The position numbers and the translations under genes were made by a program. This document shows positions 1 through 64,000 of a DNA stretch of 64,000 nt, one piece after another. Origin of the DNA: Coniochaeta sp. PMI_546 (lineage: Eukaryota; Ascomycota; Sordariomycetes; Coniochaetales; Coniochaetaceae); NCBI GenBank assembly GCA_021432605.1, contig MU271150.1, positions 2,293,441-2,357,440 on the forward strand, read 5' to 3'. The notes under the pieces were generated by a model. That model searched no databases. It was given only the letters and a program-made list of their open reading frames with translations, and was not told the DNA's origin. Each line of letters opens with the position of its first letter. Positions within the stretch are counted from its first letter, which is position 1.

Positions 1-804
1 GAAAGAAAATCCCTGGATCCGGCCGTGCTTTCGAGTTGCTCAAAGGTAGTGACAGTTACGCACCCACAATCCTGCATGGTAGGCAGTCCTCTCCTCGGTC
101 CTGCTTCAGCAGATCGTCCAATTTCTCTGGCTTGTCCAGGGCATAGATCGAAGGGATTTTGTCTCCGGCCATGTTGGATGACACCGCGGCTATCGATTGT
201 GACTCCCTTGGCTACCGTTGGTGCTTGATAGGTTAAGACGCTTTCACAATCCTGCAAAAACCTCGCTCGCGACAGACGACCTTTGAGACCTGGAAGGTTC
301 AGACGTGAGCGCAGTGCCAACCTGGAAGTCTTGAAGATTGACGCAAGGCACCGTGCAAAGGTCCGTGTTCCCGACTGTGTCAGGGTGGACTCCACTTCCA
401 AATAAGGTAGACACCCACCCGATGCCAATATCATAGTAAGAGTCTACAGCCAATCAGGACACTGCCCGGGCGCTGCTTGCTTCTGTCTCACGTTCGACCT
501 GTGCCACCTTCCCTTCGGAAACTTTTCGACGAGCTTCACCTTCCTTTCCATACAACCGCATCTGCATCTCAGTTGAGTGATTCCCAGGTGTTCTTCATTA
601 CCATTATCAGAGTTGCCTGTGTCAAGCCTTACAACACCATATTTACAAACCGTTGCAAGTTCAATACGTCTCCGAGGAGACACGCTTTTTTTTTTGCCCC
701 GTCAATCATCTGTTCCGGACGACTTTGTCCCTCGAAATCAGCGTCAAGCTTTCTCAACCAATCCGTCGACGAAGAGCGACTTATCACCACCTGCCATTGT
801 CGTA
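1..804. other. Left-edge sequence and probable 5' leader of the SR-protein gene
   Basis: No coding region here can be supported. Open frames at 477-845 and 577-912 (+) run into the first exon of the SR-protein gene. They show no recognisable protein and include a long pyrimidine-rich stretch around 686-700, typical of fungal leaders. The last 200-300 bases before 805 are best read as promoter and 5' UTR. Nothing recognisable was seen in 1-440. Confidence 0.4.
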
Positions 805-2064
805 ATGTCTCGTGGCGGCACCACCCTCTATGTGACTGGCTTTAGCCACGGCACACGCGCGCGAGACCTCGCGTACGAGTTCGAGCGGTATGTTCTAACA
901 CCACGTCGATAGAACTCGATCGTCGACTTCGAGTGCGATGCGAGCTTCGATATAGTTTCCTCCCTCGTCCTCCTCGTCGTCCTCCTCCTAACCCGTCCCC
1001 GCTCCCCTCCGATATTTCCTCGCCCTCCTACGCCGTTGCGCTTCGTCTCTCACTGTCTCTACCAATATGCGCCGGTCGGCTTCCATCATGTATCGCCACC
1101 TTCGTGATCCGTTCGAGCAATCCTTCGTGACATATACCGGCATTAACGCCTCCTCCCCTTCGATCGAGCGGTCGGCCGGCGAGGCGCATCTTACCTGATT
1201 CACCGGGCCACGCGAACACTAGATGTGGCGGCCTTTCATCCGATTATCGATTTTTTTTTCTTTCCCCCGGAGCGGCAACCACTATCCCTCTGCTACGATT
1301 TGCACGAGGTACTGACTATACCCATGATTCTAGCTTTGGCCGACTTGTTCGCTGCGACATTCCCGCTCCGCGCTCTGCGAGTAGCAGACTGTACGTCTCG
1401 CTTCAGTGACTGGCATTGACATGGGGATAGCTAACGTGAATACCTCAGCTTTGCGTTTGTGGAGTATGAGGATCGTCGCGATGCCGATGATGCGTATCAT
1501 GAGATGCACAACAAGCGTATCGGCCGCGACGATATTTTGAAGATCGAGGTAGGAACCCAGGCGAGATTTCTCACGGAAACTTTAGACTAAACGGTAACTC
1601 AAGTGGGCGCGTACTCCGCCATCCGCCTCATGGCGTTTCGACCGCACTGATCGGGACCGTGATCGGGACCGCCCGCGCCGTTCTTCTCCTCGGCGCCGCT
1701 CGCCGAGTCCGAGGCGGAGCACAAGAGACTATTCTCCGCGCAAAGACGATCGCCGTGACCGCGACTACGACCGCGATCGACGTGATACGCGGGACCGTTC
1801 ACGCAGCCCGGACCCTCGGTATGACACTTGAAACGGAATAGGATGCTAGATTGGTACTGACCAGGTGGTTACAGCGACCGCGACCGCGATCGCGACGTCA
1901 AGGACGATCGAGAGGACCGCCGGGAGAACGGGGCAAATGGGGATGAGCGAAAGCGTACGTCAACCGAATCGGTGATTGTGCTAGGTCATTAGCACTTGAC
2001 TAACCTCATATTAGCAGCCCCCGACAGTCCCATCGCTCATGATGATCTCGACGTCGCCGAGTAG
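805..2064 (+). CDS. srp1: SR-family splicing factor with one RRM and an RS/RD tail (Srp1-like)
   Basis: Six exons can be read: 805-887, 1334-1390, 1449-1548, 1604-1818, 1875-1954 and 2015-2064, giving 194 residues. All introns have GT..AG ends. An RRM occupies residues about 7-77, with an RNP2-like LYVTGF and an RNP1-like LFAFVEYED. Next comes a WARTPP motif, then a tail rich in RD, DR, RS and SP dipeptides, and a short acidic end. This matches Srp1 of fission yeast and its filamentous-fungal relatives, nuclear proteins that bind exonic RNA and recruit the spliceosome. The tail here is short compared with 275-residue yeast Srp1. The start was chosen because residue 1 opens the conserved N-terminus of the family. 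Intron 1 is 446 bases, several times longer than the others. The last acceptor is a NAGNAG (TAG-CAG), so a one-residue variant (193 aa) is possible. Family assignment is firm; the exon 5 acceptor is less certain. Confidence 0.9.
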
Positions 2065-4189
2065 GTGGAGTGACCTGCAATCGCGATTTCGGAGTAGACT
2101 GTTGTTATCCGGTATTGCCTTGGTTCTCCATCTTCCTTTGTCACGGGCCTACTGATAAAGAGGCGGTGGTCTCATGAACCGCCGTCGCTGAGACTTCTCA
2201 ACTTTCTCTTTCTTCTAGTGTCGAGTCGAGCCTGGTCGGATTCGCCATCGAGTATATCCTGCATCGTAGACGGACAAGAACACGGGTATACGGGTACACG
2301 GCTGCAACGGCGAGCACGCGCAACGAGCCGAGACGTTTCGAGCGAAACACGATTTGTAGAACTTGATCGACCGAACGACTTCCTGCCCCTAAGGCATGGA
2401 AAGTTACACAAAAATATGATAGAGCTAATCCTTCATCTCTTGGAGAACGATGCTGCAGGAACGCGTGACTTTGTTTTTGCCGTGGCTAGGACTCACCTGC
2501 GCACCCCTGAAACAGGAGATTTCCAACGCTGTGTGCTTCATTGTGGTTGGTTGCATCTTGGTCCTGGTGTTTGTGCTGTGTTGGGCATATCGATGGACGC
2601 TGGACAATCCCGAATGGAGCAAACCCAACTCGCTCTCGGGGCAATGTCCGGTGGAATAACGGTTTCTGAAGTCAGTCAGGAGCTGGACCCACTAGAACCA
2701 TTTCCAAGTTAGGTTGTCCTTGAGTCTGCATCCGATAAGGTACAGGTAGATAGGGGTCTTGGAGACGGGAGATAAGATGCCATGACGGAACCATGGGATC
2801 GTTGGACGCCCGCGCTGCGACAAATTGCTCCGGTCTGCTCCGTTGCCAAAATCACAGTGCTCGCTCGGATGAGGGGAAGCAGTAACAGAACATCGGGCTC
2901 GTTGGTGAGACCATGTCAATGGCTTCCAGGTTCACCACGAGAATTACGGTGCAGTCCAGACTTCACCATTCGGATACTAAAGTACTAGATTATAGAGGCA
3001 AAAAAGCCATGCACCGCAGCTGGGGAGTCTAACTGGGCCATCATTTGCATCGCCTGTCTTTTGGGCTAGATGTTACTTTTTCCTTGTGGACCAGACGCGT
3101 TCAAGTGAGGAACTTTGAAGGCATCGGATATATCTACCTAAGGGAAGGCAGGTAGACGTCGCAAGATATGGTACCTGATATAAGGTAGCCGGCGGCTATC
3201 GCCTACATTTTGCTGTATGCTGTCATCTGATATAACTTCCCGTCATTCTCAAATTCGGCACGAAATGTCCCAAGTCTTTCTACGCAGCTGTAGTGAGCCC
3301 ATACTTCATCTGATCGCACGAGGGGAAAAGAGATGACAGAACCAGCCAAAACTCGACCGGGAAAGGACGAGGCAATATCTTATGAATTTTGTTTTTAACA
3401 GCTTCGGCATCAGCTACCGTCTCCTGGGGATTTGGGACTGCTCACCAGAGCTAACAAAGTACCTCTACCTCTACTGCTGCTTGGTTCTAAGCCACGTCAA
3501 GCCGTCGACTCCACACTTTTGTTTCTTCCATTCCGCTACGCTGCGGCTTCACATCTTCGCTCCCAAGCTCAAGGCTCAAGGCTACAAACTTGCAACGACA
3601 TTGGTGTTTCCCATTGACCGTTTCTTCTAGTCGGCCCGGTCCGTTGTGTAACTCATTATCCGATCCTCGAGCCACTCGTCGTGTTCTCACCTCGACTCTT
3701 ACGCCGTACCAGCCACGCCCACGGTACCGACTCAGACTCCAATTCTGTCGCATACAACCTTGCCCCATTGCCGAGCTGTTCAACGGTGACCGCTATCGAT
3801 TCGGCCTTCCAACCACGAGATCCTGACCAAGATCCAAGGATCGGCAGAGCACTTGTTAACATTCGATCAGCCGAATCTGTCTTCGGTCTCGACATGTCGA
3901 CTCCCTCCTCGACACCTCTCGTTTAGCAAATCTGCAAACCCCCAACTCCTGGCAGTGCCCACACTTCGATCCTGACGCTCTGCCGTTATCTCGGTGGCAG
4001 TTTGGTCTCGGATAGCCTCATACCTATCTAGTCGACAACAGGGGATGCTTAAATGCACACGCCATCGCAACACCACCACCCGTCCCCATCTCGTGACGCC
4101 CGCATCTTCGCCGCCTGTGCTGGCTCCCTCCCTCCGCGCGTCAACACCGCCTATCCTCCATTCTATCGTGTGTTGCTACATCCCTCATA
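2065..4189. other. Intergenic stretch between the SR-protein and mitochondrial carrier genes
   Basis: No gene is recognised. A 164-codon open frame at 2218-2712 (+) and a 98-codon frame at 3487-3783 (-) show no domain, no compositional bias of a real protein and no splice pattern. The first part should hold the srp1 3' UTR. The last several hundred bases are pyrimidine-rich and should hold the promoter and leader of the carrier gene. Small TAAGGTA/CTACCT words occur near 3133-3190. Confidence 0.4.
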
Positions 4190-5422
4190 ATGTCAGCCGT
4201 AAGCCTCTCTCGCCCTGAGCCCTGGTCTCTGCTTGTCACTCCACACAGCCCTGATGCAGCCTGGCTAACTACTGGCTACCGCATCTAGTCAAGAACCGAA
4301 GTCCTCGATCCGAACTCACCAATCTCTCCGACCCCTCCGGCCCGGTTCGACCAAGCCCGCCAGATCATTTCTCAGCCTTTCACTGCAGCATTCTGTGCCG
4401 GTGGCGTGGCCGGCGCAGTGTCTAGAACTGTCGTTTCTCCTCTAGAGCGCTTGAAGATCCTGTTCCAGATCCAAAGCGCTGGCCGAGATGAGTACAAGCT
4501 TAGTGTCGGGAAGGCGCTGAAGAAGATGTGGCGGGAAGAGGGTTGGCGGGGATTCATGAGGGGAAATGGCACAAATTGCATTAGGATCGTGCCTTATTCC
4601 GCTGTACAATTCGGAAGTTACAACTTCTACAAAAGGGTTCGTCCATGCACTATCTTCTCTGACGGCGCTCGAGATTGTCCTTGCGCCCGAGCTGACCTTG
4701 TATGGTGGTGCAGCACATATTCGAGACGTATCCGGGTGCAGATCTGTCACCCCTCGCACGCTTGACATGTGGAGGGATGGCTGGTATCACCTCGGTCACC
4801 TTCACATATCCGCTGGATATTGTCCGGACGCGGCTATCTATCCAGTCGGCTTCCTTTGCTGTCCTCGCAAAACCAAGAGAGCTCCCAGGGATGTGGACAA
4901 CTATGGTCACCATGTACAAGACAGAGGGAGGAATTGCTGCGCTGTACAGAGGCATCATTCCCACCGTGGCCGGAGTCGCCCCATATGTGGGCTTGAATTT
5001 CATGACTTATGAGCACATACGAAAAGTTTTGACGCCTGAGGGTGAAAAGAATCCGGACGCAGTGAGAAAACTGCTCGCTGGTGCTATCTCGGGGGCTGTT
5101 GCGCAAACGTGCACATATCCATTGTAAGTACGCTGGCCTCTTATGCGGCCTCGGGCGTGTCCAGCGACTAACACTTGGCAGTGACGTTCTGCGACGGCGC
5201 TTCCAGATCAATACCATGTCTGGTATTGGTTATCAATACAAATCAATACCAGATGCGGTCCGGGTTATAGTAACCCAAGAAGGCATCAAGGGCCTCTACA
5301 AAGGCATCGTGCCGAATCTACTCAAGGTCGCTCCCAGCATGGCCTCCAGTTGGTTGAGCTTTGAGGTCACGCGGGATTTTCTCGTTAGCCTGAAGCCCGG
5401 AGAGGAGACCCTGCTACGATGA
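4190..5422 (+). CDS. Mitochondrial carrier family protein, YPR011C / SLC25A16-A42 type
   Basis: Exons 4190-4198, 4289-4636, 4714-5123 and 5182-5422 give 335 residues. Three tandem mitochondrial-carrier repeats are visible, each with the signature P-x-[DE]-x-x-[KR]: PLERLK (residues 54-59), PLDIVR (152-157) and PFDVLR (255-260). Such proteins have six membrane helices and exchange solutes across the inner mitochondrial membrane. Motifs such as [17 protein letters not shown] and [20 protein letters not shown] place it in the nucleotide/CoA-like carrier branch. The closest described fungal relative I can name is yeast YPR011C, which carries adenosine phosphosulfate and phosphoadenosine phosphosulfate; human SLC25A16 and A42 are also related. 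The substrate here is inferred from family only. Exon 1 is just nine bases (Met-Ser-Ala), so a naive gene finder would probably miss the start. Codons are intact throughout, with no sign of RIP. Confidence 0.92.
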
Positions 5423-6334
5423 GTACACTAATTCGGCTGTTCTGGAGCATGACAGCGTGAGTTTTATCATCACGTCAACTACGGTTGGCCTGTATCGCAT
5501 CACGCCATGTTCGCCAACCCAACCCCTTAGCGGGTACATGGGAAAGTTTGCTACGGTAACGGGAAGCGGTAGTCCCCGTCCTTGAAACACGAGGATAGCC
5601 TGGCTTATTGGCTTGCAGAAGTGAGAGGCGGATAAAGAGAGTTTCGCAACGCATGGGTCAATACTAGAATGGGGTTCTAGAGGTAGCAGTTTCCCTTTCC
5701 ATAGAAGGCATCTGCGGTCGAGGCTTCGATTGGCGCGAGGGAATACAGCTGGATATGCGAAATGACAGTACTGAGTCTACCATTGCTCGCGTCCTCATGA
5801 CGTAGAATTCCCTTGAGCGAGAGGGTGCGGAAGCTCGTGATGACACCTGAGGATCAACTACTACGTTGTAGGTCTTATGCTATATAGGGGTTGCCATAAG
5901 GAGGACGCCGGTGTGGAGCGAATATGTAGCCGCAAATCCAAATTTTACTTCACTTTTCAGTACTGTAGAGGAGAATGCTGGGCTAAAACAGCATCTTCAA
6001 GGGGGAAAATCTCTTACCGAGTCTCCTAAATTTACTGTGGTAGTCGGAGCAGGAGCCCACCGTTGTACCTTAATATCGACTGCCAGAAAGGTATCGTAGC
6101 AGCTAGCCAGCTACTACAACTCCACCCTTGAGAAATGGCCTTGGTTATATTAGTAAGCAGAGCGACCCTAATTGCCAGGTCCCACCGCCCGCACACCAGA
6201 AATTCAATCCACTCGAATTCCCCTCCCTCTAGGACTCGAACTTTGATATTTCGAACTTCAACGCCCAGCGCCGACAACCAACTTCCCACCCATCGACTCA
6301 GATTCAGTCGCCAATCTCAGAGTCAACCTTCAAG
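5423..6334. other. Intergenic: carrier 3' end and eL18 promoter
   Basis: No gene is recognised. Short open frames near 5664-5846 (-) and 5911-6099 (+) show nothing familiar. The last 150 bases before 6335 are rich in C and T, as is usual in promoters and leaders of fungal ribosomal-protein genes. Confidence 0.4.
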
Positions 6335-7292
6335 ATGGGTACGTGAGGCATCTTTTCTAGAGCCTTTGTGTGCGAGTGGACTGAGATCTTTATGATCATC
6401 TTTCTGCGACCTGTGGCAATTACGGCTTCTGGTGGGAGAGATTTCTGCTGCTTCCGTCTTTTGGCCCGTTGCATCGCAACAATGGCCGGCGGGTTTACGC
6501 GATGTCTTTCCCTCCAGCTCGCTGAGCCAACTTGAGCATACCAGATCACAAGGCTGACCATGGACATCGTTTGGTTAAACAGGTATCGATCTCGACCGTC
6601 ACCACGTGCGGAACACGCACCGCAAGGCTCCCAAGAGCGACAATGTATACCTTAAGGTGCTTGTCAAGCTCTACCGCTTCCTTGCCCGTAAGTCCTGACT
6701 CCGAGACCTAGCTGCGTGGCGTGGACGCCGTTTGAGGAGTCTATGTCTGGTGAAGGAGACTCTAACATTTCTCACGATGAATAGGTCGTACCGACTCTGC
6801 CTTCAACAAGGTCGTTCTCCGCCGGCTGTTTATGAGCCGCATCAACCGCCCTCCCATGTCCCTCTCCCGCATCGCCGCCAACGTCAAGAACGGGAATGAG
6901 AAGAAGACTGTCGTTATCGTCGGCACCGTCACAGACGACAACCGTCTCCTCGAGGTTCCTCAGCTTAATGTTGCTGCCCTCCGCTTCACCGCTACGGCCC
7001 GCGCACGCATCCTCGCTGCCGGAGGCAAGACTCTCACCCTTGACCAGCTTGCGCTTGAGAAGCCCACTGGCGCCAACACTCTGCTCCTTCGCGGCCCCAA
7101 GAACGCCCGCGAGGCGGTTCGCCACTTCGGTTTCGGCCCTCACAAGCACAAGGTAGGAAATTGCCATCCATTAGCTACAACGACAAATTGCTGGTCACTG
7201 ACACGCAAATACAGAAACCCTACGTGGAGTCCAAGGGCCGCAAGTTCGAGAAGGCTCGTGGTCGCAGAAGGTCGCGTGGTTTCAAGGTTTAA
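6335..7292 (+). CDS. rpl18: 60S ribosomal protein eL18
   Basis: Exons 6335-6338, 6583-6687, 6785-7152 and 7215-7292 give 184 residues, the usual length for fungal eL18 (183-186). The protein opens with [20 protein letters not shown] and ends with the basic tail [10 protein letters not shown], both hallmarks of eL18. It is a structural protein of the large cytosolic ribosomal subunit. The first exon is only ATG-G and is followed by a 244-base intron. This layout, with an intron immediately after the start codon, is common in ribosomal-protein genes and often helps expression. Introns 2 and 3 are 97 and 62 bases. The gene converges on MRM2, with about 530 bases between the stops. No frame damage was seen. 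Confidence 0.97.
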
Positions 7293-7824
7293 GTTTCTTG
7301 ATATCCTTGACGCGCGGAGTGGTTGGTGTTCTTTGGGGCATGGGTTCTCAACGATTTGCTATGCTTGCCGACGGATGGTTCTAGTTCCTGGTCTCACGGT
7401 CGCACTCGTGAATATCCCACGTGTGCTTGAGGGACACTTTTGCATGGTTTCGGCGCAGAATGGCATATCCCAAAAAAGTCTAGTAACGTAACAATCGAGA
7501 GGTAACTCCTGGCCAATGAAGTTCAACTCATGCCTAGAAAGTAGTGTATGTTGCCAGCGTGGCGACTTAGTGTTGTTACCTGGGCACATAGCGTCAAAGT
7601 ACATTGTCCACGATTACCTGTACAGCCATGACCTGAACAGAAGCTTTCCTTGATTCTCCCAGACTGAAGTCTTGAGCCCTTTTGCCAAGTTTCCCGTAAC
7701 GTGACTCAGCCTGTCTCGATACTGTCCAGTGTCATGTTTGCCTTTCTTCTTAACGCTACGAAGTAGGCCTCCCTCGATTCCTAGAAGTGCGTTAATTAAT
7801 CTTTATTGACACCTCAATATGTGA
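7293..7824. other. Convergent intergenic region with the 3' UTRs of eL18 and MRM2
   Basis: The eL18 and MRM2 genes point at each other across this interval. An open frame continues from the eL18 exon 3 frame to 7491, but it only reads through intron 3 and the UTR and is not coding. No terminator signal can be defined with confidence. Confidence 0.4.
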
Positions 7825-9247
7825 TCACGCGCGATAGAATTCCTAGGATGACAACGGATGGACAATGGTGATGGAAACAAGAGGAAACAGTGGACAACAC
7901 TCACACTCCGTGATGACTCGGGCTTCTCCCGCAATACGCGCTTGAAGATTTTCTTGAGTTTGTTCTCTAACACCTTGTCCTCTTTGCCTTGGTAGAACTT
8001 GCAGATAAAGTTGCCGTCCGCTTTCAGGGTATCACTTGCGAAGGACAGAGCCGCGTAACACAAGTCCTAGTTCAATGGGTTTAGAATCAGGCAAGGAAGG
8101 CATGGGTGGATGATACAAAGAGCAGGAAGGGGAAATCTGAGAAACACACCATGCTGCCGGCGTGATCTTTGAACGTGATTCCGCTCGTATTCATCATCCT
8201 GCGATAAGGGTTACTCAAGCTGCGAATGGTGAAGCCATGCGTCTGGGGCCAGGGTGCTGACATATCGCTCAAGACCACCTGAATTGAGTTCGTGGTCAGT
8301 GTGGTTCCAGGGCAGAAGAAGCAGGTGGTGTTTGGGAAGGACTCACATCGACCAGCCTCTCCTCCTTGATGCCTCTTTTCTCTTCTGGCTCCACTCTTAC
8401 AACTTGGTCCCTGCCAACAAAAGTGTCTCGCGCTGCCAGGCGCTCGGCATCGATATAGCTCGTCTGCTCGACGAGCACCACATCATCCCTGTCCGCCTCT
8501 GGAGCAGTACGCTCCTTCTGACCTCTTGCGTCAGGCACAGTTGCCTCCGCGGCTGCGGCAGCAGTAGCGGTGTTGTCATGGATTGCAGCATCCCGAGACT
8601 TTTGCTGCATCTGCTTCCTCACAGCACCTTCAGTCACGAAGGTCTTGACCAAAGCACGCACAGCCGGGGACAAAAAGTTGCCCTGTATGGTGGAGACGCC
8701 ACGGGGCGGCTGAGCCGGTATCAGGTCTATGCCTACCACAAGTCCGCTGGGACCGGTTCGATCTTTGGCAACCTGGGACCAAGAGCCGGGAGCGTAGCCC
8801 TTAAAGGTTACGACACAATGTCAGCACTTAGAGAGTGGCATCAAGGGTGACGGCACGTACGAGATCCACCACTACAGCGCCCTTCTTGAAGATTTTGTAT
8901 TTTGCGTCCATCTTGAGTGGGAAAGCAAGAGTTAATAGGTGTATTTCGAGGCTACAGTCACTGACACACGGACGCACCTCGAGGAGCTTGAAGGCGGCCC
9001 GGCTCTTGAGCCCCTGGACCTTGGCTTCGCGGGCGAACACATCACTGCCTTGTCTTTGCTTCCATCTGGAGTTTGAAGACGATCGCCTGACATGAGCAGA
9101 TCGTAACTGAGCTTCCAAAACGCATCTCCATTGTGGAGGACGGTACCGAGACAGAGCCCAAGTCGTAAGATTGGGGACGACTAGGATTCTGCTGTTTGCC
9201 GATGAAGAAGCACGCCAGCAATGCGTCTTGCTACATAATGCTGGCAT
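7825..9247 (-). CDS. mrm2: Mitochondrial 21S rRNA 2'-O-ribose methyltransferase (FtsJ/RrmJ family)
   Basis: On the minus strand six exons join in frame: 9247-8978, 8911-8861, 8799-8347, 8278-8150, 8066-7905 and 7842-7825, giving 360 residues. Residues 1-55 are arginine-rich and almost free of acids, a likely mitochondrial targeting sequence. The start at 9247 was chosen for this reason; an in-frame ATG lies upstream at 9343 and would add an acidic stretch. The FtsJ fold follows: SRAAFKLLE with catalytic Lys87, the SAM-binding VVDLGYAPGSWSQ (residues 104-116), VVLSDMSAPW with Asp263, FICKFYQG with Lys324, and Glu356 in the last exon. This is the K-D-K-E tetrad of the family. About 100 residues rich in Ala, Glu and Arg are inserted between the SAM motif and the catalytic Asp, a low-complexity expansion. 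The final exon is only 18 bases yet supplies the catalytic Glu. Yeast Mrm2 methylates a uridine of the large mitochondrial rRNA. Confidence 0.9.
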
Positions 9248-9849
9248 GAATGCTTTTAGGGACTGAGGATGTCGTGCCCGACAGCTGAAGAGCAGAGGGT
9301 TGATAGGTGGAAATTCTTCCAAATCGACACACGTTTCCCTCATTAAGGTGACATGACGTCCTGTTTGTTACATATCACGGAGTAATCTGCACCGCACCAC
9401 TACCGACATAGTTGCTTTAATTGCATAAGGCAAAGAAGCAGAGCTGTCGTTCGCCGCTCGCGGGGAGAGGCGATGCTAACGGTGTCGCTTCATCGCATTT
9501 CCATGTTTACTTCTTGGTTAAGGTACCTTAATCTACCAGTTCACCACAGAGAGGGTCTTTGCAATGAGTCGCGTACTCCTTCGTCATATACGTATATACA
9601 AGGCGCTACCTTATATAAGGTATAACTATATTTACACTGGAAGGACCGCAACGAGAGAGACACAACAATAAGATTTCTTTTTTCTTTGGGAGGCCGGTCC
9701 AGAATATTCATCAGCTCAATTTGTCGAAGGGAAAAGAAAAATGAAGGAATAGTGCGCCTGCTTTTTTCAGTTTCAAGTTTGCGGTATGGGGCGAGAATCC
9801 GTCGTCCCCAAACTCCTCAAAGCAGCTGTGTTTCATGCGGCAACGCCAC
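9248..9849. other. Spacer between MRM2 and the GH6 gene, with palindromic TAAGGTA words
   Basis: No coding region is seen. The spacer should hold the MRM2 promoter and the GH6 3' UTR. It contains the perfect 14-base palindrome TTAAGGTACCTTAA near 9518-9531 and the perfect 16-base palindrome TACCTTATATAAGGTA at 9607-9622. Confidence 0.5.
9607..9622. repeat. Perfect 16-bp palindrome TACCTTATATAAGGTA
   Basis: The sequence equals its own reverse complement. A shorter relative, TTAAGGTACCTTAA, lies about 85 bases upstream in the same spacer. TAAGGTA words also occur near 3183. The function is unknown: a protein-binding site or a small dispersed palindrome are both possible. Confidence 0.6.
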
Positions 9850-11183
9850 TTAGAAGGAGGGTACAGCGTTATTAAGCAGCATCTCAAAGTAGGCCTGGTT
9901 CCAGGTACCGGCCTCGGGAGCTGGCTTGAAGGCGTCGTCTTTGCCGCAGAAACTGTCGTACCGGGTCGCCGAAGAGTCGCTGGTACCGTCAGACTCACCA
10001 CCGGGCTTAATCCAGACAAAAGCGTCGGCAAGCTCGTCACCAGTGTCGGCAGTGGGACGGACACCGAAGCCGGCGCCGTTGACGTTGCACCAGTCACCCC
10101 ACTCAGCACGCAGGCCCGTCTTTGCATTCCGGCCAGTGTCGATGATGGCGTGGTTGGGCATGCCAGCAGACTTGAGTAGGGGAGCAAAAGTGTCGACGTA
10201 GATTTTCTCGTTCTGGCACTTGTTGTACTTGGCGTCCGACGCCGTCGAGAACTCGCCGGGAGACAGATCCCACGCGTTCCAACCAGCTGTGTTGGTGGCG
10301 AAACCACGGAGCTGCTTGGGGCTCCCACCGGCTTTGAAGGCCTTGGCGAGCTCCTGCGCGCCGGGCTTCAGGTTCGCGTCCCATCCGAGCCAGCCTCCGT
10401 GGCCGGCATCGAGGTACATGATGACGTTAGGAAGGTTGAGGCTCTTGATGGCGTAGGCGACGCCATCCCTGTACCCGGTGGCGCTGTTCTTGCAGGCATC
10501 CTTGTCCGAGTTGGTGACGAGGTTAGGAAGAGAGTCCGGCTCAATGACGAGCGCGAAGGCAGTGTTGGGGTGGGCTTTGATGAGCTTGACGATGGCTACA
10601 TGAGTCGGACGAGACCGATCAGTACATGTGTTTCTTTCTCACTCAGTTGCTATTCAGGCGCTCGGGGTGCTCACGGTCAATGTATTCGGACTTGTACCGG
10701 CTGATCTCGCCAACCTTCAGTTCACCATTAGAGGCCTTAGCGGCGCAATCACGACCGGGCAGGTCGTAAATGACCAGGCCAAGGATGTTTGTGCACGGGA
10801 CATCGGCGAGAGCGGGCTCGATCTTGGCGATGTTCGCAATGGTATCACTAGCGGTAGAGTCAGTGGCTGCTCCCGGACTTTGCGCTCTCTCCCATCTCCA
10901 CGTCGGCGGCTTACATCCACAGGAAGCTACCAACGTCGGCGACCTTGGCGGCAGCGGCAGCAAGGCTCGAGTCTGAAATTTGCGCCACGGCAGCGGTGAC
11001 CTCGTCTCGGTAAAACTTGTTGGGATGAAGCGTATACTTCTTGAACGGGTTACTGCTGGGGTCCAAGGTGACGGCTGACGAGCATCCGGATGCGGCCTGG
11101 CTTCGCTCGTCCTTTGTGGTAGCAGAGGGGGCGGCGACGGCCGTAGCGGCGAAGGCCAGGACCGCGGATTGCGTGAACTTCAT
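9850..11183 (-). CDS. Secreted glycoside hydrolase family 6 enzyme, cellobiohydrolase-like, no CBM
   Basis: Exons on the minus strand are 11183-10915, 10847-10675 and 10595-9850, giving 395 residues. Residues 1-18 form a signal peptide (hydrophobic run ending AVAA). The GH6 catalytic domain fills the rest. YDLPGRDCA carries Asp123, matching Asp175 of Trichoderma Cel6A. VIEPDSLPN carries Asp168, matching the general acid Asp221. KPGGESDGTSD carries Asp350, matching Asp401. WGDWCNV and DSFCGKDD hold the second disulfide pair. The C-terminal loop that roofs the active-site tunnel is present, which favours an exo-acting cellobiohydrolase over an endoglucanase. There is no CBM1 and no Ser/Thr-rich linker, so the enzyme probably acts on soluble or accessible cellulose chains outside the cell. 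The Cel6A free Cys is Ser here. Introns are 67 and 79 bases. A TATA box lies about 90 bases upstream. Confidence 0.95.
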
Positions 11184-14100
11184 GATGGGCTACAAGACCA
11201 CCGGATGTCGATATTCCTTGCGAGGCTGCAGGAAAGATGTCCTGTGCCGAAGCAGATGCGGCTGGCTGAGCTTTATACCACAAGAAGCGTCCATTGATTG
11301 AGAGTCAGAGACAGGGCACGGACAATTGCCCTCTCTCCCGCACTTGCGTCGATCGCGCCACTACTCAGCCATGCTGTACTGCCTCTAGGGCTCGATAGAC
11401 ATCAGTCTTCATAGTCGCTCGTAATCAGGAAACTAGGCCCGTTGTTCGCGAGCCATCTCGGCCACCAAGTTCCGAGCAAGACCAGAGCCGCGTCGTGAGA
11501 ATCGAAGCGGATATGGGATGCGGGGCTCCAGGCGGCTGCCGAGAACGACTACTGGTGGGATGTTGAGATCTCATCTGTCTAGTCCATATAGACCTCATAT
11601 GCGCTCAGTCGACAACACGCCGGCCCGACTGCGGATTGGCCCATGGGAGGCGCAAGAAGAGTGTGGGGAAGTGTGGAAAAGATCTCACATGCTGCTGCGA
11701 TAATATGAACGTATTATTGCACATCATGCTCCTCCACTTTCCACTCCCTCACTCCCTCCGCCGTGCCATATCGAGGCGTGATGCCCTTGCGAAGGCACTA
11801 TCGCATGGGGAACAGGAGCTGTTGGGGACGGGGATAGGAGGACGGAGTCAAGATCGGCAACTAGCCTTTTGCAGGGCTTGGCCCATAAGCCGTCTGGGAC
11901 CAGAAGCACTCTCGCCAAGAGCCCCGCGGAGCGACTTGTTCTCATAACGGCGAAAACCTGTGCCGGGCCGGCGTCTGGGTGACGGATCGGGTAGTAGGTT
12001 ACTATACAGTCGACAAGGTCACTCTGGGCGGCTATACTGTACTTCTGGCCCGTAAGCACCACCGGTATCCTAGCTGGACGGTAATCCATTGTCTCAGGGA
12101 CGCATATGCGGGCTCAAGACTCTACATACCAGGGTGTAAAAAGCTTACGTTGTTTTCAGGATCTCCCGGTCTGGTACAAGATGCCTTTGAACCTTACAAA
12201 TAAAAGTGACTCCTATGCTTTCGAAGAGCTCTGTTTCGGTCGTTGTGCTTAGTGGCTCGGAGCCGGTGTCGCAGAAAGTAATGGGAGATTCCGTTCCACT
12301 GGTAATGCTAGTGCAAGGTTTGGAAAGGTAATGTAGATTGTAGTTGATGGCTAAAGTGCTTGTCATTACATGAAACGAGGCTGCTATATTATCTGGTCAC
12401 CCTCTGACAATGAATACAGTGCCCGACCACTCGCAGTAAGAAGCTTTAATTTTCCTTTAACCGGCAGCGGCATGCAGCAGCAGCCCCGTTAAGACCCCAG
12501 GTGGACGGTAGAACAGTGAGTATTGTTTAAAGTATGAAGGATATTGGTTACAGCGAAGCGCCGGACCGGTTAAAGAGCCGTGATCCCCATGTCAATCCCG
12601 GGACTTGTCGACGATATGTCGGCAAGAAGTGTTCCCCACAAACGGACCAGATGGACCGCTTCGAGAAGTGCTTCTCTAGGAGTTGGGGAATCAGCTGTCC
12701 GATTCTCATCGAGCTTGGGCAGGAGGTGAGGCGTTCCTCCCATCTAATTCGGAGACCCAGAACTTCATGTCTTCCTCCACAAGGGCAGTAATGACTTGAC
12801 TGCTGGATGCATGTGCATCACGGCCTTCGACATCACATTCAGCAATACACTAGTTCATATCTATAGCCAAGAATCCAATCGTATGTCTCCCGAGACACAC
12901 AGACTTGTCTTGCAACTTCAACCAGGGTCGCCATCCAAAGTTGTCCCTCAAAAAAAAATTTCTGGTATCAACGGCGCAGGATGATACATCCCATGTCAAA
13001 CAAATCCAGCTTCGCTATGTCTCTCGAGTTTCTATTCTTTGCATGCGCCTCAGCCCGTGATCTGCAGCGAGTTGACGCGGCGCAAGGGGGACTGGCGTGC
13101 TGTCTCAGAGCATGATTATGCAACTGTTGCCATGACTAGACACTGCTGGCTACCTCTACTCCATTGGTCAGAGCCACAAGGTCATGTCAAGACGTCAGGT
13201 CTCTTCTTCCTGTTCGCTCGTTGTCAAATCCCGTTAACTGGCGTAACTTGTGGCTTGCCAGAGCCAGCTCTCTCTCAGTCTTCCTTCCACGAAGCGTCCA
13301 AAACATATTACAGGTGCTTTCTGTCACGCAAGGCTGCTAAGGAACCTTATGACATTTTCATTGTTCACTCATTTGCCTGGACAATTCCTCCATTCTCCCC
13401 AATGCAGCACTTCATTTCTCAAGCACCATCTCGCCACTGAACGCTACAATTACGGCGGGGGCGAGAGCGATGTTCTTGGGGAGGGTTAACCTCGATAAGG
13501 GGACGACATGGTGAATGTGGATGGCGTTATGGAATGGATACTCGTTGAGCGCCTTGCGACGAGGGAGAGTATCGGTAGATGAGGACGGGCACAAATACAT
13601 GGACATCATGGGAGATAGGAACAAGAGGTGAAGTAACGGGCGAATTAAAGATAGCAGTTGGCGAGATATGTGTCGAGATGTCATATGGACCGCCACCTCA
13701 CGACTGTCGGGTAACGCAATGGTTGTCGATCCTGGGTGTTCGCGAGACCAGTCTTGTGCGTGAGATCACCATTATCGTATTGCGAGCCTCCTTTACCACA
13801 GAAACAGGGCATCCGTACATACTAGAACGTCTGCTGGGCACATATGCTCCTAGCATAGATAAGTCCGCGCTGGCGAACATACCAACGTCAATTGCCTGGA
13901 CTTAAACCATCATGTGCCTTGCACCGATCCACGGCTCTGAACGCTTCCAGTATCTTTGCCGAGGCGCCATAATCAGCATCAGTCATGTTCTTATGTTATC
14001 GTTGTTGAGGATACACCGGGCGTTGCTACGGGTATCACCTGCCAATAGCTCTGTCGGAGATCAAAACGAAGATATCGGAGTATCTCGTCTGGAATTTCCA

Positions 14101-15349
14101 GGGCAAAGCTGGTAGGGCTTAGACTTGCGCGAATATACCGCCCAGCCCGTGTCGTACGAGAAGTACAACCCCGTTATTCGGCCTCTTCTGTCGCGGTGTA
14201 GAGGCGCCCTTGGCCTCATGCCTTGCAGAGCTAAGCTTGCTGCCAATACAGTTCATGGCGCCCGCCGGCATATCTCTGCAGCCAGACAGGGTTCTGGAAA
14301 GCTTGCAAATATAGATCGACGTCGAGCATCTCTAGGTCCAAACTTGGCATGAGTCTCTAAGCTCCTCGTCTTTCGGCAGGGTACCCCGCGGCCAGAATGC
14401 ACCGGTTTCCGACCTCTGTAATGAGAGTCCTTGGTTGACCACGGGCCAGGTAAAAGGAACACGTTTTATGTCGAACTCTGTCAGTTTCCGAGACGTCTTT
14501 GAATGTGGCGTAGCTAGAGGCATCCCACAGTCTGCACATATTTTCGAGACGCCGTATTTTGACATGGAATTCTCGTCACGAAGAGTGGCGTCCATTCGCA
14601 CTCTCGCGTCGCCATAGCAGCTGCGGACGGGGCGTTTGTTGAGATGAGCTTACTGGGCCGAACGACGTACAGGGCCGGGGTAAATGTCAGGCACTGGAGT
14701 TCATAGTTTTGGACGTCAGTCTAGACATGGTAGCTGAGGCGGCGAACTATAGCCTAGATAGCTTGCCCAGTGACTTGGGTCCTAATCAGTCAAGGCAACG
14801 GGATCGCATCTGTGTGCATGACGCCTCGACTCAGCTTTGTTCGACGGATGGTGATTTTATGTTGCTGCTGATAAGACCACAGCCAAATGTTTGGAATCCC
14901 CATCCATCCACGTAGCTTCGGGGAACGCGACAGACCTCCAGCCCGCCGTCTGGATGTCCGCCTTTACAGGAATGTTTGTATGGGCTTGTCAGCTCAGAGT
15001 GTTTAGGATGGTGAAGCATCTCGTCCGTACCATGCAGCTCAAGGACTAGGTAAGCAAAGCTTGGATCCTGTACACTTAGAGCTAAGTACAGACGCCACGC
15101 CTCTTCTTAGCCTCGGAGGCTCGGACCCACTAGCAAGCGGGGTCCAGTTCCGTTGCACATTTTTCGTCGTCTCTCACCGCCAAAAATTTGTTCGACATTT
15201 CCAGCATCGAATGGATTTGGCGCCGGCAGCATTGTCTAACAGTAAAGTCAGATTGGCTTTTTCGCCAACGCATACATCGTGGTCTGTCCTGTGCGCAGCC
15301 ACAATCATCTGACCTACATTTTCTTCGCATCGAGGCCCTTTGGTGTCCA
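11184..15349. other. 4.2-kb gene-poor interval between the GH6 gene and Mpp10
   Basis: I could not support any gene here. Composition is ordinary and not RIP-like. The longest open frames, such as 13579-13905 (+), 13039-13440 (+), 11724-12089 (-) and 14332-14601 (-), show no recognisable motif. A decayed gene in 13.4-14.7 kb on the minus strand is conceivable, because adjacent short frames are stacked there, but no family could be named. The right end must contain the Mpp10 promoter and leader. Confidence 0.4.
11271..11277 (-). promoter_or_regulatory. TATA box of the GH6 gene
   Basis: On the minus strand this reads TATAAAG, about 90 bases upstream of the start codon at 11183. A TATA box close to the start is common for inducible, highly expressed fungal cellulase genes. 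Regulation by carbon source is likely from the enzyme class but was not shown by a mapped activator site. Confidence 0.55.
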
Positions 15350-17692
15350 ATGGCAGGGACAGCCAGTACCTCGTCGTCGTCACTGACCTCAACCTCACAC
15401 ACACTCACCGCAGCCGGGCCCCAGCCAAGCCCAACAACCACCACACCTGTCATGGCCACCACCATAGGCGGCACCGGCTCACCTACCATGAGATCTAGAA
15501 TTCCATTGCTCGACGCGCTCAGGCCAGAGAACCGCCACGTCTTCCTACAACCCCCTGCTGCCTTACCTACCACTTCATTGGCAGTAGCCAAGGACACGCT
15601 CGATGCATTCGCCGGGCAGGTGGCAGATGGTCAGCTCGAACGGGTCAAGAGCCAGGGCAAGAGAAAGAGAGGAGAAGAGAGGGCCGAGATACTCAAGATC
15701 CGAAAGGTTCATGTTGATGGCTTTGAGACGGGTCAAGTGTGGCAGCAAGCCAAGAGGATCATCACAGCTACATTGAGAGAGGTTGAGGAGTCACTACGGG
15801 CGTTGGGAGATGCATCGTCTGTCGATGGTGTGGCAAACGATGATGTGGGCGACAATGGGTCCCACTCTAGCTCTGTCGACCAGAATGGGCAGGTCGATGA
15901 CAGCGAGGATGGAGCTAGCATTTCTGGCTCGGAGCTGGATAGCAGTGTAGGAAGCTCAGTGGTTGTTGAAGAGCAAGAGGATGTTGGTGAAGCGGGAGAT
16001 AGTGATGAGTTCGAAGACAGTCAGTTCTTATCGAATGGCTCCGAACCAGACTTCGACATCGAGTCTGAGGATCGGGATGAAGACGAGGCACACGCTGGGG
16101 AAAATGACGAACAACTGGGGCAGCATGAAGCTGAATTTGTCGAGGATCCAAATGGACTCAATGACGGCTTCTTCTCCATCGATGACTTCAACAGGCAAAC
16201 CCAGTGGCTGGAAGAGCAGGATGCCAGGGCGGACCCGAACACGGACCAGGTCAGCGACGATGAAGAGCCCGACTGGCACGCCGATCCTATGGCACAAGCA
16301 CAGAAATCAAGCATACACAAGCGTCAAAGCACTTCCAAGGCCCCACTCAGGCAGGAGACAATGCCTGATCTGGATGAAGGAAGTGACGTCGATGATGCCG
16401 GTGAAAACGGGCCTACATTTGGCGACATGGATCTTGACGCCCCAGAAGGGGCCAGTGAGGATGAGATGGAAGATGGCGTCGGCGGTGGGATGGACGACGG
16501 GCCCGACCTTACTGCTAACGACATCTTCTACAAGGACTTTTTCGCCCCTCCAGCCAAGAAGATCAAGAAGGGCAGCAAGCCGAAGTCGGCAGCCCACGCG
16601 GGACGACATAGACCGGACGACAACGACGTTGAGCGAGCTATGAACAAAGTCCACCGCGACCTGTTTGATGATCTATCAGGACAATCCGACTCTGATGAAG
16701 CTCTATCAGACGTTTCAGCCGGCGACCCCAAGTCGAGACGTTCGGCTCATGAGCGTAGACAAGCCAAGCTCGCTGAAGAGATCCGTAAGCTTGAGGCGGA
16801 AGCCGTCGCTAAGCGGGACTGGACACTTTCTGGCGAAACCACTGGGACTGAAAGACCAATCAACTCACTCCTTGGCGAGGATCTGGCCTTCGAGCATGTG
16901 GGTAAACCTGTTCCAGTAATTACAGAGGAGGTCTCAGAGTCGCTCGAGGCGCTCATCAAGCGACGCATTCTGGCTGGAGAATTCGACGAGCTTATCCGAC
17001 GGCGGCCCGATGCGTCCGATTTACCCAACGGAGAGTCGCGTCGTGGTCTCTTGGAGTTGGACGACTCGAAGGCGAAGCAAAGTCTAGCGGAAATATACGA
17101 GGAAGAGCACGTGAAGAACACCAATCCGGACGCATATGTCAGCAAGACGGACGAGAAGCTACGACGCGAGGAGAAAGAGGTCGAGAACATGTGGAAGGAT
17201 GTCTGCGCACGTCTTGATGCCCTCAGCAGCTGGCACTACAAGCCGAAGCCGGCCGCACCCAGCCTGACAGTCGTGGCTGATGTGGCGACTATCACCATGG
17301 AGGACGCTCAGCCAACGACGGCCCAGGGTGTACACGGCGGTGAGAGCATGATTGCGCCGCAGGAAGTGTACAAGGCGGGCAAGGACACGGCTGAGCAGGG
17401 TGAGATTGTGGCGAAAAGCGGGCTGCCTGTCGCAAGGCAGGAAATGAGCCGCGAAGAGAAGCTGCGGAGACGGAGGAGGGAGAAGGAGAGGATCAGGAAG
17501 AGCGGCGGTGATGCCGGTGGGGCCGGGAAGAAATCTCTCAGCAAGAAGGCGCAGGAAAAGAAAGATACCATGGCTGATCTCAAAAAGGGCGGTGTCAGGG
17601 TTATCAACAGGAAAGGAGAGGTGGTTGACGTGGATGGCAACAAGGTGGCTGGCGAGAAACGGGCCACGACCAGCGTGGCCTTTAAGCTTTGA
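15350..17692 (+). CDS. mpp10: U3 snoRNP protein Mpp10 (SSU processome)
   Basis: A single uninterrupted frame of 780 residues. The start at 15350 is the first ATG of the frame; the frame stays open upstream to 15188 but without an ATG. The N-terminus is Ser/Thr-rich. About residues 130-400 are highly acidic with runs of Asp, Glu and Ser, as in all Mpp10 proteins. The diagnostic core lies at about residues 485-560: DWTLSGE, then RPINSLLGEDLAFEH and PVPVITEEVSESLEALIKRRI. The C-terminus is strongly basic (RRRRREKERIRK, near residue 710), suited to nucleolar RNA binding, and ends with a conserved DLKKGGVRVINRKGE segment. Mpp10 forms a complex with Imp3 and Imp4 and is required for early cleavages that release 18S rRNA in the nucleolus. 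It is essential in yeast. No intron and no damage were seen. Confidence 0.95.
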   Translation: MAGTASTSSSSLTSTSHTLTAAGPQPSPTTTTPVMATTIGGTGSPTMRSRIPLLDALRPENRHVFLQPPAALPTTSLAVAKDTLDAFAGQVADGQLERVKSQGKRKRGEERAEILKIRKVHVDGFETGQVWQQAKRIITATLREVEESLRALGDASSVDGVANDDVGDNGSHSSSVDQNGQVDDSEDGASISGSELDSSVGSSVVVEEQEDVGEAGDSDEFEDSQFLSNGSEPDFDIESEDRDEDEAHAGENDEQLGQHEAEFVEDPNGLNDGFFSIDDFNRQTQWLEEQDARADPNTDQVSDDEEPDWHADPMAQAQKSSIHKRQSTSKAPLRQETMPDLDEGSDVDDAGENGPTFGDMDLDAPEGASEDEMEDGVGGGMDDGPDLTANDIFYKDFFAPPAKKIKKGSKPKSAAHAGRHRPDDNDVERAMNKVHRDLFDDLSGQSDSDEALSDVSAGDPKSRRSAHERRQAKLAEEIRKLEAEAVAKRDWTLSGETTGTERPINSLLGEDLAFEHVGKPVPVITEEVSESLEALIKRRILAGEFDELIRRRPDASDLPNGESRRGLLELDDSKAKQSLAEIYEEEHVKNTNPDAYVSKTDEKLRREEKEVENMWKDVCARLDALSSWHYKPKPAAPSLTVVADVATITMEDAQPTTAQGVHGGESMIAPQEVYKAGKDTAEQGEIVAKSGLPVARQEMSREEKLRRRRREKERIRKSGGDAGGAGKKSLSKKAQEKKDTMADLKKGGVRVINRKGEVVDVDGNKVAGEKRATTSVAFKL

Positions 17693-17950
17693 TCAAGAGA
17701 CAGTTCTAGCTCTGCACACCCCCTTCTTGCGCGAGGCTCTACATGACCTGAAGAGGCGTGCGTATCTATGGCACGAGCTCGCTGTAAATTCGACGGCTCG
17801 TCTCGTATCTCGTGTCGAGACTGGGCACACCTTTGCAACGCCATAATGAAGCGCGTGGCCTTCACTTAATACAAGCCTTGGTCTTACATGTCCACCTAAA
17901 GGAATACCGCAATAAGCTTCTCCCACGCTGGGGATACGTACTCCCTGTTA

Positions 17951-17957
17951 TGTATGT

Positions 17958-18004
<47 letters not shown>
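17951..18004. repeat. (TG)n microsatellite, 21 perfect units plus imperfect start
   Basis: From 17,963 to 18,004 the sequence is pure TG (21 units). It is preceded by TG units interrupted twice by TA. It lies about 260 bases after the Mpp10 stop codon. TpG-rich DNA surviving here agrees with the absence of RIP in the gene-rich half. The length is likely to vary between strains. Confidence 0.98.
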
Positions 18005-18005
<1 letters not shown>

Positions 18006-18840
18006 CCGACCGAGGCTGTCGTTCGGCTTGTCTATTACAGACTTGGGTTGTTAGTAACCGCTCATGTCTGCGGTTGGTCCAAGGCTGCAAAGATCAAAGC
18101 GCATGCACTAGAACAGAGGACGTTGCACTCGGACGTTAGCTACCCCGCATTCGGGCCGTTGAGCTTGCCTTGAACAAAAGCTGGGGAGCCGAGTGTCCGT
18201 CCCATCGATGCTTGGCGTAAGCCTCCCATCTCTGCCCCCAACGTCCCTGACCCTCTGGAGTCTGATTCCTTGGCACCAGTAATACTCCTTCTTACCTCAG
18301 TTCTCCGGTTCGACGGTTGAGCTCCGATTCCGCGACATGCTCATCATAACCGCGAAGCACCCCCGTTTGGAGTTTTGTGGATGGGTAGCACCGGCGATGC
18401 AGACCATGTCAACATGGATATGGCCACTTATACAGGCATAGCCAACATTGCGGCATGCAAACGGCCCTTTCTTGCAGCAGTCAATCCACAGAGCCGTCTT
18501 CACCCCGTCATTAGCTCAATATAGTTTCCCCGATACCTACAGGTATTGTCGTCCACAATGCCAACCTCCCAGAAGGTCCAAAAGCCCAGCCTGTCGCGCG
18601 GTATTGGTACTTGTCGCTCAAGTCATTCAGATTCAGCTCTGTGCATGTGAGTGTGAAAGAGAGAGGGGGAGAGTCGCTTGACCTCCATACACACAACCAA
18701 CCATACCATGGTGTGACCAGACAGATTCGGGCAGGTCTTACTGTGGTAGTCCTTGCAGGCTTGAAGTAACCCTAGGTGAAGGATCGACCATCAAGCTCCA
18801 CCTGTTCGTCAAAGTGGTAGTCTGACAAACATCATATATG

Positions 18841-18848
18841 TATAAAAG
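18841..18848 (+). promoter_or_regulatory. TATA box of the alpha-glucosidase gene
   Basis: TATAAAAG sits 103 bases before the start codon at 18951, a normal distance for filamentous fungi. No starch- or glucose-regulator site is claimed. Confidence 0.6.
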
Positions 18849-18950
18849 GTCATTCTTGTCCATCATGTCCGGGTACTGTGCCTTCCTCACGTCTGCCGAT
18901 CAATACTCACGACGGTTCCCTCGTACCTGCACAAGAAAGAGGCCGAGGCT

Positions 18951-21832
18951 ATGGTAAGACTTAACCTAGCGACATTGTGGCTGTCGGCCCAGTTAGCCAC
19001 AGCTGCCATCCTATCTAGGGACTATCCCAGCGATAACCCTCTGAAGGCATGTCCCGGCTACAAGGTTAGCAATGTCAAGACAAGCCCAACCGGCTTGACT
19101 GCCGAGCTGAAGCTTGCCGGGTCAGCCTGCAATGTCTACGGCACCGACTTGGATAACCTGGTATTGCAAGTTACATATGAGACTGGTAACTTTAACGTCC
19201 TCTCTCGGTTTTGAGCCGCTACTCACACGTGGTACTGCTCAGACACTCGCCTCCATGTCAAGATCCAGGATGCAGGAAATCAGGTCTACCAGGTTCCATC
19301 ATCCGTCTTGCCCAGACCAGATGCCTTGACCGAAGATGCGTCTCACAGCGCGTTGAAGTTTGCCTACAAGGCCGATCCCTTTTCTTTCACCGTCTCACGC
19401 GCCGAGGGTGGGGAGGTGCTGTTCGACACTTCGGCCGCTAGTCTCGTCTTCGAGTCTCAATACCTACGATTGAGGACGAAGCTGCCCCAGAATCCAAACC
19501 TATATGGGCTCGGAGAGCACTCAGATCCCTTCAGGCTCAATACCACTGACTATATCCGCACTCTGTGGCCTCAAGATGCTTATGGCATTCCGAACGGTGC
19601 GAACCTGTACGGCCACCACCCCGTCTACTTCGAGCACAGGTCGACGGGCACTCATGGCGTCTTCCTTCTCAACTCGAACGGTATGGACGTCATGATCAAT
19701 AATACCGCCGAGTCTGGTCAGTATCTGGAGTACAACACCCTGGGCGGAGTTCTGGATTTCTACTTCGTCTCCGGGCCGAGTCCGATTCAGGTGTCTCAGC
19801 AATATGCCGAGATTGTTGGCCTGCCCGCGATGCAACCTTATTGGGGCCTTGGCTTCCACCAGTGCCGGTATGGCTATCAGGACGTCTTTGATGTCGCTGA
19901 GGCCGTCTACAACTATAGTCAGGCCGGGATTCCCCTGGAGACCATGTGGACCGATATCGACTACATGGACCGCCGCCGCGTGAGTATTGCTTGAATCCTT
20001 GGCTGAACCACCGACCACTGACATGTCTGCAGGTCTTTTCGCTAGATCCTGAAAGGTTTCCACTTCCCAAGATGCGGGAATTAGTCGATCATCTGCATAA
20101 TAACGACCAACATTATATCGTTATGGTGGATCCCGCCGTGGCTTACCAGCCATACCCTCCATTCGAGCGAGGTGTTGCGGACAACATCTTTCTCAAGAGG
20201 GCCAACGGCTCGATCTGGCAAGGCGTGGTCTGGCCGGGCATCACGGCCTTCCCGGATTGGTTTGCATCCAATATCAGCAAGTACTGGGAGAACGAGTTTG
20301 CCCTCTTCTTTTCGCCTACAGACGGAGTTGACATTGATGCGCTCTGGATCGACATGAACGAGCCGTCCAATTTTCCTTGCAATTTTCCTTGCGATAATCC
20401 CGCAGCTGCAGCCGTTGGCTTTCCGCCCGATCCCCCTCCTGTGAGGAGCCCACCTCGACCACTTCCCGGGTGGCCATGTGATTTCCAGCCTGTAGGTACG
20501 GACTGTAAGAGGTCCCAACCTGAGATTTCCGCTGAGGCTTCCACAATACGCCTTTCGTTGGAAGGTGCTCTCGGCCATGCCGCCCTGGTTACACGCCAGG
20601 GCAATGGCCAGCAGCTAGGACTACCTGGGCGGGATTTACTCTTCCCCAAGTATGCCATCCATAACAAGGCCGCCTTCCAAGACTCGTGGAACGCGGGGCA
20701 GGGTGGCATTTCGAATCACACTGTGAACACGGACTTGATTCATGAGAATGGCCTGGCTGAGTATGACACTCACTCCATATATGGGACTATGATGTCGACA
20801 CAGTCTCGTGAGGCGCTGCTTGCGCGTCGACCTGGTCTTCGTCCGATGGTTATCACGCGTTCAACCTATGCGGGTGCCGGTGCAAAGGTAGGCCATTGGT
20901 TAGGAGACAACCTGTCCGACTGGCCGCATTACCGGTGGAGCATCCGGACTATGATGGCCTTCGCATCGGTGTATCAGGTGCCCATGGTCGGCTCCGATGT
21001 CTGTGGGTATGGCGACAGCACTACGGAACAGCTCTGCGCACGATGGGCCATGCTCGGTGCCTTCAGCCCTTTCTATCGTAACCACAACGCCTACCCGCCA
21101 TCCATATCACAGGAGTTTTACCGTTGGCCAACAGTCACCGAAGCCGCGAAAAAAGCGATTGACATTCGATATCGGCTGCTAGATTACATCTATACCGCAC
21201 TCTATCAACAGTCCGTCGACGGGACCCCGCTGATCAACCCCTTGTTCTATTTGTATCCTGGAGATAGCAAGACCTTTGCGCTTGATTTACAATACTTCTA
21301 CGGCCCAGCGCTCCTGGTTGCACCCGTAACCGAAGAAGACGTGACCAGTGTGGATGTGTATCTGCCCACCGATATCTTCTACGACTGGTATACATTCAAG
21401 AGGGTTCGTGGCAGGGGCTCGTTTGTCACTGTTACGGACCAAGGCTTGACAGACATACCCCTATATCTCCGTGGTGGTGTTATTGTGCCACTGAGGATAA
21501 ATTCAACCATGACGACCACGGAGCTGAGAAAGCAAGACTTTGAGCTGCTTGTCCCCGTCGCTGCCGACGGGACGGCAAAAGGGCGACTCTACATCGATGA
21601 TGGCGTCAGTATCCAACAGAAGTCTTTCACCTTGGTCGACTTTACATACAAAGACAAGGTGCTTTCGGCCAATGGCACATTTGGATTCGATACCGGCCTG
21701 AAAGTCTCTAAAATCACGCTCATCGGCGGTAGTGGGTGCCAGTCTCGGAAGCGGGACACGGTAAATGCTCAGACTTTCATCGTTGACAGACCTCTGTCCG
21801 GAGCATTTACGGTCAGACTGGGATCCCAGTAG
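18951..21832 (+). CDS. Secreted GH31 alpha-glucosidase (maltase)
   Basis: Exons 18951-19185, 19243-19979 and 20033-21832 give 923 residues. A signal peptide covers about residues 1-18 (ending QLATA). The N-terminal galactose-mutarotase-like domain contains [11 protein letters not shown]. The catalytic barrel carries the nucleophile Asp431 in [11 protein letters not shown] and the acid/base Asp616 in GHWLGDN, both GH31 signatures. Other conserved stretches are [22 protein letters not shown] and YTALYQQ. The enzyme releases glucose from the non-reducing ends of maltose and starch fragments outside the cell or at the wall. Length fits secreted fungal alpha-glucosidases (about 900-1000). Several N-x-S/T sites suggest glycosylation. 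Introns are 57 and 53 bases; the first intron assignment rests on restoring the frame across 19186-19242. It is the last intact gene before the RIP-mutated block, and its own codons show no RIP damage. Confidence 0.95.
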
Positions 21833-22500
21833 CCGTGTCGGATCGTGTAACTCATTAGGGAATATCAGTGTGTATCAAAGCAGTGACGATGATGGCCTGG
21901 GGCTTGCGTGACAACTCAGCACTTCAGCTGTGCCTAACTTTACTTTATGTTAGCTCTGAATACAAGCCATTCGTCACATGTTCAAACAGTCGAGGAACCC
22001 GTGTCTAGATCGTTTCCAAGCAGGTGTCTCCCAAACAACAGGAGCGTTGCTGTGGTTAATTAAGCCTGGCACTCGACTGTCACGTGGAAATCTCACCCCT
22101 AAACATGCGGAACAGAATGAAATTCGAGTATAAGTATCTCAAGAAACCAACACCATCTGCACAATGGCCTGCACACCCGCCCGGACCGACGAACAGAGAC
22201 ACTTATATTTCCGCGCTTCTTTGCGGCCTGTTGAGATGCTGTGGTTGAGAGATAGAGTAGCAGCCTGCCCCTAACCCGGCAAATGGCCCAGCTCTCCCGA
22301 GTCAACGACTCAATGTGAGAGTAAGGATCTCCTCTCGTCTTCTGTTTAAAGCGGCAACAGACCCCGGCTAACTCGCTACAACATCTTATAATAGGTAGTT
22401 TGCATAACTCGGGACCGTGAGAAGCGTTGGGTCAGCGTGGAAGAAGAGGCGTATACACTTGCCATGCAATAGCAGCTCTAGCAGATTGATTCGGAAGCTA
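21833..22500. other. Border zone between the gene-rich half and the AT-rich repeat block
   Basis: No gene is recognised. Composition stays ordinary to about 22.4 kb, still with many CA and TG dinucleotides. Between about 22.4 and 22.9 kb it changes to the TA-rich, CA/TG-poor form that holds to 63.6 kb. The 3' UTR of the alpha-glucosidase should lie in the first few hundred bases. Confidence 0.6.
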
Positions 22501-22859
22501 TAACACGAGACAGGACCATCTTTCTTTATAATACCTACTCTAACCTCGCCCTAGGACAGCGCCAGCTTTCAAGGTTAGCTGGGTCGATCACTTGAAGTAC
22601 AGAGCCCCTTGATCAAAACTTTGGCATTTTGAGATTTAAGCACTACTCTTAGCTCGATCGTCTTACGAAATGCTACGACAACTTATACTACCGTGGTAGA
22701 CTTTACGTGATTAAGTCTGTCGAGAATACGGTTAAGATATACGATACTACCGAACCGGGAGATATATAAAGTTTATTAGTCTTAGAGGCCTAGCTATACT
22801 TCGGGGTGTTCTATTCTATTACGAGCTATACCTAATCAAATCCCACTACTTATAAACCT

Positions 22860-23185
22860 ATAAGCTACACCCTTATCTTACCTGAACCTCGCCTTATCTA
22901 AACTCGTTTTACTTAACTTTATCTCGTTCTTATATTTATATTTAACGCGATAATAAACTAATTATCTTACTTAAACGTAACCGATACCGATATAATTCCG
23001 GGTATTAATATTTTTATACCCGTAATATTAATTATAACTTTTAAAAATCCTTCTTTAATGTAAAAAGATAAGACTTAAGATACGTTTCTTAATATATATT
23101 AACGTATATATAACGAGCTTTATATTACTTTTTTTATTAAAATACGTTTCGGGATAATTCCGGCGTCGTTAGAAATATTATTCGG
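22860..23185 (+). repeat. Direct repeat R1 (left copy)
   Basis: This segment matches 24,600-24,910 with an offset of about 1,738 bases. Shared landmarks are TAAACGTAACCGATACCGAT and CGTTTCGGGATAATTCCGGCG, plus the intervening order. Differences are mostly C/T and G/A, as expected from RIP, with some small gaps. It may be part of an element repeated in tandem order or an old LTR-like end. Confidence 0.7.
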
Positions 23186-24599
23186 TATTATAACGAGGTT
23201 TATAAAACAAGGATAAGGCCCCCGTAAATAATATCGCTAAACCTAAGCCGTATCGGTATTAAAACGTATTTAATTTATATCCGATTCTAAACCCCGTTTC
23301 TAATTAACTTGAAAAAGAATTTTAAATACCTTGATTTTAAAATTCTTTTCTTTTCCTTTTTTTTTAAAAAAAATTAGTTTATATAATATAAGGTTTTATA
23401 GATTAAAATAAATTAGATTTATTTATATTATATAACCGTATTACGTATTTTCTTATTTGGTTTTAATTAAAAATTCCTTTTATATTTTTAATTTTTCTTT
23501 CTAATTAAATTATTTAAAAAATACGATAATAAACCGAAACGGTATTTACCCGACCTACGGTAAGATAATTCGCGGTAAATAACCGATTCGGGGTTAAAAA
23601 TCGAATTAGAATAATTGTCGAATTCCGGTATTAAACGACGACGAATTATAAAATAAAGACGAAATTAATATTTTATTAACGAAACCTTTAAAATATAATT
23701 AAAAAAATAACCGATTTAATTTTATTAACTATTATAATTATTTCGATTGTTTAAAATATAATATTTGAAATTATAATTAAAAAACTCGGATATATTAAAG
23801 AAAAATATAAAACTTTTAAAACTTACGTTAAAATTTAAAAGGAAATCCGAAAGTTTCAACGATCGATTTATAAACAAAACGATTTAGATTCCGACTTTTT
23901 TTTATAACGTTAAAATCAAAATTAAAAATATCCCCGAATTAAAATTTAATTATACCGTTTAATAATATTAAGATTAATTCCGTACGTTTAAATGGGGATT
24001 TAGGGAAACTAAACGTAAATATCGTACCGAAAAAAACCGTATTTTTAAAATTATTAATTAGTTATAATTTAATTACTAATCCCAATAAGATTATTACGTT
24101 TAAAACTAATAACGTTTAAATGAAAATTTCGACGATACCGATTAAAAAACGTTCGAAAAATAAACTATTATTTTATTATAAAATTATAAGAATTTCGAAA
24201 TTGAAATAATATAAATTTTAAACGACGTTAAATAATTATCGAATTAAATATTATAAATTTTCGACGTTTATTTCGATTTTTTCAAAAATAATTTTTCTTA
24301 ATAAAATAAAATATAACAAACTAACCTTTTTTATTATTACGGTACGAGTTAGAGGATAGTATAACCTAAAGCGTTAGGATTAATACGGACTAGTAACTTT
24401 GTTATATCGGTCAAATATCGCCGCCGGTTCGTTAACTACTTACCCCTTTACCTTTTTTTCTTTTTCGTATAACAATATAGTTTAATAATAAGATTATTAA
24501 TACGGTATTATAATAGTTTATTATACTAACTATTTAAAAAAAAGTACGTACGTCAAAACGCGTCTTTTTTTATTCTATCCCATCTTAACTTACCCCGTT
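23186..24599. other. Unassigned RIP-mutated stretch between the two direct repeats
   Basis: Heavily AT-rich and RIP-like. No conserved protein motif was found in the frames examined. It could be an internal part of the element that carries the direct repeats, or unrelated old repeat DNA. Confidence 0.4.
23313..23349. repeat. 14-bp perfect inverted repeat (hairpin)
   Basis: Arms 23313-23326 and 23336-23349 are exact reverse complements (AAAAGAATTTTAAA), with a nine-base loop. It lies in the otherwise unassigned 23.2-24.6 kb stretch of the RIP block, followed by a run of T and A. Confidence 0.6.
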
Positions 24600-24910
24600 T
24601 TAACCAATCTTACCTTACCTAAACTTCGTTTCGATTAAGCCCGCCTTATCTAATCTTTCTCTATTTTAATACCCGCCTTCGACGCGATATCGAATTAATT
24701 ACCGTTTTTAAACGTAACCGATACCGATACGATTCCGGGTACTAGTACTTTTATACCTATAATATTAACTACAACCTCTAAAGTCCTTTTTCCGATTTAA
24801 AAAAGCGGGACCTAAAATACGTTTTTCAAAATATATTTATATTATTTATAACGAGTTTTATATTACTTTCTTAGACGCGTTTCGGGATAATTCCGGCGCC
24901 GTTAAAACCG
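24600..24910 (+). repeat. Direct repeat R2 (right copy)
   Basis: Second copy of R1 in the same orientation. It lies immediately before the gag-like remnant, so R2 may be the 5' part of that element. Confidence 0.7.
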
Positions 24911-27530
24911 TTATTCAATACCTAATTAAGATCGGCGTCGAAAACTAAGCTAACGACGATTATATTAACGTATTTTATATATTCTTCCGCCGTATAAATA
25001 GTTTAATACGCGGAAAAACCGAATAATAAAAATAATTAGAACGGGTAAACTATTAGGTTTTAAAACTTCAAATATAATTTTATAATATTAAAGTTTACCC
25101 GAAACCGATTCTTATCTTTAAAAATACGACCGTTTTTCAACTTTTTTAGACCGTATAATTATTAACCCGCGATACGTTATTTATTTTCTAAAACGTTTTT
25201 AAATATACCTTACCGAATACTAACGGACTTATTATTACCGTTACCCCGCTTACCGATTTAAAACTACCTTTTTTACGGCTTAATTCTGAACCGGTTACGA
25301 ATTACTAATAAGACTTTAACCTAATACGCCGGTTAAAAACTACCTAAATACTAAGGGTTAAAAACCTTATTTAGTTTTTCGGCGAGATTATAAACGATAA
25401 GAAACGTTAGGAAGAATATATTAATTAGGTTACGAATATTTATATTAAACTTATAATAAACTTATATTTGTTTCGAAACCTAACTATACGTATATTATAT
25501 ATAGTTATCCGTTTAACCAGAATTACGTTTTCGAAAATCCGGCGGAAGATCTAAACGATAAATCTAACCGGCGATATCTTAATAAAAGATTAGGCCGATT
25601 ATTACGATTTTATCGTTTATCTCGACCGTATTTATACGACGTCGGATACGAATATTATTACCGCGTAAAAATACGAAAAACTAAAATAAAAGTCGAAGAC
25701 TTTCGTATCCTTTATCGGAAATTTTATTAACCTAGCCGAATAAATATATATTAACTTTACCGTTTAAATCTAGGATTTAAAATCTAAAGTTAATAAACCG
25801 TTCCGTTAAATATTATTACCGTAACGTAACCGACCCGTTACAAACGATATAACCGGGTAAATTAGTTTATTCTAAGATTTTAATAATAATATTTCTGATT
25901 ACGAATTTAGAAACCGTTAAAACGTAACGTATTATTATACGGTATCGGTATCGAATTGTTATTAGAATTATATTAAATTATAAATACCGTAATATTACGA
26001 CGACGTTATAATATTCGATACCGTTAATATAACGAATTAAAACCGGAAACGCCGAAACTTATTTATAAACGCGGAACGAACCTACCGTTAAAAATAAAAC
26101 TTTTACCTATATTACGGTTTAATAAGATATTACGTCTCGTCGTATTTTATTCGAAATAAATATAATTACCTAACGAGATTATAAACCGTCGACGTTAGGT
26201 TACCGAATACCGATAATACCGACTTTTCCGAAAAAGATTTAAAATAGGAAAACGATTAGTTCCCGATATAAGTTTCCGACGGGGGTAGGTTTACCGAACG
26301 TAAATAAATATAGACGAGGACTAAGATTTATATTTTAGAACCGCGTTACCTAATATATCTTTCTATATATATACGTTCGTTTCTTAAAATAAAACTATAC
26401 CGACGTTTTCTTATATTATATTCGATTCGGGTTACGGCCCGTTCGGCTTTATCGACTATTATTACGTATAGAAATATAACCTTATTACTTTTAAATTCTA
26501 AAACCCGTAATTATTACGTTTAACCGACGGGTCTTTTCCGTCTTATATTATAAATTACGTCGATATTTATTACCGAATCGGTTTTATATCGGAAGAATTC
26601 CGATTTTATTATTATATCTTTAACGGATTAGATATTATTATTAGATTTCTTTAGTTACGGCGATATAACCTAGATATTAATTAAGTAACTAGGACCGTTA
26701 TAATTGTAAGACGAATTATAACTTAGAATTCTTACGATAATCCCCAAAACCTTTCGGGGGAAGATAAGATACGGCTTTTTAAAGTATTTAACTTTTTACT
26801 CGTTTATAAATAGCCGGGCGTCAAAATTTACCGTATATCTTAAACCGATTTTTACCGATACGATATTATTACGTACGATACCGACCCGTAATCCGGTATA
26901 ACGTCGTTACCGATTCTATCGGATATTATAATTATTACGTTTTTAAAAGTTTTACGTAATATCTTTACCGACGAACCGGTTAGTTTGGATATCTTACCCA
27001 TATTATCGGAATTTAGAACCTTTGTTTATATATACTTATAACTCTTTCGCGTCTTAGATAACGATATTAATAAATATTTCGTTAAAAAACTATTAATTTC
27101 CCGGAAGATATCTTATCTCGTTTATTACGAGATTACGAAAACTTAATCGAAATCTTTTTACTAACTAACCCCGATATTTTATTATTATATAAGGCGTTTG
27201 ATTACCGAATCGAACTTAAATCAAAGAAACAATTTTTATATTACTAAATACGTTTGATATTATTAATAAAATTAAAAGTTATCCGTAAGTATTTAAACGA
27301 TTATTTATAAAAAAGGTTTATCCGCCTAAATAGCTTTTTAACCGTAATATTAATATTATTATTATTACTAGTAAACGGTAGCTAAGACTATATTATATAC
27401 CTTCGCTCGTTCCGAAAGGAAATTATACTCTAAGCGAAGCTGTTTCGAATCGGATAAAAACTTCTAACGCCTATTTAAAATTAATTGTTTATCGTCGAAT
27501 ACTTAATTCGGGATCTTTTTTTGATTTACG
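24911..27530 (+). pseudogene. Decayed retroelement gag-like region with a CCHC knuckle
   Basis: Read on the plus strand with RIP stops ignored, one frame stays coherent over much of the region. A KSKTFVSFIGNFINLAE stretch near 25.7 kb resembles the retrotransposon gag core (K-S-x-x-F-x-S-F-x-x-x-F-x-N-L-A). At 26,104-26,145 the frame gives Y-x2-Y-x4-Y-x4-Y, exactly the spacing of a CX2CX4HX4C zinc knuckle in which Cys (TGC/TGT) and His (CAC) codons became TAC or TAT. Downstream, 26.5-27.5 kb continues in frame but matches nothing I can name, and no reverse transcriptase box was found. It is probably the gag part of an LTR element, superfamily undecided. Confidence 0.5.
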
Positions 27531-29161
27531 GTAAGTAAAGAGTTAGGTCTTTCGGTTTCGTCCCGCCCTTAGTCCGGTTACTTCCCGGGGGCGCTTAACC
27601 GTTTCCGTTACGGCGTCGTCTTTATCTCGTCCCGTTTATACGTAATAATCTTTTTTACTTCGCGTTTTTTATTTTCTTTCGTATCGTCGTCGTTCCGTTT
27701 TCCTAACCTTTCGTTATCTCCCTTTTTATCGGGTTAACTTCTAATCGGTATCGACCCGTATTCGCCCGGTCTTTAAAAGAGGTATATTAACCGGTATTTA
27801 CCGTACCGGTTTCATATCGACTTCTTTTTTCCGTTCCGGTTTCGCGCCGGTTTCCTTTTATCGCTTTAATTTCGTACCGGTTTTTTACCTTCGCGTTTTT
27901 TTCGTACTTTTTTCGCGTTAGAAGGTACGTTAGATCGTACTAAGGTACGTACTTTCCCGGGCGGCCCGTATTTACCTAGTTATTTAATCTAGGCCTTCGT
28001 AATTCTTTTTTTCTTTTCTTTTTTACTAACTAATTTTATTCGTACGTATACTTTTTTTTCTTTACGTTTTTACGTAGTTTTAAACCTTACGTATATTTAT
28101 AGGTTAAATATCTATATTTTCTTAATTCCGCGTTTTAATTTAATATATAATTTGCCTATCTTTTTTCGCGTTTATATTATATAATTTTTAAAGCTACGTT
28201 ATATAATTTCGGTTTATAATTTCGGCTTGTTTTCGCCCGGATTTCCGGTTAAATCGCGGGCCGGCTTTACTGATTATCTTATTTATATTTTCCGTCTTAG
28301 TTTTTACCGGGGTTTACCGAAACCGTTTCGATTTCGTCTTATCTATTTACTAACTTTCTTTTTTCTAATAATTCCCCGTTTTCGTATTTCTATCGTCTTG
28401 ATTTTATTAAAAGTCGTATCCGTTTCGTTATAAAATCGTAACTTTTTATATAATTTCGACTAATAAATTTACGTTTCGTTATCGCCGCGTCGTCGTATTA
28501 ACTTCTTTTCTTTTTAATATTTCCCGCGTCGGGTTTAACCCGATATCTTAACGGTTTTTATTTATTTTATATTAAAAACGGTTTCGAATATATTTAAAAC
28601 CCTAATACGTCGGCGCGTTCCCGGAACGTTCTCGTTCGATTTCTTATTAATTCGTTCTAAGTTCGATTTTTTCTCGTTATAATTATTATACGTTTATTAA
28701 GGTAAAGAATTCAATCGTTATATATAACGTAATAAGTTTTTTTTCTATCCGGCTTCGTTCCGACTTCGCTTAACTTTCGTAAGTTTTTAACGATAAAAAC
28801 CTATTCTTCGTTATATAATCGGTTCTTTTTCGTTATTTAGACGATCTAAATAACTAGGAAATATATCGATCCGTCTGTACCGTTTTTCGTTCCGACCTCG
28901 TATTAATTACGGTTTTAATTTAATAATACGTATCTCGTTATACGTATATAAATTATTCGTTCCGGTAAGATAATTCGTAATTCCGTTACCGGTCTATTTT
29001 TTTCTTTTAATCATAATTTTATCGTTCCGGTTTCGTTTCTTATTCCGGTTATAAACAATTTTACCGTTTTTCGTAACGATATCGTTCTATTTCGTAACGT
29101 TATCGAAATAAATATTACGTAAACTATTATTATTCGTACCGGTTTTGCCCGGTTTTATAAT
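27531..29161. other. RIP-mutated DNA below the shared part of LINE-A (possible LINE 3' UTR)
   Basis: The plus strand is rich in TTCGTTCCGGTTTCG-like words. LINE-B is interrupted at the matching point, so this stretch cannot be tested against it. It may be the 3' part of LINE-A, which would make that element about 7 kb, as for Tad1. A tandem duplication of about 65 bases spans roughly 29,100-29,210 across the junction. Confidence 0.4.
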
Positions 29162-32100
29162 ATTATCGATACGAATATTACGTAAATTATTATTATTCGT
29201 ACCGACTTTATTAAATTTCGTACCGAATTCGATTATTTTATCGTTTATTTCCGCGCCGATACCGAAACGATTCGCGTTTAATTCGATATTCTAATAAATC
29301 GGTAGTATCCCGTTTTTATCGTCCCGGTTTCGTTCCGACCGTTAATTCCCGCTAACGTAACGATTTTATTCGTTTAAAAACGACTTTCGGTATCGTTCGC
29401 GTCGGTATCGATCGTTTATCGAAAGATATTACGGTAATTCTTACCGGTATCGTTACGAAAAAGCCCGTTTTTAAAAAGACGAAATAACTTCGTATAATAA
29501 TCAAATTAGGTTTATTCTAATATCGGTTCTTTTTCGGTTAGATTTCTTTACGAATTTATAAGTTCTTAATAAAAACGGTTAACCGTATCGTTATCTTTTC
29601 CCTTTCGTTTCGATATCGTATTTTTTTCGTATCGTTTATTTTCTTTCGTTTTTACGGTTTTGGTTTTATATTCTTTTTTATTAAGATAAACCTAAATCGT
29701 ATTCGTATTATTTTCGTTATAAAATCCCGCGGTATCTATCCGTTTTCGATCCGTCGTTTTTACGTTTTTATTTTCTTATCTTTTTTCTTTTCGTATTTCC
29801 GTCGGCCTTTTTCGGCCTAAGTTTCTAATAACCTTTTAATAAAATCGTAATATTAGATTTTTTTTAAACTTAAGAATTATTTAACGAACTAGGTAACGTT
29901 TTTCCTTTTTAAAACTCTCGTTACGTCGTCGTAACCTAGCCGTTCTTTTAGCTAACGTTTTTCGTTTTTTTATCTAAAGTAAAACGTTACGATATATTTA
30001 ATTATTTCTTACGCCTAACCGTATTCGTATTCCGGGTTAATCCCCGGGACGCGTTTTTCGAAAAAGAACGCGTTTAGGTTTATATAACCCGTCCGTATTT
30101 AAACTAATAATACGTTTTCCGTTTTCGTTAAGCCGTCGTATAAACGTAATATATTTTCGGTAAGTTTTCTTTCCGCGTTCTCCCCGATATTACGGTAAAT
30201 CTTCGCCTTTCTTATTTACCTTTCGAACGTTTATCTTTCCTTTTAGGATTTAAAGATTCTCTTTTTTTTATATTGGGGACTTTATAAATATTACTTTACC
30301 GCTTCGGTTATTTTTTTCTCGTATTTAGTTAAAGGTCGGGCCGTATATACTTTGCTTTCTTTTCCCCGTTAGGGCCTTTTCGTCTTAACGAACAAATCTT
30401 TCGCCTTATTATATTTATTTCTTAAACTTCCGGCTAACCCGTTTGTTTTATATTTAGTAACGAAGAAATATAACTTCGAATTTAATTAGAAATCGATTAA
30501 AAGGACGAACGTTTCGGTCTCGAATACCGCCGTCTTCGTAACGTTATACGCCCCGGTAACCGACCGTAAGTATAACCTTTATAGTTTATATAAGTCTTTA
30601 TATAATAACGAAGACGGTTTTTTCGTTCCGATAACGGAATATTATATCGTCGATACGTATCCAATTACAAAACGTATTATTATTATATATACGGTTCTCG
30701 CTTTTAGTAAGTTTAGGCCTTAGGTCGAGATTATAAATCTCTCGATTACTAGCTTTTAAGTTTTTATTTTTACGCGGAAGAATTATAAATACGTATTACC
30801 TTTTAGCTTCTAATCTAATATCGTTCCGAAAACCTTAACCTTTCGTTTAGATTTTATTACCTAATTACTTAAGCGTAGTTTGTTTTCGATTAGTTTTTAC
30901 GTCTTCGTAAAATAGATAAGTTAGTATTTCGATAAGTCGAACTTTATTTTAAACTTCTTCGCCTATTTCGTATACGTTACGTATACTTTTCGGAACTATT
31001 TCGTTACGGCTTTTTTATTCCGTCTATACGAAATTAAGGTAATATCGTTAGCGAAACTTTTAAATTTTATCCCGACGTATATTTGAAAACTTTCGTATAA
31101 TACCGACGAGTAAAAGGTAAAAAGGATAAGGGATAGTAATAATCCTTATAAAACCTCGGTCCGAATTCTAATCGGCTTAGATTCGGTATCGTCGAATCTA
31201 AACGTTATCGTTTTTTTTATTAGGAAACTTCTTATTTACGTTTCGATTTATTTTAAAAAGCTTTTTTTATATAAGACGTTTAGAAATCGTTAATAGTTTA
31301 CCTTATCGAATACCCCGGAAACGTTTAAGGTTAGGAATAAGACCGTACCGTTCTCGTCTTAAACCGTATAAACGAGATCTATTATTTTCTAAAAGGTTAT
31401 CTTATAAGACCGACCTCGTTTATTTTTTATCTATTCGTTAGGTAGAAATCTTTATTTTTCCGTTTCGTTTATTATTCGTCTAACGATTATTATTTCGATT
31501 ATTTTCCCTATCGTATTTAAAAACGCGATAAATCGTTATAACCTTATTACGTTTATCTAATCTTTATCTTTCGATAATACGACCGTTTTCGTTTTTTTAA
31601 ATTTCCTTAGGTAATATTTTAATTTAAAGCTCGCGTTCGTTATATTTACAAGCCGTTTTTAAAACGGTTTCCTTAGGACTTTTAATAGTTTATTCGGGAT
31701 CCCGTTTAGGCTAAGGGATTTTTATAATTTAATTTTCCTTAGGGTTTATACGATATTTATCTCGTCGACGTTTTATCGGATCGATAATTTCCTATTTTAA
31801 AGGTAAGTTATAATCGGGTCTTTTCCGATATCGGAAAGGTTTATTTCCGATTCCGGATAGAACTTTTAATTTAGGACCTTTATTTTTTCGTTAAAGGTTT
31901 CTACTTTCGTTTCGCTTTATTTTTTCTTTAAAGCTAGGATAAGGGCTAGGGTTGGTAGTTTATAGTTCCGGAATCGCGTTTACTTCGTAATATTTTATAA
32001 TATCTTTCTTCCGTTATCTTAACTAGAATTATAAAACGCTTTCTTAAATACCGCCTTTTAGGTTTTCCGGATTAATCGTTTTTTCTTCGTTTCGGCCTTT

Positions 32101-34652
32101 TTTAGCTATTTTTTCGACGTCTTTATCCGGACTTTCTAATATCGGTTTACTAACCTCGCGGCTTTTATTATTATAATTATAATCTTTAGGGATTATTATT
32201 TGTTTCGTAAGGGCCCCTTTTTCTTCGGTAATACGTACGTTTCGGTAATTCTTTATATTATAATTATAAGTTCGTCTACGTAACAGTCTAGTTCCGAGGT
32301 CCTTTAAAACGTACCCGGGGAAAAGAACGATTCCGTTAGGTTTTCGGCTTTCTTCTAATTGATTAGTTTCCAACTTTTTCTTCGGGTTTTTTTTTTCCCG
32401 TTCGGCTTTTCCGTCTATCTATACCTCTTACGGGAAGTAATCGCTTTCTTTATATTCCGGCGTTTTTTTATATTTTACCTAATTTCTTTCCGTAGCCTAA
32501 ACGAGGTCGAGTATTATATCTTTTCCTTTCGGGTTAAAAAACGTACCCGTCCCCGGCGGTATTAATAATTTCAATTCTTATTATTTTATTAGTATTCGTA
32601 ATTTAGTCGTTCCGGTATAGTATATACTTCGTCCCGGTATCTATTCGGGGGCGTAGAAATTAAAGTCCTTTATAACTAAGGTCCGTCTTCGTAATCTTTT
32701 CACCGCGAGGTCGTTTAGGGGTATTATTTAAGTCGTATTTGATATATATAATAACGATAGTAAATATATTACGTAGATATCGGTCCTTTTTCCTAGCTTC
32801 GTTTTTATTACGACCTAATACTAGTTCGGTACCGCTTCGGTATCCGTTACCCTTATTCCCGGTCCGATTAAGATTACCGCCTTCGTCTTTCCTTACCTTA
32901 TTTATTAGACTACTTTATATCTAAAATTCTGAAGATAGTTTAATTTTAAAACGTTCGGTTTTAAAAGTAGTTCGGTAATCGTTATAACGTCGTATTTCTT
33001 TCCTATATTATATAATTTTTATATTATATCATATCTTTTATAAACGTTCTAATATAAGATCTTTAGTTTTTTTCTAATTATAATATAAAGGTATCGGCTT
33101 TTTTTTAAAGGCTATTCGGTACCGTTAAGGTCTCGTTCCGGGGTAATATAAAGTTGTTAAACTAGCGTTATAAAGATTCTTTAATTAACGGTATTACCGT
33201 TTTAAAGGGTTTATTTATTCGTTTAAATATTTCGATAAGGCTTTTTTTAACTTAGTTTACGGTCCTTTTTTTCGGGTTTTTAACTAACGTAAACCTTTCG
33301 TTATCGGTTTATTATCGTTCCTTTTATATAATACGGAACTTTATTAGTTTATTGAAAAATATATTTCTTACCGTTTTTATTTCCGTTTTAACTTTACGAT
33401 AATCGTACAATTATACGGGGTATTTACCCCGATAGTTTATATATTTCGGCTCGGTCTTCGCGGTTTTGAATACGTATATTATTTCTTAATAGCCTCCTTT
33501 TCCGTACTAGCCGTAGACGGTTTCGTTCCGATAAAACCGTACTTTATAACTGAACTAATAATAATTATAATAACGAATAATCTATACGTCCGGGGCGAAC
33601 GGAAAGTACGGGTAGTTCCCGTATTTCTAATATATTCCTTTTTCGTAAAATATATTCGTTATCGTCCCGTTTTCGACGGTAATAATAAACGTAATCTATA
33701 AGATATTTTTCCGGGTTTATTTCGTCGGCTAACGGGCGCCGGAAATTTTTACCGAATTCGATTTTTTTAGTTCTCTAACTAAATCTTCTTTTATATTCCG
33801 GGCGATCTTAACCGAAAGAAAGCCGTATACGATTAAAATATAAACGGTTTTCCGTATAATCGTTCCCAGACTGAAGATTATTATTACCTATCCGTATATT
33901 ATACCCGTTTTTTTCTTTGTTTTTTTAGTTTTAAAGGTTACTTTATAATTTCCGTTTAGGAATCGGATCGTTATTAACGTATTTATTAATTTCTTTTTTT
34001 CGTTTATCTTAATAACGACGTTCCGGTTTTCGAACGTTATATTTTTAGCCGGGTATACGATAATCGCGAACTTATTATTCCCCGGTAATACGGCGATTCT
34101 AATCGTCGTTACGGTTACGACCGACGTATAAAACGCTATCGGGGCGTTTACGTATCGAGTCGTTTTATTAACGGTAATTTTTATTTTAACTTCCTTAATT
34201 ATATCGAATATTTTACGTATATCGGTCGAAATATAATCGATATCGCGTTTTTCTCGCCCCGTAATCTTAATATTATCGAATAGAGTTTTTACCGTTGTTA
34301 TTAGGGTTTTTATTAAGTCCCTAAAACGAATATCGTTTTTAAATTCTTTACCCGCCGTAAATCGGGTATTTAGTTCGATAAGTTCCGAATATAGTTTGTC
34401 TTCGTCCCGGGGTTTTTATATCGCGGTAAATTATTTCGTCGGGCTCGTAAATACGTCGTCTAAGACGCGTCTAGGTTTCCCCGAGTCGCCCCGTATTATC
34501 GATTTTCGTTTACCGACCGCGCCGTGATCGCGTAACGATTACAATATGATCTCTAAATAAAATCGACCTATTAGAATTGATTTCGACCTTATTTTTCCAG
34601 TTTGAAGGCTTGCTTATACGTTATATTGGTTTTGACGTGTTTATAAGCTTTT
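29162..34652 (-). mobile_element. LINE-A: RIP-mutated Tad1-like non-LTR retrotransposon
   Basis: This is the reverse complement of LINE-B (58,096-63,616) along its whole length, so both are one family. The reverse-transcriptase segment lies near 31.0-31.4 kb (minus) and the conserved C-terminal segment near 30.08 kb, mirroring LINE-B. The 5' end is set at about 34,652, where homology to LINE-B stops. The lower limit of shared sequence is 29,162, where LINE-B is interrupted, but the element may continue to about 27.5 kb. All frames carry many RIP stops, so it is dead. The 110 bases next to the 5' end (34,540-34,650) keep more CA and TG than the same part of LINE-B. Confidence 0.8.
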
Positions 34653-35090
34653 TGTAATATTAATATTAATCGTTAAAAAACCTAAGGGAAGTATACGTAT
34701 TTATATCGATTACCGTAGTTTAAATAACGTTATAATTAAAAACTATTATCTGATCTTATTAATTAGGGAGATATTTAATATTTTTACCGGGTTAAAATCT
34801 TTACGAAATTCGATATTATAACGGCGTTTAACCGTATCCGTATCGTCCCCGGGGAAAAATAAAAGATTATTTTTATTACCCGGTTCGGCCTTTTTAAATA
34901 TTTTATCGCGAATTTTAAGATAACCGGAACCCTTAATATATTTTAATATTATATTAATTATATCTTATTCGATTTATTTGACCGGTACGTTACCGTATAT
35001 TTTAACGATATTTTTATTTATAACCGGTCGAAACGTAAATATAAAACTTACGTCCGGAAAGTATTCTAACGGTTCCTATAAAGGTTAGAT
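34653..35090. other. RIP-mutated fragment of unknown origin
   Basis: AT-rich and depleted of CA and TG like the rest of the block. It lies between the LINE-A 5' end and the low-RIP island. No protein motif or match to another part of the window was seen. Confidence 0.4.
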
Positions 35091-35580
35091 TAGGCGCATA
35101 AGTAGTTAAGGAAGCTTAAAATAGGTAAAATTAGTGTAATAGGCGTAATAATAATATATTAAGTATTGTATATCATATAATAGGTTGTTATAATAAAATT
35201 CCTTTTCTTCGATTTGAAGGGAAAGGAAAGGTCTATATATATTTGAGAAGGTGGCGAATCGTATATTCTAGAATTACGATTTGTAATATTCGTAATTCGG
35301 CTTTCGGCGTTATATTTGTAATATTCGCCACTTAGAATAATATTGATTTATAATATTCGCCACTTAAAATATTCTAGAAGATTGATTTGTAATATTTGCC
35401 ACTTAGAATATTCTAGAAGATAGATTTGTAATATTTGTTACTTAGAATATTCCAATAGGTTTTATATTACGTATATTGTATTTTTATACTAATATATAGT
35501 TTATTGATATTTTAAATATCTCTATAAACCTAGACTATTTACTAATCTAACTTCTATCAAAGTAGATATATTAGTTCTGT
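35091..35580. other. Low-RIP AT-rich island
   Basis: Unlike its surroundings, this stretch keeps CA and TG dinucleotides (for example TTTGTAATATTTGCCACTTA) and has few CG. It contains the 38-39 bp tandem repeat described separately. It may be single-copy DNA that RIP did not see, or a young insertion. Confidence 0.55.
35280..35456 (+). repeat. Tandem repeat, about four units of 38-39 bp
   Basis: The unit reads approximately TTGTAATATTTGCCACTTAG followed by AATATTCTAGAAGATTGAT. Copies begin near 35,316, 35,348, 35,386 and 35,424, with a partial copy before them. Each unit holds the near-palindrome GAATATTCTAG. Neighbouring units differ at a few positions. Confidence 0.8.
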
Positions 35581-36923
35581 TTACGGACTAGCCGCGTTTT
35601 TATAATTAGGTTATCTCGACGGCGTATCGGTTAGGTTTAACTTACCTAAACGATATTTAATTACGAACTCAAACGGTACGAGGTATATATATTATCTTAT
35701 TTAACGCCCGTTAAGTTTTGGTTGTTTTATAAAAGTCTAAAAGTTAACGTAATCCGATAGTATTTCGATTACGAATCGGTTCTTTTCTAGATAATACTTT
35801 TAATATCTAAACGATTCGATAATTACGAATAATTCCTTATCTAAGATATTATAATTTAGTTCTAATCCGGTAAATTTACGGGACTAAAACGTTACCGGAT
35901 ACTATTTACTATTATCGTCTTATTACGAAGCGATATTAAATATAACGTAGTTAAAAACGTTAGTTTCTAACCGTATATATTTCTTAGGGTCGAAATACCG
36001 GAAAAGAGGCGTAGATTAGAAAGTTATTTTAAAGGCCTTAAAAGCCTATTATTTTTCGGCGCCGAAACTAACCGTACCCGGCTTTTTCCTATTCTTATTT
36101 TTTTTAAATAAAGAAATAAGTAGTATAACTACGCCGGAATATCCTTTAATAAATCGGCGATAAAAGTTATAGAATCCGAAGAAAACTTAAACGTCGTAAA
36201 AACTAATAGGTTCCGGCTATAAAATGATAATATCTATACGATTAAGGTCTATAGAAATACCTTTGGCGGATATAATATAACCGAGAAATTCGACTTGATC
36301 TTAAAAAAAGATATACTTATTAGGCTTAATATATAGTTCCGCGGTTCAGAAGCGATCTAATATTTGGCCGATATAGTTAAAGTACGTTTTTCGGTCTTTT
36401 GAAAAGATAAAGATATCGTCGAAATATACGATATAAAAATCATCGAATAAACCTCGTAACGTTAAATAGATATAATTTTAAAACGTCGCCGAAACGTTAG
36501 TTAACCCGAAAAATATAACGAGAAATTCGTAATAACCGTATCGAATACGGAACGTTATCTTCTATTCGTCTCCTTTTTTAATACGGATCCGGTAATAAAT
36601 ATCTTTAATATCGATTTTGGTAAAGAATTAAACGTTAGAAACGCGGTTAAAGATTTCTAAAATAAGCGGTAAAGGGTATCGGTTACGAATTGTAATCTTA
36701 TTAAAGCCGCGATAATTTATATAAAATCGTAAAGAACCGTTTTTTTTAAAGATAAATAATATTAACGTATTAGTTACGGATTTAGAATACCGAATACGGT
36801 TATTTATTAAATTCTCGTTTAGAAATTTACGTAATTAAATAAGTTTTCGTTAAGAGAAATAATATATCGGTTTATAAAATAGTTTTTAACTATCGAATAG
36901 GTTAATCGCGTAATCTATTTCCT
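35581..36923 (-). mobile_element. Gypsy-4, C-terminal fragment (reverse transcriptase and RNase H)
   Basis: Read on the minus strand, 36,923 to about 36,250 gives a Gypsy reverse transcriptase: KKNGSLRF.INYRGFNKI near 36.7 kb and the catalytic VYFDDIFIF box near 36.40-36.45 kb, with both Asp codons intact. RNase H follows at about 36.1-35.6 kb, with a readable ELxYxxxDKEL-like stretch and a chain ending D-T-P-S-R-R. The integrase is missing, so the element is truncated near 35,580. Its N-terminal part continues at 57,782: the frame reads FPRIKEIDYAINL across the joined break when one copy of the target duplication is removed. Confidence 0.75.
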
Positions 36924-37353
36924 TATAACGAATCAATACTCTTGAGTACTAACCGATATTTAGGGTCTGTTGACAATCAATTAGGTACGTACGGTAAGTT
37001 ATAGTAAGATCGTATCTAGCCAAAAGGTAGATTATTATTTTAAGAAGGGGTAGGTAATTAAACGTAAAGAACTATATATTAATCGTTATAGAAGTAATTC
37101 GTAACTATCTAATAGTAAGGATTGTTTAAATATAAGATATTCCTTCGTAGATTATTTTCCTCGTAGTAATCTTTTTCGTTATAGTTGGTAATCTAAGGCG
37201 AATTAGCTTACCGTAATCCAAATGATCTTTTATAGTAGCTTATTACTTTATATATCTAATTATTTGGTAATCCTTTTGTAATTAGATAGCCGTTACCCCG
37301 TAATAGTTATTCCGTTCCGCGTCCCGTTAGCCTAATAAATACGGTTTGTAATA
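36924..37353 (-). repeat. 3' LTR of Gypsy-3 (430 bp)
   Basis: Begins TATAACGAATC and ends GTTTGTAATA on the plus strand; the normal TG..CA ends have become TA..TA by RIP. It matches 57,352-57,781 over its full length. It retains more CA and TG (CTTGAG, CTGTTGACAATC) than the other copy. Confidence 0.85.
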
Positions 37354-40300
37354 CGATATCTTTTTTCTAAGTCTTCGTCCCGAAAGCTAAAGTAAATTAT
37401 AAAACAACGTTAGCGTTTACGTTAAGGTAAATCGTTAATTTTTTTTTTTCTTTATTCCCTATAATACTAATATAATATTTGGTCGTATAGTAAAATCCTT
37501 TAAAGAAAAGTCAAAGAAAACTAAATAACGTTATCGTCTAACCGTTATAATCGACGAATTAGGTTTTGAAATTATACCTTGTTTATTTTATTATTCTCGA
37601 AAGATAAAGTATAGAATATTAAAAGGTATAACGCGATATAACGAATATATTCGTCGCGGTCGATCTTACGACGGCTTAAGGGTTTCGGTTTCTTCCCGTA
37701 AGTCTGATAGTTTAAAGAGAGTTTTGTTATATATTAATAAAAGTAATTTCGCGTATTATTTAGAAATCTCGTCGTCTAAACCGGGAAGAATCCGACGTTA
37801 AAGGCCTCTTTCGCGAACGTCGCGAACGATTTTTCTAAACGTAACGAGAATTAGATAAATCTTTATTATATCTCGAACGTTTTCGGTAATAGAAACGTTC
37901 GTTAGTATTCCGAAGAACCCTTATAGTTTCTTAGGGTTTATAGAGTTTTAACGATCTAAACAAAATAGATCGTTAAGAATCCGACGCGGTAATCGACGTA
38001 TAGTTTTTTGGTACTTTTAACGTAATTGATTAGAACGCCGTTTTTGGTAATAGTTCGTTAGAAACGGGCTAAGGTATTATTGGTAATACTATTTACGTAA
38101 TTATTAATAGTTCGTTAGGTTTTTAACTAGTTCCTATATATTTTCCGAGTTTTTATAGTTTTTCTATTTAATCAAGTATTCTATCTAATATCCCTTTTTC
38201 CTAAAATCGAAGATTATTTCAATTTCGTATTCCGGTTTTATAGATTCTATTTTAACTAACTCTTAAAGTTTAGTATTAGCCGTTACTAGTTCTAATAATA
38301 ATACGTGAAATACCGGGTGAATTCTTATTATCTTTAGTAGACGAAGTTTGTAATTAGTATCCGATATTACCTTTTTAACTTCGAAAGGTTTAAGTTTTTT
38401 ATAATCTAACTTATCGCTTGGTCGTTTGGTTTTAATATTTTTCTTAAATAGGTAGACCTTATCTTTTTTCTTAAAGGTTAGTCCTTTTAACTTTCTTTCA
38501 TTATAATATCTTATTACTATTTCTTTTACGAGTTTTAAGTTTTTTCGTAACTTATTATATAACTCTTTAAGTTCTTTAGCCGTTACGAAAACTTTAAGTA
38601 CTTCCCGAAATTAGTATAGTATTTGATCAATTTCTAGTTCGAAGCCGTAGTTTATAAAAAAGGGCGAATATCCGATATTATCTTACTTCGTGTTATTATA
38701 CGCGAACTATATTAAGGGTAAGAGTTTTACCTAGTTATCTTGTTCGTAGTTTATATAATATTGTAGGTATTATTCTAAGATTTGGTTTAGTCTCTCGGTT
38801 TGTCCGTTTGTTTATAAGTAATAAGCGGTCGATAAGGAATATTTTATTCCTAATCTTATTATAAATACTTTCTAAAAGTTACTAGTAAACGTTATTCTTC
38901 GGTCAAAGATTATTTCGGCGGGTAATCCGTAATTACTAACGACGTATTTTAAAAACGTATACGCGAAATCTTCGGCCGTATTAGCTTCTATATATAATAT
39001 AAAGTACTTATACTTGGTTAGTCTATCGATAATAACGAAGATACTATCGTATCGTATTCTTATTATTGGTTTTTTTAATAGAGGTAGTTTAACGATATAA
39101 TTAAACGCGATATATCCCTAAGCTCTTTCTAATGCCGGTAGAAACCTTAGTTTTCCGTACGGTTTATACCTTATTACCTTATTTTGGTTATATTTTTAAT
39201 ACTAACCGACGACTTCCGTAATACGTTCCTTAAGTTTGTTAAAGTCGTAGGTTCGTTAGATCTTTTATATTATTTTCGCGATTTTTATATACTTATATAC
39301 TAGGTACGCGTAATAATCCTTAATCAAATCTTTTTAAAGAAATTCTAATACGAATATCTTTCTATTCCTTATATTTAACTAGTAGGCTTGACTAGTATCT
39401 TTAATTTCGTTTTCCTATTTTCTATTAGGGTAAACGGTAAATAAGACGTTAATCTACCGTTCTACTTATTTAAGGTTTCCGTTCGAGTTAATTTTCAAGA
39501 TTGTTTAATAGATTAGCGATTCGTTTTATTTATAATCTGGTTTTCGGTTTAACGTATTTGCCCGGCCGTTTTCGTTTCCTTTTCGGTAGATAATCCGAAA
39601 GTTGAATTCCGATAAGAATTCTACCTATCTAGTTTATCGTTTGTTAAATTCTTTTATAGTCGTAAAATACGTTAGATTCTTATAATCCGTATAGACTTTT
39701 GTTTAATATATTATTCCGTTAAGGTACGGTTTCTACTTTTTAAAAGCTTTAATAATCGCTATTAGTTCCTTATCATAGATCTAGTAGTTAAGTTCTAATC
39801 TATTAAGCTTTTTCGAGAAAAATACTATAAGGTATAACCGTCTTTCGGAATCTCGTTATCTTATTTATCTTCCGAATATATAATCCGATATATCGGTTTT
39901 GACTTCGTAAGGTTTTTCGGGGTTTAGGAATACGGTAATTGGTCGTTTGTTAACCGCCTCTTTGATTTCTTAGAACGCTTTTTTTACCTTCGGGTTCTAT
40001 TGGAATTCCTTATTTCCTTTCGTTAAGTCCGTAAGGGGAATAGTTATCCGGCTATACCTTTTTAGAAACTTTCGGTAGAAATTAATAAATCCTAAGAAGC
40101 TTTTGACTTCTTTAATATTCGTAAGTCGTAGCTAATCTTTAATTACCGCGATTTTCGACTCTTATATACGTATCTTTTTTAATTCGATCGTAAATCTTAG
40201 GAAATCCGTTTCTTTAATATAAAACTTATATTTTTCCGGATCGATTAGTAGCCGTACGTTTTAGAGCTTTTATAATACCTAATAGACGTATTCTTTATAC

Positions 40301-43242
40301 TTTTCAAATATCTTTAAATAGATAAGAATATCGTCGAAATAAACGATTACGAATATATTAATAAATACTCGTAATATATAGTTAATTACAGTCTAAAAAG
40401 TAGCCGGGGCGTTAATAAGCCCAAATAGTATAACGAAGTATTCGAAATATCTTTCTTACGTTCGGAACGTTATCTTCTATTTTTCGCCTTCTTTTATTCT
40501 AATAAGGTTATACGTTCCCCGTAAATCGAGCGTAATAAACTATTCTATTCTATATAATCGGTCCCTAATTTCCGAAATCAGTAGAAAGGGGTACCGGTTC
40601 TTAATAATAATATTATTAAGATACCGGTAATCGATATATAGGCGTAACTTTCCGTTTTTCTTCGGAACGAATAAAATAGAGTATCCTATTAGTAACGTAA
40701 ATAGTCGTATATATCTTTTCTAGAATATATCCCGGATATACTTTTTAAATGCCTACTTTTATAACTTATTTAAAGGGTAGATTTTATAGAATTTGGGTTA
40801 TTATCCTTTTTCGAAGGGTATTTCGTAATCCTACTCGTTATATTAAAGTAAGGTTTCTTTTCCCGATTATTCTTCGAATAATCGTTAGTACTTCCGGTAT
40901 TTTTCCGGTATTCTTAATTCTATAACGTATATAACTTTCTCTTAGATCGATCTTATCGTGCTTATAAGTACTTCTTCCGAGTATTTCTAAAAAGTCGGAT
41001 TTCCTTTTTTATAGTTACCTCGTTATCGTTTGGAATCTTATATCCGGTTATCCTAATATAGCTAGCTAGTATCCCAATCGATACGTAGGTTTTATTTTCT
41101 AAGTTACGTAATATCTAATATCAACTTATATTCCGTAATACGAATAACGTTTAACGAGATCGTCCTCGTTTAACTAAAATAGGTTATTTTGGTAGGCCGG
41201 GTTTCCTTTTGTACCTATCCGTTATTATATATAATTCGTTTTCTTTTAAAGTTGCTAAATATATAAGGATATTCTAATAATTACGTTCGTAGGTCGAGTT
41301 TCTAGATAATCTTTTCCGAGATAAAATTCCCTTACGTTTTATTATCGATTATCGCGTAGAATAAATAATCTCTTAATATAACTAATATTATGAAGTAGTT
41401 ACTATTGTTTAGCTTTCTAATAATCGCTAAGGACTTGTTAGTTAGATCCGGTTATAATCCTTTTATAGGCGGTCCTTTTCGTTTTTTAACTTTTGTCGCT
41501 ATTATTTAGTAAGTTCCCGCTAAACCCTTTTTAAATCTTTAATATTATATTCGTAGTTTCCCAAGTTAAACGGTTCCGTCTTCTAAAAGGTTTTCCCTTT
41601 TCGTTATTCTCGTACTTATCGACTATTTTTTAATACTTAACCGATATACTATATAAGGTTATTACTCTTCTTATATCCCTTTAAGATTTTAACGAATTCT
41701 TAGTCGGTTATTAACGTCGTAGTCGATTTTCCTAATTCCGGGGAAAGTTCATTTAATAGCTTATTAATAGTCCCCGACTATTACGTTTCTAATAATCTCG
41801 TTATCTATTCCTTAAGGAATTCCCCGAATCTTTATATTATTCTGTCTTAGTTTTATAACGTAGGTTACCGTTCGTATATCTACTTATTAGGTTTTATTTA
41901 AGTCGTTATCTTTTTTCTAACGGAGGTCCGGCGTTTTCGTTCCGGTAATAAGGTAACGAAGAACCTTTTTTTTCCCCGTTTCTTATCTATTATATATTCG
42001 TATTATTACGATACTTTACTAGCCCGATATTATTTGTATTTGGGTTCTTTATATTTCTAGAGTAACCTTTCTTTATATACCTTAAGGTATTTGGGATCTT
42101 TAATTAATATAGCCGCCTTATAATAGATATATCTTTCGACTATTCTTTATAACTTTAGTTTTTCTTAACGGTAAGGGTTATAGATAATATTATCTTTCTA
42201 TCGTCGCGGGAAGAAGTTGTTTTTAACTTTGGGTACTAAGTATTCGAAATATTCGTTATAGATATACGACGCCTAATAGATCAAATAGTAATATTCTCCG
42301 TTTAGGTTTATATCGTAATAGTCGTTATTTCGGTCTTCCGTTTATTTCTAATCTTCCGGGAATATCCCGATCTTAAAATTTTCGACGGCCTTACTGTAAA
42401 TAATTATTACGTTATTTCGAATCGCGGACTAATAACGAACGTATATTAGATCTTTTAGGAACGCTAAAGTTTGGTCGTAATCCCCTTTTTCCGCCTTAAG
42501 AATTACTTCCTTTTCGAAAAAAGAGTACTCTTTTTCCAAAATCCGTAATACGGCTTTTCGTTAATTTTCGTAGGTTTTTACGATAGTTTCTTTAGGTTCG
42601 ACTTTTATCGCGTTTATTTAATATTCGGCTAACGTATTATCGTTATCGTTTTATAAAGTTTCCTTTTCAAATATCGTATTATCGTACGATCTTTATAGAA
42701 TAATCCCGACGAAGTTAATTCGTCTAGTTATAATCTATCGGATTTCGGTCCTAATAATAGTTAATACGGGGTTTATAATTTCGTAACCGTTTCGGCCGAT
42801 AATATTAACTTACCGGTTCGTAATTCTTTTTTTTAGTCTTCGGGGTTCCTAATATTCTCAAACGAAATATCCTTTTTTTTAGTAATTAAAATATTTTACG
42901 TCCTTTTTATCTTTTTTCTTATATCGTTAGATAACGTCGAACGTTATTAATCTATTTCGTTATCTATAGGAAGTATCGTAATTCTAGATTTTCTTTAAAA
43001 TATTAGCTTAAGCTTTTTTAGTTAGTTATTAAGGAGTTTTTATAGTTCTTTTCCTTTTTATACGTCGTTTATATAAACGATTATCGATTCTTACGGCTAT
43101 TTCGATATAGGTAGATAGTTCGTCTAGTCGATCTTCTTTAACTAATTCGTCTTTAACGTTTTTTTTAAATCCTTAATAGAATTACGTTATAAAAGGTTTG
43201 TTTTCTTATTCTAACTTAAAAGAGATTTATTTAAATTACGAG

Positions 43243-43247
43243 ATATA
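43243..43247. repeat. Target-site duplication ATATA, left copy (Gypsy-2)
   Basis: Identical to 56,781-56,785 on the other side of Gypsy-2. Five bases is the usual duplication for Gypsy integrases. Confidence 0.8.
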
Positions 43248-43639
43248 TATAACGATCCTACGACGGGCTAAGGATCAGAAGGTGAGTTCTGTTACTTAAA
43301 GTAAGTAAGTTAAGGTATAACAAGTAGTCTTTACTTTAGTATCGTTAAGACAAATGTCTTACTTAATAATAACTTCGATTGAATATTTAGATTGATTATT
43401 AGGTAATCAAGAACTATCTATAGCGGAGTCTAAAAAGACTCCTTCCTATATACTTATAGAGACTATAGTAATAGATATACTAGACGTCTATCCGATCTAT
43501 CGTAATAGATACGATCGATACCGATCTTATCTATCAGTTACCTGATTTGAAGTCCCTAACCTATATACTACGATAAGCCTCGTATATATGTTTCTTATCT
43601 ATTAGCGGGGTACCTTCCGTTACCTATAGGTTCGTAATA
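43248..43639 (-). repeat. 3' LTR of Gypsy-2 (392 bp)
   Basis: Begins TATAACGATC and ends GGTTCGTAATA on the plus strand. It matches the copies at 56,389-56,780, and in reverse complement 49,188-49,579 and 55,577-55,968; the right-edge LTR at 63,617 is a variant. Differences between copies are almost all C/T and G/A. Confidence 0.92.
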
Positions 43640-46600
43640 TTATTCCCCTCTTCCTTTGGCTATTATCCCTAAGACCTAGTACTTTTTATAAGTAGTACTA
43701 ATAGCCTATATAAGTTACGTCCGAAGGTTTCCCCTTCTTTATCGTTATTATATCTAACCGTAATATATAAAAGCAAAAGAAATCCTCCAAGTTATCGACT
43801 AACCGTAAAAACGCCTTATTATATACTATTTTTGAATCCTTTATCGAGATACCCGAATATTCTTCTTACGAACGACTAGGTCTTACCTATCGCGCCTCGC
43901 CTAATAACTCCTCGAGGTATTCCGAATATATTCGTAATAGTCGTTCAAAATACGACGTATTTGGTCTTTCTAACAAGGATTTCGTAAGGATCGGCGATTA
44001 GTTCCGTCGTTTCGAAAAGGAAATAAAAGTTACCGAAACTACCTAACGAAAAACAAACGTTCGCGTATAACGTTTACGAAAACAAAAGAAAATATAGTTC
44101 GAGAAAATAATACGTATTATCCGTAAAAGTATAACGAATATAAAAGAATTGGAACGGGTCGAAAAAAAGGAAACCGATCGCGAGGTAACGAGAGTTATCG
44201 AGAACCGTCCGCCTTCCGTTACGTCCTTTTCTTTTGACGACGATTTTATTTTAGGTTAGGACGTAGTTTACGGCGACGTAATATTATCCTTTTCGATTCT
44301 TAGGGTAATAATATTATTATAATACGAAACTCTTATAATAATTACTAATAGTTCGTAAAGTAAGTTTCCGGTTCCTACGTATTTTCCGAATCGTCGTAAT
44401 CTTTTTATTTAACGTAATAAAAGTTTACGTTCCCTTCCTTTTTATACCTAAGGATCTTTTCTATTTCGTATTCTTACGTTAGTTTAACTTTAATATTTAT
44501 TATTAATTTTACGTTCTTAGGTACCGGTTCGAAAAACGAAATATAAAATACTAGGTAAATACGTATATTCGTTAGTAATTAGAGTTTATAATTCAAATCA
44601 AATAATTTTTTCTTGATCTTAAATAGTCCGATTTTCTTCTAGTCTAATTTATCGTTTAGTCGTTTTGTTTTGATATTTCGTCGTACGAAGTAGATTTTAT
44701 TTCCCTCTTATAAAGTTAGTCTTTTTAACCTTTTCTAGTTTACGTATCGTACTATTCGTAGGTTAAATAGTTCTATATATCCGCGAAGTTTCTTATAGAA
44801 TAACTTTATTTGTTCCGCGGTATGTTTTGCTTATAGTAATTCTAAATCCGACGGTATTAGTCCGTTTCCTAATACTTCCCTTATAATAAGCTCGTAACCG
44901 TAACTAATAAAGAACGGTAAGTACCCGTTTAACGTTTCGTTAGGTATACTATTATAGGCCTATTATATTACTAGTAGCTACCTAACCTAATTATCTTGTT
45001 TTTCGTTAATATATATCCTTAGATATTGTTTAAGGGTCTAGTTTATTTGTTCTATTTACCTATCCGTTTATAGGTAAAACGACGTTGATAATTTATATTT
45101 AATTCTAATTTGTCGTATTAACGTTATCTAGAACTTCGAGATAAATAGTTTGTCTTTATCGGTAACAAGTTATTTAGGTAGTCTATATTAGCTTACTATT
45201 ACCCTTAAAAAGGCGTAGGTTATATCTTCCGTTATACTTGCTTCTTTATACGGTATAAAGTATACGTATTTAGAGAATTTATCTATAATTACTTATATAC
45301 TATCGTAAGTAACCCCCGTCATAGGTTCCTTCGATACTAATAATTTAACGATAAAGTCTATCGTAACTATTTCCTATAGTTTCTCTAGTAGTTATATAGG
45401 TTACAATAGCCCATATAACTTATATCTACTTAATTTGGCTTTGTTATACTTATCGTATTCGCCGACTATTTATCTAACTACTTTATCTAGTCCTAGAAAG
45501 TCGTAAGTCCGCCGTACGCGTTCTTTAGTCTTATAGACTCCTTAGTATCTATATAATAGATATTCGTAGAACTCTTTTACTAGTTCCTTCCGTAGTTCGT
45601 TAGGTACGTATACCTTGTTTCGGAACTAAGATAAGCCGTAATATAACGGGAATATAAAGGTAACGTCTTCCCTAATCTTTTTCTTCCGGTACTCCTTAAT
45701 CTTTTCCGCCTACTATTCTTTAGGTTCTACGTTTTATATTATTCCGATTTATATATCGAGTTTAAGGTTTCCTTATTAGTTAATCTTAAGGAAGTTTGCC
45801 GAACGTATTTCCTTTCCTAGTTTTAGATCTTCTCGTCGATTAAAAACGTCCGTTTTACTATTTTCGTTTCCCTTTTTATATATAATTTCGAAATCGAAAT
45901 CGGTAAAGAACTTATACTATCTAATTTGTCGTTTATTAAGTTCTTTTATAGAAATAAACGTAATAAGGTTTTTATAATCTATTAGGACCTTTACCTTATA
46001 TCTTATTCCTATAAAGTAATATTTCCATTCCTTAAACGCTTTAATAATAGCTATTAGTTCCTTATCTAATATATTATAATTGAGTTCTAGTTTACCTAAT
46101 TTCTTCGAGAAGAATATTACCGGGTATAATCTCCCTTATTTATCCCTCTATTTTAACTAACCTCCGAATACGAATTCCGACGTATCGGTTTCTATTTCGT
46201 AAGGTTTCTCGGGATCCGTAATAATTAATACTAGTTAGCTTAAGATCTTCCTTTTAAGTTCTTAAAACGCCTCCTCTTCCTTCGAAATCTATTCGAACTT
46301 TAAATCTTTTTTGGTAAAGTTAGTAAAAGGTATTACGATCTTGTTATAATCCTTAATAAACTTCCGATAGAAGTTAGTAATCTTTAAAAAGGTTCGTATT
46401 CCCGTAACCGTTTCTAATATAAGTTATTCCTTAATAGCCTTTAGCTTGTTTGGGTCTATCTCGAACTAGCCTAGTAATATAACGTAACCGAGAAATTTTA
46501 CTTTTTGCTAGTAAAACTCGTATTTCTCGGGTTCGACTAATAAATTCGTATTTTATAATACCTATAAGACAAGGTAAACGTATTTCTTATATTATTCGAG

Positions 46601-49182
46601 GTCTTCCGAATAGATTAAGATATTATCGAAATACGTAACGACGAAGTCGTCTAACTACTTTCGAAATACGTAATTAATTATTCTTTAGAAAGAAGCCGGT
46701 ACGTTAACGAGCCCGAAAGGTATAATATAATATTCGTATTATCCTAACTTAGATCGCTATACCGTCTTCTACTTATCTCTTTCCTTAACTCGTATTAGGT
46801 TATATATTCCCTTAAAATCTAAAGTAATAAACTATCGGGCCTTATATAACCGATCTCTTAGTTCGGATATAAGAAGTAGTAGTCTTCGATCTTTGATAGT
46901 AATATTATTAAACTATTAATAATTTATAACGAGACGTAATTTCCCGTTTTTCTTAGGTACGAATAGGATAAGGTATCTTACTAGTAATTATAATAGTCGA
47001 ATATAGCTTTTTTTTAGATTTTCATTAATATATTCTCTTAACGCCTATAATTATAAGTCGTTAAGAAGGTAAATCTTATAAAATCCGGGCTCCTTACCTA
47101 GTTAAAAATTGATCTCGTAATCCTAACGATTATATTTAGGTAATCCTATCTTAAGCTCGGGCTTGAATAGTTTGTTATATCGATAATATTCCTTCGGAAT
47201 CGTTCGCGTCGATATAAATTAAATCTTTATAATCGTTTCGTAGATTATTAGAACTCTTCTAAAATTGCGTATAGGCTTTTCCCCGTAAAGTCCGCTTTCT
47301 ATAAAAGCTAACTCTCTTTTTAACGTATCCTATTGAAATTAGCCTATTTTCTAGTTAACTCGGGGATTATTCGTTCGTAACTAAGGTATCTCTAGTATTA
47401 TACCGTACGATAAGATCTCCGTAATATCGAACGTTATTTCTTAATCATAGCCTTAGATAGTAATTTAAAAGGGCGTAGTTTTTATATCTACCAATCCTTA
47501 TCTATAATCGATAAGGCTTTTATTAATAGTTCTAAGTCGGTAAGGCTCGTCCTTTTTCTTCTAAGGCAATCGTAACGTATTAACGAAATTCGGCGAGATA
47601 TAGTTTCCTTATATTCCGTTATCTATTATTACTTAAGTATAACTTCTTTATATATTAATCGTAATTCGTAAGTATTCAACTCCTACGGTCGTATATAAGG
47701 ATCTTTTTATATTACGTCGATATAATCCCTTTATAATCGACGTTAGTCGTTTTTTGATCGTTTTTTTAATCTTCGGAACGAAATACCGTAGTATTTAGGT
47801 TTGTCTTTGGTTTTAGAAGAAGGTTCTAACGGTTCCCCGTAGTCTTCCTTTTTTATTTCCGATTTGGAAGCTAATAATCTTTTTAAACGTTCGTCCATTT
47901 CGGTTTACTTTTGGTCTATTTCTTCAACCCTTTTCTATACCTATATCTTATAACTTCGATAGCTTACTAAGAACGCGTTAGTCCGCGTATTATAAGCTTA
48001 TTATCGTACCTAAAATTCTTCGGTCGACTTTTCTTCCGTCGTAATTCGCGTTACGATTTCTAATACCGAATATCCTAATCGTCCCGTTTGTCTTACCGAG
48101 TTTTCGGGTAGGTAAGTAATTTATAATTAGTTCTTACCCTCGACTTTTCGCCTAGGTTCCGTTACTATTAGGAACTCTTATCCCGTTAGGTTAAGTTATA
48201 ACTATATAGTTCCGGATAACGTTAATAACAAATACTATCCGTTCCTATATATTTCCTCGTATCCTTCGATATCTCTTAGTTTATAAAAGTAAAGTATCGG
48301 CCTAATTATTAGTATTCGTATTAGTATCTATTTATAATCCAGTTTTTTCTATATATACCAAGTATAGCGGTAAAAAACGTACGAATTCTACGAAATCTAG
48401 TTATAGTAGACCGAATCAATATATATTAATTCGTAATCTCTATATAAAAGTATTTGTTCTTCTTCAATTTCGTCCTATTTTCGGTCTAATAAGTTAACTA
48501 GATATATTACGTCCGTAATATCGTACCCTAATACTATTATTAGGTCGACTTCTTCTCCCGGTAGTCTAAGAAGTACCTTATATCGTTATTCTCTACGTAT
48601 TATTACGATAACGCGGGATCTATCCTCCTTTATTATTACCTAAGCTTTATTTTCGGGGATTAGCTTCTAGGTTTTCTTAAGTTAGCGATACTTATTAACG
48701 TAATATCCCTATTTCCTATAATTGAAATATTTACCCTTCTTTCTTAGTTAGTTTCGTTAAGTAACATCTAGGTCTATAGGTCCCGGGTAAGAGTTTATAA
48801 CCGTAGATCGTTTCTTTCCCGAATTCGCGGTTTTTCTTATCGTCTAAGGAGCTCTTCCTTTTCCTTTTTCGAGTCTTCGTTCGTATAATCGATTGTCGAT
48901 CTTAATTACGGACGCGATATACTTATATAAAGTATCCGGTTGATCTTCCTTATTAAGTTTATCTTTAACGTTATCCCGTAATCCTCTATAGAAATAAAGG
49001 AATAAGGCCTACTTTCCTAAGTTAAGCTTAGCCGTAATTCGTTTGAATTCTACCGTATATATTCTTACCGAGCTTTTCTATTTCAAAGATAAAAGTTGTC
49101 GTTCCGCCGATCTCTATTCGTTAGGATTGCCGAAGGTTTCCTTAAGTTTTTCGAATAATAGGTCGACGTTAGAAAATATAAC

Positions 49183-49187
49183 GCGGG
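49183..49187. repeat. Target-site duplication GCGGG, left copy (Gypsy-2b)
   Basis: Pairs with ACGGG at 55,969-55,973; one G/A difference agrees with a RIP transition after insertion. Confidence 0.7.
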
Positions 49188-49579
49188 TATTACGAACCTA
49201 TAGGTGACGGAAGGTGCCCTGCCAATAGATAAGGAACAAGTATACAAGGCTTATCGTAATACATAGGTTAGGGACCTCGAGTCACGTAACCGATAGATAA
49301 GATCGGTATCGATCGCATCTATTACGATAGATCGGATAAACGTCTAGTACGTCTATTACTACAATCTCTACTAATATATAGGAAGGAGTCTTTTTAGGCT
49401 CCGTTATAGATAGTTCTTGATTACCTAATAATCAATCTAAATATTTAATCGAAGTTATTATTAAGTAAGATACTTATCTTAACGATACCAAAGTAAAGAC
49501 TACTTGTTATACCTTAACTTACTTACCTTAAATAATAGAACTTACTTTTTGATCTTTAACCCGTCTTAGGATCGTTATA
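49188..49579 (+). repeat. 5' LTR of Gypsy-2b (392 bp)
   Basis: Reads TATTACGAACC to GATCGTTATA in the sense direction, the RIP-altered forms of TGTTACGAACC..GATCGTTACA. The primer-binding region follows directly (TTTTAATTATTC; TTTTGATCACTC in the Gypsy-2 copy). Confidence 0.92.
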
Positions 49580-52500
49580 TTTTAATTATTCCTATTCGGT
49601 AAGTTAACCCTATACCAAATAGCTAACAATTATATCGACCAAAAAAACCGTTATAACTATATCCAAGGAAAAACTTACTTAGTAGGTTACTAAGCTCGGA
49701 GCTGAATTGGAAAAGTTAAAGAACGAATATAAAGAACTAAAATCCAGATCGGCGGAACTTAAGAACGACCCTAAGACTACGGAACGAACGGCTAAGATCA
49801 AGGCCCCGCGGCCGGAACCCTACGACGGGAACCGCGAAAGGTTATAAACCTTTATCACCTAGACTAATATATACCTCTCGATCAACAAGGCGGTTTTCGT
49901 TTACGAATACGAAAGGGTAATATACGTAATAAGAATACTAAGGGGAAAAGCTACGGAATAATACGAACTAACGTTACGCGATTAGATAAACAATATTACT
50001 AACGATCGCAAACCCGAAACTAGAATACTATTTAACAATCTCGATAAATTCTAAGAGAAACTCCGCGAAACGTTCGGTAATCTTAATAAGACGCGAACGG
50101 CCGAACGATAACTAATAAACCTAAGGTAAAAGGGATCGGCGGGAACTTATACGGCCGAATTCAAACGCCTTTCTACAAAACTCGACTTAAGAGAAACGGC
50201 TCTTATAATTTAGTTTTACGGAAAACTTCGTAATAACGTTAAAAACGAACTTAGTAAGACCGATAAGCCTAAGACTTTCTATAAGTACGTTATATAAGCT
50301 ATCTTAATCGATAATCGATTATACGAACGATAATTAGAAAAGAAACGAAAAAGAGTTACGTAAAGACGGTCTAATAATAATAATACCGCGAATACTAACT
50401 AGAAAAAGTCTACCGCCTATAATAATCATTCTAAACCTATAGAACTAGACGTTACCCGGAAGGATAACTCTAAGAAAAATAAGAAGTACTTTAACTACGG
50501 TAAACAAAGATACTTCGCTAACAAATATCGATAACCTAAGAAAACCTAGAAGCCAATCCCCGAAAATAAGGCTTAAGTAACAATAAAGGAAGATAGATCC
50601 CGCACTATCGTAATAATATATAGAAAACAATAATATAAGGTACTTCTTAGACTACCGGGAGAAAAAGTCGACCTAGTAATAATACTAAAGTACGATATTA
50701 TAAATATAACGTATCTAGTTAATCTATTAGACCGGGAATAGGACGAAATCGAAGAAGAACAAATACCTTTATATAAAGATTACGAATCGGTATATATTAA
50801 CTCGGTCTATTATAACTAGATTTCGTAGAATTCGTACGTTTTCTACCGTTATACTTGGTATATATAAGAAAAACTAGATTACAAATAGATACTAGTACGA
50901 ATACTAATAACTAGACCGATACTTTACCCTTATAGACCTAGAGATATCGAAAGATACGAGGAAGTATATAAGAACGGATAATACCTATTACTAACGCCGT
51001 CCGGAACTATATAATTATAACTTAACCTAACGGGATAGGAGTTCTTAATAACAACGGAACTTAGACGAAAAATCGAAAGTAAGAACTAAATACAAGCTAC
51101 TTACTTACCCGAGAACTCGGTAAGACGAACGGGACGATTAAGATATTCGGTATTAGAAATCGTAACGTAGGTTACGACGGGAGAAAAATCGACCGAAAAG
51201 TTCTAAGTACGATAATACCGTATTAGCGCGTAAATTAATACGTACTTGGCGAGTTACCGGGGCTATAAATTACAAATATAAAAGAAGGTCGAAGAATTAG
51301 TATAAGAAACGGACTAAATAGACAAACGTTTAGATAGATTACTAGCCCCCGAGCCGGAAGCAAAAGAGGAAGAGAACGGGGAACCGTCAAAACCTTCTTT
51401 AAGGGCTAAGGACAAACTTAAATACTACGGTATTTCGTTCCGAAAATCAGAAAAACGGTCAAAAAACGATAAACGTCGATTATAAAGGGATTATATCGAC
51501 GTAATATAAAAAGATCCCTATATACGACCGTAAGAATTAAATACCTACGAATTACGATTAATATATAAGGAAACAATACCCAAATAATAATAGATAACGG
51601 AATACAAGGAAATTATATCTCGCCAAATCTCGTTAATATATTACGATTGCCCTAGAAGAAAAAAGACGAGCCCTACCGACTTAGAACTATTAATAGAAAC
51701 CTTATCGATTATAGATAAGGACTAATAGATATAAAAACTACGCCTTTTCAAATTACTATCTAAAGCTATAATTAAGAGATAACGTTCGATATTACGGAAA
51801 TCTTATCGTACGGTATAATATTAGGGATATCTTAACTACGAACGAATAATCCCCGAATCAATTGGAAAACAAGCTAACTTTAATAGGATACGTTAAAAAG
51901 AAAGTTAACCTTTATAAAAAACGGACTTTACGAGGAAAAGCCTATACGTAACTTTAGAAGAACTTTAATAATCTACGAAACGATTATAAAAACTTAATTT
52001 ATATCGACGCGAACGATTCCGAAGGAATACTATCGATATAACAAACTATTTAAGCCCGAGTTTAAGATAGGATTACCTAAATATAACCGTTAGGATTACG
52101 AAATCAATTTTCAGTTAGGTAAGGAATCCGGATTTTATAAGATTTACCTTTTTAACGACTTATAATTATAAGCGTTAAGAAAATATATTAATAAAAATCT
52201 AAAGAAAGGCTATATTCGACTATTATAATTACTAGTAGGATACCCTATCTTATTCGTACCTAAGAAAAACGGGAAATTACGTCTCGTTATAAACTATCGA
52301 TAGCTTAACAATATTATTATCAAAGATCGAAGACTACTACCTCTTATATCCGAACTAAGAGATCGGTTATATAAGGCCCGATAGTTTATTACCCTAGACC
52401 TTAAGGGAATATATAACTTGTTACGAATTAAAGAAAGAGATAAGTAAAAGACGGTATAACGATTTAGGTTAAGATAATACAAATATTATATTATACCTTT

Positions 52501-55500
52501 CGGGCTCGTTAACGTACTAGCTTCTTTCCAAAAGATAATCAACTACGTATTTCGAAAGTAATTAGACGACTTTATCATCGCGTACTTCGATAATATCTTA
52601 ATCTATTCGGAAGACTTCGAATAATATAAGAAACACGTCTACTTCGTCTTATAAGTATTATAAAACGCGAATTTATTAATCGAACCCGAAAAATACGAAT
52701 TTTACTAACAAAAAGTAAAATTTCTCGGTTACGTTATATTATTAGACTAGTTCGAGATAAACCTAGACAAGCTAAAAGCTATCAAAGAATAGCCCGTACT
52801 AGAAACGGTTACGGGAATACGAACTTTTCTAGGGATTACCAACTTCTATCGGAAGTTTATTAAGGATTATAGTAAGATCGTAATACCCCTTACTAACCTT
52901 ACCAAGAAAGACTTAAGGTTCGAATAGATCTCGAGGGAAGAAGAAACGTTCTAAGAACTCAAGAGGAAGATCTTAAGCCAACTAATACTAATTATTACGG
53001 ATCCCGAAAAACCTTACGAAATAGAAACCGATACGTCAGAGTTCGTATTCGGAAGCCAATTAGGATAAAAAGATAAATAAGGGAGATTATACCCAATAGT
53101 ATTCTTCTCGAAAAAGCTAAGTAGATTAGAACTTAACTATAGTATATTAGATAAGGAACTAATAGCTATTATTAAGGCGTTTAAAGAATAGAAATACTAC
53201 CTTATAGGAACAAGATATAAGGTAAAAATCTTAACGGATTATAAGAATCTTACTACGTTTACTTTTACGAAAGAACTTAACAAACGATAAATCAAATAGT
53301 ATAAATTCCTTACCGATTTCGACTTCGAAATTATATATAAGAAAGGAAATAAAAATAGTAGAACGGACGTTCTTAGTCGACGAAAAGATTTGAAACTAAA
53401 AAAGGAAATACGTTCGGCGAACTTCCTTAAGATTAACTAATAAGGAAATCTTAAACTCGATATATAGGTCGGAATAATATAGAACGTAGAACCCGAAAAA
53501 CAATAGGCGGAAAGGATTAAGAAATATCGGAAAGAAAAAGTAAAGGAAGATATTACCTTTATATTTCCGTTATACTACGGCTTACTATAGTTTAGGAACA
53601 AGGTATATATACCTAATAAACTACGGAAGGAATTAGTAAAGGAATTCTACAAATATCCGTTATATAGATACTAAGGAATCTATAAGACTAAAGAACGCGT
53701 ACGGCGGACTTACGACTTTCCGGGACTAGATAAGGTAGTCAAACAAGTTATTAACAAATACGATAAATATAATAAAGCTAAGTTAAATAAATATAAGCCG
53801 TACGGGCTATTACAACTTATATAACTACCGGGGAAACTATAGGAAATAGTTACGATAGACTTTATCGTCAAACTACTAACGTCGAAGGAACTTATAACTA
53901 AGATCGTTTACGATAATATATAGGTAGTTATAAACAAATTCTCCAAATACGCGTATTTTATACCGTATAAGGAAACAAGTATAGCGGAAGATATAGCCTA
54001 CGCCTTTTTAAAGGTAATAGTAAGCTAATATAGATTACTTAAATAACTTATTACCGATAGAGACAAGTTATTTACCTTAAAGTTCTAGATAATACTAATA
54101 CGACAAATCGGAATCAAATATAAGTTATCGATATCGTTTTACCCGTAAACAAATAGGCAAATAAAACGAACGAACCAAACCTTTAAATAATATCTAAGGA
54201 TATATATTAACGAAAAGCAAGATAATTAAGTCAGGTAATTACCAATAGTATAATAGGCCTATAATAGTATACCTAGCGAAATACTAAACGGGTACTTACC
54301 GTTCTTTATCAATTACGGTTATAAGCCTACTATAAGGGAAATACTAGGAAACGAACTAATACCGTCGGATCCGGAATTATTATAAATAAGATATACCGTA
54401 AAACAAATAAAACTACTTTATAAGAGATTTCGCGGATATATAGAATTATTCAACCTACGAATAATACGATACGTAAACTAGAAAAGGTTAAAAAGACTAA
54501 CTTTATAAGAAAAAGATAAAATCTACCTCGTACGACGAAATATTAAAACGAAACGACTAAACGACAAATTAGACTAAAAGAAAATCGGACTATTTAAGAT
54601 TAAGAAAAAGCTATCTAATTAGAACTATAAACTCTAACTACTAACGAACATATATATTCACCTAGTATTTCATATCTCGCTTTTTAAACCGGCGTTTAAG
54701 AACGCGAAGTTAGTAATAGATATTAAAATTAAACTAACGTAAGAATACGAAGTAGAAAAGATCCTTAGGTATAAAAAGGAAAGAAATATAAACTTCTATT
54801 ACGTCAAATAGAAAAACTACGACGATTCGGAAAACACGTAGGAACCGGAAACTTACTTTACGAACTATTAGCAATTGCTATAAGAGTTTTATATTATAAT
54901 AATATCATTACCTTAAGAGTCGAAAGGGATAGTATTACGTCGTTATAAACTATATCCTAACCTAAAATAAAATCGTTATTAAAGGAAAAGGACGTAACGG
55001 AAGGCGGACGATTCTCGGTAACTCTCGTTACCTTACGATCGGTTTCCTCTTTTTCGACCCGTTCTAATTCCTCTATACTCGTTATACCTTTACGGACGGT
55101 ACGTATTATTTTCTCGAATTATATTTTCTTTTGTTTTCGTAAACGTTATACGCGAACGTTTACCTCCCGTTAAGTAACCTCGGCAACTTCCATTTCTTCT
55201 TTAAAACGACGGAACTGATCGCCGATCCTTACGAAGTCTTCGTTAGAAAGACTAAATACGTCGTATTTTAAACGACTATTACGAATATATTCGGAATACC
55301 TCGAAGAGTTACTAAACGAGGCGCGATAGGTAAGACCTAATCGTTCGTAGGAAAAATATTCGGGTATCTCGATAAAGGATTTAAAGATAGTACGTAATAA
55401 GGCGTTTTTTCGGTTAGTCGATAATTTGGAAGATTTCTTTTGTTTTTATATACTACGGTTAGATATAATAACGATAAAGAAAAGAAAACCTTCGGACGTA

Positions 55501-55558
55501 ACTTATATAGGCTATTAATATTATTTATAAGAAGTATTAGGCCTTAGGGATAATAACC

Positions 55559-55572
55559 AAAGGAGGAGGGGG
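55559..55572 (+). promoter_or_regulatory. Polypurine tract of Gypsy-2b
   Basis: AAAGGAGGAGGGGG lies four bases before the 3' LTR and would prime plus-strand DNA synthesis. The Gypsy-2 copy keeps AAAGGAAGAGGGG on the minus strand at 43,642-43,656. Confidence 0.75.
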
Positions 55573-55576
55573 ATAA

Positions 55577-55968
55577 TATTACAAATTTATAAGTAACGGA
55601 AAGTACCCCGCTAATAGATAAAGAACAAGCATACGAGGCTTATCGTAATATATAGGTTAGGGACCTCGAGTTACGTAACCGATAGATAAGATCGGTATCG
55701 ATCGTATCTATTACGATAGATCGGATAAACGTCTAATACGTCTATTACTATAATCTCTATTAATATATAAGAAAAAGTCCTTTTAGGCTCCGCTATAGAT
55801 AGTTCTTAATTACCTAGTGATCAATCTAAATATTCAATCGAGATTATCATTAAGTAAGATACTTATCTTAACGATACCAAAATAAAGATTACTTATTATA
55901 CCTTAACTTACTTACCCTAAGTAATAGAACTCACCTTCTGATCTTTAGCCCGTCTTAGGATCGTTATA
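55577..55968 (+). repeat. 3' LTR of Gypsy-2b (392 bp)
   Basis: Same length and same ends as the 5' LTR of this element, with RIP-type differences only in the parts compared by eye. Confidence 0.92.
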
Positions 55969-56388
55969 ACGGGTTTCCGGTTTCCGTCCTTCCTAGTTTG
56001 ACTAGTTATTTAGAAAGTCCCGAAGGCTAGGTTCGAACTATTCAGCCGCCTTTCTTTTCAACAGGTTTCCCATACAGATTGCCTTTTCGTACTCCCGGGG
56101 AAAGGACTTCGAATATATCTTGAAGTATATATATACCTAGGTAATAAAGGCCTATAACCCTTCCTTATTCTTATCGTAAGGTTTAGGGCGCGGTACCTTG
56201 ATCTTGGCCGTAGGGTCGACTTTGGATCCTTCCTTAAAAGTTATAATTTCCGCCTATAATTACATAATCATTACTATTATATCGTTAACTTACGCCTATA
56301 TTATAAGTACTAGCTAAGGTACGGGTATTCCGGGTACCATATTAACTACTTGGTATAAGGTTAACTTACCGAATAAGAGTGATCAAAA

Positions 56389-56780
56389 TATAACGATCCT
56401 ACGACGGGCTAAGGATCAGAAGGTAAGTTCTATTACTTAAGGTAAGTAAGTTAAGGTATAATAAGTAGTCTTTATTCTAATATCGTTAAGATAAGTATCT
56501 TACTTAATAATAACCTCGATTGAATATTTAGATTGATTATTAGGTGATCAAGAACTATCTATAGCGGAATTTAAAAAGACTCCTTCTTATATACTTGTAA
56601 AGACTATGGTAATAGATATATTAGACGTCTATCTGATCTATCGTAATAGATACGATCGATACCGATCCTATCTATCAATTACCTAACTTGAGGTCCCTGA
56701 CCCATATACTACGATAAGCCTCGTATACATGTTCCTTATCTATTAGCGGGGTACCTTCCGTCACCTATAGGTTCGTAATA
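56389..56780 (-). repeat. 5' LTR of Gypsy-2 (392 bp)
   Basis: Pairs with 43,248-43,639. The ATATA duplication follows at 56,781-56,785. Upstream in the sense direction lies the Gypsy-3 gag that was split by the insertion. Confidence 0.92.
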
Positions 56781-57351
56781 ATATAGTTTGAAACTAACCC
56801 TTTCTATCGGAAGGTTTATAACTTACGTTTAGCTATCCTTTCCTCGTCTAAGGTACCGAAAGTTTTCTTTAAGGTATCGGCGAAGTTTAAGAAAGACCCG
56901 AAGATCTTATTAGTCTTATCGTCGCGATCCGACTTTCTATTCTTAGAATAGTCCCGTAAAGTTAGTTTAAACTAACCGAACGCGTCGCCTTTAAAAGGTA
57001 AGTAACGTAGAAAACCTTACGTTCTTTATCCGGAAAATCGTATATATTATAACGGAAGTAAGCCTTAGATTAGGTAAAGAAACCTTAGAAAATCTTTAGA
57101 TTCCTATCGTAAACTTAAGGCGGGGATATTTTAAGACGGTTACCTTTTCCCCTAACTTATTATTCTTAGAGTTATATAAATATAGTTTGAAGTTAGACGA
57201 TTTTATTCGTTATAATTTAAAGCGAGATTCCTTAAGGTATAGCTTAAACTTATAGATTCGAATTGCTTACTTTCGGTATTACCGATATTATTACTTATAA
57301 AGTATTATTTAATAGTATATAAGTAACTAAGTTGAATAGGAACGATTAATA

Positions 57352-57781
57352 TATAACGAATCAATACTTTTAAATACTAACCGATACTTAAGGTCTATTG
57401 ATAATCAATCAAATATATACGGTAAGTTATAATAAGATCGTATTTAGCTAAAAGGTAAACTATTACTTTAAAAAGGGGTAGGTAATTGAACGTAAAGAAC
57501 TATATATTAATCGTTATAAAAGCAACTCGTAACTATCTAGTAATAAGGATTATTTAAATATAAGATATTCCTTCGTAGATTACTTCCCTCGTAATAATCC
57601 TTTTCGCTATAGTTAGTAATCTAAAACGAATTAGCTTACTGTAATCCAAGTAATCCTTTATAATAGCTTACCATTTTATATATCTAGTTACCTGGTAATC
57701 CTTTTATAATTAGATAGCCGTTACCCCGTAATAATTATTCCGTTCCGCGTCCCGTTGGCCTAATAGGTACGGTTCGTAATA
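57352..57781 (-). repeat. 5' LTR of Gypsy-3 (430 bp)
   Basis: Pairs with 36,924-37,353. It begins TATAACGAATC and ends GGTTCGTAATA on the plus strand. It is more heavily RIP-mutated than its partner (CTTTTAAATACT against CTCTTGAGTACT). Confidence 0.85.
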
Positions 57782-58080
57782 TTTCTTAATACGCGGGAAA
57801 ATATTCGTATTAGACGTTTTAAATATATCTTTTTATAATAATAATTCGGAAAGGAGACTTTCTAATCCCGAATCGGAACCGTCCTACTCTTTTTTTTATC
57901 CCTTAATAGAAAGGATTCGGGAATATACCGTACGGAATATACTTTTATAATATTACGAATAATACATTTGAAATTCTATTTAGAAACTATCTAAAATATA
58001 CTTTTATCGAGCTCGAACTATTATTCTTTTTTCTAAAGGGATATATAAATATAAAAATCCTCGATAATAATTATTAAAGA
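57782..58080 (-). mobile_element. Gypsy-4, N-terminal-side fragment
   Basis: Read on the minus strand, the part next to Gypsy-3 gives ...TSNTNIFPRIKE, which joins to IDYAINL at 36,923 in frame. This corresponds to the segment between protease and reverse transcriptase in Gypsy pol. The upper limit is uncertain; it ends before the A-rich run at 58,080-58,100. Confidence 0.55.
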
Positions 58081-58095
58081 AAAAAAAAAAAAGAA

Positions 58096-61000
58096 AAAAA
58101 GGTTATAGATACGTTAAAACTAATATAACGTATAAGTAAGCCCTTAAATTAGAAAAACAAGATTAGAATCAATTCTAACGGGTCGACTTTATCTAAAAAT
58201 TATACCGTAATCGTCGTACGATCGCGGCGCGGTCGGTAAATAAAAATCGACGGTATAAGGCGACCCGGGGAGACCCGGACGCGTTTTAGACGACGTATTT
58301 ATAAACCCGACGAGATAACCTACCGCGACGTAAAAACCCCGAGACGAAAACGAATTATATTTAGAACTTATCGAATTAAATATCCGATTTATAGCGGGTA
58401 AAAAGTTTAAAGACGATATTCGCCTTAAAAACCTAATAAAACCTTTAATAATAACGGTAAAAACTCTAATCGATAACGTTAAAATTTCGGAACGAAAAAA
58501 ACGCGATATTAACCGTATTTCGACCGATACGTATAAAATATTCGATATAATTAATAAAGTTAAGGTAAAAATTACTATTAATAAAACGATTCGATATATT
58601 AATACCCCGACGGCGTTTTATACGTCGGTCGTAACCGTAACGACGATTAGAATTATTATATTACCGGCGAATAATAAGTTCGCGATTATTATATATTTTA
58701 TAGAAAATATAACATTCGAAAACCGGAACGTAATTATTAAAATAAACGAAGATAAAAAGTCGGTAAATACGTTAATTACGATCCGATTCTTAAACGGAGA
58801 TTATAAAGTAACCTTTAAGACCGAAAAGGTAAAAAAAAAAAAACGAACGTAATATACGGATAGGTAATTATAGTTTTCGGTATAAGAACGGTTATACGGA
58901 AGGCCGTATATACCTTAATTATATACGGCTTTTTTATAGTAAAGATTATTTAAAATACGGAAAAAAACCTAGTTAAGGAACTAAAGGAATCGAATTCGGT
59001 AAAAATCTTTAATACTTATTAACCGACGAAATAAACCCGGAAAGATATTTTATAAACTACGTTTTTTATTACTATCGAAAACGTAACGATAACGAATATA
59101 CTTTACGAAAAAGGGGTATATTAGAAATACGGGAATTATCCGTATTCTTTATTTTCCCTAGATACGTAAGTTATTCGATATTATAACTATTACTAGTTCG
59201 GTTATAAAGTACGGTTTTATCGGAACGAAACCGTTTACGGTTAGTACGGGAAAAGAAACTATTAAGAAATAATATACGTATTTAAGGCCGTAAAAACCGA
59301 ACCGAAATATATAAATTATCGGAACAGATACCCCGTATAGTTATATAATTACCGTAAAGTTAAAACGGAAGTAGAAACGGTTAAAGATACGTTTTTTAAT
59401 AAGCCGGTAAGGTTTTACGTTATATAAGAAAAATGATAATAAACCGATGATAAAAAGTTTACGTTAATTAGAAGCCCAAAGAAAAGGACCGTAAGTTAAG
59501 TTAGAAGAAACTTTATCGAGATATATAAACGAATAGGTAGACCTCCCAAAACGGTAATCTTATTAGTTAAGGATTCCTTATAACGTTAATTTAACAACTT
59601 TATATTACCCCGGAACGTAATCTTAACGGTACCGAATACTATATAAAAAAAGGTCGATACCTTTATATTATAATAGGTAAAAACTAAAGATCTTATATTA
59701 GAATATTTATAAAAAATACGACGTAATATAGGAATTATATAATATACGAAAGAAATATAATATTATAACGATTACCGAGCTACTTTTAAGACCGAACGTC
59801 CCGGAGTTAAATTATTTTTAAAACTCCGGGTATAAAATAGTTTAATAAATAAGGTAAGGGAAGACGAGGACGGTAATCCTAATTAGACCGGGTATAAGGG
59901 TAACTAATACCGAGATAATACTAAACTAATATCGGATCGCGATAGAAACGAAACCGGGAAAAAGGATTAATATTTACGTAATATATTTACTATCGTTATT
60001 ATATATATCAAATACGACTTAGGTAATACTTTTAGACGACCTTATAACGAAAAGATTACGAGGGCGGACTTTAATTATAAAGGATTTCAATTTCTACGCC
60101 GCCGAATAAATATTAGGGCGAAGTATATATTATACCGGAACGATAAAATTACGAGCCCTAATAGAATAATAGGAATTGAAACTATTTATACCGTTAAGGA
60201 TAAATACGTTCTTTAATTTAAGAAAGGAAAATATAACGTTCGATTTCGTTTAAGCTACGGAAGGAAATTAGGTAAAATATAAAAGGACGCCGGGATATAA
60301 AGAAAGCGATTATTTACCGTAAGAAATATAGATAAACGGAAGAGCCGAACGGGAAAAAGAAGTTAGAAAAAGGAACTAAAAATTGTTCGATCAAAAGAAA
60401 ACTAAAGATTTAACGGAATCGTTCTTTTCTTTAAGTACGTTCGGAAAAACCTCGGAATTAAACCGTTATATAAACGAATTTACGGTAATAATATAGAAAG
60501 TAGCCAAAACGTACGTATTACCGAAGAAAAAGGGGCCTTTACGAAATAAATAATAGTCTTTAGAAATTATAGTTATAATAATAAAAGCCGCGAAGTTAAC
60601 GAACCGATACCGGAAAGTCCGGACGGAAACGTCGAAAAAGTAGTTAAAAGAACCCGAAACGAAAAAGAAACGATTAATCCGGGAAGTTTAAAAAGCGGTA
60701 TTTAAGAAAGCGTTTTATAATTCTAACTAAGATAACGGGGAGAAAATATTATAAAATATTACAAGGTAAGTACGATTCCGGAATTATAAACTACCGACCC
60801 CGGCCTTTATCTTAATATTAGAAAGGGAATAAAATAGAACGAAAACGGAAACTTTTAACGAGAAAGTAAAAGTCTTAAGTTAAAGGTTTTACCCGGAATC
60901 GGAAATAGATTTTTCTGATATTAAAAAGGACCCGGTTATAACTTATTTTTAAAGTAAGAAGTTATCGGTCCGGTAAAACGTTAACGAGGTTAATATCGCG

Positions 61001-63616
61001 TAAGCTTTAAGAAAAACTAAACCGTAAAAAGCCTTCGGGTTAGATAAGATCCCGAACGGGCTATTAAAAGTTTTAGGGAAGCCGTTCCGAAAACGATTCG
61101 TAAGTATAATAAACGCGAGTTTTAAATTAAGATATTACTTAAGGAAGTTTAAGGAAACGAAAATTATCGTTTTTCTGAAAAATAAAGACCGGATAAATAT
61201 AATAAAGTCGTAACGATTTATCGTGTTTTTAAATACGATAGGGAAAGTAATTAAAATAATAATCATTAGACGTATAGTAAACGAAACGGAAAAATAAGGA
61301 TTTCTACCCGACGAATAAATAAGGAATAAGTAAGGTCGGTTATACGAGATAGCTTTCTAAAGAATAATAAATCTCGTTTATATAGTTTAAGACGAGAATA
61401 GAACGGTTTCGTTTTTAACCTTAAACGTTTCCGGGGCGTTCGATAAAGTAAATTACCGGTAATTTTTAAACGTTTTATATAAGAAAGGTTTTTTAAAATA
61501 AGTCGAGATATAGATAAAAAAACTTCCTAGTAAAAAGGACGATAACGTTTAGATTTAACGATACCGAGTTTAAACCGATTAAAATTCGAAACGGGGTCTT
61601 ATAAGGATTATTATTATCCCCTATTTTTTTTACTTTCTATTCGGTAATATTATACGAAAGCTTTTAAATATATCGGAATAGAATCTAGGGGTTTTATTAA
61701 CGATATTACTTTAATTTCGTATAGACGGAATAAAAAAGCTATAACGAAATAGTTCCGAAAGGTATACGTAACGTATACGAGATAGGTAAAGAAGTTTGGG
61801 ATAAAGTTCGACTTTTTAAAATACTAACTTATCTACTTTATAAAGACGTAAAAGCTAATCGAAACGAATTACGTTTAGGCGATTAAATAATAAAATTAAG
61901 ACGAAAGGTTAAGGTTTTCGGAACGATATTAAATTAGAGATTAAAAGGTAACGTATATTTATAATTTTTCCGCGTAAAAATAGAAACCTAAAAGCTAATA
62001 ATCGAAAGAGCTATAGCTTCGATTTAAGGCTTAAGTTTATTAAAAGTAAGAACGGTATATACGGCGGTAATATATTTTATAATCGGATACGTATCGACGA
62101 TATAATATTCCGTTACCGGAACGAAAAAACCGTTTTTATTATTATATAAAGATTTATATAAGTTATAAAGGTTATATTTACGATCGGTTACCGGGGTATA
62201 TAATATTATAAAGATAATAATATTCGAAACCGAAACGTTCGTCTTTTTAATCGACTTCTAACTAAATTCGAAGTTATATTCTTTCGTTATTAAATACGAA
62301 ATAAATAAACTAGCCGAAAGTTTAAGAAATAAATATAATAAGGCGAGAAACTTATTTGTTAAAACGAAGAAAGTATAGTAAGGTAAGGGAAATAAAATAT
62401 ATACGGCTCGATTTTTAACTAAGTACGAGAAAAAGATAGCCGAAACGTTAAAATAGTATTTATAAGGCCTTTAATATAAGGAAAAGAGAATTTTCGAATC
62501 TTAGAAAGAGAGATAGGAATTCGAAAGGCGAACGAAAAGAATAAAGATTTATTATAATATCGGGGAAAACGCGGAGAGAAAACTTACCGAAAATACGTTA
62601 TATTTATACGACGGCTTAACGAAGATAGAAAACGTATTATTAATCTAAATACGAACGGGTTATATAAACCTAAACGTATTCTTTTTCGAAAAACGCGTTC
62701 CGGAGGTTAATTTAGAATACGAATACGGATAAGCGTAAGAAATAGTTAAATATATCGTAACGTTTTACTTTAGATAAAAGAACGAAAGATTTTAATTAAA
62801 AAAACGGTTAAGTTATAACGACGTAACGAGAATATTAAGAAAGAAAAACGTCGTCTAGTTTATTAAATAATTCTTAAATCTAAAAAGGATTTAATATTAT
62901 AATCTTATTAAAAGGTTAATAGAAACTTAAGCCGAAAAAGGCCGGAAAAGGCGTAAAAAACGTACGACCGGGGAATAAGAATATAAAAACGGCGGACCGA
63001 AGATAAACGGATTACGCGGGATATTATAACGAAGATAATATAAGTACGATTTAAATTTACTTTAATCCCGACGGGAAAAAGTAAAAGACCGGGACCGTAA
63101 AAACGTAAGATAATAAACGATACGAAAAAAATATGATATCGAAACGAAAGGGAAAAGATAACGATACGGTTAACCGTTTTTATTAGGGATTTATAAAGTC
63201 GTAAAGAAGTCTAACCGAAAGAGAACCGATATTAAAACGAACCTAAATTAATTATTATACGAAATTATTTCTTCTTAAGAACGGGCTTTTTCGTAACGGT
63301 ACCGGTAAAAACCGTTCCGATATTTTACGATAAACGATCGATACCGACGTAAATAATACCGAAAGTTATCTTTAGACGAATAAAATCGTTACGTTATCGA
63401 AAATTAAAGATCGGAACGAGGTCGGGATAATAAAAACGGGATACGATCGATTTATTAGAATATCGAATTAAATACGAATTATTTCGGTATCGGTACGAAT
63501 AAACCCGATAACGTTACGAAATTTATTAATATAAACGATATAATAATCGAATTCGGTATAAAATTTGGTAATATTAACGCGAATAATAATAATCTATATA
63601 ATATTCGTATCGATAA
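58096..63616 (+). mobile_element. LINE-B: RIP-mutated Tad1-like non-LTR retrotransposon, interrupted at its 3' part
   Basis: Plus-strand counterpart of LINE-A. ORF1 remnants carry a zinc knuckle at about 59,181-59,225, where Y-x2-Y-x4-Y-x4 spacing reflects mutated CCHC residues (readable as YNYYQFGYKVRF-like). The endonuclease should lie at about 59.5-60.3 kb. The reverse transcriptase shows LNVSGAFDKVNY at 61,418-61,455 and an F-x-N-D-I-T-L-I box at 61,691-61,718, from an original F-x-D-D. The C-terminal IRTGYINLNVFFF-like segment at about 62.65-62.75 kb is typical of Tad1/I-type LINEs. A run of A with few interruptions precedes the 5' end (58,078-58,100). The element is cut at 63,616 by an LTR; LINE-A shows the sequence that should follow. 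Confidence 0.82.
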
Positions 63617-64000
63617 TGTAACGATCCCAAGACGGGCTAAGGATCAGAAGGTGAGTTCTGTTACTTAGGGTAAGTAAGTTAAGGTGTAACAAGCAGTCTT
63701 CACTCTGGTATCGTTAAGACAAGTGTCTTACTCAAAAGATAACCTCAATTGAATACTTAGATTGATCACTGGGTGATCAAGAACTATCTGTAGCGGAGTC
63801 TAGAGAGACTCCTTCCTATATACTTGTAGAGACTGTGGTGATATGGTCGATAGGAAACTATCACCCATATCCTGATATGCCTGCTATGAAACTATTCCTT
63901 CTATCAGTCACGTGACCCGGGGTCCCTGGCCCATGCAGTGCGATACGCCCTGCATGTCTGTTCCTTATCGATTGGCGGGGTTCCCTTCGTAACCGTTGGT
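63617..64000 (-). repeat. Nearly RIP-free LTR of the Gypsy-2 family, cut by the window edge
   Basis: Begins TGTAACGATCCCAAGACGGG, with the intact TG end that has become TA in all other copies. It keeps abundant CA and TG throughout. It aligns with the 392-bp LTRs except for a core at about 63,840-63,905 that is unrelated to them. The last few bases probably lie beyond the window. Its orientation matches Gypsy-2 (minus), so either a minus-strand element begins to the right of the window or this is a solo LTR. Confidence 0.85.

Follow-up and report, generated by a model that had tools for sequence, protein, structure and literature searches.

A near-unmutated LTR at a contig end of Coniochaeta sp. 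PMI_546 is probably the outer LTR of a recent Ty3/gypsy-type insertion into RIPped DNA

New insertions of MAGGY and Pyret from Magnaporthe fall in repeat-rich, heterochromatin-like DNA. The crapaud element of the Podospora anserina complex, according to the excerpted part of its description, carries gag together with reverse transcriptase (RT), RNase H, integrase, and a chromodomain; its LTR subfamilies differ in the U3 half and have R/U5 in common, and its un-RIPped bursts occur beside RIPped copies (PMC10787394). Further background, likewise from partial texts, is available on RID/Masc1 (PMC2432034), on kingdom-wide RIP (PMC12543289), and on chromodomains (PMC3605345). In this study, a stretch of 64,000 nucleotides from Coniochaeta sp. 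PMI_546 (hereafter designated the window; C8:2293441-2357440) was analyzed, base 64000 of which is the last base of contig C8 (total, 2,357,440 bp). The window contains the following features, index 2 being the ratio (CA+TG)/(AC+GT).

22700-63616, no strand: RIPped repeat block of 40.9 kb (GC 0.31; index 2, 0.12), recipient of the young insertion
28168-30130, minus strand: relative of the insertion site that lacks the insertion; across the junction, the joined C8 and C17 flanks align to it with 81.6% identity
43247-43639, plus strand: older RIPped LTR, assigned to a sister subfamily by LTR comparison
49188-49580, minus strand: older RIPped LTR, bounding an apparent full-length RIPped element together with 55573-55968
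52256-52738, plus strand: reverse transcriptase remnant of the RIPped element 49188-55968, with 2 TAG and 8 TAA inside (C8:2345696-2346178)
54746-54889, plus strand: chromodomain remnant of the RIPped element 49188-55968, with 3 TAG and 1 TAA (C8:2348186-2348329)
55573-55968, minus strand: older RIPped LTR at the opposite end of the element 49188-55968
56389-56784, plus strand: older RIPped LTR, assigned to a sister subfamily by LTR comparison
63612-63616, plus strand: target-site duplication (TSD) GATAA; the same GATAA follows the LTR end, at the C17 contig end
63617-64000, plus strand: young un-RIPped LTR, truncated by the contig end to its first 384 bp out of 392

The young LTR has a length of 392 bp and TG...CA ends, and the sense strand of the edge copy is the minus strand, taking the direction of gag-pol as judged from the related element C24:16054-22839. 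The first-pass annotation had described the LTR at 63617-64000 as almost unmutated, with its TG terminus and most CA and TG dinucleotides kept, next to about 41 kb of RIPped DNA and four further LTRs of the same family. Indeed, the edge LTR starts with TG, retains 46 CA+TG per 384 bp at a GC content of 0.453, and has RIP indices of 1.14 (TA/AT), 0.88 (index 2), and 0.26 (composite index). When the indices were computed for each LTR, it differed from all four others, which have 10-15 CA+TG, an index 2 of 0.25-0.35, a GC content of 0.316-0.336, and a composite index of 0.96-1.21. The adjoining block also agreed with that description, having an index 2 of 0.12 as compared with 1.16 in 1-22000; the RIP signature (TpA excess and CpA/TpG depletion) was present in repeats and absent from gene-rich DNA. 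Within the block, the segment 35200-35500 keeps more CA/TG than its surroundings (16 per 300 bp).

Relative to the edge LTR, the four older LTRs showed RIP-direction changes at 25-28 of 44 aligned CA/TG sites, a heavy loss for which the earlier wording, nearly all CpA/TpG, is a little strong. They also carried 19-23 transversions and 7-11 indel positions, and the transversion and indel positions numbered 2-3 in LTR 1-200 as against 21-24 in LTR 200-300. By this comparison, the four are assigned to a sister subfamily with another U3, and part of their divergence from the edge LTR is therefore not RIP. The earlier grouping of five LTRs into one family, four of them RIPped, accordingly stands as to RIP but needs to be amended for the sister subfamily, whose divergence at LTR 200-300 is partly of another origin.

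The edge LTR splits an older, RIPped repeat and is accompanied by a matching duplication of 5 bp; together with 20 young copies showing no RIP change in their readable parts (see below), this supports the earlier proposal that it inserted after RIP had last acted on this locus. The flanking element outside the window, which according to the first-pass annotation may still be active, would lie beyond the end of the contig. The edge LTR is no lone exception at genome scale, where 12 or 13 such sites, including one on contig C1, were found. The 48 contig ends of the assembly comprise 19 within the young LTR, 15 in telomere repeat, and 11 others (45 read). With the LTR drawn as in the window, 11 of the 19 consist of the left flank and the first 93-384 bp of the LTR, and eight consist of the last 295-366 bp and the right flank. 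The copy on C1 is a complete interior solo LTR of 392 bp with the TSD ACCGT on both sides. These 20 copies were identical, with no difference over 6,540 bp, although sharing of reads among copies during assembly could make the contig ends look more alike than they are. A 44-base LTR core gave exactly 19 matches (18 contig ends and the C1 solo LTR; 0 in the backward control), the 20th young copy, at the start of C14, stopping short of the core. Allowing up to three mismatches added 17 matches, which showed RIP-type changes plus one fixed A/G difference and one transversion. An element linked to telomeres was considered and rejected, since the telomeric ends (15/48) and the LTR ends (19/48) are different ends.

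Several other contig ends also carry repeats. The end of C3 (L047, 2902-3000) and the start of C11 (L036, 1-99) share 99 identical bases in opposite orientation, and the end of C13 (L055, 267-361), which looks Copia-like by eye, has a 97% copy; as far as their sequences tell, a second exact repeat probably breaks the assembly at these ends. The end of C10 (L052) and the start of C13 (L037) contain a similar minisatellite with units like CACCTACCCTATACC and may adjoin. The start of C24 (L045, 1-600) is 96% identical to L046, 42-641, located about 2.4 kb from the telomeric end of C1, as a subtelomeric duplication.

The LTR ends could be paired by their TSDs. Thus, a 5-bp TSD links seven of the eight right-flank ends to one of the 11 left-flank ends: C8-C17 (GATAA), C6-C22 (CCCTT), C24-C9 (ATAAT), C23-C4 (AAAGG), C19-C17 (CAGAT), C10-C15 (GCTAG), and C14-C12 (TATAT). 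In 20,000 random draws from the same flanks, chance pairing reached a maximum of 4/8, and only once. Partnerless by TSD were four left-flank ends and one right-flank end (5/19), and the number of young sites is given as 12 or 13 because two of the partnerless ends may or may not belong together. The ends of C20 and C21 (GGTAA and GTAAT) were tried as partners and rejected, having neither an exact TSD match nor a spanning join. Moreover, all combinations of a left and a right flank were joined after deletion of one TSD copy, and the resulting 88 joins were compared with 51 loci rather than with the whole genome; a join was regarded as spanning when it aligned over at least 150 bp both to the left and to the right of the junction and was free of gaps within 30 bp of it. 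Six of the 88 joins spanned to uninterrupted relatives among the 51 loci, all of them TSD pairs, whereas none of the 81 non-TSD joins spanned the junction in the same set. The TSD pair C19-C17 had no empty site among these 51 loci.

These results show that, beyond the window, the chromosome continues in C17 reversed, with a young element in the gap between, as evidenced by both the TSD and the empty site. From there, the TSD shared by C19 and C17 points to another young element, followed by C19 reversed and a telomere. Contigs C23 and C4 each have a telomere at the far end and are joined at a young insertion (AAAGG, with a gap-free empty site); together, they would make up one chromosome of about 3.1 Mb plus the element.

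The nature of the family was judged on a lightly RIPped relative, C24:16054-22839, which is flanked by CCTCT on both sides and has two LTRs with the same U3 as the young LTR (94.4% identical), distinguished from each other by transitions at 24 positions. Relative to the LTR as drawn, its gag and pol lie in the opposite orientation, and its open pieces, scanned separately, matched gag (PF03732/PF19259), aspartyl protease (PF13975), and RT (PF00078). At the end of pol, C24:21611-21757 matched the chromodomain PF00385 (28.2 bits versus a cut-off of 25.1) and contains three in-frame TAG. Judged on this relative, the family appears to be Ty3/gypsy-type with a chromodomain at the end of pol. Between the pol end and the element's LTR, antisense open pieces of 98 and 60 aa (L011:7823-8302, minus strand) matched no Pfam family above the cut-off. 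Among the 124 RVT_1 matches in the assembly, 123 carry stops, and no intact RT of this LTR family was found among them; the sole stop-free match, C8:731217-731492, lies in a 603-aa frame and is presumably telomerase or another host gene. Likewise, no intact young interior was found in the assembly with two DNA pieces, a gag piece, and RVT_1 as queries. The two DNA queries and the gag query had been taken from the C24 element, whose own gag piece is stop-free by construction, and the other stop-free gag matches were two short fragments covering 43 and 30 query positions.

Three waves of insertion were distinguished, namely a heavily RIPped, a lightly RIPped (92.6-94.4%), and an untouched one. 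One young insertion splits a lightly RIPped copy into the halves C24:97016-99792 and C9:1086296-1090307, which join gap-free at the junction against L011 with 93% identity. Since copies with the same U3 (92.6-94.4%) are lightly to moderately RIPped, and one of them is split by a young insertion, RIP acted on the young subfamily before the last wave, and the burst is younger than the last RIP event. Three positions were compared at which the lightly RIPped copy and the young wave differ in a non-RIP direction; two of 29 older LTR stretches have the young state at all three, and 27 do not (three of these have it at the third position), a pattern that argues against descent of the young wave directly from the lightly RIPped copies.

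Collectively, we consider it probable that the edge LTR is the outer LTR of a recent Ty3/gypsy-type insertion with chromodomain relatives, one of 12-13 young sites whose interiors were lost at assembly breaks. The element, presumably with a coding-intact interior and transposing in vegetative growth, would have spread to 12-13 places once RIP had acted on it in a sexual cycle for the last time, leaving identical and un-RIPped copies, with nearly all insertions falling in older repeats that were already RIPped. At each of the 15 telomeric ends, the repeat is cut off after 95-97 bp, which suggests a k-mer-limited assembly, presumably from short reads. In such an assembly, older repeats made unique by RIP would be assemblable, and young exact repeats would be longer than the assembler could bridge, each unbridged young copy giving a contig break within the LTR and a lost interior. 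Because the assembler passed the 392-bp solo LTR on C1, the sites at the breaks probably hold something longer than 392 bp, most simply a whole element. The break positions scatter over 295-384 bp into the LTR, with one at 93 and no pile-up at the LTR end, and this scatter is not predicted by a plain graph-fork model at the LTR end.

If the young sites were instead solo LTRs, their 392 bp would be too short for RIP recognition, and the un-RIPped state would say little about RIP or the intactness of an element. C1 holds the only young site that was assembled through, a solo LTR with matching TSDs; a young interior was not found in the assembly, and solo or fragment crapaud LTRs of Podospora are mostly un-RIPped, which the excerpted part of that report attributes to size (PMC10787394). 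However, 11-12 unbridged solo LTRs equal in length to the one passed on C1 would need a reason, and small size accounts for the absence of RIP but leaves unexplained why 20 copies lack any ordinary mutation. Nor was any older un-RIPped LTR with few scattered mutations seen, whole-LTR identity dropping from 100% to 94.4% (40 of 231 candidates scored), and in the 17 core matches with 1-3 mismatches, all differences are of the RIP type apart from the single fixed A/G difference and transversion. Solo LTRs at the breaks are thus quite unlikely. Wrong attachment of an LTR from another locus to the C8 end, to which the location of 19 of the 20 young copies at contig ends might point, is hardly credible, because seven end pairs share a TSD, six of the seven joined flanks restore an uninterrupted repeat, and the C1 copy is interior with TSDs.

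A loss of RIP in the lineage, or its becoming too weak, with the un-RIPped burst as the consequence, would agree with the 20 young LTR copies free of RIP change, and the first-pass annotation had suggested that RIP is weak or inactive now. That suggestion was not borne out: the same-U3 copies at 92.6-94.4% show light to moderate RIP from before the last wave, and the RID-like (912 aa) and DIM-2-like (1344 aa) frames are open, making the loss of RIP unlikely. Three cytosine methyltransferase matches were found in open frames (C14, C5, and C17). The 1344-aa frame on C14 has BAH and methylase domains and is DIM-2-like, the nearest solved structure being 9bap, which we take to be Neurospora DIM-2. 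The 912-aa frame on C5, with a DNA_methylase match and no BAH match, is putatively RID-like by exclusion, and the 2157-aa frame on C17, with a weak methyltransferase match, is presumably DNMT5-like. Another host protein, Mpp10, has its nearest solved structure in chain 5oql_c, presumably from Chaetomium. A stretch without meiosis, as in a heterothallic strain kept asexual, would explain the un-RIPped wave equally, without loss of RIP. The mating-type locus of Sordariomycetes is expected beside SLA2. An HMG-box match on C5, 6 kb from an SLA2-type gene and interrupted by one in-frame stop that may reflect an intron, is a candidate mating-type gene and fits a meiosis-free stretch weakly; a profile search for the MAT-alpha box (PF04769) gave no match, but neither did its controls.

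As for the landing sites of the young element, 18 of the 19 contig-end flanks (400 bp) had a composite index of at least 0.86, the exception being the C17 start flank (-0.10), whose TSD partner C19 is RIPped. Both flanks of the C1 solo LTR are also RIPped. Among 20 random points taken as background, one was clearly RIPped and another was borderline. This bias toward RIPped DNA would be accounted for by chromodomain-guided integration, and also by selection against gene insertions (survivor bias). Tentatively, RIPped relics marked as heterochromatin may attract the chromodomain integrase, whereby young un-RIPped copies would settle among the remains of their own family, leave genes unharmed, and be maintained through asexual growth, and active copies would vanish from short-read assemblies; this sequence of events is conceivable, though we would not call it probable. 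If true, RIP would look more complete than it is in short-read assemblies.

In a strongly RIPped genome, where old repeats are unique, contig ends chart the sequences that have so far escaped RIP. In this assembly, 19 of 48 ends lead to a single young element, while stops occur in 123 of 124 RT matches, and an active family could go unnoticed when intact elements are surveyed or RIP efficiency is assessed on assemblies of this kind. In addition, contigs can be joined without further sequencing if their ends are paired by TSD and empty site. A literature search found no paper in which contig breaks serve to mark un-RIPped elements, which is not proof of absence.

The finding is ordinary transposon biology, for which no new mechanism is needed. 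Compared by layout rather than by sequence, the family resembles crapaud, as far as the excerpted description goes, in the order of gag, pol, and chromodomain, in subfamilies defined by U3, and in bursts beside RIPped copies (PMC10787394). As in the U3 subfamilies of crapaud, the transversions and indels concentrate in the 5-prime half in the sense direction, here LTR 200-300; the difference is that the young sites are seen here only as contig breaks and one solo LTR. MAGGY and Pyret, Ty3/gypsy chromoviruses of Magnaporthe that are named in PMC3605345, likewise have a chromodomain at the pol end. The preference for repeat-rich DNA is also similar, although survivor bias may account for it here as well. 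RIP itself appears in its known form: repeats carry CpA to TpA changes on either strand, gene-rich DNA is left unaffected, and putatively RID-like and DIM-2-like genes are present. It differs in that none of the 20 copies seen from the youngest wave has been touched.
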